Source of the DNA: Methylobacterium sp. CB376
GTDB taxonomy: Bacteria > Pseudomonadota > Alphaproteobacteria > Rhizobiales > Beijerinckiaceae
Assembly (NCBI RefSeq): GCF_029714205.1
Contig: NZ_CP121648.1
Span: 1,054,001 to 1,118,000, forward strand
Length of the DNA: 64,000 nt
Direction of reading: 5' to 3'
This document shows positions 1 to 64,000 of this stretch, one piece after another. Below the pieces are notes generated by a model, which did not search any database, was not told the DNA's origin, and was given only the letters and a program-made list of their open reading frames with translations. The translations under genes were made by a program, and so were the position numbers. Numbering within the stretch: position 1 is the first letter of the stretch; each line of letters begins with the position of its first letter.

Positions 1-63
1 CGGGCTTCGGGCCGCGGGTCGACGCCCATTGGGGCCGCGGCCGGCCGGACCCGGCCTGAGGCC

Positions 64-993
64 ATGGAGCCGGAGGCGGTCGAGGGGGCGGTCGAGCGCG
101 GCGCCGGCTTCTCGGTCGCGCCGGGGACGGGCAAGCGCCCCGGGGTGCTGGTGGCGATGCCGTTCGACCGCGACCTGATCGCGCGCTTCCGCGAGACCTT
201 CCCGACCGCGAAGTTCCGCCGCGCGACGCGGCGCTGGTTCGTCCCGGGCACCACGGCCGAGCGGCGGGTCGATGCCTGGATCGGGCGGGAGATGTCGGCG
301 CGCGACGCCCACGGCGACGCGAAGGGCCGCGACGCCTACGCCTTCGAGCCGCTGGTGAGCCGCTACCTCGACCCGAGCCCCGAGGGGCTGATCGTGCGCA
401 CCCCCTATTCGCGCACCGTGGTGGAGACCCTGCGGGGCATCTCCGCCGCCCATTGGGACCCGGCGGTGCGGGCGTGGCGGGTGCCGTGGCGGGCCTACGA
501 GGCGCTCAAGGCGGTCTGGCCGGTGATCGAGGAGGCGGCCGCCCGCAACGAGCCCGAGGCGAAGCGCGCCCGCCGGGAGGCGGCCCGCGATCCCGCGGCC
601 GAGCGCGAGCGGCGGCGCCAGCGTCACCCGGTGCCGATGGACGACCTGCCGCCCCTCGGGGTCCCGGTCGAGACGGCGGCCTACGGCGTGGTGGTGTTCG
701 AGGCCCTCGACGCGGAGCCGATCGCGCGCGAGGACCTGCCGCACGCGGTGGCGCCCCTGCCGAAGGGCCGGGCCTTCGTGTGGGGCTGGTGGCGGATGCC
801 GGATTTCCGCGAACTCGCGGAGGTTCTCTCCGCCGCGCGCCCGGACGACGTGCGCCGCGGCTGGTGGCCGCCGACCCGGGAGGGGCTGGAGATGCGGCGG
901 CGGCGCCTGCGGGAGGCCGAGCGGGCGCGGGCGACCCGGGCCGCCCGGCGCGAGGAGGCCGAGGTGCCGGCCGGCGAGGACGCGCAGGAGTGA
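64..993 (+). CDS. Hypothetical protein with two HARP-like modules
   Basis: A 309-residue soluble protein of unknown function. It carries two related modules, residues 27-75 and 107-160, each following the pattern 'hydrophobic strand, (P)Y/F-S/D-R, helix, W-D, R-x-W-x-V-P, helix'. Module two (motif PYSRTVVETLRG, then WDPAVRAWRVP) resembles the HARP domain that SMARCAL1-type annealing helicases use to bind DNA. No helicase motifs are present. The C-terminal third is rich in Arg, Glu and Ala and is probably helical or disordered. The start is the first ATG after an in-frame stop. The gene stands alone, convergent with the amidohydrolase. HARP similarity is my reading of the pattern; a DNA-binding role would be inference. 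Confidence 0.75.
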   Translation: MEPEAVEGAVERGAGFSVAPGTGKRPGVLVAMPFDRDLIARFRETFPTAKFRRATRRWFVPGTTAERRVDAWIGREMSARDAHGDAKGRDAYAFEPLVSRYLDPSPEGLIVRTPYSRTVVETLRGISAAHWDPAVRAWRVPWRAYEALKAVWPVIEEAAARNEPEAKRARREAARDPAAERERRRQRHPVPMDDLPPLGVPVETAAYGVVVFEALDAEPIAREDLPHAVAPLPKGRAFVWGWWRMPDFRELAEVLSAARPDDVRRGWWPPTREGLEMRRRRLREAERARATRAARREEAEVPAGEDAQE

Positions 994-1023
994 TCCGGGT
1001 CGGCCGGCGCGCCCGCTCCCGTC

Positions 1024-2322
1024 CTACGCCCCGGCCGCCTCCGGCGCGTAGGCCGCCGGATCGACCCGCTCGGGCCGTCCCGGCAGGGCGAGGGCGGCCG
1101 CCCGGGCGGGGGTGCGGGCCACCACCCGGCCGCGGCGGATCACCGCGAGCCGCGTCGCGCGCAGCCGGATCGCCTCGATCGGGTCGCGGGCCTGCAGCAG
1201 CACCAGATCCGCGTGGGCGCCGACATGCAGCCCATAATCCTCAAGCCCCATCACGGCGGCGGCCTGGGTCGTCACGGCCGCGAAGCAGGCCCGCATCGCT
1301 TCGCGCCCGGTCATCTGCGCCACGTGCAGGCCCATATGGGCGACGTCGAGCATGTCGGCCGCGCCGAGGCTGTACCAGGGGTCCATGCAGCAATCCTGGC
1401 CGAAGGCGACGGTGAGCCCCGCCGCCAGCGCCTCGGGCACGCGGGTGAGGCCGCGGCGCTTCGGGTAGCTGTCGTGCCGGCCCTGGAGCACGATGTTGAT
1501 GAGCGGGTTCGCCACCACCCGCAGCTGCGCCTCCGCCATCAGGGGCAGCAGCTTCGAGACGTAGTAATTGTCCATCGAGTGCATGGAGGTGAGGTGCGAG
1601 CCCGCCACCCGCCCCTGCAGCCCGTGCCGCACCGTCTCGGCGGCGAGCGTCTCGACGTGGCGCGACAGGGGATCGTCAGTCTCGTCGCAGTGGATGTCGA
1701 CGCGCAGCCCCCGCTCCGCCGCGATCCGGCACAGGCGGCGCAGGGATTCGGCCCCCTCCTCCGCGGTGCGCTCGAAATGCGGGATGCCGCCCACCACCTC
1801 GACGCCGCGGTCGAGGGCGCGCTCCAGGTTGCGCGCCGCGCCGGGCGCGCGCAGATAGCCGTCCTGCGGGAAGGCGACGAGCTGGAGGTCGAGGTACGGC
1901 GCGACCTGCTTCTTGACGGCGAGCAGGGCGTCGACCGCGAGCAGCCGGTCGTCGCAGACGTCGACGTGGGAGCGCACCGCGAGCAGCCCCTGCGCCACCG
2001 CGAGGTCGCAGTAGCGCAGCGCCCGCGCGATCACCGCCTCCTCGGTGAGGAGCGGCTTCAGCTCGCCCCAGAGGGCGATGCCTTCGAGGAGCGTGCCGGA
2101 CAGGTTGAGGCGCGGGTGCCCGAGGGAGAGCGTCGCGTCCATGTGGAAGTGGCAATCGACGAAGGGCGGCGTCACGAGCTGGCCGGCCGCGTCGATCTCC
2201 TCGCCGGCCGGGCCCGGGATGCCCGGCGCGATCCCGACGATCCGCCCGCCCGCGACCGCGATGTCGTGGTCCCGGCGCCCGTCCGGCAGGGTCGCGCGGC
2301 GCAGGATGAGGTCGATGTCCAT
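1024..2322 (-). CDS. Cytosine-deaminase-like amidohydrolase
   Basis: Metal-dependent amidohydrolase of 432 residues, the usual length of the CodA branch. The metal ligand motif HFH lies at residues 58-60 (within VDCHFHMD), a second HCDE motif follows in mid-protein, and a GQDCCMDPW motif stands where CodA has its catalytic aspartate loop (xHDxxxDPW). The expected reaction is hydrolytic deamination of cytosine or a related base in the cytoplasm. The ATG lies 4 bp downstream of the stop of the upstream permease gene, so it is the last gene of a tight operon with two nucleobase/nucleoside ABC permeases, which supports a salvage role. Exact substrate (cytosine, isoguanine, a creatinine-like compound) cannot be decided from sequence. 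Confidence 0.88.
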   Translation of the reverse strand: MDIDLILRRATLPDGRRDHDIAVAGGRIVGIAPGIPGPAGEEIDAAGQLVTPPFVDCHFHMDATLSLGHPRLNLSGTLLEGIALWGELKPLLTEEAVIARALRYCDLAVAQGLLAVRSHVDVCDDRLLAVDALLAVKKQVAPYLDLQLVAFPQDGYLRAPGAARNLERALDRGVEVVGGIPHFERTAEEGAESLRRLCRIAAERGLRVDIHCDETDDPLSRHVETLAAETVRHGLQGRVAGSHLTSMHSMDNYYVSKLLPLMAEAQLRVVANPLINIVLQGRHDSYPKRRGLTRVPEALAAGLTVAFGQDCCMDPWYSLGAADMLDVAHMGLHVAQMTGREAMRACFAAVTTQAAAVMGLEDYGLHVGAHADLVLLQARDPIEAIRLRATRLAVIRRGRVVARTPARAAALALPGRPERVDPAAYAPEAAGA

Positions 2323-2326
2323 GGGG

Positions 2327-3271
2327 TCAGCGCTCTCCGCGGCGATAGGGGATCATCAGGGCCCGGGGCGCCCGGGCGTGGCGGGCCCCGACCAGGAGCG
2401 CCGCGATCGACAGGAGGTAGGGCAGCATCAGGAAGACCTGCCCGGGCACGATCCCGCCCGCGACCTGCTGCAGCCGGACCTGGAAGGCGTCGAAGGCGCC
2501 GAACAGCACGGCCCCGAGCAGCGCCTTGCCGGGCCGCCAGCCCGCGAAGACGGTGAGCGCGATGCAGATCCAGCCGCGCCCGGCCACCATCTCGAAGAAG
2601 AAGGCGTTGAAGGCCGACAGCGTCAGGAAGGCGCCGCCCACCGCCATCAGGGCCGAGCCCGCCACCACCGCGCCGGTCCGCACGGCCCGCACGGGGATGC
2701 CCTGCGCCTCGACGGCGGCCGGGTTCTCGCCGACCGCCCGCACGGCGAGGCCGAGGGGCGTGCGGGCGAGGAACCACGCCAGCGCCGCCACGAGCGCGAG
2801 CGCCAGCAGGGTCAGGGCGGTCTGCCGGAACAGGATCGGGCCGACGAGCGGCAGGTCGGACAGGAGCGGCAGGTCGAGGGGCGCGAAGGGCACGATGCGC
2901 GGCGGCGTGGCGGCGCCGGGCAGGGCGAGCCGGTAGCCGAACGAGGCGGCGCTGGTGGCGAGCAGGGTCACGGCGAGCCCGCTCACGTGCTGGGAGAGGG
3001 AGAGCCCGACCGTGAGCCCGGCGAGGAGGAGCCCGAGGAGCGCGCCCGTGAGCGCCGCGACCAGCACCCCGCCCCAGAGGCCGGCGCCGAGATGCACGGC
3101 GAGCCAGCCCGTCATGGCCCCGGCCGTCATGATGCCCTCGATGCCGAGGTTGAGCACGCCCGCCCGCTCGCACAGCACGGCGCCCGCGACCCCGAAGATC
3201 AGCGGCGTGGCGATGCGCAGGGCCGCGGCCCAGAAGGTGACGGTGAGCAGGATGTCGAGGAGGCTCTGCAC
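2327..3271 (-). CDS. ABC transporter permease, nucleoside/BMP type (NupQ-like)
   Basis: Inner-membrane permease of 314 residues with about 8-10 hydrophobic segments and the BPD_transp_2 signature (GAVLCERAGVLNLGIEGIM), where the EGIM stretch is typical of permeases paired with BMP-family basic membrane lipoproteins that bind purine nucleosides. It should form a heterodimer with the product of 3276-4334, from whose stop it is separated by 4 bp. The cytosine-deaminase-like gene follows 4 bp downstream. No ATPase or lipoprotein gene is found next to the pair, so the transporter as encoded here is incomplete. Confidence 0.9.
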   Translation of the reverse strand: MQSLLDILLTVTFWAAALRIATPLIFGVAGAVLCERAGVLNLGIEGIMTAGAMTGWLAVHLGAGLWGGVLVAALTGALLGLLLAGLTVGLSLSQHVSGLAVTLLATSAASFGYRLALPGAATPPRIVPFAPLDLPLLSDLPLVGPILFRQTALTLLALALVAALAWFLARTPLGLAVRAVGENPAAVEAQGIPVRAVRTGAVVAGSALMAVGGAFLTLSAFNAFFFEMVAGRGWICIALTVFAGWRPGKALLGAVLFGAFDAFQVRLQQVAGGIVPGQVFLMLPYLLSIAALLVGARHARAPRALMIPYRRGER

Positions 3272-3275
3272 GGGG

Positions 3276-4334
3276 TCACGCCCTCCCGATCCGCACCCGG
3301 TAGCGGGTCACGAGCCCGGCCACCAGCACGGCGATCAGCGCCATGGCGACGATGAGGTTGGCGATGTAGCTCGACACCCCGACCGCCCGGCTCATGGAAT
3401 CGGCGCCGACGAACACCGCCGCCACGAAGACGGCCGCCGCCACGGTGCCGAGCGGCGAGAGCCCGGCCAGCATGGCGACGACGATGCCCGCGTAGCCGTA
3501 GCCGGGCGAGAGGTCGGCGGCGAGGAAGCCCTTCACGCCCGCGACCTCGCCCGCCCCGGCGAGTCCCGCCAGCGCTCCCGAGAGGGCGCCGACGCCGACG
3601 AGCGTCGCGCCGACCGGGAGCCCGACGAAGCGCGCCGCCGCGGGCGCGGCGCCGACCGCCCGGATCGCGTAGCCCGCGACCGTGCGGGTGACGAGGAGGT
3701 GGATCGCCCCGGCCGCCGCCAGGGCGAGGAGGAGCCCCGCGTGGAGGCGGGTGCGCGCGACGAGCTTGGGCCATTGGGCGGCCTCGACGACGGGCTCGGA
3801 TTGCGGCCAGCCGAGGCTCATCGGGTCCTTCATCGGCCCCTCGATCATCATCTGGACGAGGAGCAGGACGACGAAGTTGAGGAGGAGCGTGGTGACGACC
3901 TCGTCGGCGCCGAGCGCCACCCGGGCGAGGGTGGGGCCGAGCATCATCAGGGCGCCCGCGAGCGCGCCGGCCGCGAGGACGAGGGGGATCATCAGGGCGG
4001 GCGGCCCCTCGACGGCCCCGGCCCCCACGGCGACGGCCGCGAGGGCACCGGTATAGAGCTGGCCCTCGGCGCCGATGTTGTAGAGCCGCGCCCGGAAGGC
4101 GATCGCGGCGGAGAGCCCGGTGAGGATGAGGGGGGTGGCCCGGGTGAGCACCTCGGCCAGCGCGAAGCGGGAGCCGAGCGCGCCCTCGATCAGGCTCGCA
4201 TAGGCGCGCGGCAGCGGCGCGCCCGCGGCGGCGATCGGGATCGCCGCGAGCGCCAGGGCGACGAGGCCCGCGGCCACCGGCACGGCGAGGGCGAGGAGCG
4301 GCGGCGTCCCGCTGCGCGGCTCGAGGCGGATCAC
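3276..4334 (-). CDS. ABC transporter permease, nucleoside/BMP type (NupP-like)
   Basis: Second permease of the transporter, 352 residues and mostly hydrophobic. It carries the paired signature YNIGAEGQLYTGA near residue 85, characteristic of the larger permease of BMP-type nucleoside importers. It is the first gene of the surviving operon (permease, permease, amidohydrolase). In related operons a BMP lipoprotein and a double-domain ATPase normally precede it. Here the 760 bp upstream contain no such genes, only a 112-bp broken copy of this gene's own middle part (4784-4895) and another coding remnant, so the front of the operon looks lost by rearrangement. Confidence 0.9.
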   Translation of the reverse strand: MIRLEPRSGTPPLLALAVPVAAGLVALALAAIPIAAAGAPLPRAYASLIEGALGSRFALAEVLTRATPLILTGLSAAIAFRARLYNIGAEGQLYTGALAAVAVGAGAVEGPPALMIPLVLAAGALAGALMMLGPTLARVALGADEVVTTLLLNFVVLLLVQMMIEGPMKDPMSLGWPQSEPVVEAAQWPKLVARTRLHAGLLLALAAAGAIHLLVTRTVAGYAIRAVGAAPAAARFVGLPVGATLVGVGALSGALAGLAGAGEVAGVKGFLAADLSPGYGYAGIVVAMLAGLSPLGTVAAAVFVAAVFVGADSMSRAVGVSSYIANLIVAMALIAVLVAGLVTRYRVRIGRA

Positions 4335-4591
4335 GGGGCGGGGCTCCTCGGCGGGGGATGGGAATCAGGAGATCCGGCGCGGATCGGAGATACGCCCGGG
4401 AGCTTAGCGAAATCCGGGCCGCGGGACGAAGGGCGGGGATGCGGGCGACGGGCCTGACCCGGGCGACAGCCGCCGCCGCGCGACGTCGGCCGCTTCCGAA
4501 CCTGCCGGATGCAGGGTCCATCCTGCTCGCAGCTTTTGGAAGGAGAGTACATAAATTAAATAATTCGAACAGGCGAGGCAGAGAAGGTTGA

Positions 4592-4729
4592 GTTTCACAG
4601 TGGGACGGTGAAATTCCAACGAATTCGATCCATGATTATCTATCCTGGCTGCACAAGCGCGAACAGGACCTGACGCATGACGGCACCTACACGCCCGCCA
4701 TCCTGAAGAAGAACGCCGCAGCCTCCTGA
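4592..4729 (+). pseudogene. Unrecognised C-terminal coding remnant
   Basis: An open frame of 45 codons ending in TGA at 4727 that reads like a real protein C-terminus (includes HDYLSWLHKREQDLTHDG and YTPAILKKNAAAS), with codon use fitting the genome but no start codon or ribosome binding site and a stop directly upstream at 4589. I cannot name the parent family. It sits in the rearranged gap upstream of the nucleoside permease operon, beside a duplicated permease fragment, so I read it as a tail left by deletion. Confidence 0.4.
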
Positions 4730-4783
4730 ACCGGCGCGACGGCGAGCGCCCCGCCTCCGCGCGATGAGGGTGCCACCGGCGGC

Positions 4784-4895
4784 GCGCCGACCGGGAGGCT
4801 CACGAAGCGCGCCGCCGCGGGCGCGGCGCCGACCGGTCGGATCGCGTCGCCCGCGACCGTGCGGGCGACGCGGAGGTGGATCGCCCCGGCCGCAC
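4784..4895 (-). pseudogene. Duplicated internal fragment of the NupP-like permease gene
   Basis: About 112 bp that align without gaps to 3607-3718, an internal part of the neighbouring permease gene, at a constant offset of 1177 bp and roughly 92 % identity (about eight mismatches seen). It has no start or stop of its own and is not part of a longer permease reading frame. It is in direct orientation relative to the intact gene. Best read as the scar of an unequal exchange or deletion that removed the front of the operon. Confidence 0.85.
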
Positions 4896-5094
4896 CCGCC
4901 CGGGCCGGCGCTCGTCCCGGACAGCTCCGTCTTGCAAAATCCCTTCCCTAAGGTCATTGAGCATGACCGAGGCAACGCCGGATCCCTGCGCTGCCTCGCG
5001 CCGACCCTCAAGCGCACGGATCATGGCATCAGCCTGTCTCGGTCAGAGCGCGGCATCGGCACCGCGCCGCGCGGCATTGGCGTGAGATCGAAGC

Positions 5095-6591
5095 ATGGCC
5101 CATCCGCTCTCCGCCGACGCTGCCTCCCGCATCTCCGCCGATCACGCCCAGCCTCGGCCTTCGCTTCCCCTGGTCATCGGCCTCGACGACGCGCTCCGGC
5201 GCGGCAGCGCGCTCCTGGAGGGCGCGCTCTCCCTCCTGCGATCCGACACCCCGGGGGTTCTCACGCTCCTGCTCCGGGGGCCAGGCGGGCGCGCCGTCCT
5301 GGAAGACCGCGTCGCGCGGGCGGCGGCCCTCGCCGAGGCGGCCCGGCCGCTCAACGAGGAGGCCCTGGCCTTCGCGGAGGCGCGGGCCCGGCGCGGGTGT
5401 CCCATCTGGCTCCTTACCGAGGACGATGCCCTGGCGCGGCGGGTCGCGGAGCACCTCCCCGCCGGCACCCGCGTGCTCGCGCCCGACGCGGCGCTCGCGC
5501 TGCCGGGCGAGGCCAGGGCGGCGCGGCTGGCGGACCTGTTCCCGGAGGGGTTCGCGTATGCGGGCGCGGCCGGCGCGGACCTGCCGGTCTTCGCCCGCGC
5601 GAGGGAGGCGGTGCTCGTCGGGGCCGCCCCGGGCGTGGTGCGGGCCGTCCGCGCCCTCGGCCGCCCCGTCACCGCGATCGAGGGCCCGTCGCGACCGCGC
5701 GCCCTCGCGCGGGCCGCGCGGCTCCATCAATGGGCCAAGAACGGCCTCGTCGTCCTGCCCCTCGTGCTCGGCGGCAAGTCCGGGGACCCGGCCGCCTGGG
5801 GCCGTGCCGTCCTCGCCTTCCTGGCCCTCGGCCTCGTCGCGTCGGCGAGCTACCTCCTGAACGACCTCTGGGACCTCCCCCACGACCGCGCGCATTGGTC
5901 GAAGCGCCGCCGGCCCCTCGCGAGCGGGGACCTGCCCCTCCCCCACGGCCTGTTCGCCCTCGCGGCGGGCCTCGCGCTCGGCCTCGGGCTCGCGGCCGGG
6001 GCCGGTCCCGGGGTGTTCGCCGCCGTGCTGGCCTACCTCGTCCTCACCCTGGCCTATTCCCTGGCCCTCAAGCGCGCCCCCATCCTCGACGCGCTCGCCC
6101 TGGGGGGCCTGTTCACCCTGCGCCTCGCGGTCGGCATCACCGCCGCGGCGGTGATCTGGTCGCCCTGGCTGCTCTCCTTCTCGATGTTCCTGTTCACCTC
6201 GCTGGCCCTCGCCAAGCGGCACACCGAGCTGCGCGGCGCGGCCCAGCGCGGGCTGAGCGTCGTCGGCGGGCGGGGCTACCTGCCGGCCGACGAGCCGGTC
6301 GTGCTCGCGCTCGGCATCGCGGCCGGCCTCGCCAGCATCGTGATCTTCATCCTCTACCTGGTGCTCGAGGCGTTCCAGACCGCCGCGCTGGCGGCGCCCC
6401 GGGCGCTCTGGGCCTTCCCGCCCCTCCTCCTGCTGTTCATCGGGCGAATCTGGCTGATCGCGGGGCGGGGCCAGCTGAACGACGATCCCGTGGTGTTCGC
6501 GCTCAGGGACCGCCCCAGCCTCCTGCTCGGGCTCGCCGCCGCCCTCGCCTTCGCGGCGGCGGCGCTCGGCCTGCCGGACGGGCCGCCGTGA
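5095..6591 (+). CDS. UbiA-family prenyltransferase with degenerate HAD-like N-terminus
   Basis: A 498-residue fusion. Residues about 25-205 follow the layout of the HAD-like domain often attached to this branch (a V-x-LD start, a strand ending WLLTEDD, a late ADLPVF motif), but the nucleophile motif DxDGT is replaced by GLDDA. Residues about 210-498 are a UbiA membrane prenyltransferase with about eight membrane segments, the LHQWAKN entry motif, the Mg-diphosphate motif NDLWDLPHD and a following KRRRPLASG loop. The nearest named group is decaprenyl-phosphate phosphoribosyltransferase-like UbiA proteins, implying transfer onto a polyprenyl carrier. The substrate is not certain. It is a single gene, convergent with the next. 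Confidence 0.85.
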   Translation: MAHPLSADAASRISADHAQPRPSLPLVIGLDDALRRGSALLEGALSLLRSDTPGVLTLLLRGPGGRAVLEDRVARAAALAEAARPLNEEALAFAEARARRGCPIWLLTEDDALARRVAEHLPAGTRVLAPDAALALPGEARAARLADLFPEGFAYAGAAGADLPVFARAREAVLVGAAPGVVRAVRALGRPVTAIEGPSRPRALARAARLHQWAKNGLVVLPLVLGGKSGDPAAWGRAVLAFLALGLVASASYLLNDLWDLPHDRAHWSKRRRPLASGDLPLPHGLFALAAGLALGLGLAAGAGPGVFAAVLAYLVLTLAYSLALKRAPILDALALGGLFTLRLAVGITAAAVIWSPWLLSFSMFLFTSLALAKRHTELRGAAQRGLSVVGGRGYLPADEPVVLALGIAAGLASIVIFILYLVLEAFQTAALAAPRALWAFPPLLLLFIGRIWLIAGRGQLNDDPVVFALRDRPSLLLGLAAALAFAAAALGLPDGPP

Positions 6592-6652
6592 GGGCCGGCG
6601 GCCCGGGACCTCGGCGTCGCGGGCCGGGCGCGGATCCCGGCCCGTCCGCTCC

Positions 6653-7879
6653 TCACAGGCGGTAGACGCTCGCGAGGAAGGCGACGGCCGCGTTCGTGAC
6701 CACGCCCCAGGTCACCAGAAGCGGCAGGGCCGCGAAGGCGGCCGGACGCGGGGCGCGCAGCATCAGGACCAGCAGGATGGGCAGCCAGTCGAGCGTGTAG
6801 CGCTGCGTCGCGATCTGCTCGGCGCCGTTCGAGTGGTAGAGCAGGGTGGTGCCGGCGATCAGGCCGATCACCGCCGCCCCCGCGGCGAAGACGCGGTCGA
6901 TCCTCGCGCAGGCGGCGAGCAGGATCCACGGGCTCGACACCGCCAGCGCGACGCCAGCCTTGTCGAGTCCGATGATCTCGGTCCGGTACGGCCCCCCGAA
7001 CTCGATATGCACGCCCTGGAGGAGGAGATAGACCGCGTTGAACAGCGCGTATTTGGGCGAGAAGAGCCCGATCTCGCTGAGGCGCCGCCAGATGAATCCC
7101 TGGCTGTCCGGGTTGTCGATGAAGGCGTAGCCGGTCTCGAGCGGGTTGCCGAAGCGGGCCGCATCGTAGGCGAGGACCAGGATGAGCGCGGCCGCGAGCG
7201 GGACGGCCCCGCGCGCGAGGGGGCCGGCCAGCCCGCGCAGGCCCGCGCGGAGCGGCGCCCCCGGCGGCAGCGCGACGGCCAGCAGGAAGAGCGGATACAG
7301 GATCGTCATCTGGCGGCACAGGAAGGCCAGGGCCGCGAACAGGCATGCCAGGGCGAACGAGCCCCGGCAGACGACCGCCCACAGGCTCAGGCTGGTCATC
7401 AGGAACCCGACCACCTGCGCGAAGAACCAGACGCCGTCGGCCCGCAGCGTCACCTGGAAGAGCGGGCTCGCGAAGGCGAGCGCCAGGATCAGCCAGGGCG
7501 CGTCGCGGCGATCGACGGCGAGCGCCCCGAAGATCCGGCTCCAGATCAGCAGGCTCAGCGTCGAGAGGGCGAGGCCCAGCAGCACGAATCCCTTGAAGCC
7601 CGGAAAGCCGAACCACGCCACGAACGGCATGACGACGAGCGCCGGCAGGGGCGGAAACACGATGTAGGTGCGCCCGTCGAACCGCGCGCAGTCGATCTCC
7701 GGACAGGATTCGACCCAGACTCGGCCGTGCAGCAGGGCATCCGCCAGGGCGCCGTAGGAATTCGACCCGGCGTCGTGGAAGAGCCCCCTCCCGATCAGCA
7801 TCGCGGCCATGCCGAGAGCCGCGAGGCCGGCCAGGATCGCCGGGGCGCGATGCTCCCGGTCACCGAACGGATGGTTCAT
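6653..7879 (-). CDS. Polytopic membrane protein, possible GT39-like glycosyltransferase
   Basis: A 408-residue inner-membrane protein with about 9-11 hydrophobic segments. Between segments one and two is a soluble loop with two cysteines (around ESCPEIDCARFDGRTY) followed by VFPPLPALVVMPF; an acidic first loop plus a PPL-like stretch is the usual layout of lipid-linked-sugar glycosyltransferases of the GT39/GT83 type. The strict catalytic DE/DD pair is not obvious. The start at 7879 is the only good one. It lies beside the UbiA gene in convergent orientation, and both may act on polyprenyl-linked sugars, but that is inference. Confidence 0.65.
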   Translation of the reverse strand: MNHPFGDREHRAPAILAGLAALGMAAMLIGRGLFHDAGSNSYGALADALLHGRVWVESCPEIDCARFDGRTYIVFPPLPALVVMPFVAWFGFPGFKGFVLLGLALSTLSLLIWSRIFGALAVDRRDAPWLILALAFASPLFQVTLRADGVWFFAQVVGFLMTSLSLWAVVCRGSFALACLFAALAFLCRQMTILYPLFLLAVALPPGAPLRAGLRGLAGPLARGAVPLAAALILVLAYDAARFGNPLETGYAFIDNPDSQGFIWRRLSEIGLFSPKYALFNAVYLLLQGVHIEFGGPYRTEIIGLDKAGVALAVSSPWILLAACARIDRVFAAGAAVIGLIAGTTLLYHSNGAEQIATQRYTLDWLPILLVLMLRAPRPAAFAALPLLVTWGVVTNAAVAFLASVYRL

Positions 7880-8134
7880 CTGCCTGTCCCCGAATCCCGC
7901 GCATCACCGGAGCGCGGGACTCCGTGAGACTGCGACACGTCCTTCATAACTCTGCGTCACGGCTCGGGACAGCCCCGTGCGGGAGGCCGGGCGACGCCGT
8001 CGCGTGCGGGCCGGACGCGTCCACCCGGATCCCGCCTCCCGCGCGCGGCCGCGGCGCCCGGCTCGCCTCCACCTTTGACAACCTGCCCGCGTCCCGGGAC
8101 AACCGGCAGCGGAGCGGGGCGCGGGACCGGCGGG

Positions 8135-10123
8135 ATGGAGCGCAGACGGCTGCAACGGGTCGTGCGGGCATGGCCCATCCGCTGGCGCATCCTGGGCATC
8201 GCCGGGCTCAACTCGGCCCTCGCCCTGGTGCTGATCGGGCTGATCTGGGACGGGGCCACCGTGCTGTCGCGGGCCTGGAACGACCTGCGGCAGGTGCGCC
8301 AGTCCGAGCACCTGCTCGGCCAGCTCGACCGCGACACCGAGCGGCTGCAGAGCCTGATCCACCGCTCGATCAGCCAGGACGACCCCGACATGCTGTGGCG
8401 GATCGGCGACCTGCGCGACACGCTGATCGGCCGGCTGCGCGTGCAGGCGCGGCTCGACCCGCTCATCGCCCGGCCCTCGGAGACCCTGCGGGAGGTCACC
8501 GAGCGCTTCATCGCCGGGTTCTCGGCCCTGCGCGAGACGCGCGCCCGGATCTCGCAGATCTACGAGGGCCGCCTCGCGGGGCCGGCCCGCGAGATGTCGG
8601 GGCTCTACGCGCTCATCGAGGGGTCCGACGCGGCCGGTCAGGCGCCGATCGGGCCGCCCCTGTCGAAGTCGCGGGAATCCTTCCACGCCATGATGCTGGC
8701 GGCGAACGCCTTCTCGCTCTCGGCCGCGGAGGCCTCGGCCGCGGAGGTGCGCCGGGCCGCCGCCGCGATCCGCGGCACGGTGCCGGTGATGCGCGACCGC
8801 GCGGCGACCGACGTGCAGAGCCGCGCCCTCGACGCGCTCGACGCCCGCGCGCAGGCGGTCGAGGCGGGCGTCGCGGCGCTCACCGCCGAGTTCGCCGCCC
8901 AAGGTCGCCTGCTCAAGGAGGAGATCGACGGCAATGCCGACCGCATGACCGCCTCGATCGAGGCGATGGGCACCCATGTGCGCGCGGTCGAGCAGGCGGC
9001 CCAGGCCCGCTTCGACCGCACCCTGGAGAGCGCGGCGCTCAAGCTCGGGGGCGTGGCGCTCGCCTTCGTGGCCCTGGTGGCCGCGCTCGGCACCCTGGTG
9101 GCCCGCAGCATCAGCGACCCGCTGCGGGGCCTGAGCGGCGCCATGCTGGCGATCGCCGGGGGCGACTACGCCCGCAAGGTGCCGGGCGCCGAGGCCCGCG
9201 ACGAGATCGGCGACATGGCGGCCGCCGTCGCGGTGTTCCGCGAGAACGCGCTGGCGCGGCTGCGGGCCGAGGCGGAGCTGCGCCGCGCCAAGGAGCAGGC
9301 CGAGGCCGCCCTCGCGGAGCTGCGCGAGACCCAGGCGAGCCTGATCGAGGCCGAGAAGCTCGCCGCCCTCGGCGGCCTCGTCGCCGGGGTCGCGCACGAG
9401 GTCAACAACCCGGTCGGCATCAGCCTCACCGTCGCCTCGACCCTGAGCCAGCGCTGCGAGGCCTTCGCGGCGGACCTCGCCGGCGGGCCCCTGCGCCGCT
9501 CGCAGCTCACGGGCTTCATCGAGGCCGTGCAGGAGGCCAGCAAGCAACTCGTCGCCAACCTGATGCGGGCGGGCGACCTCGTGCAATCCTTCAAGCAGGT
9601 CGCCGTCGACCGCAGCCAGGACAACCGCCGCCGCTTCGACCTCGGCGAGACCTGCGCGCAGATCATCGCGAGCCTGCGGCCGGAACTGCGCACCGCCCGC
9701 ATCGCCCTCGCCCTCGACCTGCCCCCCGGCCTCGTGATGGAGTCCTTCCCCGGCCCCCTCGGCCAGGTGCTGACGAACCTGTTCCTCAACGCCGTGCGGC
9801 ACGGCTTCCCGGACGGGCGCGCGGGCACGATCCGGCTCGCGGCCGAGCCGCTGGGGTCCGACCGCGTCGTCCTCACCTTCAGCGACGACGGCGTCGGCAT
9901 GAGCGAGGAGGTGGCGCGGCGGGCCTTCGAGCCCTTCTTCACCACGCGCCGGGACAGCGGCGGCACCGGGCTCGGCCTCCACCTCGCCTTCAACATCGTC
10001 ACCCACCAGCTCGGCGGGCGGATCACGCTGCATGCGGCGCCCGGCGCGGGCAGCCGCTTCGTGCTGACCCTTCCGCTCGTCGCCCCCGTGCAGGAGCCCG
10101 GACGCAAGCGGCAGGCGGCGTGA
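8135..10123 (+). CDS. Membrane sensor histidine kinase
   Basis: From the ATG at 8135 the product is 662 residues; an in-frame start at 8075 would add 20 low-complexity residues and is less likely. Layout: membrane segment near residues 14-35, a long helical periplasmic sensor (to about 300), second membrane segment followed by a HAMP linker (SISDPLRGL), coiled coil, then an H box (GVAHEVNNPVGI) with phospho-acceptor His421, N box (NLFLNAVRHG), G1 (DDGVGM), F box and G2 (GGTGLGLHL). This is a complete cytoplasmic kinase core of the HK4/NtrB-like type. No response regulator gene is adjacent, so its partner is elsewhere in the genome. The signal is unknown. Confidence 0.92.
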   Translation: MERRRLQRVVRAWPIRWRILGIAGLNSALALVLIGLIWDGATVLSRAWNDLRQVRQSEHLLGQLDRDTERLQSLIHRSISQDDPDMLWRIGDLRDTLIGRLRVQARLDPLIARPSETLREVTERFIAGFSALRETRARISQIYEGRLAGPAREMSGLYALIEGSDAAGQAPIGPPLSKSRESFHAMMLAANAFSLSAAEASAAEVRRAAAAIRGTVPVMRDRAATDVQSRALDALDARAQAVEAGVAALTAEFAAQGRLLKEEIDGNADRMTASIEAMGTHVRAVEQAAQARFDRTLESAALKLGGVALAFVALVAALGTLVARSISDPLRGLSGAMLAIAGGDYARKVPGAEARDEIGDMAAAVAVFRENALARLRAEAELRRAKEQAEAALAELRETQASLIEAEKLAALGGLVAGVAHEVNNPVGISLTVASTLSQRCEAFAADLAGGPLRRSQLTGFIEAVQEASKQLVANLMRAGDLVQSFKQVAVDRSQDNRRRFDLGETCAQIIASLRPELRTARIALALDLPPGLVMESFPGPLGQVLTNLFLNAVRHGFPDGRAGTIRLAAEPLGSDRVVLTFSDDGVGMSEEVARRAFEPFFTTRRDSGGTGLGLHLAFNIVTHQLGGRITLHAAPGAGSRFVLTLPLVAPVQEPGRKRQAA

Positions 10124-10244
10124 TGCGAACGGCTCGGCGACGATTCGAGAACGGACCCGACGGTCGCGTCGCGTGACCGTCGGGGTGAGCCGCAGGCCCC
10201 GGATGTCGGTCCGCCGCCGAGCAACGCTTCGATGAACCGGCAAA

Positions 10245-10258
10245 TTGATTCAGATCAC
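10245..10258. promoter_or_regulatory. FNR/FixK-like box upstream of the universal stress protein gene
   Basis: TTGATTCAGATCAC matches the FNR consensus TTGAT-N4-ATCAA with one mismatch at the last base. It ends 57 bp before the ATG at 10316. It shares a 12-base core, as reverse complement, with the box before hemN. Together with the FnrN-type gene in this window it suggests oxygen control. Confidence 0.7.
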
Positions 10259-10315
10259 GGCGGCCCCATCCGCGCGATGATCCGGTGAGACCGGATCATC
10301 GAGAGGATCACCGCC

Positions 10316-11179
10316 ATGGCGATGCGCTGCCTTCTGGTTCCGACGGGCCCCGATTGCGATGCGCGCCCGCGCCTCGACTTGGCCCTGGCGCTCAGCGACC
10401 GGCTGAAGGCGCATATCGGGCTGACCTTCCTGTCCCCGCCGGCCGAGGACGTGCTGGCGGCGATCCCCGAAATGGCGATCGCCGCCGGGGTGACCCGCGA
10501 GCGCCTGGAGGAGGAGACGCGCGAGGCGATCGGGGCCGCGCGCGCCGCCTTCGAGACCTGGTGCACGGGGGCCGACGTGGCGGTGCGCGCCGGCGACGAC
10601 GTCCGCCCGGGCGTCACCGACGCCTCCTTCACGGTGCGGCTCGGGCCGGTCGATGCCAGCCTCGCCCGGGCGGGACGCCTGAGCGACCTGATCGTGATCG
10701 ACCGGCCCGACTGGCAGGACCCCTTCGCGACGGTGGCCTTCGACGCCGCGGTCTTCGCCACGGGCCGGCCGGCCCTGGTGGTGCCGCCCGGCCCCGCGCC
10801 GGCCGACCCGCTGCGCAAGCTGCTGATCGCCTGGAACGGCAGCCTGGAGGGCGCGCGTGCGATCGCCCAGGCGATGCCCCTGATCGAGGCCGCCGGCGCG
10901 GTCGCGATCTTCTCCGCCCCGCGCCGGGACGAGGACGCGCAGGACGCCGCCGAACTCGCCGCCTATCTCGCCCGGCACGGCATCGCGGCCGAGCGGCTCG
11001 CGCCCCCCGACCCGACCCGCTCCGTCGGCGCCGCCCTCCTGGAAGCCGCGCAGGCGAGCGGCGCCAGCCTCCTCGTCATGGGGGCCTACACCCACAGCCG
11101 GGTGCGCCAGTTCTTCCTCGGGGGCGTCACGCGCCACGTCCTCGACCACGCCCCCCTGCCCGTGCTGATGACGCATTGA
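10316..11179 (+). CDS. Universal stress protein family, tandem UspA-like
   Basis: A 287-residue cytoplasmic protein built from two Usp halves: residues about 1-150 and 150-287. The second begins KLLIAWNGSLEGARAI and ends with a MGAYTHSRVRQFFLGG motif and PLPVLMTH, the usual Usp C-terminal strand. The canonical ATP-binding G-2x-G-9x-G(S/T) spacing is not kept, so it may be a non-nucleotide UspA-type member. The ATG is preceded by a GAGAGGATCACCGCC ribosome-binding region, and an FNR/FixK-like box lies upstream. Tandem Usp proteins are commonly induced at low oxygen in alphaproteobacteria, which fits. Confidence 0.88.
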   Translation: MAMRCLLVPTGPDCDARPRLDLALALSDRLKAHIGLTFLSPPAEDVLAAIPEMAIAAGVTRERLEEETREAIGAARAAFETWCTGADVAVRAGDDVRPGVTDASFTVRLGPVDASLARAGRLSDLIVIDRPDWQDPFATVAFDAAVFATGRPALVVPPGPAPADPLRKLLIAWNGSLEGARAIAQAMPLIEAAGAVAIFSAPRRDEDAQDAAELAAYLARHGIAAERLAPPDPTRSVGAALLEAAQASGASLLVMGAYTHSRVRQFFLGGVTRHVLDHAPLPVLMTH

Positions 11180-11212
11180 CGGCGCGGGCCCGGACCCGGC
11201 CCGCATGCCGGG

Positions 11213-13333
11213 TCAGAACCCGGCCCGCACGCCCGCGAAGACGGCGCGGCCGTTGCCCGGGTAGAAGGCCGCCAGGGCCGCCGGCCCGCCCGCGACCTTG
11301 CGCGCGTCGGCGACGACCGAGATGTCCGAGACGAAGCGCTCGTCCGTCAGGTTGCGGGCGTCCAGGAACACCGACACGCCGTTCGCGACGTCGATCCCGG
11401 CTTGCAGGTTGACCAGCGCGTAGCCCGGCACGCGCAGGGTGTTGGCGTGGTCGGCGAAGGCCCCGCGCGGCACCCAGTCGAGGGAGGGGGCGACGTAGAA
11501 CCCGCTCGGATGGGTGTAGCGCAGCACCGTGCGCAGCACGTCGTCCGGGATGCCGGCGATGCGCCCGTTGCCGAAGACCGGGTCGTGCAGGAAGCGGAAG
11601 TCGTTGTGCGTCCAGACCTGCCGCAGGACGAGCGCGTCGCCCTCCGCGGCGAGGTCGCGGGCGAGGTCGAGGCCGAAGGCCGCCTCGACGCCCTGGTGGC
11701 GGGTGCGCGGGGCGTTGAAGGTCGCGGCCGGGATGCCGAGCCCGGGCGCGATCGCGTAGTTGATGAGTTCGTCCCGCACCTCGGCCCGGTAGAGGGTCAC
11801 GTCCCAGGACAGGCGGTCGATGCGGCCGCGCGTCCCGGCCTCGACGGTCCAGGCGCGCTGCGCGGCGAGGGGCACGAAGGTGGTCCCGAGCGCGTTCGTC
11901 TGCACGAGGTCCGAGAAGTCCGGCACGTCGCGCGAGCGGGTGACGTCGCCGAAGACCTGGATCTCCGGCAGCGGTTGCCAGAGCAGGCCGAGCTTCGGGT
12001 TGACGCCCTCGAAGGTCTCGTCGGCGAAGGCCGGGGCGGCGCTCGGCGGGGCGAGCCCGCCCTTGTTGCTGTAGGTGCGGTTCGAGGAGAACAGCTTCGC
12101 TCCCGTCATCAGGGCGAGGTCGGGCAGGATCCAGAAGCGGTTCTCCGCGTAGGCCTCGTAGTTCGAGGCGCTCTGCACGGCGTCGAGCGTCTGCGCCCCG
12201 CGCCGGCCGGCCAGGTTCACGAATTGCCGGGCGGCGTTCCGCCCCGCGAAGGCGCGCAGGCCCAGCAGCAGGTCGTTGCGGTGGCCGCCGAGGTCGACGC
12301 TGCCGGCCCAGTGCGGCGCGATCCCGTAGGTCCAGCCGTCCTGGTCGATGACCTGGAAGATCGGGTGGTAGAGCGACTTGTGGATCGCCCAGGTGTCGAT
12401 GTCGAGCTTGCCGACCTCGAGCACGAAGGAGGTGCGGTTGGCGATCCGCTCGGTCTCGACCTTGCGGGACTGGTTGCCGCTGAGCGCCGTCGGGCTCGCG
12501 GTCCGCGGATCGGTGAGGGCGCCGGACAGGGTCAGCGTGCCGGGCAGCTTCTGGTCGGTGAGGTAGGTCCCGAAGAAGAACCGGGTCTCGACGCCTGGCG
12601 CGAGCCGGTAGCCGAGATTGGCGTTGAGGTTGCGGGTCGCCTGCGCCTCGTGCTGCCGGTATCCGTCCGAATTCGTGACCGTGCCGTTGACCAGGATGTC
12701 GACCGGGCCGGAGATCCGCGAGACCTGGACGCTCTCCCGGACCGTGTTGAAGCTGCCGCCCTCGACGCGCAGGAGCGTGGGCGCGAGGGCGGTGTGGGCG
12801 GTGGGCGTGACGGCGTTGACGGCGCCCCCCAGGGTGGTGGCGCCGAAGGCGAACGCGTCGCCGCCCTTGTAGATCTCCAGCGAGCGCAGGGCCGGCAAGT
12901 CGATCTGGTAGAAGTCGCCGCTCCCGTCCGCGAGGTTGAACGGGATGCCGTCCTGCAGGAGCTCGATCCCGCGCAGGTGGAAGCCGCGGGCGACGCCCGA
13001 GCCGCGCACGGACAGGCGCAGCTCCTGGCCGTAGCGCTCCTGCACGGTGACGCCGGGCACGTCCCGAAGCACGTCCCGCAGCGTGTTGGCGTAGGTGTTC
13101 TGGTACTCCGCCGCATCCACGAAGCCGACCGAGCCCACGGTGGCGTTCACGGCCGCGCGCTGGGCGGCGACGCTCGGCACCGTGACGGAGCCGGAAGGCG
13201 GCGGCCCGCTCCCGGCGACGGTGATCTCGGAGAGGGCGATGGTCGTGTCGGACGTCTGGGCGAGGCCGGGACCGGCGAGCAGGACGAGCGGCAGCACCGC
13301 GGCGCGGCGGGCGGCCCGGGAACGGGGGGGCAT
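11213..13333 (-). CDS. TonB-dependent outer-membrane receptor
   Basis: A 706-residue receptor. A Sec signal peptide ends near residue 25 (LLAGPGLAQ). A TonB-box-like hydrophobic stretch (IALSEITV) follows, then a plug domain (about 50-170, with DVPGVTVQERYGQELRLSVR and GIELLQDGIPF) and a barrel of repeated amphipathic strands ending in a C-terminal aromatic residue (FAGVRAGF). Ligand cannot be read from sequence. The plug and barrel layout is closest to the FecA/metal-complex group, and the neighbouring Cys/His-containing DUF2946-like protein points to a metal ligand such as copper or iron. It is transcribed after the DUF2946-like gene, whose frame runs into this one. Confidence 0.9.
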   Translation of the reverse strand: MPPRSRAARRAAVLPLVLLAGPGLAQTSDTTIALSEITVAGSGPPPSGSVTVPSVAAQRAAVNATVGSVGFVDAAEYQNTYANTLRDVLRDVPGVTVQERYGQELRLSVRGSGVARGFHLRGIELLQDGIPFNLADGSGDFYQIDLPALRSLEIYKGGDAFAFGATTLGGAVNAVTPTAHTALAPTLLRVEGGSFNTVRESVQVSRISGPVDILVNGTVTNSDGYRQHEAQATRNLNANLGYRLAPGVETRFFFGTYLTDQKLPGTLTLSGALTDPRTASPTALSGNQSRKVETERIANRTSFVLEVGKLDIDTWAIHKSLYHPIFQVIDQDGWTYGIAPHWAGSVDLGGHRNDLLLGLRAFAGRNAARQFVNLAGRRGAQTLDAVQSASNYEAYAENRFWILPDLALMTGAKLFSSNRTYSNKGGLAPPSAAPAFADETFEGVNPKLGLLWQPLPEIQVFGDVTRSRDVPDFSDLVQTNALGTTFVPLAAQRAWTVEAGTRGRIDRLSWDVTLYRAEVRDELINYAIAPGLGIPAATFNAPRTRHQGVEAAFGLDLARDLAAEGDALVLRQVWTHNDFRFLHDPVFGNGRIAGIPDDVLRTVLRYTHPSGFYVAPSLDWVPRGAFADHANTLRVPGYALVNLQAGIDVANGVSVFLDARNLTDERFVSDISVVADARKVAGGPAALAAFYPGNGRAVFAGVRAGF

Positions 13334-13752
13334 GAGGGATCATCCGTGTCTGACAGGATCGTGGCGGGCGATCGGTCAGAGGACGGGCGGGGCTCGGGGG
13401 CCGGCGCTGATGCCGGGGGCGCGCGGGGCTGGGCGACGGTGTCGGGCCGGTGCGGGATCGGGACGGCGCGGCGGCGCGGCCAGGCCACGGGGCTCGCCTC
13501 GGCGGGCGGCGGAGCCGCTCCGTCGAGCGCCTGGGCCGCCACGCAGCAGGCGCCGTGGTTCGGGACGGGATGGGACTTCCCCGGCCCCGGCGCCTCGGGC
13601 GCGGACGCGTCCGGCGCGCAGAGGGCGTGCGCCGCGGAGGGCATCCCGGCCGCGAGCGCTCCCCCCGCCACCGCCTGCAGGACGAGCGCGTAGAGCGCGG
13701 CCAGGGCGATGACCGCGCGCAGGATCGGCCGGCGGGGCGGCGGGGCACGCAT
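13147..13752 (-). CDS. DUF2946-like small exported protein (3' end uncertain)
   Basis: Starting at the ATG at 13752 the frame encodes a signal-anchor (IALAALYALVLQAVAGGALA) and a short region with cysteines and histidine (HALC, HGACC) and then a Pro/Ala-rich tail, the layout of DUF2946 proteins found beside TonB receptors. Family members are about 120-140 residues, but this frame stays open for 201 codons and overlaps the receptor gene by 187 bp. The last 60 residues therefore look like a shadow of the receptor gene, and the true stop may have been lost by a small indel. Function unknown; a link to copper handling is inference from family context. Confidence 0.5.
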   Translation of the reverse strand: MRAPPPRRPILRAVIALAALYALVLQAVAGGALAAGMPSAAHALCAPDASAPEAPGPGKSHPVPNHGACCVAAQALDGAAPPPAEASPVAWPRRRAVPIPHRPDTVAQPRAPPASAPAPEPRPSSDRSPATILSDTDDPSCPPVPGPPAAPRCCRSSCSPVPASPRRPTRPSPSPRSPSPGAGRRLPAPSRCRASPPSARP

Positions 13753-13840
13753 GCGAGAGGCGTAGGTGGGCCGGCAAGAAGGTGTCAATCGCGCCGCGGC
13801 GGTCGCCGGGCGTTTCTCCCCGCCTGCGACCCGGCGGCAT

Positions 13841-13960
13841 CTCATCCGCCATCCGGTTGATGGCTTCGCCATCTCCAATTTCGGCAATGCGGATGTCGGC
13901 TCCGCTCAGGCGCCGCGCGGGCTCGTGAGACGGGAACCGCTTCGATCAAGCCGATCCCGG
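13841..13960 (-). repeat. Dispersed 3'-end repeat, copy 1
   Basis: Read on the minus strand, this contains the blocks 'GGCTTGATCGAAGC', 'GCGCGGCGCCTGAGCG', 'CCGACATCCGCATT' and 'GATGGCGAAGCCATCAACC', shared with 18602-18673 and 21811-21933. It ends 2 bp from the stop codon of the cytochrome c gene. Full form: left imperfect hairpin plus right body. Confidence 0.85.
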
Positions 13961-13961
13961 C

Positions 13962-14300
13962 TCATTCCAGGCTGCTGAGGTAGCGGATGACGTCCTCGAC
14001 CTGATCCGGGTCGAGGCGGAATTCCGGCATGGTCGGATGGCCCGTGGTGATGCCCTCGGCGAGGGATTCGGCGAGTTCGGCGACGGGGTAGCGGGTGTGG
14101 AGGTCGCGGAAGCGGGGCGCCTCGGGGAGCGGGCTCTCGCCCGTGCGCCCGACCGCGTGGCAGCCGGCGCAGTGGGTCCGCACGAAATTGCGCCCGCGCG
14201 TGAGGTGGGGATCCTCGACGGCCCGGGCCGGGCCGGCCGCGAGGGCGAGGCCGAGCGCGACCGCGCCGAGGACGGGGAAACGAGGGTGGACCAGGGGCAT
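13962..14300 (-). CDS. Exported monohaem c-type cytochrome
   Basis: A 112-residue periplasmic cytochrome c. It has a signal peptide cleaved after about residue 26 (GPARA), a haem attachment site CAGCH, an axial-methionine region GHPTMPEF and a terminal helix DVIRYLSSLE, a compact class I fold. The ATG at 14300 is chosen because it gives a standard signal peptide; an upstream in-frame start would add 39 low-complexity residues. An FNR/FixK-type box lies 52 bp upstream, so use in low-oxygen electron transfer is plausible. A decayed paralogous 3' end is found at 46068-46189. Confidence 0.9.
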   Translation of the reverse strand: MPLVHPRFPVLGAVALGLALAAGPARAVEDPHLTRGRNFVRTHCAGCHAVGRTGESPLPEAPRFRDLHTRYPVAELAESLAEGITTGHPTMPEFRLDPDQVEDVIRYLSSLE

Positions 14301-14351
14301 CGACCTCTCCGCGGTGAGACCCGACACTGCGCGAGCCGGCCCGCCCGGACC

Positions 14352-14365
14352 TTGATTCAACGCAA
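14352..14365. promoter_or_regulatory. FixK-type box upstream of the cytochrome c gene
   Basis: TTGATTCAACGCAA fits the FixK2-type consensus TTG(A/C)-N6-(T/G)CAA exactly. It lies 52 bp before the cytochrome start on the minus strand. The rest of 14301-14617 shows no gene. Confidence 0.6.
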
Positions 14366-14617
14366 GCCGCCGAGGCCGTCGGGCGAGGCCGCAGCGCCCC
14401 GCCCCCCGCTCCTGCACCGTCGTCGTGTACGAGTTGTTAACCGCTCGCTGCGACCGTGCAAACCGCTTGGGTGAGCGCCCCCGTCGCCATCTGCGGGAGG
14501 TTTCCGATCGCCGGGCAGCGGCGGCGAGACCGGCCCCGCGGGGTTCCGGGCGGCCTCCGGGCGGGCGGGCGCGCCTCCGCCTGGGGGATGCCGCGACCGG
14601 GTCGCCGGAGGGATGCG

Positions 14618-15727
14618 ATGCGCGACGATGCCGAGACCGGTGCGGAAGCTGCGCGGGACCGGTTCGCCGAGATCGCCCGCGAACTCGCCGCCCTGCGCCC
14701 GGCCGCGCCGCCGGACCGTCGCCCGATCGCCGTCGTGGTCCCGATCTACAATGACTGGCCGGCGTTCCGGCACCTCGCGGAGGCCATCGACGCCGTCTGC
14801 GAGGCGGCCGATCTCGACGCGGAGATCATCGTCGTCGACGACGGCTCCTGGCAGAGCGGGGAGGAGACGCTGGCGGCGCTGGCGCGGACCGCGAAGCGCG
14901 TCCGCCTGCGCCCGGCAATCCTGGTGACCAATCTCGGCCACCAGCGGGCGATCGCGGTTGGGCTCACGCTCGCGAGCGAGCGGGCCGCGGCCTACGGGGC
15001 CGTGATCGTGATGGACGGCGACGGCGAGGACCGGCCCGAGCACATCCCGCTCCTGCTGCGGGAGAGCGCGGCGCATCCGGAGGCGATCGTCTGCGTGCGG
15101 CGCGGGCGGCGCTTCGAGGGCCTGCGCTTCGCCATCGGCTACGCGGCCTTCAAGGCGGCGTTCGCCCTCGCCACCGGCAAGACGATCGATTTCGGCCATT
15201 ACTGCGTGATCCCGCCGCGCGCGCTGACGCGCCTCGTGCACAGCCCGGCCCTGTGGAGCCACTTCGCCGCGGCGCTGCTGCGCGCGGGCGTGCCGCTGCA
15301 CCGCGTCCGCCTCGACCGGGGGGTGCGCTACGCCGGGCGCTCCAGCATGAACCTGACCTCGCTGATCCGCCACGGGCTCAACGCCATCGCGGTCTTCGAG
15401 GACGTCTGCCTGGTGCGCCTGCTGATCGCGCTCGGGGTCTTCTCGGCCGGGATCTGCGCGGCGCTGATCGGCGTCGTGGCGGTCCGCTTCGGCACGGACC
15501 TGGCGATCCCGGGCTGGGCGACGAGCGCCGCCGGGCTGCTGCTCGTGGCCCTGCTCCAGGCGGCGCTGCTGGCCATCACCTCGGCGGCCTCGCACCTCAA
15601 CCGCCGCTCCCTGTCCGAGATGGTGCCCGCCCGGGACGCGGCGCGCTTCCTCGGTCCGGCGGCCCCGCGCGGCGGCGCCCAGCCGCTTCCCCCATCCGGA
15701 GAGACGACGTGGAAGGCAGCATCCTGA
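14618..15727 (+). CDS. GT2 glycosyltransferase, DPM1-like, membrane-anchored
   Basis: A 369-residue family 2 glycosyltransferase. The GT-A domain (about 35-240) has the nucleotide-binding start AVVVPIYND, a first acidic motif VVDDGSW and a metal-binding variant MDGDGED. Two C-terminal membrane segments (about 270-325) anchor it in the inner membrane, as in polyprenyl-phosphate sugar synthases and GtrB-like proteins. The ATG at 14618 is fixed by a GGAGG six bases upstream. It is the first gene of a three-gene operon; the next gene overlaps its end by 19 bp. Likely role: charging a polyprenyl carrier or modifying a surface glycan. Confidence 0.85.
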   Translation: MRDDAETGAEAARDRFAEIARELAALRPAAPPDRRPIAVVVPIYNDWPAFRHLAEAIDAVCEAADLDAEIIVVDDGSWQSGEETLAALARTAKRVRLRPAILVTNLGHQRAIAVGLTLASERAAAYGAVIVMDGDGEDRPEHIPLLLRESAAHPEAIVCVRRGRRFEGLRFAIGYAAFKAAFALATGKTIDFGHYCVIPPRALTRLVHSPALWSHFAAALLRAGVPLHRVRLDRGVRYAGRSSMNLTSLIRHGLNAIAVFEDVCLVRLLIALGVFSAGICAALIGVVAVRFGTDLAIPGWATSAAGLLLVALLQAALLAITSAASHLNRRSLSEMVPARDAARFLGPAAPRGGAQPLPPSGETTWKAAS

Positions 15728-16431
15728 GCCAGGGCGACTACGTCGGCACCGAACTCGACCTCTTCTCCGCCGCCACGACCTGGAAGGCCTACTGGTCGGG
15801 CGAGATCGCCCCCTTCCTGCGCGGGCGCGTGCTCGACGTGGGAGCGGGCCTCGGGGCGACCGCCGAGATCCTCGGCCGGCACCCGGCCGTGACCGAGTGG
15901 ACCTGCCTCGAACCCGACCGGGGCTTCGCCGCCGCCCTCGCGGCGAAGCTGGCGGAGGGCCGGCTCGCCCCCCACACCCGCATCCGCCGGGGCACGCTCG
16001 CCGCCGCGGCGGCCGCGGGCCCCTACGACGCGATCCTCTACGTCGACGTCCTCGAACATATCCGCGAGGATCGGGACGAACTCGCGCGCGCCGCCGCCTG
16101 CCTGGCGCCGGGCGGCAGCCTGGTGGTGCTGGCCCCGGCCCACCCGGCGCTGTTCTCGCCCTTCGACGCCGCGATCGGGCACGAGCGGCGCTACACCCGC
16201 GCCAGCCTGCGGGCCGCCGGCCCGGACGGGCTCGCCCTGACGCGCCTGCGCTACCTCGACAGCGTCGGCCTCCTCGCCTCCCTGGCCAACCGCGCGCTCC
16301 TGCGCCAGGCGATGCCGACGGCCGGGCAGATCGCCGTCTGGGACCGCCTGATGGTGCCGCTCTCGCGGCGGATCGATCCGCTCCTCTTCCACCGGGCGGG
16401 CAAGTCCATCCTGGCGGTGTGGGCGCGATGA
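15709..16431 (+). CDS. Class I SAM-dependent methyltransferase
   Basis: A 240-residue Rossmann methyltransferase. Motif I is VLDVGAGLGATAEIL near residues 44-58, the acidic end of strand two is CLEPD, and motif IV is ILYVDVLEHI with the HERRYT segment that is usual in glycan-associated methyltransferases. The start is taken as GTG at 15709, preceded by a GGAGAG element, and it overlaps the glycosyltransferase gene by 19 bp. Its stop overlaps the ATG of the next gene (ATGA). The tight coupling suggests it methylates a sugar or lipid-linked intermediate made by its neighbours. Confidence 0.82.
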   Translation: MEGSILSQGDYVGTELDLFSAATTWKAYWSGEIAPFLRGRVLDVGAGLGATAEILGRHPAVTEWTCLEPDRGFAAALAAKLAEGRLAPHTRIRRGTLAAAAAAGPYDAILYVDVLEHIREDRDELARAAACLAPGGSLVVLAPAHPALFSPFDAAIGHERRYTRASLRAAGPDGLALTRLRYLDSVGLLASLANRALLRQAMPTAGQIAVWDRLMVPLSRRIDPLLFHRAGKSILAVWAR

Positions 16432-18614
16432 GGATGCAGGGCAGCCTCCTGGCCGGCGCGCCGCCGGCCGCCATCCCCCTCCCCGCGCGGCGGGCCGGGA
16501 TCCGGGCGGAGCTCGGCGGCGCCGTGCTCGCCGGCCTGCTGGCGGCCGCGACCGGGGCGCTCCCCCTGCTGCACGATCCGGGCTTCTACTTCACCGACGA
16601 TTGCCAGACCTACTTCCTCCCGGGCTTCCTCGAGATCGCCCGGCTGATCAAGGCCGGGGAATGGCCGGTCCTGACGCCCCGCCTGTTCCAGGGCGGCTCG
16701 CTCCTCGCCGAGTACCAGTACGCGCTCCTCAATCCGGTCTGCCTGCTGCTCTACCTCCTGCTCGACGGCTTCGAGCGCCTCGATCGCGCCGCCGCCTTCT
16801 ACGCCCTCACGCATCTGGGCCTGCTCGGCGCGGGCCTCTACGCCCTGGCGCGCAGCGTCGGCACCGCGCGCCCCTTCGCGGTGCTGGCCGGCCTGACCGG
16901 CGCCACCTGCCTGGGGATGATCTACTGGGGCGCCTCCACCTGGGTCCCGGGCCTCGTCAGCACGGCCTGGCTCGGCTTCGCGGCCGCGCTCCTGATGCGG
17001 GCGCGGGAGGAGGCCCGCTTCGTCGCCCCCGCGGCGCTCGCCGTCTTCCTCGTGGTGGCGAGCGGCTGGCCCTTCGCGGACGCGGCCCTGCTCGCCGGGA
17101 TCGGCACCGGCGTGCTGATCGTGCTGCAGAGCGGCGCGGGGCTCCGCTCCTGCGCCCGGGTCGTGCTGGCGGCCGGCCTCGGCTTCGCCCTCGCCGCCCC
17201 GGCCTGGATGCCGCTCGCGGCCGCCATCGGCAGCACCGCGCGGGTCGCCGAGGCCTTCTACCCGCACATGCTGCAGGCGCCCCTGCCGACGCTCCTCGCC
17301 ATCGGGGCGCCGCTCTTCCCGCAGATCTGGGTCAGCTTCTGGGGACCCGAGATCGTCGCCTCCCCGCCGATGCACTACGTCGGCTGGTGGATCCCGGTCG
17401 CGCTGCTCCATGGCAGCTGGAGCCGCCTGAGGACGCCGGCGGGGACCGGCGCCGCCATCCTGCTCGCCGTGACCCTGGCGCTCGGCCTGCTGGCGACGGC
17501 CCCGGGCGTCTCGCAGCTGCGCTGGACCTTCCGCTTCCTGCCCTATTTCCAGATCGGCTGCGCGGTGGTCGCCGCGTGGTTCCTGGCCCAGCCCGGTCAC
17601 CGCTGGTCCTCCAGCCCGACCGTGATCCTGGTCCTGGCGACCGCGGTGATCGCGTCCTTCCAGTCCGTGGCCCTCGCCAAGCTCAATCTCGTCTTCGCGC
17701 TCGTGGTCCTGGCGGCGGCGCTGGCGGTGCTGCGGGCGGGCGGCCCGCGGACCCGGGCGGGGCTCCTGGCGATCGGGATCAGCCACGTCGTCCTGTTCGC
17801 GCTGCTGACGCGCGTCTTCCCGCATAACGGACTCGTGCCGGAGTGGACTCCGCCCGCGAGCCGGGAGGCCTACCAGGGCGAGCCGCTGCGGAACGGCGAC
17901 GCGGCGCTGCTGCTGTTCGAGCGGCCGCTCTTCACGCATCGCGAGGTCGGCGGCACCCCGTCCGGCCTGTTCCGGGTCTTCCCGCACGGCAATATGGGCC
18001 TGCTCACCGCCTCGGCCTCGATCGCCGGCTACTCGCCGATGCGGGCCAAGGGCTTCGACGACCTCTGCCTCGACTATATCGGGGCGAGCTGTCCGGAGGT
18101 GGTCGATCTCTGGACCCGCCCCGATCCGGTGAGCGGGGGCAGCACCCTCGATCTCGCCCGGGTGACCCGCGTGACCGCGCAGGCCGGCGCCCGGGCGGAC
18201 GCCTTCGCGGCCTTCGCCGGGCCCGGCTGGACGCGGCGGCCGGTCGAGGGAGGCAGCGTGTTCGAGCGGGCCGGCGCGGGGGACCTGCCCGGCACCCTCT
18301 CGCGCCTGCCCGCCGGGACGGTGCTCACCGCCGCCTCCGAGGGCGCCCGCGAGGGCCGGTACGAGATGCGGGGCGAGGGCGGGCGCGTGGTCTGGGCGCG
18401 GGCCTGGTACCCGGGCTACGAGGCCAGCTGGAACGGGCAGCCCCTCGCCGTCGAGATCGTGAACGGCATCCTGTGCGCGGCGGTGGTCCCGGCCGGGCCG
18501 GGCGTGCTGACGCTGCGCTACCGGCCGGCAGGTTTCCTGCCGGGGCTCGCCCTGGCGACGCTCGCCCTCGGCGCGACGGCCGCGTTCGCCCTGCGGTCCC
18601 GGCGCGGCGCCTGA
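16428..18614 (+). CDS. YfhO-family polytopic membrane protein
   Basis: A 728-residue membrane protein with about 12 hydrophobic segments, a first periplasmic loop with DDCQTYFLPGF and a C-terminal soluble module that contains WYPGYEASWNGQPL, the signature of YfhO-type proteins that glycosylate lipoteichoic acid in Firmicutes and act in lipid-linked sugar transfer elsewhere. The ATG overlaps the methyltransferase stop by four bases, so it is the last gene of the GT2-methyltransferase-YfhO operon. The three products make a coherent set: carrier-sugar synthesis, methylation, transfer outside the membrane. The dispersed repeat (copy 2) begins on its stop codon. Confidence 0.85.
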   Translation: MRMQGSLLAGAPPAAIPLPARRAGIRAELGGAVLAGLLAAATGALPLLHDPGFYFTDDCQTYFLPGFLEIARLIKAGEWPVLTPRLFQGGSLLAEYQYALLNPVCLLLYLLLDGFERLDRAAAFYALTHLGLLGAGLYALARSVGTARPFAVLAGLTGATCLGMIYWGASTWVPGLVSTAWLGFAAALLMRAREEARFVAPAALAVFLVVASGWPFADAALLAGIGTGVLIVLQSGAGLRSCARVVLAAGLGFALAAPAWMPLAAAIGSTARVAEAFYPHMLQAPLPTLLAIGAPLFPQIWVSFWGPEIVASPPMHYVGWWIPVALLHGSWSRLRTPAGTGAAILLAVTLALGLLATAPGVSQLRWTFRFLPYFQIGCAVVAAWFLAQPGHRWSSSPTVILVLATAVIASFQSVALAKLNLVFALVVLAAALAVLRAGGPRTRAGLLAIGISHVVLFALLTRVFPHNGLVPEWTPPASREAYQGEPLRNGDAALLLFERPLFTHREVGGTPSGLFRVFPHGNMGLLTASASIAGYSPMRAKGFDDLCLDYIGASCPEVVDLWTRPDPVSGGSTLDLARVTRVTAQAGARADAFAAFAGPGWTRRPVEGGSVFERAGAGDLPGTLSRLPAGTVLTAASEGAREGRYEMRGEGGRVVWARAWYPGYEASWNGQPLAVEIVNGILCAAVVPAGPGVLTLRYRPAGFLPGLALATLALGATAAFALRSRRGA

Positions 18615-18673
18615 GCGACGCCGACAGCCGCATTGCCGAAATGGGAGATGGCGAAGCCATCAACCGGATGGCG
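18602..18673 (+). repeat. Dispersed 3'-end repeat, copy 2
   Basis: Carries only the right body of the element (GCGGCGCCTGAGCG to CATCAACCGGATGGCG) and lacks the left hairpin of copies 1 and 3. The conserved GGCGCCTGAGCG block supplies the TGA stop of the YfhO-like gene. Confidence 0.85.
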
Positions 18674-18727
18674 CAGGCGCGCGCCGGGCCCGGGCTTCCC
18701 CGCCGGCCGGCCGCCGACGCCGCCCGC

Positions 18728-19549
18728 TCAGGCGGCGGCGATCGCCTGGAGGCGGTCGCGGTCCAGCACCCGTACCCCGTCCGGGACGATCAGGATCACC
18801 CGGTCGCGGGCGAGCTTCGAGAAGGTCCGGCTCACCGTCTCCAGGGTCAGGCCGAGGTAATCGGCGATGTCCTGGCGGGTCATCGGCAGGGCGAGCGTCA
18901 CGCCCCTGCGTCCGAGGCGGCAGAGCCGCTCGCGCAGGGCGACCAGGAAGGCCGCCACCTTCTCCTCCGCGGTCCGGCGGCCGAGCAGCACCATGTGGTC
19001 CTGGGCCAGGGACAATTCGTGGGTCGCCGCCTCGTGCAGCCGACGCAGCAGGTGCGGCTTGTCGTCGACGAGCTGCGTGAAGGCGGCGCGGTCGAACCGG
19101 CAGGCCGCGACCGGCTCCACCGCGTCGGCCGAGAAGGCGTAGCGGTCCGAGAGGGCGAGCCCCATGAAATCGCCCGGCAGGAGGAAGCCGATGATCTGGC
19201 GGCGCCCGTCCGCGAGCAGGCGGTAGAGGCGCACCGTGCCCTCGGTGATGTTGTAGACATGCGTCGCCGGGTCGCCCTGCATGGCGATCGCCGCCTTGGC
19301 GGCGAAATCGGCGTCGGCGGCCAGCGCTTCGAGGAGGTCGAGTTCTCCCGCGTCCAGGGCGGCGCAGATGCTGACGCTGCGCACCCGGCAGGCGGCGCAG
19401 CGCGTGTCGAGGCGGCCCTGCGGACAGGTCGCTCCTTCGGTCCAGCCGGGACATTCGGCAGGCGAGGGCGGAAAGGCGTTCGCCGACATTGAATCTCGCG
19501 AGTCGGTGGCACGGATGACGGTCCCGTCGTGGAGTTGTAGCATGAGCAA
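18728..19549 (-). CDS. FnrN-type Crp/Fnr oxygen-responsive regulator
   Basis: A 273-residue Crp/Fnr regulator. Cysteines at 51, 54 and 62 (C-x2-C-x7-C, in CAACRVRSVSIC) plus Cys150 match the four ligands of the oxygen-labile [4Fe-4S] cluster of FnrN/FNR proteins. The cyclic-nucleotide-binding-like fold runs through about residue 165. The winged HTH has the recognition motif ETVSRTFSKL, where E..SR is the FNR-class contact set for TTGAT half-sites. An alternative start is the ATG at 19489. A perfect box (TTGATCCTGGTCAA) lies 72 bp upstream, indicating autoregulation, and similar boxes precede hemN, the Usp gene and cytochrome c. Confidence 0.93.
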   Translation of the reverse strand: MLMLQLHDGTVIRATDSRDSMSANAFPPSPAECPGWTEGATCPQGRLDTRCAACRVRSVSICAALDAGELDLLEALAADADFAAKAAIAMQGDPATHVYNITEGTVRLYRLLADGRRQIIGFLLPGDFMGLALSDRYAFSADAVEPVAACRFDRAAFTQLVDDKPHLLRRLHEAATHELSLAQDHMVLLGRRTAEEKVAAFLVALRERLCRLGRRGVTLALPMTRQDIADYLGLTLETVSRTFSKLARDRVILIVPDGVRVLDRDRLQAIAAA

Positions 19550-19620
19550 GCCTCACCGCGTCACTCCCCCGACGGCGCGTCGCATGCTCGCGCGGCAGCA
19601 CTGCCCCAGCGATGCCGGGC

Positions 19621-19634
19621 TTGATCCTGGTCAA
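19621..19634. promoter_or_regulatory. FNR/FixK box in the divergent regulator promoter
   Basis: TTGATCCTGGTCAA fits both TTGAT-N4-(A/G)TCAA and the FixK form exactly. It lies 72 bp before the regulator start (minus strand) and 31 bp before the divergent start at 19665, so it could serve both genes. Confidence 0.78.
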
Positions 19635-19664
19635 GGACGCGACCGCCTGAACCGCCCGACAATC

Positions 19665-20111
19665 ATGGCCTTCGCGGGTGGCCGGAGTGACCGAGTGGAG
19701 ATCGACGACCATTTCTCGGCGCGTCTCCTGTGCGACTCGGAGGCGACCGGCGGGCAGGCCCTGCGGCGGGCCTTCGCCCTGGTCCGTCTCTGCGAGCCGG
19801 GGGCCGATGCGCGGCGCTGGGCCGCGCTGGTGCGGCACTATCGCCGCCGGGCGCCCGGGCGCGCCGGGCTGATGATGCTGGAGGACGTGCGCGGCTACGC
19901 CCACGCGGTATTCTGCTACGCCGTGGACGACGCGCCGCGCCTGCACGGCCTCGGCGCGCCCTCGCCCCAGAAAGTGCTGCGCGTGCGCGACGTCGTCGCC
20001 GCCCATCTCGGCGGGCCGCGCGTCGAGACGGCGCTGCGATCCTGCGCGACGCACCTCGCCGGGCGGCTCGGCTGCGCCTCGGTCGCCTTCGACGCGCCGG
20101 CCGGCCCCTGA
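19665..20111 (+). CDS. Hypothetical protein divergent from the FnrN-type gene
   Basis: A 148-residue soluble protein of unknown family. The ATG at 19665 is chosen because upstream residues in the same frame have no protein-like character. The middle reads MMLEDVRGYAHAVFCYAVDD and has a predicted alpha/beta pattern reminiscent of small regulatory proteins found beside nitrogen/oxygen regulators, but I cannot name it. It shares its upstream region and the FNR/FixK box with the divergent regulator, so it is a candidate member of the same regulon. Confidence 0.65.
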   Translation: MAFAGGRSDRVEIDDHFSARLLCDSEATGGQALRRAFALVRLCEPGADARRWAALVRHYRRRAPGRAGLMMLEDVRGYAHAVFCYAVDDAPRLHGLGAPSPQKVLRVRDVVAAHLGGPRVETALRSCATHLAGRLGCASVAFDAPAGP

Positions 20112-20122
20112 AGCCGGCCGAA

Positions 20123-20218
20123 CCGCCCTGCACTCAAGCCGCCCTGCACCCAAGCCGCCCTGCACTCAAGCCGCCCTGCACTCAAGCCGCCCTGCACTCA
20201 AGCCGCCCTGCACTCAAG
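20123..20218. repeat. Six tandem copies of a 16-bp unit
   Basis: CCGCCCTGCACTCAAG repeated six times head to tail with one substitution (copy 2 has CACCC). The unit is not a multiple of three and no gene runs through it. It lies 12 bp after the hypothetical gene and about 45 bp before the hemN FNR box. Its regular spacing of about 1.5 helical turns is notable; function unknown. Confidence 0.95.
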
Positions 20219-20262
20219 GCGCCCGGCGGGGCGCGTCGCGCGGGCCGTCCGCCGGCAGGGTC

Positions 20263-20276
20263 TTGATCTGAATCAG
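20263..20276. promoter_or_regulatory. FNR/FixK-like box upstream of hemN
   Basis: TTGATCTGAATCAG matches TTGAT-N4-ATCAA with one mismatch at the last base, 63 bp before the hemN ATG. FNR/FixK control of hemN is well established in alphaproteobacteria. Confidence 0.75.
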
Positions 20277-20339
20277 GGCATCCGCCGTCCCGCCCCGTCA
20301 TCGTGGCGCACCGAGGGAATGCCAGGAAGGGGAGCGGCC

Positions 20340-21812
20340 ATGGACGCGCAGGATGGCACGGGCTGCGAGGGCACGCCGATCGAGCTTCCGCATTGCCGGG
20401 CGAAGCCGGATTGCGCCCGGCTCGAGCCGGTTCGCGCGGCGGCCCTCGTCGCGCGCTACGGGCAGCCGGTCCCGCGCTACACCTCCTACCCGACCGCGGC
20501 CCAGTTCACGGGCGCGACGGGACCGGCCGAGCACGCCGCCTGGCTCGCCGCCCTCCCGCCGGCCGAGCCGGTCTCGCTCTATCTCCACGTGCCCTTCTGC
20601 GACCAGCTCTGCTGGTACTGCGGCTGCCACACCAGCGTGGTCCATCGGCGCGGGCCGATCGAGGATTACGTCGCGACGCTGACCCGGGAGATCGGCCTCG
20701 TCGCCGAGGCCCTGCCGGCCCGGCTCGCCGCCGGGGCCGTGCATTTCGGCGGCGGCACGCCCAACCTGCTCGCGCCCGGCGACCTCGCCGCCGTGGTCGA
20801 GGCCCTGCGCCGGCATTTCACCCTGTCGCCGGACACGGCCTTCGCGGCGGAACTCGACCCGCGCCTCCTCACCGAGGCCTGGATCACGACCGCCTGCGGC
20901 CTCGGCCTCAACCGGGCGAGCCTCGGCGTGCAGGACCTCGACCCGCAGGTGCAGGCGGCCATCAACCGCCGCCAGCCCTTCTCGATGGTGGCGTGGTCGG
21001 TCGAGCATCTGCGCCGGGCGGGCGTGGGCTCGATCAACCTCGACCTGATGTACGGGCTGCCCCATCAGACCACCAAGGGGCTCCTCTCCACCATCGACCA
21101 GGTCGCGGCGCTGCGGCCGGAGCGGATCGCCCTGTTCGGCTACGCGCACGTGCCCTGGATGAAGCCGGCTCAGCGCCTGATCCCCGACCACGCCCTGCCG
21201 GGACCGGTGGGGCGGCTGGAGCAGCAGCGGGAGGCCGCCGCCCGCCTGCAGGATCTCGGCTACGTGCGCATCGGCCTCGACCACTTCGCCTGGCCGGACG
21301 ACGCCCTGGCGGAGGTCGCCGCGGCGGGCCGCCTGCGGCGCAACTTCCAGGGCTATACGGAGGATGCGGCCGAGACCGTGATCGGCTTCGGCGCCTCGGC
21401 GATCAGCCATCTTCCGGCCGGCTACGCGCAGAACCACGCGGGCGTGCCCGCGTGGCGCGAGCGGATCCTGGCCGGCGACCTGCCCACCGCCCGCGGGCTC
21501 GCGGTCGGCGCCGCCGACCGCCTGCGCGGCGCCGTGATCGAGCGGCTGATGTGCGACTTCGCGGTCGACCTGCGCCGGCTCTGCGCGCTGCACGACACGA
21601 GCGTCCCGGCCCTGGTCTCGGGCACGATGCGGGCCCGCCTGGAGGAGTTCGCCCGCGACGGCCTCGTGCGGCTGTTCGCGAGCGGCACCGGGCCCGATTC
21701 CCTCGACGGCATCGCCGTGACCGAGACGGGCCGCTCCTTCGTGCGCGGCGTCTGCGCGGTCTTCGACCGGCACCTCGTGCCGGCGCCGGAGCGTCACGCG
21801 GCGGCCGTCTGA
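20340..21812 (+). CDS. hemN: Oxygen-independent coproporphyrinogen III dehydrogenase
   Basis: A radical-SAM enzyme of 490 residues that converts coproporphyrinogen III to protoporphyrinogen IX without oxygen. The [4Fe-4S] motif C-x3-C-x2-C is seen in FCDQLCWYCGC, preceded by YLHVPFC, and followed by HFGGGTPNLL, as in HemN. The N-terminal PRYTSYPTA segment is the trip-wire of true HemN as opposed to HemW. The ATG at 20340 is set by the AGGAAGGGGAG element upstream; an earlier ATG at 20319 lacks one. An FNR/FixK-like box precedes it. The gene ends in a strong hairpin that is part of the dispersed repeat. Confidence 0.95.
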   Translation: MDAQDGTGCEGTPIELPHCRAKPDCARLEPVRAAALVARYGQPVPRYTSYPTAAQFTGATGPAEHAAWLAALPPAEPVSLYLHVPFCDQLCWYCGCHTSVVHRRGPIEDYVATLTREIGLVAEALPARLAAGAVHFGGGTPNLLAPGDLAAVVEALRRHFTLSPDTAFAAELDPRLLTEAWITTACGLGLNRASLGVQDLDPQVQAAINRRQPFSMVAWSVEHLRRAGVGSINLDLMYGLPHQTTKGLLSTIDQVAALRPERIALFGYAHVPWMKPAQRLIPDHALPGPVGRLEQQREAAARLQDLGYVRIGLDHFAWPDDALAEVAAAGRLRRNFQGYTEDAAETVIGFGASAISHLPAGYAQNHAGVPAWRERILAGDLPTARGLAVGAADRLRGAVIERLMCDFAVDLRRLCALHDTSVPALVSGTMRARLEEFARDGLVRLFASGTGPDSLDGIAVTETGRSFVRGVCAVFDRHLVPAPERHAAAV

Positions 21813-21847
21813 TCCGGGACCCGCTTGATCAAAGCGGGTCCCGGATC
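21811..21847 (+). terminator. Perfect 16-bp hairpin at the hemN stop
   Basis: Arms GATCCGGGACCCGCTT and AAGCGGGTCCCGGATC around a five-base loop, beginning inside the TGA. There is no T-run, so it may act in mRNA 3' end protection as much as termination. It forms the left part of repeat copy 3. Confidence 0.7.
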
Positions 21848-21933
21848 ACGAGCCTGCGCGGCGCCTGAGCGAAGCCGACATCCGCATTCCCGAAATGGGA
21901 GATGGCGAAGCAATCAACCGGCTGGCGGATGAG
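21811..21933 (+). repeat. Dispersed 3'-end repeat, copy 3
   Basis: Complete form: left hairpin, then GCGCGGCGCCTGAGCG, CCGACATCCGCATT, GAAATGGGAGATGGCGAAGC and CAACCGGCTGGCGGATGAG. As in the other two copies it starts at a stop codon, here that of hemN. The rest of the gap to 22179 shows no gene. Confidence 0.88.
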
Positions 21934-22179
21934 CAGCATTCGCCGAAATTCGCCGAAGCGGTCGCCGGTTCGGCGGCGTCGGGCTCGTCCCGACGCGCGC
22001 CCCGGCCAAACCCTCGGCCCGATCCTCGCCCTCTCCGTCGGGCATGGGCGCCTCCGGCGGGGGGACGCGGACGATCCCGGGCGGCCCCCGCTTGCTTCGC
22101 CGGGCCTGCCCCGATCCGAGCCAGCCGGACCGCGCCGGCCTTGACCCCGCGTTAACGCCGCTGCGCGCAATCTCCCGGC

Positions 22180-23187
22180 ATGCGTCGTGGCCTCGTTGCG
22201 TTCTCAGCCTTCACGCTCTTCAGCCTGGGGCTCACCGGATGCGCGCTCAAACCCTTTGAGCAGCGCGAACCCTGGCGTACGGAGGCCGAGGAGGCCTGCC
22301 TCGCCCGCGGCCTCGTCAAGCCGACCGAGGACATCGTCCCCGTGAAGGAGATCGACGGGCCGGGAATCTGCGGGATGGTGCATCCGTTCCGCGTCACCCG
22401 GCTCGCGGGCGGCACGGTCGCGCTCAAGCAGCGCATGACGCTCGCCTGCCCGATGATCCCGGAGGTGGAGGCGTGGCTCGCCGGCACGGTTCAGCCGGCC
22501 GCGCAGCTGTATTTCGGCCAGCCGGTGGTGGAGATCAATTCCGGCTCCTATTCCTGCCGCGGCCGCAACAATCAGGTCGGTGCGAAGCTCTCGGAGCATT
22601 CCTTCGGCAACGCGGTCGACGTGATGTCCTTCCGGCTCGCGGACGGTTCCGTCGTGACGGTGAAGGGCGGCTGGCGCGGCAGCGAGGCCGAGCAGGGCTT
22701 CCTGCGCGAGGTCTTCCTGGGGGCCTGCAACCACTTCACCACGGTGCTGGCGCCGGGGTCGAACGTCTACCACTACGACCACCTGCACCTCGACCTCGCC
22801 CGCCACGACCCGCGCGGGCTGCGGCGGATCTGCAAGCCCCTGATCAAGTTCCAGTCGCAGCTGCCGCCGCCCGGCTCGCCCCTGTCGCCGATCCGCAAGA
22901 AGCCGCCGGCGTGGCAGCCCGCGCCCGATCCGGCGCCGATCGACGTCGAGGAGGACGATCCCTACGGCGTGTCGCCGATGAGCCGGCGCGAGAGCCCGGG
23001 CCAGACCCGCGTCGTCCGCGCGCCGGCCCCCCCGCCCGTGCAGGCCTACGCGCCGCGGCCGGCGCCGACCCGCAGCGCCGCCGCGCAGGAGCCGCCCGTG
23101 GCGCCGGGCTTCGGCCCGGCGGCGCGGGCGATTTCCGCGCCGCTGCCGCTCAATTCTCCCGCTTGGTCGTCCGGACCGATCTACTGA
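22180..23187 (+). CDS. Extensin-family lipoprotein
   Basis: A 335-residue envelope protein. A lipoprotein signal ends in a lipobox LTGC (Cys21). Residues about 30-225 form the bacterial extensin-like domain, with conserved blocks EINSGSYSCRGRNN, KLSEHSFGNAVDV and YHYDHLHLDL; the SEHSFGNAVD and HLH histidines and aspartate look like a LAS-type peptidoglycan metallopeptidase site. The tail (about 230-335) is Pro/Ala-rich and low complexity, suited to spanning the periplasm. It probably acts on or binds peptidoglycan at the outer membrane. The 3' end overlaps the convergent gene by 38 bp. Confidence 0.88.
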   Translation: MRRGLVAFSAFTLFSLGLTGCALKPFEQREPWRTEAEEACLARGLVKPTEDIVPVKEIDGPGICGMVHPFRVTRLAGGTVALKQRMTLACPMIPEVEAWLAGTVQPAAQLYFGQPVVEINSGSYSCRGRNNQVGAKLSEHSFGNAVDVMSFRLADGSVVTVKGGWRGSEAEQGFLREVFLGACNHFTTVLAPGSNVYHYDHLHLDLARHDPRGLRRICKPLIKFQSQLPPPGSPLSPIRKKPPAWQPAPDPAPIDVEEDDPYGVSPMSRRESPGQTRVVRAPAPPPVQAYAPRPAPTRSAAAQEPPVAPGFGPAARAISAPLPLNSPAWSSGPIY

Positions 23188-23608
23188 CGGCGGCGCCGCC
23201 GAGATCCTCCACCACGGCGCGGCGCTCCGCCTCGCTCTCGGCGAGGCGGTGGACGTGCATCTCGTTCGCGCCCCGGGAGCGCACCCGGGCGACGAAGCCG
23301 CGCAGCCGCTCGCGCGGGCTGTCCTCGGTGGTCGCCACGTCGAGGAGCTCCGCCAGCCCCTCCCGGTCCCGGCGCACGGCCAGCACCACGGCCTCGCCGA
23401 TCTCGGCCGCGTCCGCGTCGAGGTCGTGGATGCCGACCACGTAGCGGCGGCCCGACCGCCCCCGCCACGCGCTCAGGCTCAGGGCCGGGGTGCCCCGCAG
23501 GGACGACGCCGCTCTCAACCGCTCCTCGCGCACCTCCGACCTCCTCGACCGATCCGTCTCGATGTCCCGCATCGCCGCCGACCAGGACAGGGCTCGTCTG
23601 TTCGCCAT
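23150..23608 (-). CDS. Hypothetical soluble protein
   Basis: A 152-residue charged protein with no membrane segment. A central stretch GRRYVVGIHDLDADAAEIGEAVVLAVRRD looks like an alpha/beta core but I do not recognise a family. No strong ribosome binding site precedes the start at 23608; an ATG at 23572 is equally possible. Convergent overlap with the extensin-family gene. Confidence 0.55.
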   Translation of the reverse strand: MANRRALSWSAAMRDIETDRSRRSEVREERLRAASSLRGTPALSLSAWRGRSGRRYVVGIHDLDADAAEIGEAVVLAVRRDREGLAELLDVATTEDSPRERLRGFVARVRSRGANEMHVHRLAESEAERRAVVEDLGGAAVSRSVRTTKREN

Positions 23609-23784
23609 TTGTTCTATCCTAACCGTGGCGCGCGACGCGGGTCAAGCGTCGCGCGGTCGCCTCGAGAGATGGGGAGCGGCGGACGGGCGCGCAATGCGGG
23701 GGCGGGGCGACGCCGCCGCGGGGGCGAGGTCGCCGGCCTCGGCGGGCGACGGCCCGGGGCCTCGCGGCCCCGGACCCGCTCAGG

Positions 23785-24132
23785 TCACCAGCGGTGATGC
23801 CAGCCGGCATGGCGCCAGCCGCCGTGCCAGCCCCACGGGCGGTGGTAGAACCCGGCCCCGTGCCAGTAGGGCCGATGCCAGTAGGGCCGATGCCAGCCGC
23901 CGTACCACCCTGCCCGGTGCCAGTAGGGCCGGTACCAGCCGACGCGGTGCCAGCGCGGGCCGCCATAGACGACCGGCCCGTAGAAGCGCGGCCCGTAGAA
24001 GTTCGGGCGGCAGAAGCCGTAGAAGTCCCGGTGAAAGCCCGGACCGCAGCCGTCGCGGGCCTCGGCCACGGTCCCGGTGCCGACCAGCGTTCCCAAGGCG
24101 AGAGCCGCCGCACCTGCCAGTTTCCAGCGCAT
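23785..24132 (-). CDS. GCG_CRPN-type exported His/Trp/Tyr/Gly-rich protein
   Basis: A 115-residue exported protein. The signal peptide ends near residue 25 (VAEA). The mature start carries DGCGPGFHRDFYGFCRPN, the prefix that defines the GCG_CRPN family described mainly in Methylobacterium and relatives. It is followed by about 70 residues of short repeats built on W-H-R/P-Y-W-H-R with very high His, Trp, Tyr and Gly content. The tail could bind metal ions or form an adhesive or structural layer, but no function is established. Single gene preceded by AGGAGGAGACG. Confidence 0.85.
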   Translation of the reverse strand: MRWKLAGAAALALGTLVGTGTVAEARDGCGPGFHRDFYGFCRPNFYGPRFYGPVVYGGPRWHRVGWYRPYWHRAGWYGGWHRPYWHRPYWHGAGFYHRPWGWHGGWRHAGWHHRW

Positions 24133-24286
24133 CGTCTCCTCCTGTCGAGGATCCGAAACCCCGCCGCACCGACGCGGCCGGAGCCGGATCGCGATCAGTC
24201 AAGCCGTCTCGCATGATTCCGCCCCTCATGGGGCGAACATGCATGAATGTCGCTGCCGGCCAGGGCGTTCCGACATTACGGAATTG

Positions 24287-25021
24287 TCATGCGGGGACCT
24301 CGCCGCCTCTGCGCGAGGTGTCCGCGAGGAGCGCCGCGGAGGCGGTCTCGATCCGCTCCTGGATCAGCGCGAAGGCAGTCTCGCGCACGATCCCGGGCGG
24401 GATCGGCGGCAGGAAGGCGATCACGGCGGTGCCCGGGTGGCGGTGCAGGCTGTTGCGCGGCCAGACCAGCCCGGTGTTGAGGGCGACGGGCAGGCAGGGC
24501 ACGGCGAGGCGGTCGTAGAGATGCGCCACCCCGAACTTGTAGGCGGGCGGGGCGCCGGGCGGGCGGCGGGTGCCTTCCGGGAAGATGATCAGCTGGCGCC
24601 CCTGCGCCATGGCGCCGGCCGCCTCCTCGCTCATCAGGGCGAGCGCCCGCGAGCCCTTCCGGCGGTCGATCGGCACCATCTCGCCGCGGGAGAGGTACCA
24701 GCCGAACAGGGGCAGCCAGAGCAATTCGCGCTTCAGGATGTAGGTGAAGTTCGGCAGGACCGTCGTGAGCGCGATGGTCTCCAGCGCCGATTGGTGCTTG
24801 GCCGCGACGATGATCCCGCCCGGCGGGATGTGCTCCAGGCCGCGGAACTCGACCCGGATGCCGACGATCCGTTCCAGCAGCCACAGGGTCACCCGGGCCC
24901 AGGTCTGGGCGAGGCGCAGCACGAGGCGGCGGGAGACGAGGCAGAAGAGCCCGCCGATCAGCATCGCGGCGGTCAAGGCGTAGAAGGCGACGTTGAACGC
25001 CAGCGAGCGGAGGAGGAGCAT
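24287..25021 (-). CDS. plsC: 1-acyl-sn-glycerol-3-phosphate acyltransferase
   Basis: A 244-residue inner-membrane acyltransferase that converts lysophosphatidate to phosphatidate. Two N-terminal hydrophobic segments (about 1-50) precede the PlsC domain: block I is AAKHQSALET, the alphaproteobacterial H-X4-E variant of the usual H-X4-D; block III is IIFPEGTRRPPG; block IV is LPVALNTGLVWPRNS. The ATG at 25021 is chosen to start just before the first membrane segment; an open stretch further upstream is Pro/Arg-rich and not protein-like. Single gene divergent from gph with about 300 bp between them in which I see no further gene. Confidence 0.9.
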   Translation of the reverse strand: MLLLRSLAFNVAFYALTAAMLIGGLFCLVSRRLVLRLAQTWARVTLWLLERIVGIRVEFRGLEHIPPGGIIVAAKHQSALETIALTTVLPNFTYILKRELLWLPLFGWYLSRGEMVPIDRRKGSRALALMSEEAAGAMAQGRQLIIFPEGTRRPPGAPPAYKFGVAHLYDRLAVPCLPVALNTGLVWPRNSLHRHPGTAVIAFLPPIPPGIVRETAFALIQERIETASAALLADTSRRGGEVPA

Positions 25022-25320
25022 GGTCGATCCCGGACGCCGCGCGGCGTGGTGCTGGGGCGCGGCGCGGCCTCCCTTATCGCGCCGGCCGGGCGGGGGCCAC
25101 TCCCGGCGGGCGAGCGGCCGGGCGGGTGTCCTTCCGGCCACACCGGCCAAGAGAATGGGCCGCAAGGCGAGGCGCTCCCAGAGAGGCGGGCCCCGCGGCC
25201 GGGCCGGAGGAGACCGGGGACGGGTTTTCGGTGCGGCATCATTCCTTTACCGCAGGATGACTCACATTTCGGGCCGGACCGGCGCGGTCCGGTGCGTTCC
25301 TGAGAGCCCCGCGAGTTCGC

Positions 25321-26022
25321 ATGTCCCCTCCCCTCTCCCTGGCGCCCATCGTGGTGTTCGATCTCGACGGCACGCTCGCCGAGACGGCGAGCGACCTCAT
25401 CGGCACGCTCAACGTGATCCTGGCGCGCGAGGGCCTGCCGCCGGCGGATGTGGGGCGGGCGCGGGACCTGATCGGGGCGGGCGCCAAGGCGATGCTCGCG
25501 CGCGGCTTCGCGGCCGCGGGCCGGGAGCTGACGCCGGAGCGGCTGGAGGCGCTGTTCCGGGTCTTCCTGGCCCATTACGGCGCGCATCTCTGCGAGAGCT
25601 CCTTCCTGTTCCCGGGCGCGGCGGCGGCGCTCGACCGGCTGGCGGGGGCGGGCTACCGGCTTGCGGTCTGCACCAACAAGGTGGAGGCGCATTCGGTGGA
25701 GCTGCTGCGGGCGCTCGGCGTCGCGGACCGCTTCGCGGCGATCTGCGGGCGCGACACCTTCCCGTGGTTCAAGCCGGACCCGCGCCACCTCACCGAGACG
25801 ATCGCGCGGGCGGGCGGCGACCCGGCCCGGGCGGTGATGGTGGGGGATTCCCGCACCGACATCGTGACCGCGCAGGCGGCCGGCATCCCGGTCGTGGCGG
25901 TGCCCTTCGGCTACACGGACGTGCCGGTGGAGGATCTCGGCCCCGACCTCGTCATCGGCCATTTCGACGCGCTGTTCGACGCCGTGCAGCACCTGCGCAC
26001 CCGCACCCGCTCGGCGGCGTGA
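25321..26022 (+). CDS. gph: Phosphoglycolate phosphatase
   Basis: A 233-residue HAD hydrolase. Motif I VFDLDGTLAET has both catalytic aspartates, motif II is CTNK, motif III lysine is in WFKPDPRHL, and motif IV is MVGDSRTDIVTA. Cap-domain size and the LIGAGAKAML segment match Gph, which clears 2-phosphoglycolate in the cytoplasm. Starts eight residues before motif I. It ends in a tandem pair of short hairpins. Confidence 0.9.
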   Translation: MSPPLSLAPIVVFDLDGTLAETASDLIGTLNVILAREGLPPADVGRARDLIGAGAKAMLARGFAAAGRELTPERLEALFRVFLAHYGAHLCESSFLFPGAAAALDRLAGAGYRLAVCTNKVEAHSVELLRALGVADRFAAICGRDTFPWFKPDPRHLTETIARAGGDPARAVMVGDSRTDIVTAQAAGIPVVAVPFGYTDVPVEDLGPDLVIGHFDALFDAVQHLRTRTRSAA

Positions 26023-26047
26023 CCGCCGCTCGGCGGCGTGACCGCCG
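26010..26047 (+). terminator. Tandem duplicate of a 19-bp hairpin at the gph stop
   Basis: CTCGGCGGCGTGACCGCCG occurs twice back to back. Each unit is itself an inverted repeat (CGGCGG/CCGCCG) and the first contains the gph TGA. No T-run. A 3' end or termination structure is likely. Confidence 0.6.
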
Positions 26048-26077
26048 CTCGGGGCGGCCCCGCCCGGCGGCGCCGGC

Positions 26078-26575
26078 TCACAGGCCGATGACGGAGAGGG
26101 TCACGCTGAGCACGAACAGCGCCACGCCGGCATTGTAGAGCCGGATCTTGCGCCGCAGCAGCCCCCCGACGACGCGCAGATTGGCGATCGCCTCCCGGAA
26201 CAGGGTGTCGATCGGGGAGGCGACGAAGCGCTCCTGCAGCGCCGCCAGATCGTCCTCCGCGAAGGCGATCCGGCTGAACAGGTCGGCGGAGCGGCGCACC
26301 CGCGCGAGTTCCGACCAGAGCAGCACGACCATGCCGGCGACTCCCGCCCACAGGGAGGGGTGGGAGGCCGCGAAGGCGGCCTTCTCCAGGATCGGCGTGG
26401 TGCCGCCGCGCATCAGCGGGGAGACGGCGAAGCCGAGGAACGAGGCCAGGAACGCCATCAGCAGCGAGGAGCGGCGGGCGACCGAGTCGAGCCGGCCGCC
26501 GAGATACTGGTAGAACGCGGCCAGGAGCGCCGCCCGGTCCTGCCTGGGATGTGAGGGTAAGGGCGTCTCGGTCAC
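26078..26575 (-). CDS. Membrane protein with two paired-helix blocks, Pycsar-effector-like layout
   Basis: A 165-residue inner-membrane protein. Segments lie near 38-58 and 75-92, then a soluble helix with DLAALQERFVASP and FREAIANLRVVGGLLRRKIRLYN, and a last segment at about 143-163. Two hydrophobic segments, a charged helical middle with K-x-R-L-Y and a terminal hydrophobic segment is the pattern of the PycTM/DUF5706 effector-like family, but sequence identity cannot be judged by eye. No nucleotide cyclase is adjacent; neighbours are gph and a tRNA gene, so it may be a plain housekeeping membrane protein. Confidence 0.55.
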   Translation of the reverse strand: MTETPLPSHPRQDRAALLAAFYQYLGGRLDSVARRSSLLMAFLASFLGFAVSPLMRGGTTPILEKAAFAASHPSLWAGVAGMVVLLWSELARVRRSADLFSRIAFAEDDLAALQERFVASPIDTLFREAIANLRVVGGLLRRKIRLYNAGVALFVLSVTLSVIGL

Positions 26576-26663
26576 GCGACCCGGGTCCGTCTGGCCGGAT
26601 CCTCGGTCAGGGCGGGGCCCGGCTGCCGGCCGCTGTCCTGGGACGCCATGGGAACCGGTGGAA

Positions 26664-26738
26664 TGGTGGGCGCGACAGGGATTGAACCTGTGACCCTTCG
26701 CGTGTGAAGCGAATGCTCTCCCGCTGAGCTACGCGCCC
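26664..26738 (-). tRNA. tRNA-Val (CAC anticodon), CCA encoded
   Basis: Read on the minus strand it begins GGGCGCGTAGCTCAGCGGG, has the anticodon stem TTCGC/GCGAA with loop TTCACAC (anticodon CAC, reading GUG), the T arm GGTTCAATCC and a templated CCA end. Acceptor stem GGGCGCG pairs with CGCGCCC. The lower-GC island begins after its 5' end, not at its 3' end. Confidence 0.97.
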
Positions 26739-26945
26739 GGTCCGGCGGCTTCTAGGCGGGTCGCGGGCGGGCGTCAAGCGGGTCGGCGCCGCGGATCGCC
26801 GCCGCGGGCCGGAAGGGCGCCCCCTCACGCCGCCGAGCGCCGGCGGACCGGCGCATCGGCCGCGGCCGAGGCGGCGAGCGAGGCGGCGAGACGGTGCCCC
26901 ACGAAGCGCCTGGACCGTGACGATGGCCTGCCTCCGACCCTTGCG

Positions 26946-27314
26946 ATGTCCGGCTGCCAGCCGTACATTGGACGCGTCACGAGAAATAACGCGATAGCCG
27001 CGAAGCACTCGGCGGTGAAGAGGCGCGTGGCTGCCCGGAGAGAGCGGCTGGAAGCCCGCATCTCCTCCGATCAGAAGGACCTGTTCCAACGCACAGCCGA
27101 GCTTCAAGGCCGGACGTTGACCGATTTCGTGATCGCCAGCGTTCACGAAGCCGCCGCCCGCACCCTTGAGGACCTGCAGACCGTGAAGCTTACCGCCGAG
27201 GAGAACCGCGCGTTCGCTGAGGCGCTTCTGAACCCGCGCGAGCCCGGGGGGCGTCTGCAGGCCGCGGCGCAACGCTACATCGTGTCGGAGACGGGCGAGC
27301 CGAGCGCTCGCTGA
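26946..27314 (+). CDS. TacA-like antitoxin (DUF1778)
   Basis: Up to 122 residues; a GTG at 27015 is a plausible alternative start, giving 99 residues, nearer to family length. The core RLEARISSDQKDLFQRTAEL and LQGRTLTDFVIASV is the ribbon-helix-helix region of DUF1778/TacA antitoxins, followed by the toxin-wrapping tail with FAEALLNP. It would neutralise a GNAT toxin that acetylates aminoacyl-tRNA and repress its own promoter. The toxin gene follows 4 bp downstream but is broken. Confidence 0.85.
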   Translation: MSGCQPYIGRVTRNNAIAAKHSAVKRRVAARRERLEARISSDQKDLFQRTAELQGRTLTDFVIASVHEAAARTLEDLQTVKLTAEENRAFAEALLNPREPGGRLQAAAQRYIVSETGEPSAR

Positions 27315-27317
27315 CCC

Positions 27318-27805
27318 TTGCGGATCGAACCGCTCGACGATCATCAGACCGCGCCGGCTTCACCTCCGGCGTAGACCCGCTTGACCGCCACTTCCGCGCT
27401 CAAGCCGGACAGGCGACCCGGCGCCGGGTGGCCTCCTGCTTCGTCCTGGTGGAGGCTGACGCTACCCCGCTCGCCTACTATACGCTCGCTGCGACATAGA
27501 TCGCGCTTGCCGACTTGCCGGCATCCCTAATCAAGCGCCTCCCGCGCTATCCGCTGGTCCCGGCGGCCTTGCTCGGACGCCTCGCCGTCGATCACCGTCA
27601 CCGCGGTCGGCGCCTCGGGGAGCATATGCTTTTGGACGCGTGCGCCCGGGCGCTGCGCAGCGACATCGCGACCTTCGCGGTCGTCGTGGATGCGAAGGAC
27701 GACCGCGCAGCCGCTTTCTACCGTGCGTACGATTTCGTGCCCTTGGACGCCGGCGGGCGGCGGCCGTTCTCGCCAATGACGACGATCGCCCTGCTGTTCG
27801 CCTGA
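27318..27805 (+). pseudogene. TacT-like GNAT toxin, frameshifted and with a nonsense codon
   Basis: A TTG start at 27318 reads LRIEPLDDHQ, then a frameshift near 27345 moves the toxin into another frame (DPLDRHFRAQAGQ, RRRVASCFVLVE, YYTLAAT), which meets a TAG at 27497-27499 where the family has serine, and then continues (DLPASLIKRLPRYPLVPA, LLGRLAVDHRHRG, FYRAYDF) to the stop at 27803. The last block contains the acetyl-CoA loop R-x-x-G-R/x-x-G. Two independent lesions make it non-functional, leaving the antitoxin alone. Confidence 0.88.
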
Positions 27806-28032
27806 GCGGGCCAGCTCGAAAAGCGGCTTGAACTTGGTCGGGGGTTCATCTCCGTAGGACGGACCGCGACGCAGCCATGCGCGCTTCTCACCCGATCGGT
27901 CTTCGACTCGGAGCAGCTACGCGGGGCTAGGACCAGACGGAGGACGGGCCGACCTCATCGGCGGGGTTCGATACGCGCTCGCCATGGAGGATGGCGAACC
28001 CGTCGATTTGCTTCACGATGTCGTGATCAATT

Positions 28033-28965
28033 TTAGGTAGTATATTTCTGTCTAGGCCGGTCTTTGTTGTAGTGGGGCCTCCATTCCTCGATGCGCTCGC
28101 GGGCATCAGTCAGGGACAGGAACCATGAGGCATTCAGGCATTCTGCCCGGAGGCGGCCATTAAAGTTCTCGATGTAGGCATTATCGGTCGGTTTTCCGGG
28201 CCGAGAGAAGTAGAGCTCTACCCCATTCAGGTAGACCCATCGATCCAGCATACGACCGGCAAACTCCGGCCCATTGTCCACCCGTAGGCTCTTGGGCCGG
28301 CCGCGGAGCCTCACCAGAGCGTCGAGTGCCTCGACTACCTGGTAGGCCCGGAAGTTGGCTCTCGGCGCCAGCGAGAGCGCCTCTCGCGTGTGGCAGTCCA
28401 CGACCGTCAGGATCCGGAACGGACGTCCGTCGAAGAGACGGTCGGACATGAAGTCTATTGCCCAGACCTCGTTGGGACCGCCAATTGCGGGACGTCCTTG
28501 CCGGTAGCGCCAAGCCCGTTTTTGCCTGGGCAGCTTGGGCCGGATCGACAGGCCCTCGTCCCGGTAGAGCCGGTACGTGCGCTTGTGGTTCACGGCCCAG
28601 CCCTCCCGTCGCAACAGGATTTGCAGCCGCCGGTAGCCGTAGCGCACCCGCGTGGCCGCCAATTCCTTCAACCCCTGCGCAGCGCCACCTGCGGATCCGA
28701 CCGCCTGCGGGTAGCGCTGAGATGAGCAGCCGAAGCCGGTGGCCTGACAGGCCCGTCGTTCGCTGATACCGTAGGCCACCTGCAGGTGACCGGCGACCTC
28801 GCGGCGAACGGCGGGCCTCACCACTTTCGCTTGAGCACGTCCTGCAGCATCGAGCGATCCAGCGTGAGGTCGGCGACCAGCCGCTTGAGCTTGCTGTTCT
28901 CGTCCTCCAGCTGCTTCAGTCGCCGGATCTCCGGCAAGCCCATGCCGACGAACTGTTTTTTCCAC
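28033..28965 (-). pseudogene. IS3-family transposase OrfB, 3'-truncated with compensating frameshifts
   Basis: The DDE core is intact: AIDFMSD (D), VDNGPEF (D) and ENFNGRLRAECLN (E). Two defects are visible. Between about 28676 and 28725 the usual block (RRRSDPQVALRRG) is read in the wrong frame because of one inserted and one deleted base that cancel each other. The C-terminus ends HYNKDRPRQKYTT, so the conserved tail after Y-N-x-x-R-P is missing about 15-30 residues. Catalytic ability is doubtful. Confidence 0.75.
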
Positions 28966-29093
28966 TTGTAAAAGGTCGGCTCGGACACACCCATCTTCCG
29001 GCAGATCTCGTCCACCGTGCTGCCGTTCTCCGCCTGTCTGAGGGCGAAGGCGATCTGTTCGTTCGTGAAGCGTTTGCGAGGCATGGCATCCAC
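28818..29093 (-). CDS. IS3-family transposase OrfA
   Basis: A 91-residue DNA-binding protein: helix-turn-helix (FTNEQIAFALRQAENG, VDEICRKMGVSEPTFYKWKK) followed by the leucine-zipper segment LKQLEDENSKLKRLVADLTL that dimerises IS407-type OrfA. Ends in LKRKW shortly after the frameshift window where OrfB begins. Confidence 0.92.
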   Translation of the reverse strand: MDAMPRKRFTNEQIAFALRQAENGSTVDEICRKMGVSEPTFYKWKKQFVGMGLPEIRRLKQLEDENSKLKRLVADLTLDRSMLQDVLKRKW

Positions 29094-29165
29094 CCTCTGT
29101 CAGAGTTCAGGATGCCCGAAAATTTGCGCTCGGCCTGGACCAGTTGGCCGAGTCAGGACCACGCA

Positions 29166-31709
29166 TCAGCCGATCAGGACCTCGGCCGCCTTCACCTCAA
29201 CAAGGTTCAACACCTCGGCATGCAGATCGACGGCGTGTCCTTGAGCGGACAAGGAGATGACCAGGGCATATCTGCCCTTGTCCGCGAAGCGCCGCTGTCC
29301 AAAGTGCGACTTCCACCACCCGCCGACAGGCTAGACCGCGATCGCGTCATGACCGGCGAGCTCTATGGCCCGGCCACGCCACAGGTCGCAATGCAGCGAG
29401 CCAGCCTGAACGGCCTTAGGGCCGAGGAGCCAGCAGCTGGTCTCGGCCTCGGTTTCCGAGCCGTCCTTCTCCTGTGCTGAGGAGATGCGGCTGCGGAATT
29501 TTGCATTCGTTTCCGTCCGCCTCTTCATGTCGAACCGGAGCCCGAACGAGCGATAGGTGTCGGGCCGTGTCGCAGCTTTACCAGTGAGGTTGGGCTCGAC
29601 GAAGTAGGAGAGCGTCACCTTCATCGTGACGATCTCGTTCTCAAGCTGCTCCAGCGCCGCCTTGGGCCAGGGCAGGTCGTAGAAGTGCATCTCGTTGAAA
29701 ACAGCACTTCGCCCGTCCGCGCCGAGCGCGAAAGGCTGGATTTCGGCTTCGGCGATCAGCGTAACATTGTTCCGCGCTGACAAGATCGCGCGCCCGATGT
29801 CTGGCACACCGTAGCCTATTTCGCGTAACGCCTGCTGTTTCTGCGCCTTAGATCCGGTCTTCCAGTGCGCGCCGCGGCCGATCAGCAGCTTGCGCATGGG
29901 CTGCGGCCAATCCGCGGAGTCCACGGTCAGTGCGCGATGCGTCTCGGGCCAGAGATGAGGCAGGCTCGCCTGCAACCGACCGATGAAGTTCCCCGCCACA
30001 CCGGCCGCTGCGCTCGTCGCGCAGAACGGCACGAGCGGCTCGGTCGCCACGTCCGAGCCTGGGGCAAGCAGTGACACGGCCTCATGCCAGGCGCAGAAGC
30101 CAGTCGCGTTGGAAACCATGTTGCCGGCCTCGAACAGCACCTCGGGCTTGATCGGCGTTAGATCGTCGGGAAGTGTCTGGGAGCCGCGACTGTACGGGCT
30201 CCGGTTGTTCGCGGGCACGACCGGCGCCAGCGCGGGCGGGGGTGTCGGCGCCTGCTCCTTTTGCGTGAAGCCACCGATCGTCAGCGCGTTCCAGCTCTGG
30301 GAAGGATCTTCGAGCGGCTGCGACGGGATGACATCAAGCATCATGCCGCCCGGCACGTTGCCGGTCGCAACCACCACCAACCGTTTGGGCGCGCCTGCCG
30401 CCGGCACGTCATCGGCTTCATCCCCAGGCATCGACCCCGCGGCGATCTGATCGAGAGCGCCGCTCCAGCTCGATGGACGGCTCGGCGGAAAGTCAGCCGC
30501 CGAAGTGGCGAGGCAGAAGCTGCGGACCACGTTCGGCCGTTCGGCTTCGACGAGGGCCACAGCGCCTTGGGTCACCACGCCATAGCTTGGCGGCTTGGTC
30601 GCCGGAAAGCCGCCGGGCGGCAGGAGCTTCATCGACTCCGCCCCGTGGTAGAGTTCGACTGGTCCCACACTGTTCATGTGCGGCTCGAGATCGCCATGCA
30701 GGATCAGCCCAGCGATCGCCGTGCCATGGCCGCCATACGGCGCATGATCATCCGTTCCCCAGGCCGCATCATAGGCCCACGCGCCCTTCAGGCCTGGCTG
30801 GATGAGAGGGTGCTCACCCGCGACCCCAGTATCGAGCGCGCACACGACCGGCGCGTCTTCCGGCGTCGGCACGATTCGCTCTGCGAGTTCGGCCACCCAG
30901 TCATGCTGCCCAACACCGCCCGCGCCGCGGTCAAGGAACGGTTCGATCGTGCCGGTGGCCTGCCTGACCTCGGTGATAGCACCCGGCAAGCGCTCGGCGA
31001 ATGCCAGCAAGCCCGCCGCCGCAGCATGGACGAAGACCACCGTCGTGTCCGGGAAGAGCAGCCGATCGGCATGTACATCGAGGTTCGCGCCGCGCGCAAG
31101 CACAGCCACGCGCTCGGCGCGCGCCGCGCCGCCCTGCACCCACAGCTCCCACCAGACGATTTCGGGCGCGGAGAAGTCGACCGGGCCGACAAAGAGCGTC
31201 CACGCCGGCGCGGCGGCGATGGTCTCGACTGGCTCAAACCGCTCGACATCGGGCCGGCGCGCGTTGCCCGGGTCACGGCCATAAGCTGCGATGCGATCGC
31301 GCAGGAAACCGCGAGCCTCGTCTGGAACGAACAGCAACGCGCTCTCGGTGCGATCATCCCGGCGTTCGGTGCGGAGCAGGACGATATCCTGACCGGGGAA
31401 CTCGAGCGCGGCCGGAACCTTCGCCGCCTTGGAGCGCGACCCATTGGGCGGTGGCGCGGTCGACACCTCGACGATCGTGCCCGGCTTGAGTCCCTGGACC
31501 GGCAGCCGCGTGTCCGCGGCGACCACGGGCAGCTCACCCAGCGCCTTGCTCAGCTGATCGAGAAGCGAGTCAGCGTGCGCGCCATAGTCTTCGCGCAGCG
31601 GCTTGCGCTGCTGCGCTCGCGACGGATAACCGTACTGCGCGGCCTCACGAAACGCGTCGATGGAGATGTGCGGGCGATCACGCGCCCCGTAATCTTCAGG
31701 CTCCACCAT
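29166..31709 (-). pseudogene. IetS-like subtilase (S8) with late nonsense codon
   Basis: A subtilisin-type serine protease. Catalytic Asp293 (CALDTGV), His328 (GGHGTAIAG), oxyanion Asn451 (VVATGN) and Ser566 (CATSAAAG) are all present after a 280-residue N-terminal region. A TAG at 29331-29333 ends the frame at 792 residues, but in the same frame a further 54 codons read like authentic protein (WWKSHFGQRRFADKGRYALV, then VISLSAQGHAVDL) to a TGA at 29166, giving 846 residues; the TAG replaces a probable Tyr. In the pTiC58 ietAS pair the protease is the toxin. The catalytic core is intact, so a shortened active enzyme cannot be excluded. Confidence 0.85.
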
Positions 31710-31761
31710 ATTGCCTCTGCCTTGAACGAGCTTGCTTCATCTGTCCGGCCGGCGAGCCTGT

Positions 31762-32772
31762 CTAACGGCCGGTCGAGCGGCGGAATTTGCCCTTCAAGGT
31801 CTGACGGTTCTGGAGAGCCCGGGTGAGCGCATCCGGGGATACCTTGGGTGCACCCTCCAGGATGGCATCCTTCACGACAGCGTCGGCTGCCCGAACGAGT
31901 TCGCCTTGGCTCAACCCGTCAAGCGCGGGGTCGATCGAGGACCAGGAGCGCGCGGTGAGCTTGAACTTGCCGAGGCGCCGTTCAAGGATCGCGCGCGCCG
32001 CCATCCGGTCCGGCAAACCATATTCGATGACCTCGTCGAACCGGCGCGCGAGCGCCTCGTCGAGGATCTCGACATGGTTCGTAGCCGCCAGGACGAGGCT
32101 GTCCGTCGTGTTCGGCTCTTCCATGAAGGCGAGCACGGAATTCAGCACGCGGCGGATCTCGCCAACATCGTTGGGATCGCCACGGCGCGCGCCGATCGCG
32201 TCGAACTCGTCGAGCAGGTAGACGCCTCGGACCTGCGCGATCTGATCGAACAGCAGACGCAGCTTGCCCGCCGTCTCACCGAAGAAGCGGCTGAACAACG
32301 CCTCCAAGCGGACAGTGAACAGCGGCAAATGCAGCTCACCAGCGAGCGCCGATGCTGTCATTGTCTTACCCGTACCAGGCAGCCCGACCAGCAGCAAGTG
32401 AGTCGTGGGCGCTTGTCCATGGTCGCGCAGCGTCGCCCGCTCCTGCTGCTGTCTGACCACGCGGCTCAAGCGATCGCGGACATCATCCGCGAGGACCATA
32501 CTTGAGAGCGAAACCTTGGGATAGGTGCTCTCGACAAGTTCCTGCAACTCGCCGCGTGGGCGGGCCAACGGAATGGGCGTTTGGCCCCCAGCCGGTCGGC
32601 CGGTCCTTTGCTGGTCGCGCGCCCGTTGCACCAGGCGCTTCAGCTTATCGGCGTCTTCGGTCCGGCCTTGCCGCGCTTCCTGAGCTGCCGCCTGGAGGGC
32701 GATGGAGAGGAACTGCTCCTCATCACCCTGGATGTGTGAGTTGAGGAGCGCGAGCAGATGCTTCGTCGACAT
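31762..32772 (-). CDS. IetA-like AAA ATPase
   Basis: A 336-residue single-ring AAA protein. Walker A is GLPGTGKT (130-137), Walker B LLDEFD (186-191), sensor 1 LAATNHVEIL and the arginine-finger region ARRFDEVIEYGLP. An N-terminal helical region of about 100 residues precedes it. Upstream of and co-oriented with the S8 subtilase gene (52 bp apart), it matches the AAA-ATPase plus subtilase pair ietAS, reported as a plasmid stability and incompatibility system on pTiC58 and, in later surveys, as a phage-defence candidate. IetA is the antidote to the IetS protease. The gene appears intact. Confidence 0.88.
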   Translation of the reverse strand: MSTKHLLALLNSHIQGDEEQFLSIALQAAAQEARQGRTEDADKLKRLVQRARDQQRTGRPAGGQTPIPLARPRGELQELVESTYPKVSLSSMVLADDVRDRLSRVVRQQQERATLRDHGQAPTTHLLLVGLPGTGKTMTASALAGELHLPLFTVRLEALFSRFFGETAGKLRLLFDQIAQVRGVYLLDEFDAIGARRGDPNDVGEIRRVLNSVLAFMEEPNTTDSLVLAATNHVEILDEALARRFDEVIEYGLPDRMAARAILERRLGKFKLTARSWSSIDPALDGLSQGELVRAADAVVKDAILEGAPKVSPDALTRALQNRQTLKGKFRRSTGR

Positions 32773-32999
32773 TCGCGCCTCCCTTCTCGACTCAGATGCC
32801 TCAGTCTGCAGACCGCCTTAGCGCCTCAGCCGTGGATTTTAAGACCGAACCCTAACCAAATGGCCCAACCCGCGCCACGGTTTCCTAACCGCTGAGCACA
32901 AGGTGCGTGCCGTCGGCGGTGATCGGCGGGAATTCCCGGTATCCACAGGGCTGAACCTCCCGATCGCTGCTGCGAGGGATCGACTCAGCCACGATACGC

Positions 33000-33014
33000 G
33001 AACATAACATGAAC
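33000..33014. promoter_or_regulatory. LexA/SOS box
   Basis: GAAC-N7-GAAC, the exact alphaproteobacterial LexA operator (GTTC-N7-GTTC on the other strand), 30 bp before the imuA-like remnant. It looks intact although its gene is not. Confidence 0.78.
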
Positions 33015-33043
33015 GAAACTGCTCTTCCAGTGTTTAGGGGTGC

Positions 33044-33184
33044 ATGCGCGAGTCGAGCCATGATCGTGTCCTCGACGAACTCCGTAAGCGCATCGCTAAC
33101 CTGGAGCGCTGTGGCCAGTCGCGTCGACAAGGTGGTTTTGCGCTCGGCATCCGTGACATCGACGGACGTGTCCGATGGCTCTGA
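33044..33184 (+). pseudogene. imuA N-terminal remnant
   Basis: A 46-codon frame from ATG (MRESSHDRVLDELRKRIANL, then FALGIRDIDGRVRWL) that matches the start of ImuA, the RecA-like accessory factor of the ImuA-ImuB-DnaE2 mutagenic translesion cassette: the LR-x-RI-x-LE helix and the LGI-x-x-ID-x-R-x-W strand just before the glycine-rich loop. It stops at TGA before that loop and no imuB or dnaE2 follows. The SOS box upstream supports the identification. Confidence 0.65.
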
Positions 33185-33267
33185 ACCCGCACGCCGCCGA
33201 GGCTGCGGAGCGCACCTCCACGTGACACGCTAGACCGCCAGAAGGTGCAAGCTAGAGCTGTTCCCGG

Positions 33268-33423
33268 TCAGGTAGCGACGGCCAAGTTGTTCTCGCACCC
33301 GGCTGCGGTGAGGTAGTTGCGGCACTCCTGGGTGAAGCGGGTGAAGGCCTGTCGGATCGCCGCCCAGAGATCCGGGATCGTGCGGGCTGCCGCACTGCGC
33401 AACAGCGCCTTAGCTTCGCGAAC
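33268..33423 (-). pseudogene. IS630-family transposase C-terminal remnant
   Basis: About 52 codons ending in TGA at 33268, reading AKALLRSAAARTIPDLWAAI followed by FTRFTQECRNYLTAAG, the characteristic tail of IS630-type transposases (helix of A-A-R-T-I-P-D-L-W and the Y-L/F-x-A-A-G end). No N-terminal or catalytic part is present. Confidence 0.75.
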
Positions 33424-33474
33424 ACCTGCCGGCAAGCTCCTTCACCCCTCAACGCGCAACCCGCAGATCCGTCT

Positions 33475-33780
33475 CTAGCGGCTCGGGACCCGCCCTAGCA
33501 GCCGACGTTTGTCGCGCTGCTTCTCCTGCGCCGGTGAGCGCCCTTCAGCGAAGGCGCGGCGTGCGTCGATGCACTTCTCTCTTGCCCGCGCCAGAGGAGA
33601 TAGCCCAGCTGGTCCGTAACGACCGCGCGTCAGCGTCTCGCGACGGCCGTTCATTCGGTAGTCGAAGCGGAGTGAGATTGACCCTCCGGGCGACACGTAG
33701 GCGTAGATGCCGTCCCGATCAGTGACCTTGTAGGGCTTGTCCTTCGGTTTGGGGTTCTTGAGCGCAATATCTGTGAGCAT
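33475..33780 (-). pseudogene. Tyrosine integrase N-terminal remnant (Arm-binding domain)
   Basis: A 101-codon frame starting MLTDIALKNPKPKDKPYKVT, then YAYVSPGGSISLRFDYRMNG and ETLTRGRYGPAGLSPLARAR: the DUF4102 arm-DNA-binding domain of P4-type integrases. The core-binding and catalytic domains (about 300 residues) are missing. It marks the right side of island 1 next to guaA. Between 33790 and 34067 a weak 44-codon frame (33855-33989, minus) is open but unsupported. Confidence 0.85.
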
Positions 33781-34067
33781 AACGGGCTCCTCTTTAGGAT
33801 ACCGTCAGCCCGGAGCGGCGCCACCATCCTCATTTCCCCAGAACTGACAGGCACTTACGCTGAAGAACTACCGTCGTCCAGACTTACGAGGTTGACGGCA
33901 TCAGCCTGCGCGCGAATCCAAGCGCTAGCGTATTCGTCCATTATGCCGTCATGTGCGACTGCTACCCACCGGTAACTCGCTATAGTCATCGGGAGAAAAA
34001 GAGGCACAGGTCACTGGGTTGAGTACAGTCTCGCGATCGGCTCCAAACGCCCTCGGGACATAGCGAA

Positions 34068-35624
34068 TCACTCCCACTCGATCGTCCCGGGCGGCTTCGA
34101 GGTGATGTCGTAGGTGACCCGGTTGATGCCCTTGACCTCGTTGATGATCCGGGTCGCGACCCGGCCCAGGAAGCCCATGTCGAAGGGGTAGAAATCCGCC
34201 GTCATGCCGTCCACCGAGGTGACGGCGCGCAGCGCGCAGACGTGGTCGTAGGTGCGCCCGTCGCCCATCACGCCGACCGTCTTCACCGGCAGGATCACCG
34301 CGAAGGCCTGCCAGATCGTGTCGTAGAGGCCCGCCTTGCGGATCTCCTCCAGGTAGATCGCGTCGGCCTTGCGCAGCGCGTCGAGCTTCTCCGCCGTGAT
34401 CTCGCCCGGGCAGCGGATGGCGAGGCCGGGACCCGGGAAGGGGTGGCGGCCCACGAAGGCGTCGGGCAGGCCGAGCTCGCGGCCGAGCACCCGCACCTCG
34501 TCCTTGAACAATTCGCGCAGGGGCTCCACGAGCTTCATGTTCATGCGCTCGGGCAGGCCGCCGACATTGTGGTGGCTCTTAATCGTCACCGAGGGGCCGC
34601 CCGTGAAGGACACGCTCTCGATCACGTCCGGATAGAGCGTGCCCTGCGCCAGGAACGCCGCGCCGCCGCTCTTCCTCGCCTCCGCCTCGAACACGTCGAT
34701 GAAGAGCCGCCCGATCGTCTTGCGCTTCACCTCCGGGTCGGTGACGCCGGCGAGCGCGCCCAGGAAGAGGTCCTGGGCCTGCACGTGCACGAGCGGGATG
34801 TTGTAGTGGTCGCGGAACAGCCGCACCACCTCCTCGGCCTCGCCGAGCCGCAGAAGGCCGTGATCCACGAACACGCAGGTGAGCTGCTCGCCGATCGCCT
34901 CGTGGATCAGCACCGCCGCCACCGCCGAGTCGACCCCGCCCGAGAGGCCGCACAGCACCTTCTCGCCGCCGACCTGCCGGCGGATGCGCTCGATCGCCTC
35001 CTCGCGGAACGCGCGCATCGACCAGTCGCCCGCGCAGCCCACGATGTCGCGCACGAAGTTGCGCAGCAGCAGCGCGCCGTGCGGCGTGTGCGCCACCTCC
35101 GGGTGGAACTGCACCGCGTAGAAGCGGCGCCCCTCGTCGGCCACCGCCGCGAAGGGCGCGTTCGGCGAGATCGCGATGGTGGAGAAGCCGTCCGGCAGCT
35201 TGGTCACCCGGTCGCCGTGGCTCATCCAGACCGGGTAGCGCTCGCCCACGTGCCAGATGCCGCGGAACAGGGCCGAGTCGGCGATGACCTCGACCTCGGC
35301 CCGGCCGAACTCGGCGTGGTGCCCGCCCTCGACCTCGCCGCCGAGCTGGGCCGCCATGGTCTGCTCGCCGTAGCAGATGCCGAGCACCGGCACCCCGGCC
35401 TCGAACACCGCCTGGGGCGCGCGGGGCGAGGTCTCGATCGTCACGGATTCGGGGCCGCCCGAGAGGATCACGCCCTTCGGCTTCAGGGCCGCGAAGGCCG
35501 CCTCCGCCGCCTGGTAGGGCACGATCTCGGAATAGACCCCCTCCTCGCGCACCCGGCGCGCGATGAGCTGGGTCACCTGGCTCCCGAAATCGATGATCAG
35601 GATCTTGTCGTGGTCGGCCGTCAT
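34068..35624 (-). CDS. guaA: GMP synthase (glutamine-hydrolysing)
   Basis: A 518-residue cytoplasmic enzyme that aminates XMP to GMP. The class I amidotransferase domain (about 1-200) has nucleophile Cys in GICYGEQ and the His-Glu pair in [10 protein letters not shown]. The ATP-pyrophosphatase domain has the P-loop [13 protein letters not shown], and the dimerisation domain ends in the invariant KPPGTIEWE. Full length. With guaB 3 kb away it completes the guanine branch from IMP. Confidence 0.97.
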
Positions 35625-35716
35625 ACCGGTGAGTTAGACGAGGCGGAGGCGGCGCGCAACGCGGGGCCGCGCGATCGGCCGACCCCGTTCCACGGAGCCG
35701 CGCGCCCGGCGGGCCG

Positions 35717-36728
35717 TCACCCCCGCACGAAGCCCCGCCGCCGCGCCCAGGCCAGGAACAGGCCGGGCCAGGCCGCCGCCGGGGTGCCGGGCACGCCGAG
35801 CGCGAAGCCGTGCCCGCCGCGCTCGAACAGGTGCATCTCCACCGGCACGTCGGCGGCCCGCAGCGCCCCGTACATCAGCAGGCAATTGTCCACCACCGCG
35901 ACCGGGTCGTCGGCCGCCTGGGCCAGGAAGGTCGGCGGGCATTGCGCGCGCACGTGCAATTCGATCGAGTAGCTGTTGGTGGCGAAGCGCGTCGGGCTCT
36001 CGCCCACCAGCACGCGCCGGCTCGACGTGCGGTCGAAGGGCGGGCGGAGCGTGATCACCGGGTAGATCAGCGCCGCCGCGTCGGGCCGGGCCGAGAGCGC
36101 GTCGTCCTCGTCGACCGGCTCGTAGAGCGGCGCCCCGAAGCGCACCGCGGCCGAGCCCATCAGGTGGCCGCCCGCCGAGAAGCCGACCACGCCGATCCGG
36201 CCCGGCTCGTAGCCGTAGCGCTTGGCCCGCGCCCGCACGAGGCGCACCGCCCGCTGCACGTCCTGGATCGGCGCGTCCGCCCCCGCCCGCCAGCCCTCGC
36301 CGGGCAGGCGGTAGACGAACACGAAGGCCGTGACCCCCTGGCCCGCCAGCCACTGCGCGGTCGGGATCGCCTCGTGCCCGATATCGATGCGCCGGTAGCC
36401 GCCCCCCGCGGCGATCACGACCGCGCTGCCGGTCGGGCGGGGCGCGCGCACCACCAGCAGGCAGGGCCGGGCCACGCTCTGGATCACGCCCTCGCGGCTC
36501 TCGTCGTAGGCGGGGCCGTCGAGGTCCGGGCCGCCGCCGCCGGGCGGCGTGCCGGGCCAGAGGGCCATGACGTCGAGGTCCGCGCCCGGGCGGATCGGGG
36601 TGGGGCCGGCGCCGGGGGCGGGACGGCCGGCGCGGCGGTGTCGCCCCCGCCTGGGCCGCCGTCTCCGTCGGGCGCGCGAACGGGAGCGCGGCCGCTCCCG
36701 TGAGCAACGTCCTGCGATGGAGCGGCAT
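35717..36728 (-). pseudogene. Exported alpha/beta-hydrolase (esterase) with a probable frameshift behind its signal peptide
   Basis: The body, readable from the ATG at 36568 (283 residues), is an alpha/beta-hydrolase of the BD-FAE/acetyl-esterase type: oxyanion region VIAAGGGYRRI, nucleophile elbow GFSAGGH, acid in QAADDP and His in ERGGHGF. In the same frame sensible sequence extends further upstream (GAGPTPIRPGADLDV). A twin-arginine-like signal (MPLHRRTLLTGAAALPFA) starts at 36728 but is offset by one base, so a one-base indel in the GC-rich stretch about 36600-36640 separates signal from enzyme. It could be a real lesion or a sequencing error. If 36568 is used, the protein would stay in the cytoplasm. 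Confidence 0.75.
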
Positions 36729-36828
36729 GTCCCGTCGATCCGCGATCCCCGAGACTCCCTGAACCACCCCCTCGCGAGCTTGTCCAGTCATCCAAACGAT
36801 CGCGACCGCGGCATCGGCCCGGGCTCGG

Positions 36829-38142
36829 TCATTCGGCCGGGGGAAGGGCGCTCCGTCCCTCTTGCCCGTGGGTCAGCAGCGCCACGTAGAACCCGTCCGT
36901 GCCGGTGCGGGCCGGCGTCATCTGGATGCCGTGGGCCGTGCGGCGCAGCGCGGGCTCGAGATCCGGCGCGAGCGCGAGGGGGACCGCGCGCAGGGAGGAG
37001 CGCCGCGCCAGCAGCCCGGCCACCGCCCCGTCATTCTCCTCCGGCAGGAGCGAGCAGGTGACGTAGACGATGCGGCCGCCGGGCCGGATCAGGCCCGCAG
37101 CGCGGTCGAGGACCGCCTCCTGCTCGGCGCGGCGCGCGGCGAGGCTGCCGGGGCGCAGGCGCCACTTGGCGTCGGGGTTGCGCCGCCACGTGCCCGAGCC
37201 CGTGCAGGGCGCGTCGACGAGGACGAGGTCGGCCGCGCCGGCGAGATCCGCCAGCGCGTCGGGGGCGCCCCGCCCGCCCCGGGGCGTGCGCACCTCCGCG
37301 ACCGCGCCCGCCCGGCGCAGGCGCTCGTGGATCGGGGCGAGGCGGCGCGGGTCCCCGTCCGTGGCGACGAGCCGGCCCCTGTTGGCGATCAGGGCGGCGA
37401 GGGCCAGCGTCTTGCCGCCGCCGCCGGCGCAGAGGTCGATCACGGTCTCGCCCGGCCGCGCGCCCGTGAGGCGCGCGGCGAGCTGCGAGCCCTCGTCCTG
37501 GATCTCGAACAGGCCCTCCAGGAATTCCGGCTCGACGTGGAGCGCCGGCCCGCGCCCGTCATCCGGCACCGGGATGCGCAGGCCGTCCGGCGCGTGCGGG
37601 GTCGGGGCGGGGTTCAGGTGCGCCAGCGCCGCGGCCACGCGGTCGCGGTCCGCCTTCAGGGTGTTGACCCGGATGTCGAGGGGCGCCCGGCGGGCGAGGG
37701 CCTTCAGCTCCGGCAGGAGATCGTCGCCCAGCGCCGCGACCAACGAGGGCAGCACCCATTCGGGCACGTCGCCGGCGACGTGGAGGGGAGCGTCCGCGAG
37801 GGTCGCCGTGTCGAGGCGCGCGCGCTCCGCCTCGGTCAGGGGAGCCGGGGCGAAGCGCTCGCCGCTGCACAGCCCGGCGATCGTGGCGCCCGCGAGGCCG
37901 CGCTGCAGGCGCAGCGACCCGATCAGCACGGCGCGCGGCGCGTCGTCGTCCATGATCCAGGCCGCCGAGGCGCGCCGGCGCAGGGCGTCGTAGACGAGGC
38001 CCGCAATCGCGGCCCGATCGCCCGAGCCGGCGAAGCGGTGGGCGAGGCCCCAATCCTTGAGCGCGTCGGCGGCGGGCCGGCGGCGCGCGGCGATGTCGGC
38101 CAGGACCTCGATCGCGGCGGAGAGGCGGGCGGACGGGGTCAT
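36829..38142 (-). CDS. 16S rRNA m5C methyltransferase, RsmB/Nop2 family
   Basis: A 437-residue RNA (cytosine-5) methyltransferase. An N-terminal NusB-like helical domain (about 1-140) is followed by a Rossmann domain with motif I VIDLCAGGGGKTLALA, motif IV DAPCTGSGTWRRNPD (covalent-intermediate release Cys) and motif VI YVTCSLLPEEND (catalytic Cys). This layout fits RsmB, which modifies C967 of 16S rRNA in E. coli. Single gene; the promoter region is shared with the divergent small lipoprotein. Confidence 0.92.
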   Translation of the reverse strand: MTPSARLSAAIEVLADIAARRRPAADALKDWGLAHRFAGSGDRAAIAGLVYDALRRRASAAWIMDDDAPRAVLIGSLRLQRGLAGATIAGLCSGERFAPAPLTEAERARLDTATLADAPLHVAGDVPEWVLPSLVAALGDDLLPELKALARRAPLDIRVNTLKADRDRVAAALAHLNPAPTPHAPDGLRIPVPDDGRGPALHVEPEFLEGLFEIQDEGSQLAARLTGARPGETVIDLCAGGGGKTLALAALIANRGRLVATDGDPRRLAPIHERLRRAGAVAEVRTPRGGRGAPDALADLAGAADLVLVDAPCTGSGTWRRNPDAKWRLRPGSLAARRAEQEAVLDRAAGLIRPGGRIVYVTCSLLPEENDGAVAGLLARRSSLRAVPLALAPDLEPALRRTAHGIQMTPARTGTDGFYVALLTHGQEGRSALPPAE

Positions 38143-38250
38143 CCCGAAACGGCCGCGCCGGTGCCCGCGATCGGGCGGAGAACGGCCAAGCTTTGGTCAC
38201 CTTCCCTTAGGAGATGGAGGGCCTTCACCCCGATCCGGAGCTTCACCGTC

Positions 38251-38406
38251 ATGTCACGCCTCGCGTCGCTCACCCTGTCCGGCCTCCTCCTGCTGGCGCT
38301 CGCCGCCTGCGCCGCGGCACCCGCCGCGCCCGACCTCACGCCGCCCCCGCGCAAGCCCGCCGACGCCAAGACCACGCTCGAATCCGGCGCCGCGCCGCGG
38401 CGGTGA
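38251..38406 (+). CDS. Small lipoprotein
   Basis: 51 residues: a signal peptide with lipobox LAAC (Cys20), then a short Pro/Ala/Lys-rich mature part of about 32 residues. No known domain. It is preceded by a GGAG-containing region. The small size and divergence from the rRNA methyltransferase gene leave its role open. Confidence 0.65.
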   Translation: MSRLASLTLSGLLLLALAACAAAPAAPDLTPPPRKPADAKTTLESGAAPRR

Positions 38407-38559
38407 TCCCCGCGCCGCGGCTCCGCCTCACGCCCACCGCGCGAGGAGGAGCCGCACCGCGATGGTGATCCCCATCGCCATCGGGATCGGCGCACCCGCC
38501 GCGACGAGGCGCAAGCGCAGCCGCACCGGGGTTCGTCGTCGACGGAAGCGCGCCGGCCG

Positions 38560-41235
<2,676 letters not shown>

Positions 41236-41430
41236 TCAGCCGAAAGTGAAGCTACCATCCGCACCGAAGTTGACCCTCACCCCGGCGATCATGTACGATC
41301 CTCCGCGAGCATCAACGACGTCTGAGTTTACAGTACCGCGGGTCCACTTCATTCCACCGTTCACATCATCGAGCTCCTGCTCTGACAGCTGCTGCGGCAT
41401 GATTTCCTGATCGTCATTCGAGTGGGTCAT
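41236..41430 (-). CDS. Double-glycine-leader peptide (bacteriocin/RiPP-type precursor)
   Basis: A 64-residue peptide. Residues 1-26 form a classic double-glycine leader: LSEQELDDVNGG matches LS-x2-EL-x2-V-x-GG, the site cut by C39 peptidase ABC transporters. The presumed core of 38 residues starts MKWTRGTV and ends GADGSFTFG, with many Gly, Val, Ser and Asp and no cysteine. A strong AAGGAG stands 8 bases before the ATG. No modification enzyme, transporter or immunity gene is found nearby; the flanks are decayed IS6 and recombinase DNA. Leader assignment is firm; activity (bacteriocin, signal peptide or other) is unknown. Confidence 0.82.
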   Translation of the reverse strand: MTHSNDDQEIMPQQLSEQELDDVNGGMKWTRGTVNSDVVDARGGSYMIAGVRVNFGADGSFTFG

Positions 41431-41721
41431 CGTCGTTTCTCCTTCAATATCAGGTTCGAAGTAGCGCTATTCGCCGCTTCATGCGCTGTTACTGCACCAC
41501 ACGGCCGCACTGATCTGTGCTTCAGGGCACGTGTCCGCACGAGAGCGTCGGACGCCAGGACGGTGCGACTGCGGCCTCGCGCTCAAAGCTGATCCGACGG
41601 GCGGGGACACGGCGGCGACCGACGCGCAGGCGTGGCGGCCGAGGGAACTCGCGCGCGCCGGATCACCGAGCAGTCCCTGCCGCAGGCGGCCGAGAGCGGC
41701 GGGCCTCGGGCGGCGGGCAGG

Positions 41722-41880
41722 CCGGTTCAGCACTCTCTGCACCGCGGTGGATGTCCCGCGTGGCGACCCCTGCGCGGTCGGGATACCCCGCTCGGTGAGG
41801 GCGCGGGCGATGCCGCTGGCAGAGGAGATGCCGGCCGCGCGAAGCTCCGCGATTGACCGGTACGACGCGCGCCGCGTTGC
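41722..41880 (-). pseudogene. Serine-recombinase C-terminal remnant
   Basis: About 53 codons reading SIAELRAAGISSASGIARAL, then TERGIPTAQGSPRGTSTAVQ and RVLNR: the conserved AAGI-(T/S)-SA-x-GIA-x-AL-x-x-RGIPT tail found downstream of the catalytic domain in many resolvase-type recombinases. No catalytic Ser domain remains. Elsewhere in 41431-42100 I see no gene. Confidence 0.65.
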
Positions 41881-42100
41881 GGTCGCCTCCGGCCTTCCTG
41901 CCCACCCCGTGGCCAGGTTCGGCGAAGGTCCGCAGGAAGCCGGGATCGCGGGAGGGGCGATCACGCGTCGCGCCACGGGGACGGCGTGCCTCGATCGCCT
42001 TCCCATCAACCTCACGTGCCGGTTGCGTGCCCCCATGCACGCGGCACCAATGGCTGCTTGCCACGTTGATGTTACAGCGATTAACATTCGGAAGGCAGCC

Positions 42101-42394
42101 ATGGCCGACCTTGAGGTGCCTCTTGCCCAGATAGAGGATCTTGCCCAGCAAGCGCGAGAACGCATTGAGGAGAGCATCGCACGGCTTGGCGGTGACAGTG
42201 CTGCGTTCTGGTATGCGGTGGCGTTGATCTACCGTCGCGGCCTCGCTGACCCTGCACTCGCAAGAGCTGAGAGCATCGCCGGCACACACTGTGCCTGCCC
42301 TTCAAGCGCTGAACTGGTCGCATCGCCTGAGATGGCACCCAAGAACGGCCAGCCCTTGGCCAATTCCTCAGAGTGCTTGGAGTTCATGCTGTGA
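42101..42394 (+). CDS. Hypothetical protein
   Basis: A 97-residue protein whose N-terminal half is helical and charged (LAQIEDLAQQARERIEESIA, then RLGGDSAAFWYAVALIYRRG) and whose tail is polar. An AAGG element stands before the ATG at 42101. Its TGA overlaps the ATG of the next gene, so the two are translationally coupled. No family recognised; GC content is lower than in the core. Confidence 0.55.
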   Translation: MADLEVPLAQIEDLAQQARERIEESIARLGGDSAAFWYAVALIYRRGLADPALARAESIAGTHCACPSSAELVASPEMAPKNGQPLANSSECLEFML

Positions 42395-42645
42395 TGATCC
42401 GGACCGTGGACGTCATTGCCACGCCCGTGGAGGACGAAAGCACTTGGTGGCTCACCGACCGCTCGGGATATTCCTTGGGTGCGGTTCAGAGAATCATGGA
42501 CTCGCCCAAGGTCAGCATCGTGGTGAACCCCCAGGGCGCCCTCGAAGGCATCCCCGCGCACCATCCCTCGATCGACGCCGCCTTCGAAGCCATCGCGGAG
42601 CATGTGGGCGGCACCTGCGAACGCAATCCCACAATGAAGAGTTGA
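42394..42645 (+). CDS. Hypothetical protein, coupled to the preceding gene
   Basis: An 83-residue protein starting MIRTVDVIATPVEDESTWWL. It contains a pattern TDRSGYSLGAVQRI typical of small alpha/beta proteins with a repeated DR-x-G-x-x-LG-x-I motif, and ends in a helix. The start shares the ATGA overlap with the preceding gene. Function unknown. Confidence 0.55.
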   Translation: MIRTVDVIATPVEDESTWWLTDRSGYSLGAVQRIMDSPKVSIVVNPQGALEGIPAHHPSIDAAFEAIAEHVGGTCERNPTMKS

Positions 42646-42940
42646 AGCGGCGCCTTGGCCGCCGGAGACGCGATCCCTCCGCGGCAGACCTCGCGGACAG
42701 CGCGCGGTGCGCAAAACGAAGCCGGCGCGAGGATCAGCCTCGGCCGGCTCCAGTCAGTGTCATCGGGGGCTTCCAATGAGATGCCTCCAAACGGCCGAGG
42801 CAGCCCGGGAGTTCCAGCGCGAGGTGGCGGGACCGGAGATCGCGGGCCGGGCCCGGGGCGGAGGCGGCACGCTGGGCGGGTCTGCCTCACGGCCCGGAGC
42901 GGCAGCGCGTTCGTGCTTGCCAGGCCCGGCCTTTGTCGCG

Positions 42941-43108
42941 TCAGCGCGCATTCGTCTCGCGGTTCGGGTCGGTGACGGGCGGCTCCCTCGCGTCTCCCCC
43001 CGAGAGGAGGCGCCCGACCAAGCCCATCGCCCCCATCATGCCGACGGCCAGCCCGCTGCAGACCAGCATCGCGCCCGTCGCGCTGAGCATTCCGAACCCG
43101 ATCTCCAT
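42941..43108 (-). CDS. Small single-pass membrane protein
   Basis: 55 residues: one hydrophobic segment (about 8-33, rich in Gly, Met, Ala) then a polar tail with DPNRETNAR. A GGGAG sits 8 bases before the ATG. Codon use is native-like. No known family; nothing else supports a gene here, so moderate confidence only. Confidence 0.5.
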   Translation of the reverse strand: MEIGFGMLSATGAMLVCSGLAVGMMGAMGLVGRLLSGGDAREPPVTDPNRETNAR

Positions 43109-43182
43109 TGCCGTGCTCCCGTGTTGCAGGCCTCAACACGGGGCAGCGCAGGGCACGGCGACCGGTTCCTCGCCAGGCCCGC

Positions 43183-43386
43183 TCAGCCTCCGATCGCGCT
43201 GACGACACGCTCGATGTCGTCGATGGCGGCGCGGATCCGTGCCGTCCGCTCCTGCAGGGCCGCGACCTTCTCGGGCCCGGGCTCGGCATCCGTCCACCAG
43301 CGGCACCCGTCGACCGTCTGAAGCAGGCGACCGAGGCGCTCGTGCTCTCGCTTGAGGTCGGCGGCAAACTCCTCATTACAGCCCAT
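43183..43386 (-). CDS. Small coiled-coil protein
   Basis: 67 residues, almost wholly helical (FAADLKREHERLGRLLQTVD, then EKVAALQERTARIRAAIDDI), with a GGAGGG before the ATG at 43386; the upstream open frame lacks such a site. Two cysteines. Probably a dimeric helical protein of unknown role. From 43387 to 43795 I see no gene. Confidence 0.6.
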   Translation of the reverse strand: MGCNEEFAADLKREHERLGRLLQTVDGCRWWTDAEPGPEKVAALQERTARIRAAIDDIERVVSAIGG

Positions 43387-43795
43387 CTCACTGTCCCTCC
43401 GCGGATCACAGATAGAACAACGCGAGTGGATCCTCGGCGGACCCACGTCACGCCGACGTTCGGACGGGAGAGGGGGTCGTCGAGTGTTGCCGGCTCCACG
43501 GGGAAACACCGCAACGGGTCTCGTTCGAGGATCTTTTGTGCCGGCTGGTCAGCGTCCCGTGCCACGAGTCCTCGCTCCCCGTTTCGGCACGCCGTCCCGC
43601 CGTGTCGCGCCACCTCGCGACACCGGAGGCATCCGGATGGGCGTCCCGCTCGGGCGGTGATCTCCGCGCCGGCGCGCCGGGCGACATTGCCCCGCGCCTC
43701 GCAGCGAAGGCCGTCGCCCTCGGCACGAAGCCGGCCGCGCGCGGGCGGCGGGATCTCACGGCCCTGCGCGTCGTCGCCGCGACGGGGATTGCCTC

Positions 43796-44290
43796 TCACG
43801 GCCCAGTGTAGCCGAGCGCCGCCGCGGCCTTGCGCAGCCGCACCATCGACGCCGCGTAGCGCCGCTCCAGGCGCTCGGCCTCCTCCGGCTGCGCCCGGTA
43901 CGGGTCGGCATTGTCCTCGTCGTCCGAGAGCTTGATCAGGATCGCCCCGAGATTGCCACTCGCGATGAGGGCCGCGACCCGCTCGGCGCAGGTCCGGCCA
44001 TCGTCCGACGGCGTGAGCAGTTGCACCATCTCGATCACGGGCTCGGCAAAGCCGGCCGCTCTCAGGTCCTCCGCGGTAGTGGGGGTGTCCTCGACCACAT
44101 CGTGCAGCCATGCAGCCTGGACGATCGCATCCACATCCGTGCTCAGCCCGGCCTGCCGGGCGTGCCGAGCCCGGATCTCGGCCACCGCCACCACGCGATC
44201 CAGGTGCTCGATGAAGGGCTCGCCCGCCTCGTCGACCTGCCCGGCGTGCTGGATGCGGGCCAGGGCTTTCGCGTCGGCACTCGTCATCAT
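43796..44290 (-). CDS. HD-domain protein, short RelA/SpoT-hydrolase-like
   Basis: A 164-residue phosphohydrolase-like protein. Conserved metal-site elements: His in RIQHAGQ, the HD pair in AAWLHDVVEDT, and the late Asp in ILIKLSDDEDN, the order seen in the hydrolase half of RelA/SpoT and in Mesh1-like small (p)ppGpp hydrolases. No synthetase or TGS domain. The substrate could be (p)ppGpp or another nucleotide. It stands alone between small hypothetical genes and a noncoding repeat. Confidence 0.82.
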   Translation of the reverse strand: MMTSADAKALARIQHAGQVDEAGEPFIEHLDRVVAVAEIRARHARQAGLSTDVDAIVQAAWLHDVVEDTPTTAEDLRAAGFAEPVIEMVQLLTPSDDGRTCAERVAALIASGNLGAILIKLSDDEDNADPYRAQPEEAERLERRYAASMVRLRKAAAALGYTGP

Positions 44291-44439
44291 GGGCCGCCCC
44301 TCGGATCCGTCACACCATCCGAAGGATTAACTCAGTCCCGGAGGATGCGCTGCGGAGGCAGCGTCGTTGGGCGGGCCGCGCCTGCAGGATCGCGGTCCGG
44401 ACGGCCATGCGCATCTCGGCCTCGGACGGGTCACGGGCC

Positions 44440-44745
44440 GGATCTGGACCGACGCCCGGCGCCACGGGATGCCCGTCGGGCATCCCGCCGTGGTTAAGAT
44501 CTCGTTAACCATTCCGGCCCACACTCTCGCCTGCCGTGCTGAACCCCCATCCGGCACGGCGGCCCGGGTTCACCTCGTTCTCGCCTTGCAGGGATCCCGG
44601 GCCGGTGCCCTTCTATCCGAGACCGACCTCGCTCCCCGGCGGGGGCGAAGGCAGCGACCGCCTGACATCCCCGATCCAGCGGTCGGTCGTTGCAGCCAGC
44701 GGCCGGGCTCCGCCCCCACAGCGGGCCCGGCCGCCGCACCTCCAC
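44440..44745. repeat. Noncoding segment similar to 54478-54785
   Basis: Blocks GCTGAAC(A/C)CCCAxCCGGCACGGCGG, CCGAGACCG, CAGCGACCG and GTTGxAGC appear in the same order and at similar spacing in both segments, with GACGCCCGGCG at the start. Overall similarity is patchy. No gene is visible here. Confidence 0.5.
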
Positions 44746-45082
44746 GCAACAGCCCGCCATGGGACCTCGCGGGCATGGCGGCTTGCGCGGACCGGCCCAG
44801 GGCCAGCCGTGGAGGCCGTGCCTTCCCCGGTCCGACTGGACCAACGAGAGTGTCACGGCGGCGCGGGGCGGTGTTGATCTCGCTCAGTGGGTGAGCTTCC
44901 CTGCCCGCGCGGAGGCAGCGATCACGGGCGCTTTCCCCGCTTCTCCTCAGCGTCGAGGCCGATCTCCACGAGCCGCACCCGCTCCTCAGGCCGCCGCGCT
45001 GAAGGACTGACCTGTTCCAGGTCGGGGGAGGCACGGAGGGGCTTGATGCGGACCGCCAACGCGTGCGCGCCCTAGCCGCAAG

Positions 45083-45352
45083 ACCTTGGCGCTTCGCCTT
45101 TCGCGCCTCAATCGGGTCGATCCCCTCCGCGCATAACTTTCGGCGGACAAGTGCCTTGTCGCGGGCCTCCGCGAGCGAGAATGGCGAGGCTGAGCCGAGC
45201 CCCATAGCTCGCGCCCTGCCGCGCAGGGTGAAGCGGAAGATCCAGCTCTTGGCTCCGTTGCCCGTCACCTGTAGCCACGGGCCGCCACCGTCGCCGGACA
45301 TCCCCGGCGTCCTCAGCGTCGCGACCCTCACGGTGGAAAGCGTCCCGGTCAT
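45083..45352 (-). pseudogene. Tyrosine integrase N-terminal remnant
   Basis: 90 codons from ATG 45352 reading MTGTLSTVRVATLRTPGMSG, then WLQVTGNGAKSWIFRFTLRG and RRKLCAEGIDPIEARKAKR: the arm-binding domain of P4-type integrases. Downstream the frame degenerates and the core-binding and catalytic domains are gone. The rest of 44746-45763 contains no other gene I can support. Confidence 0.8.
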
Positions 45353-45763
45353 GCCTGCTGTTCTCACGCTCCTCCCCGCACCGTCATCGCGCGTTTCGGC
45401 GAGCTCCTGCGGCGCATCACGGACGACGGGCTGTGCCTTCCTCGGCCATTCAAGGGACTTAGCGGTCACATGCGCACCAGTACGGACGGTCAGCTCGCGG
45501 ATCTTCTCGCCAATCTGGGGTAAATTAATGAATCTTTAGAACGGCTTAGTAAAAATTACATCTTACACATCCACGATTTTACCCACATCGGATCGGCGGC
45601 TTGAGGCGGACGCCTATGGGTGCCCGCGAACGATGGTTGCGGCGGTGGGTCGCGCTTGGGTTCAGGCCGCCTGACGGCACCGCTCGATGCGATCGAGCCT
45701 GACGCTGGCCCCGCATGCTACAAACCACACCTGTGGGGGTCTGACCGGCAGAGCGGTGTGCCC

Positions 45764-46090
45764 TCAAGGACCGGCAGCAAGTCCGAGAGGGGCCTGCGGC
45801 TTGCCGGTCAGGCAGCCCTGCCCCTGCGCGCAGCCCTCGACCTCCACGAAGGCGAACTGCGCGGGCGTCTCCACACCCTCGGCCGTCACGGTCATGCTGA
45901 GCCGCAGCACCGACTCGCCGGGCGTCACGACCGGACCCGTCTCCTCCACGAGGGGGACGAACACGCCCGGGCCGAGCTGGCCACGGGTCGAGTGGTTCCA
46001 GCGCACCAGCGCCTCGACCGCGACAATCGCCCGGGAGGCAACGTCGAGGGCCGGCTGGTAGTGCAGCAAGAACTCGCCGAGTCGCTGGCC
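45764..46090 (-). pseudogene. EAL-domain (c-di-GMP phosphodiesterase) remnant with internal deletion
   Basis: Read on the minus strand: GEFLLHYQPALDVASRAIVA and VEALVRWNHSTRGQLGPGVF (start of an EAL domain), then directly after EETGPVV a jump to LRLSMTVTAEGVETPAQFAF and GCAQGQGCLTGKPQAP (end of the domain). About 150 central residues with most catalytic ligands are missing. No start codon of its own. Confidence 0.85.
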
Positions 46091-46189
46091 GAGGGCATCC
46101 GGACCGGTCACCCGAGCATGCCGGAATTCCAGCTTGACCGAGGTCTGGTGGAGGATGTGATCCGCTATCTCGCCAGCCTGGAGCGGTGA
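46068..46189 (+). pseudogene. Cytochrome c 3' remnant fused to the EAL remnant
   Basis: Forty codons reading QELAESLAEGIRTGHPSMPE then FQLDRGLVEDVIRYLASLER and TGA, closely matching the C-terminus of the cytochrome c at 13962-14300. The haem site and signal peptide are absent; upstream it runs straight into the EAL remnant on the other strand. From 46190 to 46458 I see no gene. Confidence 0.88.
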
Positions 46190-46458
46190 GCCGTCCGGCT
46201 GCCCTCGACCGAGAATGGGCGAGGATCAGCTGGGCTGAGAGCTCACCGGCGGGACGCCTCCCGCCTGCCCATGCAGGGTGCCCTCGATCCGTGGGGATCT
46301 CCTCGGCCTGCCCGGCTCCGACCGCGGCGGGCTCTTTGCTGCTCCGTACACCCCATCACGCCCATGAAGGTTTTGGCGAAGGTGCGCTTGCCAACGGGCT
46401 GGAACCCTTTCCGCAAGCACCTTGTTGCGTCCTTCACAAAGCAGAGGGAGGCGACGTC

Positions 46459-46794
46459 ATGCGCCCGTATGCATTGGGCATTGCTGCCGCGGCGGCACTA
46501 TTTATTGTGCCGGTCACAGCCTTCTCACAGGGGATCGAGATCGGGCCGGGCGGTGTTCGCTTCGGAGATGGAGGTCGCGGGGGCGGTCGATGTGAGCAGC
46601 TCAGGCGAGCATGCGAGAACAAGGACGAATTGGGTGAGCGCGGCGAGGGCAACTGCCGGCGCTACCGTGAAGAGTGTGGACGTCGCTCGCGCCGCGATCT
46701 CTGCGCGGAACTGCGCCAAGCCTGCCTCAACAAGGATGAGCTAGGCGAGCGTGGACGCGGCAACTGCCGTCAGTATCGCGAGACCTGCCGGTAG
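46459..46794 (+). CDS. Exported protein with twin CX6C helical-hairpin repeats
   Basis: 111 residues. Signal peptide to about residue 24 (VTAFSQ). A Gly-rich linker leads to two 32-residue repeats, each with the spacing C-x6-C-x13-C-x6-C and a shared middle NKDELGERGxGNC. The arrangement fits two disulfide-stapled helical hairpins, like CHCH or alpha-hairpinin folds in design though with different spacing. A GGGAGG precedes the ATG. Periplasmic or secreted; role unknown. Confidence 0.72.
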   Translation: MRPYALGIAAAAALFIVPVTAFSQGIEIGPGGVRFGDGGRGGGRCEQLRRACENKDELGERGEGNCRRYREECGRRSRRDLCAELRQACLNKDELGERGRGNCRQYRETCR

Positions 46795-46834
46795 TCCACA
46801 CGAGTTCCCTAGGCTCAATCTGTGGAGCGCCCAA

Positions 46835-47206
46835 ATGCGCAAGGCCCTCATTGCTGCAACCTGCCTTCTTGTACTGCCGCTCCCGGTGATCGCTCAAAGC
46901 TCATCACGGGATGAAGACAGAGGCAGGTCATACGACCGCGGCAACAGCAGAAGGGATGATACGCGATACCGCCCCAATGAGGATTGGGATCGGTCCTATT
47001 GGCATGGCTATGGAGCCGAAGCGCCGGGGGGAGGCTCTTCGTTTCACATCAGGATGGGTGACGCGAAAATCCATGTCAGATGCGGCCCTCGCGAAACGCT
47101 GAAGGACTGCGTGGACGCCGCCACTACCCTGCTCGACAAAGCGCGGTCGCTGCCAGTGACGGGAAGCGCGAACACGGGATCCGGGAACGCGCCATCGAAG
47201 CCATAG
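46835..47206 (+). CDS. Exported hypothetical protein
   Basis: 123 residues with a signal peptide (ATCLLVLPLPVIAQ) and a polar, Arg/Asp/Tyr-rich first half (SYDRGNSRRDDTRYRPNEDW), then a compact part with two cysteines (VRCGPRETLKDCVDAATTLL). It follows the twin-CX6C gene by 40 bp in the same direction, so both may be co-expressed envelope proteins. No family recognised. Confidence 0.65.
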   Translation: MRKALIAATCLLVLPLPVIAQSSSRDEDRGRSYDRGNSRRDDTRYRPNEDWDRSYWHGYGAEAPGGGSSFHIRMGDAKIHVRCGPRETLKDCVDAATTLLDKARSLPVTGSANTGSGNAPSKP

Positions 47207-47320
47207 TCGGCAGAGCGACCGGGCCCGGTCGCTCTGCCTCCGACCCCCTCATGACTAAGGGACCGTTCGGGGAGCCCTGGCCTCGCCCCCGAGCCCAAGC
47301 CGCGGGAGGCCAGACGAGGC

Positions 47321-47425
47321 CTAGAGCAGCACCCGATCACGTTGCAACCGGGTGCCGCTCTCGATCTTTGATCTTGCCGCATTTTCTGTGACGAACCGGC
47401 ATCCACTTCGTCGGAAAATGCTCTC
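47321..47425 (+). repeat. Double-hairpin element, copy 1
   Basis: First hairpin AGAGCAGcACCCGAT/ACCGGGTgCcGCTCT (imperfect), linker with TTTGATCTTGCC, second hairpin GCATTTTC(T)G...TTCGTCGGAAAATGC. About 105 bp. Same element as 54286-54391 and 61116-61221. Confidence 0.9.
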
Positions 47426-47624
47426 GACGCGCGGCTTGGCGCCCGTGCCGGCCTTCAGGTCGATGAGGAACCCGGCCATCCCGAGTGCTCAGGCGATCAA
47501 GTCAGACAAACAGCCGCCGCGACGGGCGACCCGCGGTCGCCGTGCATCGCGATCGGACCCCGCGCCGTCGCTCCCGCCCAGAATTGGTTCGGCTCCGGCC
47601 CCGAGTCGGATAGGGACCGCGCCC

Positions 47625-48077
47625 ATGTCATCGCGGAGCCCGTCGGACGGTCGATTGCTGGTCTACGGAGAGCGGAGGTGCTCCGGGCCCTCTGCACCTG
47701 CCCTGGTGGCCGCCAGAGCCACGATGGCCGGCGTCCAGGCAGCGGGGCTGGCCGGCATCGTCGACGTGATCCTGACGGTTCGGGACGACGTCACGCTCGA
47801 GGTCTCGTTCATCGCGACGCTTCGTGAGCGCCGGAAAGGCCATGCCGGTCAGGCGATCGGGATCATGACCCAGGCAGCCGATGCCGCCGGGGTGCTGCTG
47901 ATCCTCAAGGCGCAGGGCTGCCCGCCGAAGGGAGCGCGCCGTGTCCTTGGCACGTACGAGCTCGTGCGGTTCTACGAGCGCCGAGGGTTTCGCGTCCTCT
48001 CCGCAGCCTACGGCGGAGGCGTCCTGATGGAGCGCCCACCGAAGCGTCAGAAGCCCGCGAGCAGGTGCGCGGCCTGA
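47625..48077 (+). CDS. GNAT-like acetyltransferase
   Basis: 150 residues from the ATG at 47625. The central part LEVSFIATLRERRKGHAGQA has the acetyl-CoA pyrophosphate loop R-R-x-G-x-A, and the C-terminal ELVRFYERRGF is the usual GNAT final motif. The first 30 residues are less typical. The double-hairpin repeat lies 200 bp upstream. Substrate unknown. Confidence 0.65.
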   Translation: MSSRSPSDGRLLVYGERRCSGPSAPALVAARATMAGVQAAGLAGIVDVILTVRDDVTLEVSFIATLRERRKGHAGQAIGIMTQAADAAGVLLILKAQGCPPKGARRVLGTYELVRFYERRGFRVLSAAYGGGVLMERPPKRQKPASRCAA

Positions 48078-48107
48078 TCCGCTCCTCAGGAGGCCCGGCC
48101 GCCACCG

Positions 48108-48314
48108 TTACGGTTTGGTCGCGGGCGAGGGGTTGGTCGGCGTGGCGGGAGAGGGTGGCGTCGGAGCCGCCGGGCTCCCGGTCGGCGGGCTTGCCGGCGC
48201 GGCGGTCGTGGCTGCCGGCGGGTTGGCCGTGTTGGTCGTGTCGGCCTTCTTCTCATCCTTGCACGCGGTGAGCGCGAGCAGCGCGATGAAGGGTAACAGG
48301 GTGCGTGCACGCAT
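48108..48314 (-). CDS. Small Pro/Ala/Thr-rich lipoprotein
   Basis: 68 residues. Signal peptide with lipobox LTAC (Cys18), a short charged stretch KDEKKAD, then a low-complexity tail made of Pro, Ala, Thr and Ser. GAGGAGGAACGAC provides a good ribosome binding site. Likely an outer-membrane-anchored spacer-type lipoprotein; no known domain. Confidence 0.7.
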   Translation of the reverse strand: MRARTLLPFIALLALTACKDEKKADTTNTANPPAATTAAPASPPTGSPAAPTPPSPATPTNPSPATKP

Positions 48315-48404
48315 TGTCGTTCCTCCTCATGGGAACTCTCCCAGGGACCAAGGAACGCGATGTTGCTGAAGTGGTTCGGGATCGAACGCTGGAAGGCCAC
48401 CCGG

Positions 48405-48540
48405 CGCGTATCAGCCATCCGGGCCGCCGGCCCGACTTGGCAAGACGGGATCGCCGCGGCGCTGCACGCGCGCGGCATCCTGGCGCCGCGCGGTGGGGCT
48501 TGGCGGGACGTACAGATCCACCGTGTGCTGGGTGGCGGGT
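48405..48540 (+). pseudogene. Recombinase-like C-terminal remnant
   Basis: Reads RRVSAIRAAGPTWQDGIAAA then LHARGILAPRGGAWRDVQIH and RVLG, resembling the AAGI-T-S/W-x-x-IA-x-x-LN-x-RGI-x-TPRGGxW-x-x-x-Q tail of serine recombinases. No catalytic domain is present. Confidence 0.55.
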
Positions 48541-48703
48541 GGGCGTGGCAGCGGGCCGTAAGGAAACCGGTGACGGAGACCCTCGGCCCGCCGGTGGCCC
48601 CTCCGCTCCGAGCGCTCGGGGCGGAGGGTTGGAGTGCCACGCCCAGGAGGTAGCTCGCCTGCGTCTGCGCCCCATGCGCGGTGAATACGGACCTTGGGGC
48701 TGA

Positions 48704-48883
48704 TTAGGGGCCATCCCTGCGGTGAGTGCTCGCCCAAAACAGATCGTGCGCATCCGACGTGATCGTGCTGTCAAGGACGGCGAAGCTCACGTCGACCACC
48801 AAGAACAGAACGCTGACGCCGATCATGGCGAGCGTCTGGACGGGGCTGAAACCGCGCTCCCGCAGCCGGCAGTAGACGTGCAT
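48704..48883 (-). CDS. Possible small single-pass membrane protein
   Basis: 59 residues from the ATG at 48883 with one clear hydrophobic segment (LAMIGVSVLFLVVDVSFAVL) and an acidic/aromatic tail. The ribosome binding site is weak. Unknown family. The following 620 bp (48884-49506) hold nothing I can support apart from the leader of the protease gene. Confidence 0.4.
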   Translation of the reverse strand: MHVYCRLRERGFSPVQTLAMIGVSVLFLVVDVSFAVLDSTITSDAHDLFWASTHRRDGP

Positions 48884-49506
48884 GTGTCGCTTTGGGCCGG
48901 GACCAATCAGGAGGTGAAGGCGGCCGAGCCGACGGGTCGGGTCAGACTCGGCCGCGCACTCGCTTGCCCCGAAACGCAACGCGGGCCAGCGATCTCGCAA
49001 TCCAAGAGGGGCGACGGCCCTGCGATCTTGCGAGGGGATAGGCCGTCACTGTCGCCGTGCTGGGGACAACTCGGTGAGCAACAGACTGCCGCAGGATGGT
49101 TGAGGAAGTGCTGCCAACAGCAGAGCGCCCGGCTACGGAGTCGGGACCGTGAGCCGGGCGTCGTGTCGTCCTAATCGCTCCTGTTGTCTGCCGGACCAAT
49201 TCCGGCAGGCTCTGAGCGTTCGAGCAGGGCTTTTCGGGACGGCGTTAAATGCTGTGACTCGCGCCGAGCCGCACGCCGCCCAAAGAAAGAGGCCGCCCTG
49301 GTAAGAGCGGCCCGAAGTCTAGGGAGGAAACGCCCACGAAGGGCAATCCTCATGTGGGAAGCGCCCTATCATCGTGACGTGCGCAAGCGATGGAAGTACA
49401 GGGGGCGTGAGACCGGCCGAGACAGCCAAACGCAGCCGCACGCCATGAAATTTACGCAAAATTTGGCGGAGATGACATCATTTCTGGAGGCCGTGGAGGG
49501 TACCCT

Positions 49507-50919
49507 ATGGTTGATTACGTTTTGGAAGGTCCTCGATGGGGCGGCGGATCATACGGCTCAAGCGGGGGTATCGTAACTTGGTCAGTTGATAATACTGTAC
49601 CAGGTTCATTTGCTCCCGTAATACAAGCCGCCTTCTCGAAGTGGTCTCAATACGGAAACATTCGCTTCCAGCAGGTTGACCATATGGCTGGCGCCAACAT
49701 AGCTATTAGCGACAACTATATAGATGGGCTAGACAGGATTCTTGGACAGACAAATTACACATTTTCCGGGCAGAATTTTCAGTCGGCAACAATTCAATTC
49801 GACAGCGGAGAGCACTGGACCGCGTCAAACGGAAGTATATTGAGCAGCGACGGCTTTAACCTTTATGATGTTGCCTTGCACGAAATTGGGCATGCCATTG
49901 GCATAGGGCACTACGACGCCTCACCGGCAGTCATGAACACATTTCTAAATTCGTCTGTCACAAATCCTGTGACATCAGATATAGATGCTATCAGGGCGCT
50001 ATATGGGGCTGCTCTCACGACCACGACCAGACTAGGTGGTGATTTTAACAGCGACGGAACAACCGATGTGCTCTGGCACGATACAGCCGGTCACATTAAC
50101 GCATGGCTGCTCGGCAGCAATGGCCAGATTATTTCAACTCCAAACATCGGAACCGTTGGTTCTGAGTGGAGCATTAGAGGCAATGGGGATTTCAACGGGG
50201 ATGATAAAACCGATATTCTGTGGCAGGATACGGCCGGGCACATCAACGAATGGCTGATGGGCAGTAACGGTCAGGTCACGTCCGCGCCCAACATCGGAAC
50301 CATCGGTTCCGAATGGTCGGTGCAGGGTATCGGTGACCTGAACGGAGATGGCCGGTCCGACATCCTTTGGCGCGATACGGCCGGGCACGTCAACGAATGG
50401 CTGCTCGGCAGCGATGGCAAGGTCACCTCGGCTCCCAACATCGGAACTGTTGGCTCTGAGTGGACCGTGAAAGGCGTGGCCGATCTCAACGGGGACGGCA
50501 TCAGCGACATCCTCTGGCAGGATACGGCCGGGCACGTCAACGAATGGCTGATGGGCAGCAACGGTCAGGTGTCCTCGGCACCCACCATCGGCACGATCGG
50601 CGGCGAGTGGACATTGCTGGGAACGGGCGACTTCAACGGCGACGGCACCAGTGATCTGCTCTGGCGAGATGCGGCCGGCCACGTGAATGAGTGGCTGATG
50701 GGCAGCAACGGTCGGGCGTCCTCGGCACCTAATATTGGCACGATTGGCTCGGAGTGGTCGCTGATCGGGACGGGCGACTATAACGGTGACAGCCGAACTG
50801 ACTTGATGTGGCGGGACACAGCCGGGCACGTAAACGAGTGGCAGCTCAACAGCAGTGGTCAGGTCGCATCAGCGCCAAATATCGGGACGATCGCCTCGAA
50901 TTGGACTGCTGTTGCCTAA
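49507..50919 (+). CDS. Metzincin (M10/serralysin-like) protease with six FG-GAP/VCBS-like repeats
   Basis: 470 residues. The catalytic domain (1-175) has the zinc motif HEIGHAIGIGH (125-135) and Met-turn VM at 142-143, as in serralysin/matrixin proteases. Residues 177-470 are six repeats of 49 residues, each with a calcium-loop DxNxDGxxD, LWxDTAGHxNEWL and SAPNIGTIGSEW. No Sec signal peptide; secretion through a type I system is likely although RTX nonapeptides are absent. A GGAGG stands before the ATG. The N-terminal 500 bp are AT-rich compared with the surroundings, suggesting recent acquisition; the repeats are nearer the host composition. Confidence 0.87.
   Translation: MVDYVLEGPRWGGGSYGSSGGIVTWSVDNTVPGSFAPVIQAAFSKWSQYGNIRFQQVDHMAGANIAISDNYIDGLDRILGQTNYTFSGQNFQSATIQFDSGEHWTASNGSILSSDGFNLYDVALHEIGHAIGIGHYDASPAVMNTFLNSSVTNPVTSDIDAIRALYGAALTTTTRLGGDFNSDGTTDVLWHDTAGHINAWLLGSNGQIISTPNIGTVGSEWSIRGNGDFNGDDKTDILWQDTAGHINEWLMGSNGQVTSAPNIGTIGSEWSVQGIGDLNGDGRSDILWRDTAGHVNEWLLGSDGKVTSAPNIGTVGSEWTVKGVADLNGDGISDILWQDTAGHVNEWLMGSNGQVSSAPTIGTIGGEWTLLGTGDFNGDGTSDLLWRDAAGHVNEWLMGSNGRASSAPNIGTIGSEWSLIGTGDYNGDSRTDLMWRDTAGHVNEWQLNSSGQVASAPNIGTIASNWTAVA
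50035..50916 (+). repeat. Six tandem 147-bp coding repeats
   Basis: In-frame repeats of the FG-GAP/VCBS-like module inside the protease gene. Units 2-4 are the most alike at the DNA level (GATACGGCCGGGCAC recurs), indicating recent expansion. Confidence 0.9.
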
Positions 50920-51117
50920 TTCATCTCACGCGTGACCTGCAGGACCGACTTGGCCCTGCAGGTCACACGAGGTTGCGCTTTACATGCCGGTGACTGCGGC
51001 AAGCTGAGTTGCGCTCCACCGGCCCATCACACCCGCCTTCACCAACGATGAGTTGTCTCGCTCGGAACACGGTTGTATTCATCCCCGCGCGAGGCGGCGC
51101 GGGACGGGTAAGCGGGT

Positions 51118-51195
51118 TTATGAAGCCATCCGCTTGGCGATCTCGGCGAGGTGCGCCCGGCTGCACCCGGTCGCCTGGATCTGCGACCACGTCAT
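51118..51195 (-). pseudogene. Serine-recombinase extreme C-terminus remnant
   Basis: Twenty-five codons reading MTWSQIQATGCSRAHLAEIA and KRMAS with TAA at 51118, parallel to LTWSQVQAAAGCSRARIAKI of the recombinase remnant at 52262-52896: the helix-turn-helix end of such proteins. The rest of 50920-51591 shows no intact gene. Confidence 0.7.
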
Positions 51196-51591
51196 TCGGC
51201 ACGGCCGATTGAGGCCTGCAGGGCGCCCTGGAGCGGTTTCGGCGGGGATGCGCGAACCGAGATTGCGCGGAGTGGGATCGGCCCGTGCTGAGAGCGCAAC
51301 CGCGAGGAGAGCCGCGCGGTCGAGGTAAGGCGCCAGCTCATCCTCACGCTCCCGTCGAGCGCGGGCGCTCAGGCCGGCGAACCGTCGAAGCAATCGCTGG
51401 GGTGCATCGTCGAGGAGCAGCCCCGGCGGTGCAGGGTCGGCCGGTGGCGGCACGTGGCGTGTGGTCCGGCGGGCGGAGGTCACGAAAGCCACGCTGCCGC
51501 GACACGCGGTCGGGGAAGACAAACGCGGCGGTAAGCGCGCCAATTCGACCCGTTAAACTTTGGTTAAAACACAGATGAGCTACGGTTATAC

Positions 51592-51708
51592 TTAGTGCAG
51601 TAGAAGCATGATTATAGCAAGGCTTGCACTCGCGGTGCTGAGAAGGCCGATGCTTGCTATCGTTTCTGCGATCATCTCCGCCCCCTTGTGCTTCTTGAGA
51701 CTGGCCAT
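51592..51708 (-). CDS. Possible 38-residue membrane peptide
   Basis: From ATG 51708: MASLKKHKGAEMIAETIASI followed by a hydrophobic stretch to LAIIMLLLH. Cationic start plus one membrane segment resembles type I toxin peptides, but no antitoxin RNA can be seen and the ribosome binding site is unclear. Confidence 0.3.
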   Translation of the reverse strand: MASLKKHKGAEMIAETIASIGLLSTASASLAIIMLLLH

Positions 51709-51956
51709 ACCGGTCGTCGGGTGATTTGGCAACTCGGATTGGCGGCCTAATTCATGATCAGGTCGCACACATACATGGTCAGTAATCAGGTTGCACACGG
51801 TCCGATCGACGACCTTAAGTGCCTCGGATTATTAACTGCCAAGCTGTCCCGATCACGCACCGTGAGGTGCAGTCGGCTGTGGATCAACCCCGGTCGGTGC
51901 GACAAACTCAGCACAGAACGTTGCCCCCAGTGTGTCACTGTGAGCACACTGGCGAC

Positions 51957-52211
51957 ATGTCCTGTGGTTGCCCCACGTCGCACTTCGAGCTCTGGCTCCT
52001 CTGGCCGCGGCCGGACGGCGCGGGTGTCGTGACCGATCATGAGGATCTGGGTGTCGCCACCAAAGAGGAAGCGTTTGCAGCCGCCGCAGCCCGGGCTCGC
52101 GAACTGTTCTCGCAGTCTGACGGGGTGGTCATGCTGCTGGACGGATCGGGTAAGCTGATCTGGTCGAAGCGGTGCGGCATGCCTCGGCCGGGCGACTCCG
52201 TCGGCTTCTGA
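51957..52211 (+). CDS. Hypothetical protein
   Basis: 84 residues. It begins MSCGCPTSHFELWLLWPRPD, has an Ala/Glu-rich helix (KEEAFAAAAARARELF) and ends GKLIWSKRCGMPRPGDSVGF. An alpha/beta pattern with a terminal W-x-K-R; no known family. Convergent with the recombinase remnant. Ribosome binding site weak, so the start is uncertain. Confidence 0.5.
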   Translation: MSCGCPTSHFELWLLWPRPDGAGVVTDHEDLGVATKEEAFAAAAARARELFSQSDGVVMLLDGSGKLIWSKRCGMPRPGDSVGF

Positions 52212-52261
52212 GTGCAGCGGACTGCGCGGTCACCGGGATCTGACGCAGTAGGTTGCGGCGA

Positions 52262-52896
52262 TCACGGCGGGGCCGCGGGGCGGCGTCGCCCCGCCGCGAC
52301 CCGCTTGGCGATCTTGGCGATGCGGGCCCGGCTGCACCCGGCCGCCGCCTGAACCTGAGACCACGTCAGCCCGGCGGTGAGCATCGCGGCGATGCCTGCG
52401 TTGCGCTCCGTGTCCTCGACCCGGCCCCCGGTACAGGCCCTGCGCCTTCGCCCGCGCCTGCCCCTGAGCCTGCCGGCGGCGCCGGTCCTCGTCGTCCTTG
52501 CGCGCCACCGCCGCGAGCACGTCCAGCATCATCCCGTTGACCGCCTCGAACATCCGGGCCGTGAACGCGTTGCCGTTGCCCGCCGCCGTCATCCAGCTCG
52601 TCGGCGGGTCGAGGGCGACCACGCGGATGCGCCGGTCAGCGACCTCGCGCTCCAGCCGCTCCCAGTCCGCTACCGTGAGGCGGGAGAGCCGGTCGACCTG
52701 CTCGGTGAGCAAGCACGTCGCCGGGGTGGGCATCGGCGAGCAGGCGGAACAGGGCCGGGCGCTCGAGGCAGGCGCCGCTCTCGGTCTCGGCGTACCACGC
52801 GGCGATCCGGAGCCCCCGCTCGGCGGCGAAGGCTTCGAGCTGCTGACGGGCGCGCTGGGCGTCCTGCTCGTCGGTGGAGGCCCGGAGGAGGTGCAC
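52262..52896 (-). pseudogene. Serine recombinase (resolvase family) with two frameshifts and missing N-terminus
   Basis: The parts reassemble as HLLRASTDEQDAQRARQQLE ... GDVL, then (frame +1, one extra T near 52711) LTEQVDRLSRLTVADWERLE ... DDEDRRRRQAQGQARAKAQG, then (one extra G near 52440) RNAGIAAMLTAGLTWSQVQA ... to TGA at 52262. The catalytic Ser region YLRASTDEQ starts at a GTG-like codon and lacks the first strand. It belongs to a family that left further tails at 51118 and perhaps 41722, 48405 and 57908. Confidence 0.82.
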
Positions 52897-53596
52897 AGGC
52901 GGGCCGATCGGTCCGCTATGGATGGTTCACTGAGCGGCGGTTCGCTTTGAATGGTCAAGCGGGCCTTCTTGAACCAGCTCCGGGCTGGTTCTCCGGGGGC
53001 AGACCCATCCAGAACCGATGCGGGTATGTCGGGAGCCGGGCAGTCATCTCCGCAATGGCTCCATGATGAGATCGATCGACACACTGCATGGCAAATTTTG
53101 TCGATCTCGCAGTTATTATTTTGCATTTCTGTCTTGTTTATCTATGGCTTTTCTTATAATTTTTCTAATATGCTCTCGAATTCTCTCGCTTCGCTCTGAT
53201 GAATTGTCAGTCGCGTCATGTGCTTCAGCCTTGATCGGATCGTGCATCGATAGGGTTCCCGGCGCCAGAGAGCGTGCATACTCAACAAGTAGCCCAGCCT
53301 CTTAGGTAGGACGGCATGTCGGTGTGACTACACAACCTACTCTGCCGTAAATCTGCTACATAGTGCAACGCTCCCAAAGTCAGGCAGTCGTTATGGCCAT
53401 ATTTGATCGTGCAGTTAATTTCATGAAACTTCGGTATAAGGATTAAGTTTCCATAAACCAAACATGCGTATTAGCTCGGTGTCGAATACGTAGGCTGCCG
53501 GACGGAGCCGCGCACTCCCGACTGCGCAGAAAAGGGCCACCTGATGCAGCCTAACTCAAGGTTTACAGCATAAACACTCTTCTTACACCAAAGATC
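52897..53596. other. Stretch without a supported gene
   Basis: The left part continues a decayed region. From about 53090 the DNA is AT-rich (runs such as TTATTATTTTGCATTTC) and contains several TATAAT-like words, but no open frame with a ribosome binding site and protein-like composition. A weak single-helix frame (52951-53199, plus) is open but unsupported. Confidence 0.5.
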
Positions 53597-53791
53597 TCAC
53601 CAATCGATCGTGTGACGAGTGCAGCAGATTGGTTCCTTAACGAACTTAACGTTTCCGATAATGTCGAAAGAGCATTCCTTGAAACGCCACCATAACAAAT
53701 ACGCTGACCAAGTGTCGAAGAATTGAGAGGCAGCCTCATGTTGACCGAGCCAGCCTCTAGAGCACCAAGTATAAAATAATTCGCCTTGGAT

Positions 53792-54210
53792 CGTCGTGCC
53801 GTGGCGTTTGTAGTTGTGGGTCGTGGTGCTGGCGCGGCCGGGCTTCATCGGCAGACTGGGCTGGCTGCGGTCGAGGACCTGGATCTGGCTCTTGTCGTCG
53901 ACCGACAGCACGACCGCATGGGCAGGCGGGTCGACCGAGAGGCCGACCACGTCGCGCAGCTTTGGCACGAAGTCGGGGTCGGGGGAGAGCTTAAACTGCT
54001 GCAAGCGGTGCGGCGCGAGCCCGTGCGCTTTCCAGATGCGTTGGACGGACGAGACGCTGATCCCGATCGCCTTGGCCATGGCGGCGGCCGTCCAGTGCGT
54101 GGCCTCCTGCGGGGGCTCAGTCGCGGTCACCGCCACCACACGGTTGATGACGTCCTGCCCGCTGGGCGGCACGCGAGAGGGCCGGGTCTTGTCCCCCGGA
54201 AAGCGTTAGA
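53792..54210 (-). pseudogene. IS630-family transposase remnant
   Basis: Reads MPPSGQDVINRVVAVTATEP, ATHWTAAAMAKAIGISVSSV, LSVDDKSQIQVLDRSQPSLP and HNYKRHGTT: the region before and at the first catalytic Asp (SVDDKSQ) of IS630 transposases. The N-terminal HTH and everything after KRHGTT are lost; below 53792 the open frame is unrelated sequence. Confidence 0.85.
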
Positions 54211-54285
54211 CCCTTGCCGCGGCGGACCGCTTCTGCCAGCGCCAGACGCAGATCTTTGATGCCCCGGTCCTGCGCATAATCTCGA

Positions 54286-54391
54286 CTAGAGCAGCACCCG
54301 ATCACGTTGCAATCGGGTACTGCTCTAGGTCTTTGATCTTGCCGCATTTTCTGCGACGAACCGGCATCCACTTCGTCGGAAAATGCTCTAG
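54286..54391 (+). repeat. Double-hairpin element, copy 2
   Basis: CTAGAGCAG...CTGCTCTAG hairpin followed by GCATTTTCTGCGACGAA...TTCGTCGGAAAATGC hairpin, closing CTCTAG. Lies beside the IS630 remnant. Nearly identical to copy 3 in inverse orientation. Confidence 0.95.
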
Positions 54392-54477
54392 CTCACGTCG
54401 TTTAACGCTCGTCTGAAAAGCCCCGATTGAACGGCTCAAACGGGCGCGGGTTGGGCTACTGTGGTGTCTCATGAGTT

Positions 54478-54785
54478 GGGTCCGAACAGACGCCCGGCGG
54501 CAGGGCGCAGCCGCCGGGCGTTCTGCTGCGGGTAAGACTTCGCTAACCATCCCAGCCAACCCTCTCACCTGCTAGGCTGAACACCCAGCCGGCACGGCGG
54601 CGGCCCGATGCTCCGGGATGAGATCTCCGGGCCGCCGCCCCGAATTCCGAGACCGCCCGCTCGCGTCGTCGCAGGTTCGAGCGTGCGAAGACAGCGACCG
54701 ATTGACCGCCCAAGACCTCAGGCGGGCCGGTTGCTGTAGCTGGCGGCCGAGCTCGCTGTGCAGGCTGGACCCGGCCGCTGCACTG
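54478..54785. repeat. Noncoding segment similar to 44440-44745
   Basis: Shares ordered blocks with the earlier segment (GACGCCCGGCG, CTAACCAT, GCTGAACACCCAGCCGGCAC, GACAGCGACCGATTGACC). Between 54786 and 55183 a frame reading LARYHSAPGQLGRAFVVDRV is open but has no start I trust. Confidence 0.5.
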
Positions 54786-55183
54786 TTTCAGCACATCCGC
54801 AAGCCGTCCTGGCGCGCTACCACTCCGCCCCGGGCCAGCTCGGGCGGGCCTTCGTGGTCGATCGCGTCGCGCTCGCGGCTCTTGAAGCCCCCGGGTTCTT
54901 TGAGGGGATCGAGGTCCCCGGCTCGGCCTTCCGGGCCACCGCGCGGGCTACGGTGCCGGCCGGTGCAAGGGCGGTTCGGCCGTGACTCCCTTGCCCGCCT
55001 TCGCTACGGCCAACGCAGCCGCTCAGCGGGCCCGCGGCGGACTCTCGTGGGACGGCCCGACACACTCTACTCGGACCGCGGCCGATAATTAGGTCAGAGG
55101 CCCTGTCTTGTAACTATGAACATTGCAGAGTTGAATTGAGAGTAGGTCGATTTTTGCGCCGCAGAGAGCGATGAGGGAAGGCT

Positions 55184-55597
55184 ATGGCTAGGATCGAAGG
55201 TGGGTGCCTCTGCGGTGCCGTTCGCTACCGGTCCGAGGCTGAACCGGCCATGCAGGTCATATGTCACTGCAAAACCTGCCAGAAGAATTCTGGATCAGCC
55301 TTCTCCATGAACGTGGCGATACCTCAAGATAGTCTCACCACACAGGGTGACGCATTGCGGCCCTATATTGACCACAGCGGCGCGAGCGGGCAGCCGTTTT
55401 ACCGCTACTACTGCAGTAGCTGCGGCTCGCATATCTACAGTCATGGCGCAGCCTATGGACCGGTTGCATTCATCAAGGCAGGAACGCTTGATGACGCGAC
55501 ATGGCTCGCCCCGTCGGTGCACATTTGGGTTGCCGAAAAGCTTCCCTGGGTATCTATCCCAGACGGTACTACGCAATATCCAGGAAATCCGAGCTGA
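55184..55597 (+). CDS. GFA-family zinc protein (CENP-V/GFA fold)
   Basis: 137 residues. Metal-binding cysteines in the family order: GGCLCGAVRY, CHCKTCQKNSGSAF and YCSSCGSHIY, followed by the usual IKAGTLDD and HIWVAEKLPW. GFA family members bind zinc; the founding member was described as glutathione-dependent formaldehyde-activating enzyme, although most homologues are uncharacterised. A GGAAGG-type element precedes the ATG. A formaldehyde link would suit a methylotroph but is inference. Confidence 0.9.
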   Translation: MARIEGGCLCGAVRYRSEAEPAMQVICHCKTCQKNSGSAFSMNVAIPQDSLTTQGDALRPYIDHSGASGQPFYRYYCSSCGSHIYSHGAAYGPVAFIKAGTLDDATWLAPSVHIWVAEKLPWVSIPDGTTQYPGNPS

Positions 55598-55604
55598 CAG
55601 CTGA

Positions 55605-56209
55605 AAGGTTGGTTAGGCGCGGGCCGCCCCGGGCTTCACGTCGAGATCGTGTCCCTTGGAATAACCCAGGAGCGGCGAGGCCGCCGAGACAGACCGAAAC
55701 GTCGATGCCGCTCCAGTCCGGGACGACGATGACCACGACGCAGGCGGTGATCGGGTCGAGAACGCGGACCTGGGCCACGAGCGCTCCCCGCTGCTGAGCC
55801 GTCGGTAAGCGTGGCTGGGATCGTGAGGCTTTCGAGGCGGCTGAGGTCAGAAGCCGCCGTCGTCCCCGCTGGTCTAGGCAGAGGCCCACCGGGTCAAGTG
55901 GCGCACACCGCAGCGTGGCAGGGCTCTTCGCGATCTCCTCCCCGACCTCAGGCCGCTCCTCAGGAGCGGCCTTCTTTCATCCTGCCGGACCTCATGCGCG
56001 AGGCGTCCCGTTCGCGTAAGCGCGAGGCTGGAACGCGCTCGGGGGGCTGACCCAGCTCAACGACAGTGCCGTGACGCCTTGTCAGAGTGCTACTCGGTCG
56101 AGCCCCGAAGCTGAGCGATGAGAAGCTCTCGGCCTACGGAGCAAAGGCAAACGGCCACGAGCGCCCCGTGAGGAAAAGCGCAGGGCGAAGGCAACCGGGG
56201 AGGGTCTGA
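55605..56209. other. Stretch without a supported gene
   Basis: Open frames exist on both strands but none has a ribosome binding site and protein-like composition. A minus-strand stretch reading ALVAQVRVLDPITACVVVIV looks coding-like over about 50 codons and may be a remnant. GGCCGCTCCTCAGGAGCGGCC at about 55952-55972 can form a short hairpin. Confidence 0.45.
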
Positions 56210-57190
56210 ATGACGACGCTGCACCTGACGCATGCAGCCGCACTGGCTCATCTTGCGCCTCTGGGCCATCCCGAGCGAGCGGATCGCATCCGGGTCGTCG
56301 AGCGAACCCTGGAACAGGAGCGCTTCGCGGGCTTGGTCCGAGAGCAGTCGCCGCTCGTCGCGCGCACGGCCCTGATCCGCGCGCATGACGAAGCCTATGT
56401 CGCAGCCATGATCGAGGGCCTCAGGCGGGGCGACTGTGTGCTGGCGGATGACGACACGCCTGCCTCGCCGGGCACCTTGGAGGCGGTCCTGCGCAGTGCC
56501 GGCGCTGCCGTGCAAGCGGTCGACGAGGTCATGACCGGACAGGTGCGGAACGCCTTCTCGGCCATGCGTCCGCCTGGCCACCATGCCGGGCGCGCGCGCG
56601 CCACGGGCTTCTGCTTCTTCAACAACGTCGCCGTCGCAGCCCGCCACGCTCAGGCCGTCCACGGCGCCGCGCGGATCGCCATCGTGGACTGGGATGCCCA
56701 TCACGGGGACGGAACCCAGGAGATCTTCTGGAGCGACGCGAGCGTCCTCTTCTGCTCGACGCATCAGTGGCCTCTCTACCCGGGTTCGGGTGCTGTGTCC
56801 GAGCGCGGCGAACACGACACGATCGTGAATGTGCCACTCCCTCCCGGTGCTGACGGCACGATGTTCCGCGAGTCCCTCGATGTGGCGGTGCTGCCCAGGA
56901 TCAGGGCCTTTCGCCCAGACCTTATCCTGATCTCGGCCGGGTTCGACGCGCATTGGCGGGACCCGTTGTCGGACCTGAACCTCACAGAAGCAGATTTCGG
57001 CTGGGCGACACAGCGGCTCGTAGACATCGCCGACCAGGTGAGTGGGGCGCGCATGGTATCACTGCTGGAGGGCGGCTATGATCTGATCGGCTTGGCGAGG
57101 TCGGCGGAGGCCCACGTCGCGGCCCTGATGGCCCCTCCCTCGCGTTCTATCGGGTACTGGGAAGACTCGCGGGCCCAGGCTTCTGCCTGA
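56210..57190 (+). CDS. Histone-deacetylase-family amidohydrolase
   Basis: 326 residues of the arginase-like HDAC fold. Conserved signature: tandem His in MRPPGHHAG, FCFFNNVAVAA, zinc ligands in VDWDAHHGDGTQEIFW (Asp, His) and in ISAGFDAHWRDPL (Asp), and the catalytic-loop GGYD near the end. Bacterial members deacetylate acetylpolyamines, small molecules or proteins; this one fits the class II/HdaH-like branch by length and the LNLTEADFGW segment. Single gene, cytoplasmic. Composition somewhat below core GC. Confidence 0.92.
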   Translation: MTTLHLTHAAALAHLAPLGHPERADRIRVVERTLEQERFAGLVREQSPLVARTALIRAHDEAYVAAMIEGLRRGDCVLADDDTPASPGTLEAVLRSAGAAVQAVDEVMTGQVRNAFSAMRPPGHHAGRARATGFCFFNNVAVAARHAQAVHGAARIAIVDWDAHHGDGTQEIFWSDASVLFCSTHQWPLYPGSGAVSERGEHDTIVNVPLPPGADGTMFRESLDVAVLPRIRAFRPDLILISAGFDAHWRDPLSDLNLTEADFGWATQRLVDIADQVSGARMVSLLEGGYDLIGLARSAEAHVAALMAPPSRSIGYWEDSRAQASA

Positions 57191-57381
57191 GATGGCCGAT
57201 AAGAACGGAAGACGACAAGGCTGCTTCAGTCCACGCGTACAGCACGGGACGAAGCTGCATTCGCGGACGTCCCTTTGTGCTGATGATCACAGCGGCTTTG
57301 CTCACCGACGCGTATCGTGTGCATACTTTGGTTATGAAACAGATTTCCCCCGAGACAGCGCGGATCGACACCGTTGACAGT

Positions 57382-57762
57382 ATGAACCAGAGCAATGAAA
57401 AGATCAAATTGGCCGTGCTTCTCGGTTTTATCGCAGTCGGCGCAACGAATTTCATTGCGTTTAGTATCGCAGCTGCTTTTCTCGGGGGCGACGCTGGAAA
57501 TGGCAAGATCGTAAACGGACACTATTTTCTGGGAAGTCACGGCACTTACACCGAAGTGAGTGAGGCAGTTTTCACTTACAGCCTGTGGCACGTTCGAAGC
57601 CTCTTCATCACCCATCCGCTGGCCGGGTTGGCGGTATTGTCATTGTTCAAGACGAAATGCTCTACCTCTCATGGGTCGACCACGGATGGGCTTGCGTTTT
57701 ACGTCCGAATTTATGGGTGCCTTGTGCGCAGCATAGGGCGACGCTTCAGACGTCGCCTCTAA
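57382..57762 (+). CDS. Hypothetical two-segment membrane protein, low GC
   Basis: 126 residues from ATG 57382 (MNQSNEKIKLAVLLGFIAVG). Hydrophobic segments at about 8-35 and 70-88 enclose an extracytoplasmic loop ending HYFLGSHGTYTEVSEAVFTY, with HVRSLFITHPLAG leading into the second. This H-G-x-Y-x-E-V-S pattern recurs in unnamed membrane proteins I have seen near mobile DNA, but I cannot assign a family. Base composition is clearly lower in GC than its neighbours. The last 25 residues may be out of the original frame. Confidence 0.55.
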   Translation: MNQSNEKIKLAVLLGFIAVGATNFIAFSIAAAFLGGDAGNGKIVNGHYFLGSHGTYTEVSEAVFTYSLWHVRSLFITHPLAGLAVLSLFKTKCSTSHGSTTDGLAFYVRIYGCLVRSIGRRFRRRL

Positions 57763-57907
57763 GTTTTTCAACAAAATCCAGCCGTAGCGGACCTCGCGCG
57801 TGGCTATCGAGCGTCAGACCTGATCCACGAGGAAGCCCGCGAGTCTGCCGATTAAGGGGGCGGCCCGAGGCGAAAAGCCCGTCTCCGGCCAACCTTGAGG
57901 TCTGTAG

Positions 57908-58027
57908 CCGGCGTCCAGCCCGGATCAGGCCAGGCAGCTGATAGGTCCCGGTTCGCGCGATCCCGAGCCGCCGGGCGATCTCGGCTGGGCCGAGCCCTTC
58001 CACCTGCAGCGCGCACCCGCGCCGCGT
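57908..58027 (-). pseudogene. Resolvase HTH remnant
   Basis: About 40 codons containing ALQVEGLGPAEIARRLGIAR and TGTYQLPGLIRAGR, the C-terminal helix-turn-helix of Tn3-type resolvases (GLG-x-x-EIA-x-x-LGI-x-R-x-S/T-V/T-Y). Nothing else of the gene is left. Confidence 0.7.
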
Positions 58028-58299
58028 CGATCGCGGGCGCGACCGTTGCTCTAGCTCAACGACGACGTCGCGGCTGCGCGCATGATCGGATCGCAGCGCT
58101 GCGTCTTCTGACCTCATCAGGAGCCAGTGCTGCCGGCGGGCCGGGGGTTCTAACGTTCGATGGCAAACCCGGCTCGCTGCCCCTGTTGCGCTGCCGAGAG
58201 CTATTTCGCCTGGCTGCTGGTCATTACCCAGGGGGGGTCCGGCCCGGTGTCGGAGCCGGCTGAGCTTGCTTGCGATGTATGGGCCGATGCGGGAGGCGA

Positions 58300-58828
58300 T
58301 CAGGCGCCGATGGTCTTGAGGAGGGTGGCGAAGGTGCCGGTCCCCGAGAGGCGGGCGGTGTCGACGACCGTGCGCACGTCTGCCTCACCCTTGGCCGCCC
58401 ACATCGCGCGCCGGCTCGGGGCGGACAGGATGTCCGACAGCCGCCGCTCCAGCGACCGGCCGCTCCAGCGACCGGCGCTTGGCCGAGAGCGTCGAGGCGG
58501 CCAGATCGGTGACGCGCTCGGCCAGGCTGAACACCGACCCGAGCCACAGTTGCAGGCGCAGCGGCACCGGGTCGTCGCTCACCTCGACCGCGTAGGCGAC
58601 GTCACGAGCCAGATGCGCCAGGCAGGTCTGGTGCCGCACGCCGTGGCCCTGCTGGGCGGTGTAGCGGTCAGAGATCCACACCGCGGGCCGGTGCCCGTCC
58701 ATCATCGCGTGCACGATGGAGGCAGCCCGCGTCGGGGCGGCCTGATGCACCACCGCTTCGTCCGAGCGGAACACCCGACGGTACGCGTTGCTGCCTTCGA
58801 TCCGGACGCCAGTCTCGTCCGAGGGTCC
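58300..58828 (-). pseudogene. IS66-family transposase with 15-bp duplication and internal deletion
   Basis: The minus strand reads ETGVRIEGSNAYRRVFRSDE, VHQAAPTRAASIVHAMMDGH, VWISDRYTAQQGHGVRHQTC and LAHLARDVAYAVEVSDDPVP, part of the IS66 TnpC DDE domain. A tandem duplication of CGCTCCAGCGACCGG (about 58450-58482) shifts the frame, and after SAPSR about 65 residues are missing before RAMWAAKGEADVRTVVDTAR and LLKTIGA with TGA at 58300. Dead copy. Confidence 0.85.
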
Positions 58829-58829
58829 A

Positions 58830-59016
58830 CACCTGCATCCGCCGCACCCCGTTCCTGCCCTGGACCGGCCTCGGCTCGAAGGCGCTGCCGGGGCTGCGGG
58901 GCCGCGGACTCGCGCTCTATCTCGGGTTCCAGGACCTGAAGCGGCGCCTCACCGGCCGCGGCGCCCCCTGGCGGCCGGTCGGGCCGGTCGCCGTCGACGC
59001 TCCAGCCTACACTTAG
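58830..59016 (+). pseudogene. Unrecognised C-terminal coding remnant
   Basis: An open stretch reading CIRRTPFLPWTGLGSKALPG, then RGLALYLGFQDLKRRLTGRG and APWRPVGPVAVDAPAYT with TAG at 59014. Composition is protein-like and GC-rich, but there is no start and I do not recognise the family. From 59017 to 59259 nothing else is supported. Confidence 0.4.
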
Positions 59017-59259
59017 ACCTGAGAGATACTGCGCGGCCGACGCTCGTCTCCGCCGCGCAGCCCTCTATCGTCCACGCATCCTGCGAGGCTCGATAGGCTG
59101 GCCCTGGCCACCAGCATCAACTCAAGCCGGTGGCCAGGGCGCCCGATCGCGGCGGCGCTCTCTCAACGCTTGCCGCGTCAGGGATCCGCGACCGGTTCTT
59201 CGCGCCCGGCCTGGGCGGGTTCAGCAAGGCCCCCGGCCTCGGCCTCAGCCCTCCCGCGG

Positions 59260-60588
59260 TCACTCCGCCAGGACGGGCTTGTTGGCCTCGGCGGCCTCCA
59301 AATCCCTGTTGACCCTCAACGTCATCGCGACGATGCCCCCGGCGAGGGTGCAGCCGCCCAGGACAAGCAACCCGGCGGTGAAGTTGCCCGTCAGATCTTT
59401 GAGATAGCCCATTACGTAAGGCCCCGCGAAGCCGGACAGATTCCCGATCGAGTTGATTGCCGCTATCCCGGCCGCGGCCGAGGTGCCCGTCAGAAAGGCG
59501 CTCGGGATCGGCCACAGAAGCGGTGGCGTCGCTGACACCCCGATCTGGCTCAGGCACAACAAACCAAGCACCAGGACCGGGCTCGAGACCAGCCCTGCGC
59601 CCGCGACACCGACAGCGGCGAGGACCATGGCAAAGCACACATGCTCCCGACGCTTCAGCGTGCGATCGGAGTTGCGGCCCAGGAGAACCATCCCGACCGC
59701 GCCGAACACGAACGGCAGCGCGGAGAGCAGGCCGGTCTGGAAGTTGCTGACGCCGAAGCCCTTGACGATGGTGGGCAGGAAGAACGCGACCCCGTAGCTG
59801 GCCGCGTTCAGGCAAAAGTAGACGAACGAGCACGCCAGCACCCGCGGATCGGAGAGCGCCTTGCCAATGCTGAGGTGCTCGACGGCGGTCTTCTGCTTGC
59901 GCTCTGCCTCGAGGCGCGCCTCGAGCCATGCCTTCTCGTCATCCGGCAGCCAAGCCGCGAGGGCCGGCCGATCAGTGAGGTAGAGAATGACCGCGAGCGC
60001 CATCACGATCGACGGCAGGGCCTCGAGGATGAACAGCCACTGCCAACCGTCGAGCCCGGCGCCGGTGACGTTCAGCAGGGCCCCCGATACTGGCGCACCG
60101 ACGATCGAGGAGAAGGGGATGGCCAGCATGAACAGCGCCACCACACGGGCGCGGTAGACGGAGGGAAACCAGAGCGTGAGATAGAAGATGATGCCGGGGA
60201 AGAAGCCCGCCTCGGCGATGCCGAGCAAGAAGCGCAGGATGTAGAACACCCACTCGCTTGAGACCCCAGTTGCCTTCGAAATCGGAGCAATGAAGGCAAA
60301 CATGGCGGAGATGATGCCCCAGCTCAGCATAATGCGAGCGATCCACAACCGCGCTCCGAACTTGTCCAGAGCGAGGTTGGAAGGCACCTCCAGCAGGAAA
60401 TAGGCAATGAAAAAGAGACCGGCCCCGAAGCCGTAAGCAGACTCCGACAGCCCGATGGCCGCATTCATTTGTAACTTAGCGAAGCCAACATTCACCCGAT
60501 CTAGGTAAGCGACAAAATAGCAGACAAATAGGAACGGCATCAGCCGCCACATGACTCTGCGAATGGCTCTGGTCTCGATCTCTTCCAT
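59260..60588 (-). CDS. MFS transporter, ACS (anion:cation symporter) family
   Basis: 442 residues with 12 membrane segments. It starts MEEIETRAIRRVMWRLMPFL, with the ACS/tartrate-phthalate signature YFVAYLDRVNVGFAKLQM in segment one, FFPGIIFYLTLWFP in segment four, and a cytoplasmic loop between segments six and seven. Members import organic acid anions such as tartrate, phthalate, galactonate or 4-hydroxyphenylacetate with protons. GGGAGGGAG precedes the ATG at 60588; the longer open frame upstream is not protein-like. No catabolic genes adjoin it, so the substrate is unknown. Confidence 0.93.
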   Translation of the reverse strand: MEEIETRAIRRVMWRLMPFLFVCYFVAYLDRVNVGFAKLQMNAAIGLSESAYGFGAGLFFIAYFLLEVPSNLALDKFGARLWIARIMLSWGIISAMFAFIAPISKATGVSSEWVFYILRFLLGIAEAGFFPGIIFYLTLWFPSVYRARVVALFMLAIPFSSIVGAPVSGALLNVTGAGLDGWQWLFILEALPSIVMALAVILYLTDRPALAAWLPDDEKAWLEARLEAERKQKTAVEHLSIGKALSDPRVLACSFVYFCLNAASYGVAFFLPTIVKGFGVSNFQTGLLSALPFVFGAVGMVLLGRNSDRTLKRREHVCFAMVLAAVGVAGAGLVSSPVLVLGLLCLSQIGVSATPPLLWPIPSAFLTGTSAAAGIAAINSIGNLSGFAGPYVMGYLKDLTGNFTAGLLVLGGCTLAGGIVAMTLRVNRDLEAAEANKPVLAE

Positions 60589-60924
60589 GACGAACTCCCT
60601 CCCTTGCTCTTGTATTGTTGCAGATCTGAGACTCCGTGGTTTCCTACCAGAGATTTGGGCGGAGGCGAGTGCTGAGATCTGCGCCGGACCGCGCACACGG
60701 GGAGGACGGAGCCGCAGATCAAACCGGAAGCCGCGACGCCGTTCCAAGGCACCAAGTTGCTCGTCGACATTGGGAGCGTGATGAGCCCCAGGGAGCACTT
60801 GCTCCTTGCCGTCTCTCCAGTGCGTGCTCATGCGAGCGGTGGGGCACTCTGCCCTGCTTGGTGGGCCGAGACGCGGGCTGCTCAAGCCACGCTACCCTCC
60901 TGCCTGAGCGAGGAGGTGAACGGC

Positions 60925-61115
60925 ATGGCGTCCAAGAAGACGGTGAGCGTTGCCAATCTGACGGCACTCGGCGCCGAGCGCCTCGCGAAGATCCTCATCG
61001 AACTCGCAGACGAGAACGCTCAGGTGAAGCGGCGCCTGCGTCTCGAATTTGCAGCAGAAGCCAGGGAGACAGCATCGCTGCCCAGATTGGCAAGCACCTC
61101 ACTTCACCAATGTTG
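60925..61115 (+). pseudogene. DUF6880-family 5' remnant, frameshifted and cut by a repeat
   Basis: A GAGGAGG precedes ATG 60925. The start MASKKTVSVANLTALGAERL and LADENAQVKRRLRLEFAAEA is that of DUF6880 proteins. After EA a one-base loss shifts the frame (GDSIAAQIGKHLTSP continues in another frame), and at 61116 the double-hairpin element begins; no later part of the gene is present. Confidence 0.75.
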
Positions 61116-61221
61116 CTAGAGCATTTTCCGACGAAGTGGATGCCGGTTCGTCGCAGAAAATGCGGCAAGATCAAAGACCTAGAGCAGTACCCGATTGCAA
61201 CGTGATCGGGTACTGCTCTAG
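61116..61221 (-). repeat. Double-hairpin element, copy 3 (inverse)
   Basis: Reverse orientation of copies 1 and 2: CTAGAGCATTTTCCGACGAA opens, GGGTACTGCTCTAG closes. It abuts the truncated DUF6880 fragment. The following 61222-61518 carries no supported gene. Confidence 0.95.
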
Positions 61222-61518
61222 TGGTCCAAATCTGACGCTTGATACCTGCCGCGAGGGGCTGCTTCCGACCCCAGGCGGTCCTGAGGAGGTCCGCTTTCAG
61301 GCTGCTTGGTGAACCAGAGACGTGAGACCGGAACAGATGGATTTGCGACCGTCCGCTCTACGGATGCAAATTGCTGGGCGAACGTCGCGATCCGGCCTGT
61401 GGTAACCGCTTGTGCATCCACCGAAACTCAAGCCACGTGCGCTTGCCCTGGATCGTAAGGGTTCCATTTCGCCGGGGCGGCCCATCGCACGGGTCGCCTC
61501 ACGACCGGAGAGGAACGG

Positions 61519-62511
61519 ATGTTGGTCTCACGATGCGGGCATGCCCTGGTCGCGGGCGTCATGCTGCCTCTCGTCATGGGCCTCCCGGCCGTGGCACAGG
61601 ACGCCTCGACAGCCGAGCAGACCATCGACGTGATGAACACCTTGTTCGGCAAGCACCCGGGCAAGCGGGCCAACCACGCCAAGGGCGTGGTCGCCGAGGG
61701 CAGCTTCACCCCGTCGGCCGACGCGGCAACGATCAGCAAGGCGTCCCTCTTCAAGGGGACGGCCGTGCCAGTGACCATCCGCTTCTCGGACGCGACCGGC
61801 GTCCCAACGATTGCGGATGGCGCGGCTAACGCTAATCCCCATGGCATGGCGCTCAAGTTCAAGCTCGGCGACGGGTCGGACATGGACGTCGTCGCAAACT
61901 CCCTTGCCTACTTCCCTGTTGCTACAGGTGAGGAGTTCCGCGACCTGCTGAAGGCGGTGTCCGAGAGCGGGCCCGATGCGAAGAAGCCGACCGCGCTGGA
62001 GCGCTTCGTCGCCACCCACCCCGCCGCTGCCACGGCCGGCAAGACGGCCAAGACCCCGTCGAGCTTCGCCCGACAGACATACAACGGCGTGAACGCCTTC
62101 ATCTTCGTGGACAAGCACGGCACGCGGCAGCCGTTCCGCTTCCGGTTCGTGCCCGCCCAGGGCGAGGAGATCCTGTCCGCTGAGGAGGCGGCCAAGCGAG
62201 ATCCGAACTACCTGATGGCTGAGATTGGCCCTCGCATCGCCAAGGAGCCCGCGAAGTTCCGAGTACTGGCGCAACTTGCCGAGGCAGGGGACCCAACCAA
62301 CGACGCCACGAAGCCGTGGCCGGAGAGCCGGAAGATGGTCGACCTTGGCACCCTGACGGTCACCAAGGCTGTGCCGGACAGCGCAGAGGCCGAGAAGGCG
62401 CTGCTGTTCATGCCGAACGCACTCACCGAGGGTATCGAGGTCTCGGACGATCCCCTCATCGATGCGCGCGTCCAAGCCTACGCAGTGTCGTTCAGCCGAC
62501 GCTCGCAGTAG
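61519..62511 (+). CDS. Periplasmic catalase-family peroxidase (SrpA-like)
   Basis: 330 residues. Signal peptide to about residue 26 (LPAVAQ). The minimal catalase fold: distal His in RANHAKGVVAEGSF, ITIRFSD-like segment VTIRFSDATG, NPHGMALKFKL, and the proximal haem Tyr in RVQAYAVSFSRR. Length matches the small catalase-related haem peroxidases (SrpA type), which lack the long C-terminal domain of true catalases. The role is peroxide removal in the periplasm. GGAGAGGAACGG stands before the ATG. Confidence 0.9.
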   Translation: MLVSRCGHALVAGVMLPLVMGLPAVAQDASTAEQTIDVMNTLFGKHPGKRANHAKGVVAEGSFTPSADAATISKASLFKGTAVPVTIRFSDATGVPTIADGAANANPHGMALKFKLGDGSDMDVVANSLAYFPVATGEEFRDLLKAVSESGPDAKKPTALERFVATHPAAATAGKTAKTPSSFARQTYNGVNAFIFVDKHGTRQPFRFRFVPAQGEEILSAEEAAKRDPNYLMAEIGPRIAKEPAKFRVLAQLAEAGDPTNDATKPWPESRKMVDLGTLTVTKAVPDSAEAEKALLFMPNALTEGIEVSDDPLIDARVQAYAVSFSRRSQ

Positions 62512-62539
62512 GCGCCGGACACCGCGGGCGCCGCTGCGC

Positions 62540-62797
62540 TTAGCGCGCGGTTCCGGCGGCTGGGGCGGGGGTTCCGGCGGGGCGGTTCGTGTCCGGGGCG
62601 CCGGTGCGGGCGCCGTTCTTCGTGGCACCCGAGCCGGACAGGCCGCCCGCACCTACGCTCCCCGTGGGCGTGCCGGCCTCGCTTCGGTCTCGGGCCGGCG
62701 ACTTGGCGGCTCCCTGGTCCTCCGCCGCTCCAGCGCTTCCTGCCAGACTGGTGAGAAGCGCCGCGCCGAGGAGGACTGCCCGTCCGGTTGCTCTCAT
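62540..62797 (-). CDS. Exported low-complexity protein
   Basis: 85 residues from ATG 62797: signal peptide (GRAVLLGAALLTSLAGSAGA) then a Gly/Ala/Thr/Pro-rich tail without cysteines. GATCGGGAGCGG precedes the start. Convergent with the catalase-family gene. No domain recognised. Confidence 0.6.
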   Translation of the reverse strand: MRATGRAVLLGAALLTSLAGSAGAAEDQGAAKSPARDRSEAGTPTGSVGAGGLSGSGATKNGARTGAPDTNRPAGTPAPAAGTAR

Positions 62798-62944
62798 GAT
62801 GCGTCCGCTCCCGATCGTGGTGATCTGCGATTGCTGTCCTGCGTGACCAACAGGAGACGTTCGGCAACGTTCCGGGGGACGCGGCGGTTGGGTGTTCTCC
62901 AAGGTGCCGACGATCCGCAAGGACGGGCGGGAGGCCACAGCAGA

Positions 62945-63100
62945 TCAGCGCAGGACCGCCAGCCACGCGCCGACGAGGTCTTGGCTTGCGAGAACCATCC
63001 CAACGGTCGCGATCAGCACGCCGACCAATACGAGGAGGGCCGAGACGAGTGACAGGCTGCGCTTGCGCGCGGCCTGTCGCGATCGGAACGAGCTCCGCAC
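62945..63100 (-). CDS. Small membrane protein coupled to the MucR-type gene
   Basis: 51 residues from a GTG that directly follows the TAG of the upstream regulator gene (TAGGTG). It has a basic start (RSRQAARKRS), one hydrophobic segment (LVSALLVLVGVLIATVGMVL) and a short tail SQDLVGAWLAVLR. The zero spacing suggests translational coupling. Function unknown. Confidence 0.5.
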   Translation of the reverse strand: MRSSFRSRQAARKRSLSLVSALLVLVGVLIATVGMVLASQDLVGAWLAVLR

Positions 63101-63613
63101 CTACTCGACTGCGGCCTTGGACCTGCCGGCCTTGGACCTGCGCGGCCTCCCGCGCTTGGCCGGCTTGCTCCCGCTTGCATCCGAGGTGGCTGCATTCGCG
63201 GCGGCCCGATCGCGCCGGATCTGGCCGAGGCCGAGGGCCTTCGCGAGCGCGGAACGCGCCTTGGCGTAGTTTTCCGGCACCATCGGGTACGTCGGCGGCA
63301 GCCCGAACTTCTCCCGGTACTCGGCGGGCGTCATTCCGTGGCCGGTCAGGTGCCGCTTCAGCGATTTATAGGGCTTGCCATCGATGAAGCTGATTAGGGC
63401 ATCTGGCGTGATGGACTTCTTGATCTGGGCAGGGGTCGCCTTCGGCGCCTCCTCAACGGCCGGGGGCGGCGGGTTCAGCACGTTGCCGAGTGCCTCGTAT
63501 ACGCGCGTGAGCAGGGCGGGCAGATCAGTCATCCGCACGCTGTTGTTCGCTACGTACGCAGAGACGATGTCGCTCGTGAGTTCTAGAGAGCTGCTGGAGA
63601 CGGGGCCGGTCAT
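63101..63613 (-). CDS. Ros/MucR-family transcriptional regulator without zinc cysteines
   Basis: 170 residues from ATG 63613 (MTGPVSSSSLELTSDIVSAY). The Ros/MucR core is clear (KSLKRHLTGHGMTPAEYREK, FGLPPTYPMV), but in the zinc-finger position where many members have C-x2-C this one reads ALISFIDGKPYKS, so both Cys ligands are absent while the His pair region remains. The C-terminal tail is basic (GRPRRSKAGRSKAAVE), H-NS-like in character. Such cysteine-less MucR homologues are known and still bind DNA. Targets unknown. Confidence 0.88.
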   Translation of the reverse strand: MTGPVSSSSLELTSDIVSAYVANNSVRMTDLPALLTRVYEALGNVLNPPPPAVEEAPKATPAQIKKSITPDALISFIDGKPYKSLKRHLTGHGMTPAEYREKFGLPPTYPMVPENYAKARSALAKALGLGQIRRDRAAANAATSDASGSKPAKRGRPRRSKAGRSKAAVE

Positions 63614-63815
63614 TTGTTGATCCCTGGCGGACACCAACTCCTGGACTCGACAGAGCATTTGGTCAATGCGGTGAATCTGGGATCGACAGGAAATTCGGCG
63701 GCAGATCCTGCGGGTACCGGCCGTGACTTGATGAAGAGCAAAAATCCCAAGCCCGAGTGAACTTATGGATCGGGTTCGCCGTTCGTGGGTGGGTCCCAGT
63801 CAAGGAGCCGTGCAG

Positions 63816-64000
63816 ATGGGTATCTTGGACAAGGCATGGAGTCCCGGACGGATCGTCGAGATGGGCACGTACGGGCTGGTCCGCTACGCCAAGATGAGCA
63901 ACGGCGAAACGATCTGGTGGGGGATGGAGGAGACGGTACCCCAGCAGGTGGCGCTGGCGGCCTGGGCCACGGAGGCCGAAGCCAAGCAATCACGCGCCGC
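63816..64000 (+). CDS. Hypothetical protein, cut by the window edge
   Basis: The first 61 codons are visible from ATG 63816, with AAGGAG nine bases upstream. Reads MGILDKAWSPGRIVEMGTYG, then RYAKMSNGETIWWGMEETVP and a helical continuation. No family recognised. Divergent from the MucR-type gene. Confidence 0.6.
   Translation, partial: MGILDKAWSPGRIVEMGTYGLVRYAKMSNGETIWWGMEETVPQQVALAAWATEAEAKQSRA

Follow-up and report, generated by a model that had tools for sequence, protein, structure and literature searches.

A conserved-core double-glycine peptide family in Methylobacterium and Bradyrhizobium and its putative export by NHLM-type machines

The closest described counterparts of the peptide considered here are the NHLP and N11P precursors, which, according to Haft et al. 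(2010; PMC2887384), use the NHLM exporter (TIGR03796, TIGR03797, TIGR03794). The same authors report precursors that are distant from the modification and export genes, and name Methylobacterium sp. 4-46 in this regard. Recognition by C39 peptidase domains is described, in a further study (PMC6363468), as depending on the leader positions L(-12), E(-8), L(-7), a hydrophobic residue at -4 and Gly-Gly.

We examined a double-glycine peptide gene in a window of 64,000 nucleotides of Methylobacterium sp. CB376, this being the whole stretch of DNA analysed (positions 1,054,001 to 1,118,000 of contig NZ_CP121648.1; positions without a locus or contig name refer to it). Both the list of open reading frames and the homologues place the coding sequence, stop included, at 41236..41430 on the minus strand, with a ribosome binding site, AAGGAG, at 41439..41444 (minus), 8 nt upstream of the ATG. 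The 64-aa precursor consists of a 26-aa leader, MTHSNDDQEIMPQQLSEQELDDVNGG (41353..41430, minus), and a 38-aa core devoid of cysteine, MKWTRGTVNSDVVDARGGSYMIAGVRVNFGADGSFTFG (41239..41352, minus), in which the family alignment identifies the motif DVVDARGG. As in C39-processed double-glycine peptides, the leader residues L(-12), E(-8), L(-7), V(-4), G(-2) and G(-1) all coincide with the published recognition positions (PMC6363468). The original prediction had been right about a genuine double-glycine leader, a strong ribosome binding site and a 64-residue frame with a cysteine-free 38-residue core; it gave no strand, which is the minus strand, frame 1 of the plus strand over 41236-41430 being interrupted by stops. 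The gene has a GC fraction of 0.554 versus 0.699 for the window, a value equally low in about 5% of 195-bp windows. Another genome of this species (G125) encodes an identical protein; the gene differs there at two sites, both synonymous, which are too few to show selection on the window copy, and its flanks are 98.7-98.9% identical between the two strains. The gene is flanked by guaB (an IMPDH match) and by gene remnants, namely an IS240-type DDE transposase fragment at 40782-41174 (27.4 bits versus a cut-off of 27), an integrase Arm-DNA-bind domain (44573-45469) and a partial match to an EAL protein (45767-46111), making its earlier description as lying in a graveyard of mobile DNA a fair one.

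A search of 5.8 billion proteins with the single sequence returned the window peptide itself as the sole match. Three further matches (E 7e-10, 4e-8 and 1.3e-6) came from 397 genomes of the order, and these distant reading frames align with the window peptide across both leader and core, 13 columns being invariant. Of 617 candidates, 447 proteins matched a profile of the four sequences at E<=0.01, and 120 of these were listed; 116 of the listed ones make up our alignment A3, whose profile in turn matched 562 of 6673 candidates at E<=0.001 (again 120 listed). Those among the matches listed that carry organism names are mostly from Bradyrhizobium, with others from Nitrobacter, Labrys wisconsinensis, a Rhizobiales MAG and a Chromatiaceae MAG; their labels are mostly 'hypothetical protein', and some read 'bacteriocin-like protein'. 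By its sequence, then, the window peptide is a member of an unnamed double-glycine family with a conserved core and no singleton. It had looked alone in its neighbourhood, but the contingency named earlier as refuting, that no genome would hold a homologue, fails, for relatives occur in many genomes.

Other searches mark out the extent of the family. A class-wide profile search over 385 genomes matched only the peptide's own genome, the member P0014 had no match among plasmids, and of 51 stretches of viral contigs that fit a pattern in a search with profile A4, none was confirmed. No model in the Pfam and NCBIfam versions scanned covers any scanned member above its cut-off. Two listed members, P0065 and P0086, carry a precomputed label of a newer Pfam entry, PF27893, which postdates the Pfam version scanned; the window peptide bears no such label. 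In the literature searched, no paper was recognised as describing this family, and none of those found contains 'VIDARGG' or 'PF27893'. Among the curated class II bacteriocin models of Pfam and NCBIfam none exceeds its cut-off, the window peptide scoring 14.3 with Bacteriocin_IIc (PF10439; cut-off 27.1), and the signal-peptide model ComC (PF03047) reaches at best 14.8 among the members scanned (cut-off 20.4). Readings as XyeA, CTB or lantibiotic peptides were rejected, the matches being weak, confined to the leader and below cut-off. Hence the earlier view that the core matches no recognised class stands in so far as no bacteriocin model reaches its cut-off, but gives way in that the core belongs to a conserved family extending outside the genus.

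The family core consensus centres on DVIDARGG...G.T.TFD.NGK.SS, with D40, R42, G43, G44 and G59 invariant in all 116 rows of A3. Mean pairwise identity over these rows is 0.61 for core positions 27-63 versus 0.51 for leader positions 13-24 (Gly-Gly excluded), the core being more alike than the leader in 4799 of 6670 pairs; since the members were gathered by shared words and profile, which biases the sample towards conserved cores, this contrast is only indicative. In 19 cores taken from the fetched loci, pN averages 0.32 and pS 0.63, and pN is the lower of the two in 169 of 171 pairs. Because distant homologues keep both leader and core, and because pN is below pS among the family cores, the observation is more than chance. 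The window copy retains MKW, V38, D40-G44, G50 and G59, but has N54, G56, T62 and F63 where the family has T, D, S and S in 108, 110, 106 and 104 of the 116 rows, respectively. Given these departures at strongly conserved C-terminal positions, it may be a specialised or a decaying copy. AlphaFold2 on A3 gave a mean pLDDT of 62.8 and a pTM of 0.25, with a weak hairpin at 44-55, too poor a model to justify a fold search.

None of the four Peptidase_C39 matches in the genome lies within the window, which bears out the earlier report that the window has no C39 transporter as well as the suggestion that one may lie elsewhere; the contrary contingency, that the genome has no such transporter, fails, two of the four (E 1.2e-36 and 1.9e-33) being strong C39 domains of ABC transporters. 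The other two C39-like domains (L003, L004) belong to HlyB-type proteins above the cut-off of that model and were set aside. The best match, C1:104916-105299, is part of an NHLM exporter (locus L009, about C1:100-107 kb) situated 990 kb from the peptide gene. All three of its components exceed the curated cut-offs (ABC1, at C1:103179-105362, 1076 versus 853 bits, ABC2 927 versus 709, HlyD 301 versus 156) and the ABC2 frame is open; to judge from these frames the exporter appears complete and open. It is adjoined by a small protein that we call GVLSE, by one rSAM_ocin_1 protein above cut-off and by a weaker relative of the latter. Beside the rSAM proteins and the exporter there is also a reading frame with a Gly-Gly leader (ELSGAALEAVAGG) and a 49-residue tail (L009:18243-18593, plus strand), which is probably that cluster's own precursor. 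At least four further frames with Gly-Gly leaders are dispersed in this genome (L052 9029-9505 and 15239-15532, L053 9888-10121, L054 9454-9687); scattered substrates would therefore seem to be the rule in it. The second strong C39 domain (E 1.9e-33) belongs to an exporter at C1:about 4.22 Mb whose identity to the NHLM ABC1 is 30%. This locus (L010, G000:C1:4212000-4231500) combines, at 8014-17363, the C39-ABC exporter with two Cys-rich frames with ISGG leaders (12458-12577 and 12643-12807, minus strand), and also holds a PP-binding domain, a ketoacyl synthase, a MaoC-like protein, a partial lipid A acyltransferase and a TolC protein, perhaps pointing to a lipid-linked exported peptide.

The relatives in Bradyrhizobium link the family to the same type of exporter. 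Here 16 of 242 genomes carry the peptide, in 19 copies, one with two stops. NHLM ABC1 (TIGR03796) exceeds its cut-off in 62 of the 242: 11 of the 16 with the peptide versus 51 of the 226 without it (one-sided Fisher 2e-4, ancestry ignored). Strong C39 domains (E<=1e-25) are found in 95 of the 242, namely 13 of 16 versus 82 of 226 (5e-4, ancestry ignored), the two additional genomes with the peptide being G965 (87% complete, C39 in a 587-aa frame) and G974 (67% complete, C39 in a 309-aa frame). For five of the 19 copies ABC1 is 2.2-3.2 kb away, for two others 22 and 37 kb, and 12 have no ABC1 match on their own contig. One of these 12, in G974, adjoins a 963-aa ABC2-like frame, with a piece of ABC1 about 3.5 kb off at the contig end. 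In all, a copy is within 5 kb of an NHLM-type exporter in 6 of the 16 genomes. At the best-tested linked locus (L113), HlyD, ABC1 and ABC2 are all above cut-off, at L106 ABC1 and ABC2, and at L116 and L117 ABC1; the five peptide-linked ABC1s are 68-73% identical to that of the window's genome over about 705 residues. Three genomes (G1022, G986, G1106) have the peptide or a remnant of it and neither an NHLM ABC1 above cut-off nor a strong C39 domain; the copy in G1106 has the two stops and that in G986 is a weak match.

Some neighbours recur at these loci. The GVLSE protein, which is conserved, is present beside the exporter in five linked loci; it occurs at L009:11850-12413 (plus strand) and also in L117, L113, L106, L112, L116 and L058, its longer alignments being 40-72% identical to the copy in the window's genome, and it has no Pfam or NCBIfam match in the versions scanned. 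A protein with a cyclic-nucleotide-binding domain (PF00027), possibly a regulator, is encoded near the exporter and the peptide at L106:17816-18295 and L110:10300-10761. None of the other fetched loci encodes a relative of either rSAM protein of the window's genome.

Within Methylobacterium, the full core is found below E 0.1 in two of 111 genomes, the window's and one other of the same species. When the core alone was searched for, 16 of the 111 gave a match at E<=0.5, but 14 of these matches fall within frames of 128 to 16320 aa. In another search of the genus, the matches in G054 and G003, inside 865- and 1314-aa frames, were dismissed as chance, and what G020 has in common with the window peptide is the leader alone. 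Leaders of the same type are commoner in the genus than the full core. A leader model built on the window's sequence and three from G020 matches 54 of the 111 genomes at E<=1, many of them clearly by chance, and NHLM ABC1 exceeds its cut-off in 18 of the 111. All nine genomes with a leader match below E 0.02, a cut picked after the list was known, are among these 18; relaxing the cut to E<=0.1 gives 10 of 13, with G135, G103 and G110 as exceptions. With the window's genome (G000), G125 and G020 set aside, it is six of six, with ABC1 in 15 of 108 (p 3e-6, ancestry ignored), and the leader matches in these six are plausible frames with Gly-Gly leaders. The exception G110 has a good-looking double-glycine frame in the vicinity of an ABC exporter of another kind (30% identical). 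In G053 and G001, frames with the leader are no more than 4 kb away from the exporter, and the best ones in G020 and in the window's genome are located away from it; genuine-looking leaders are present in G029, G050, G118 and G150 and at two places in the window's genome.

Two further groups of double-glycine frames came to light in the genus. G020 encodes three in tandem (L044, G020:C12, 9331-10330, plus strand) with the same leader type and differing hydrophobic cores, on a contig other than those bearing its NHLM-type exporters. A second group, with cores starting LNPQPLPP or RMLNPQPLPP, is found in four genomes (L045:597-797, L047:12001-12144, L048:16415-16762, L058:9159-9422); the members in L047 and L048 are close to an NHLM exporter.

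These observations lead to the proposal that the gene probably specifies a secreted, apparently unmodified 38-residue peptide that is cut and exported in trans by the genome's own NHLM machine. The precursor would be translated, and the C39 domain belonging to L009, the NHLM exporter at about C1:100-107 kb, would recognise its leader through L-12, E-8, L-7 and V-4 and cleave after the Gly-Gly; the ABC1/ABC2/HlyD machine would then export the core, presumably unmodified, from a gene 990 kb distant. That distance is no obstacle, because precursors far from their export genes are described in PMC2887384. Outside the cell, the core would act on a conserved target. Its retention across genera fits such a target, for example that of a signal, better than a diversifying antibiotic; judging from this conservation, the core is more likely a signal or effector.

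Were the peptide instead a class II-type bacteriocin, its core would kill relatives, with the gene borne by mobile DNA and immunity conferred by an unlinked or unrecognised gene. The double-glycine leader, the low GC, the remnants of mobile genes, the patchy distribution (16 of 242 Bradyrhizobium genomes, two of 111 in the genus) and the source labels 'bacteriocin-like protein' agree with this, but the conservation of the core across genera and the failure of every bacteriocin model to reach its cut-off make it unlikely. No more probable is that the window copy is decaying, having arrived with mobile DNA and escaped selection in this strain, perhaps without being translated: the four altered positions, the gene fragments all around and the lack of the core beyond the window's species among the 111 genomes speak for decay, and the open frame, the good ribosome binding site, the exact C39 motif and the two substitutions between strains, both synonymous, against it. 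Export through L010 seems more doubtful still. Its C39 domain is strong, and the adjoining ISGG-leader frames indicate that it probably handles double-glycine leaders; however, these neighbours resemble its own substrates, and its ABC protein shares only 30% identity with the NHLM ABC1, to which the ABC1s found alongside the peptide family are 68-73% identical.

Diversification is usual in bacteriocin and NHLP cores, whereas the conservation of this mature peptide from genus to genus suggests a conserved target or receptor. Should NHLM machines export the core, their cargo would not be limited to modified peptides, and double-glycine genes that look 'orphan' for want of a transporter nearby would be explained. 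As a more tentative extension, NHLM exporters, known for RiPP precursors with long leaders and hypervariable cores, might also serve a family of unmodified, short-leader peptides with cores conserved across genera of Hyphomicrobiales; these would be candidates for an extracellular signal or effector that soil- and root-associated bacteria share, that can be encoded anywhere in the genome and that is exported in trans.

Compared with the NHLP and N11P precursors, as characterised by Haft et al. (PMC2887384), the peptide shares the Gly-Gly cleavage motif and the NHLM exporter type, both in its own genome and beside its relatives, but has a leader of 26 aa rather than about 83 (NHLP) or 70 (N11P). 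Neither nitrile hydratase nor Nif11 leader models are among its matches at E<=1. Its core is conserved (0.61 versus 0.51 for the leader, in a sample that favours conserved cores) rather than hypervariable, and no modification enzyme accompanies the linked relatives in a search for relatives of the genome's own rSAM proteins. The short leader and conserved core thus set it apart from NHLP or N11P precursors. With class II double-glycine bacteriocins it shares a short double-glycine leader and a small, cationic or neutral core that looks unmodified. The RaxX-type double-glycine peptides, which leave through the C39 exporter RaxABC, have a conserved core too and offer a precedent for action on the receptor of another organism, though the host group differs and the two are likened by description only. 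Taken together, the window peptide would appear, from its sequence features, to work like a C39-exported double-glycine peptide, with cleavage predicted after the Gly-Gly.
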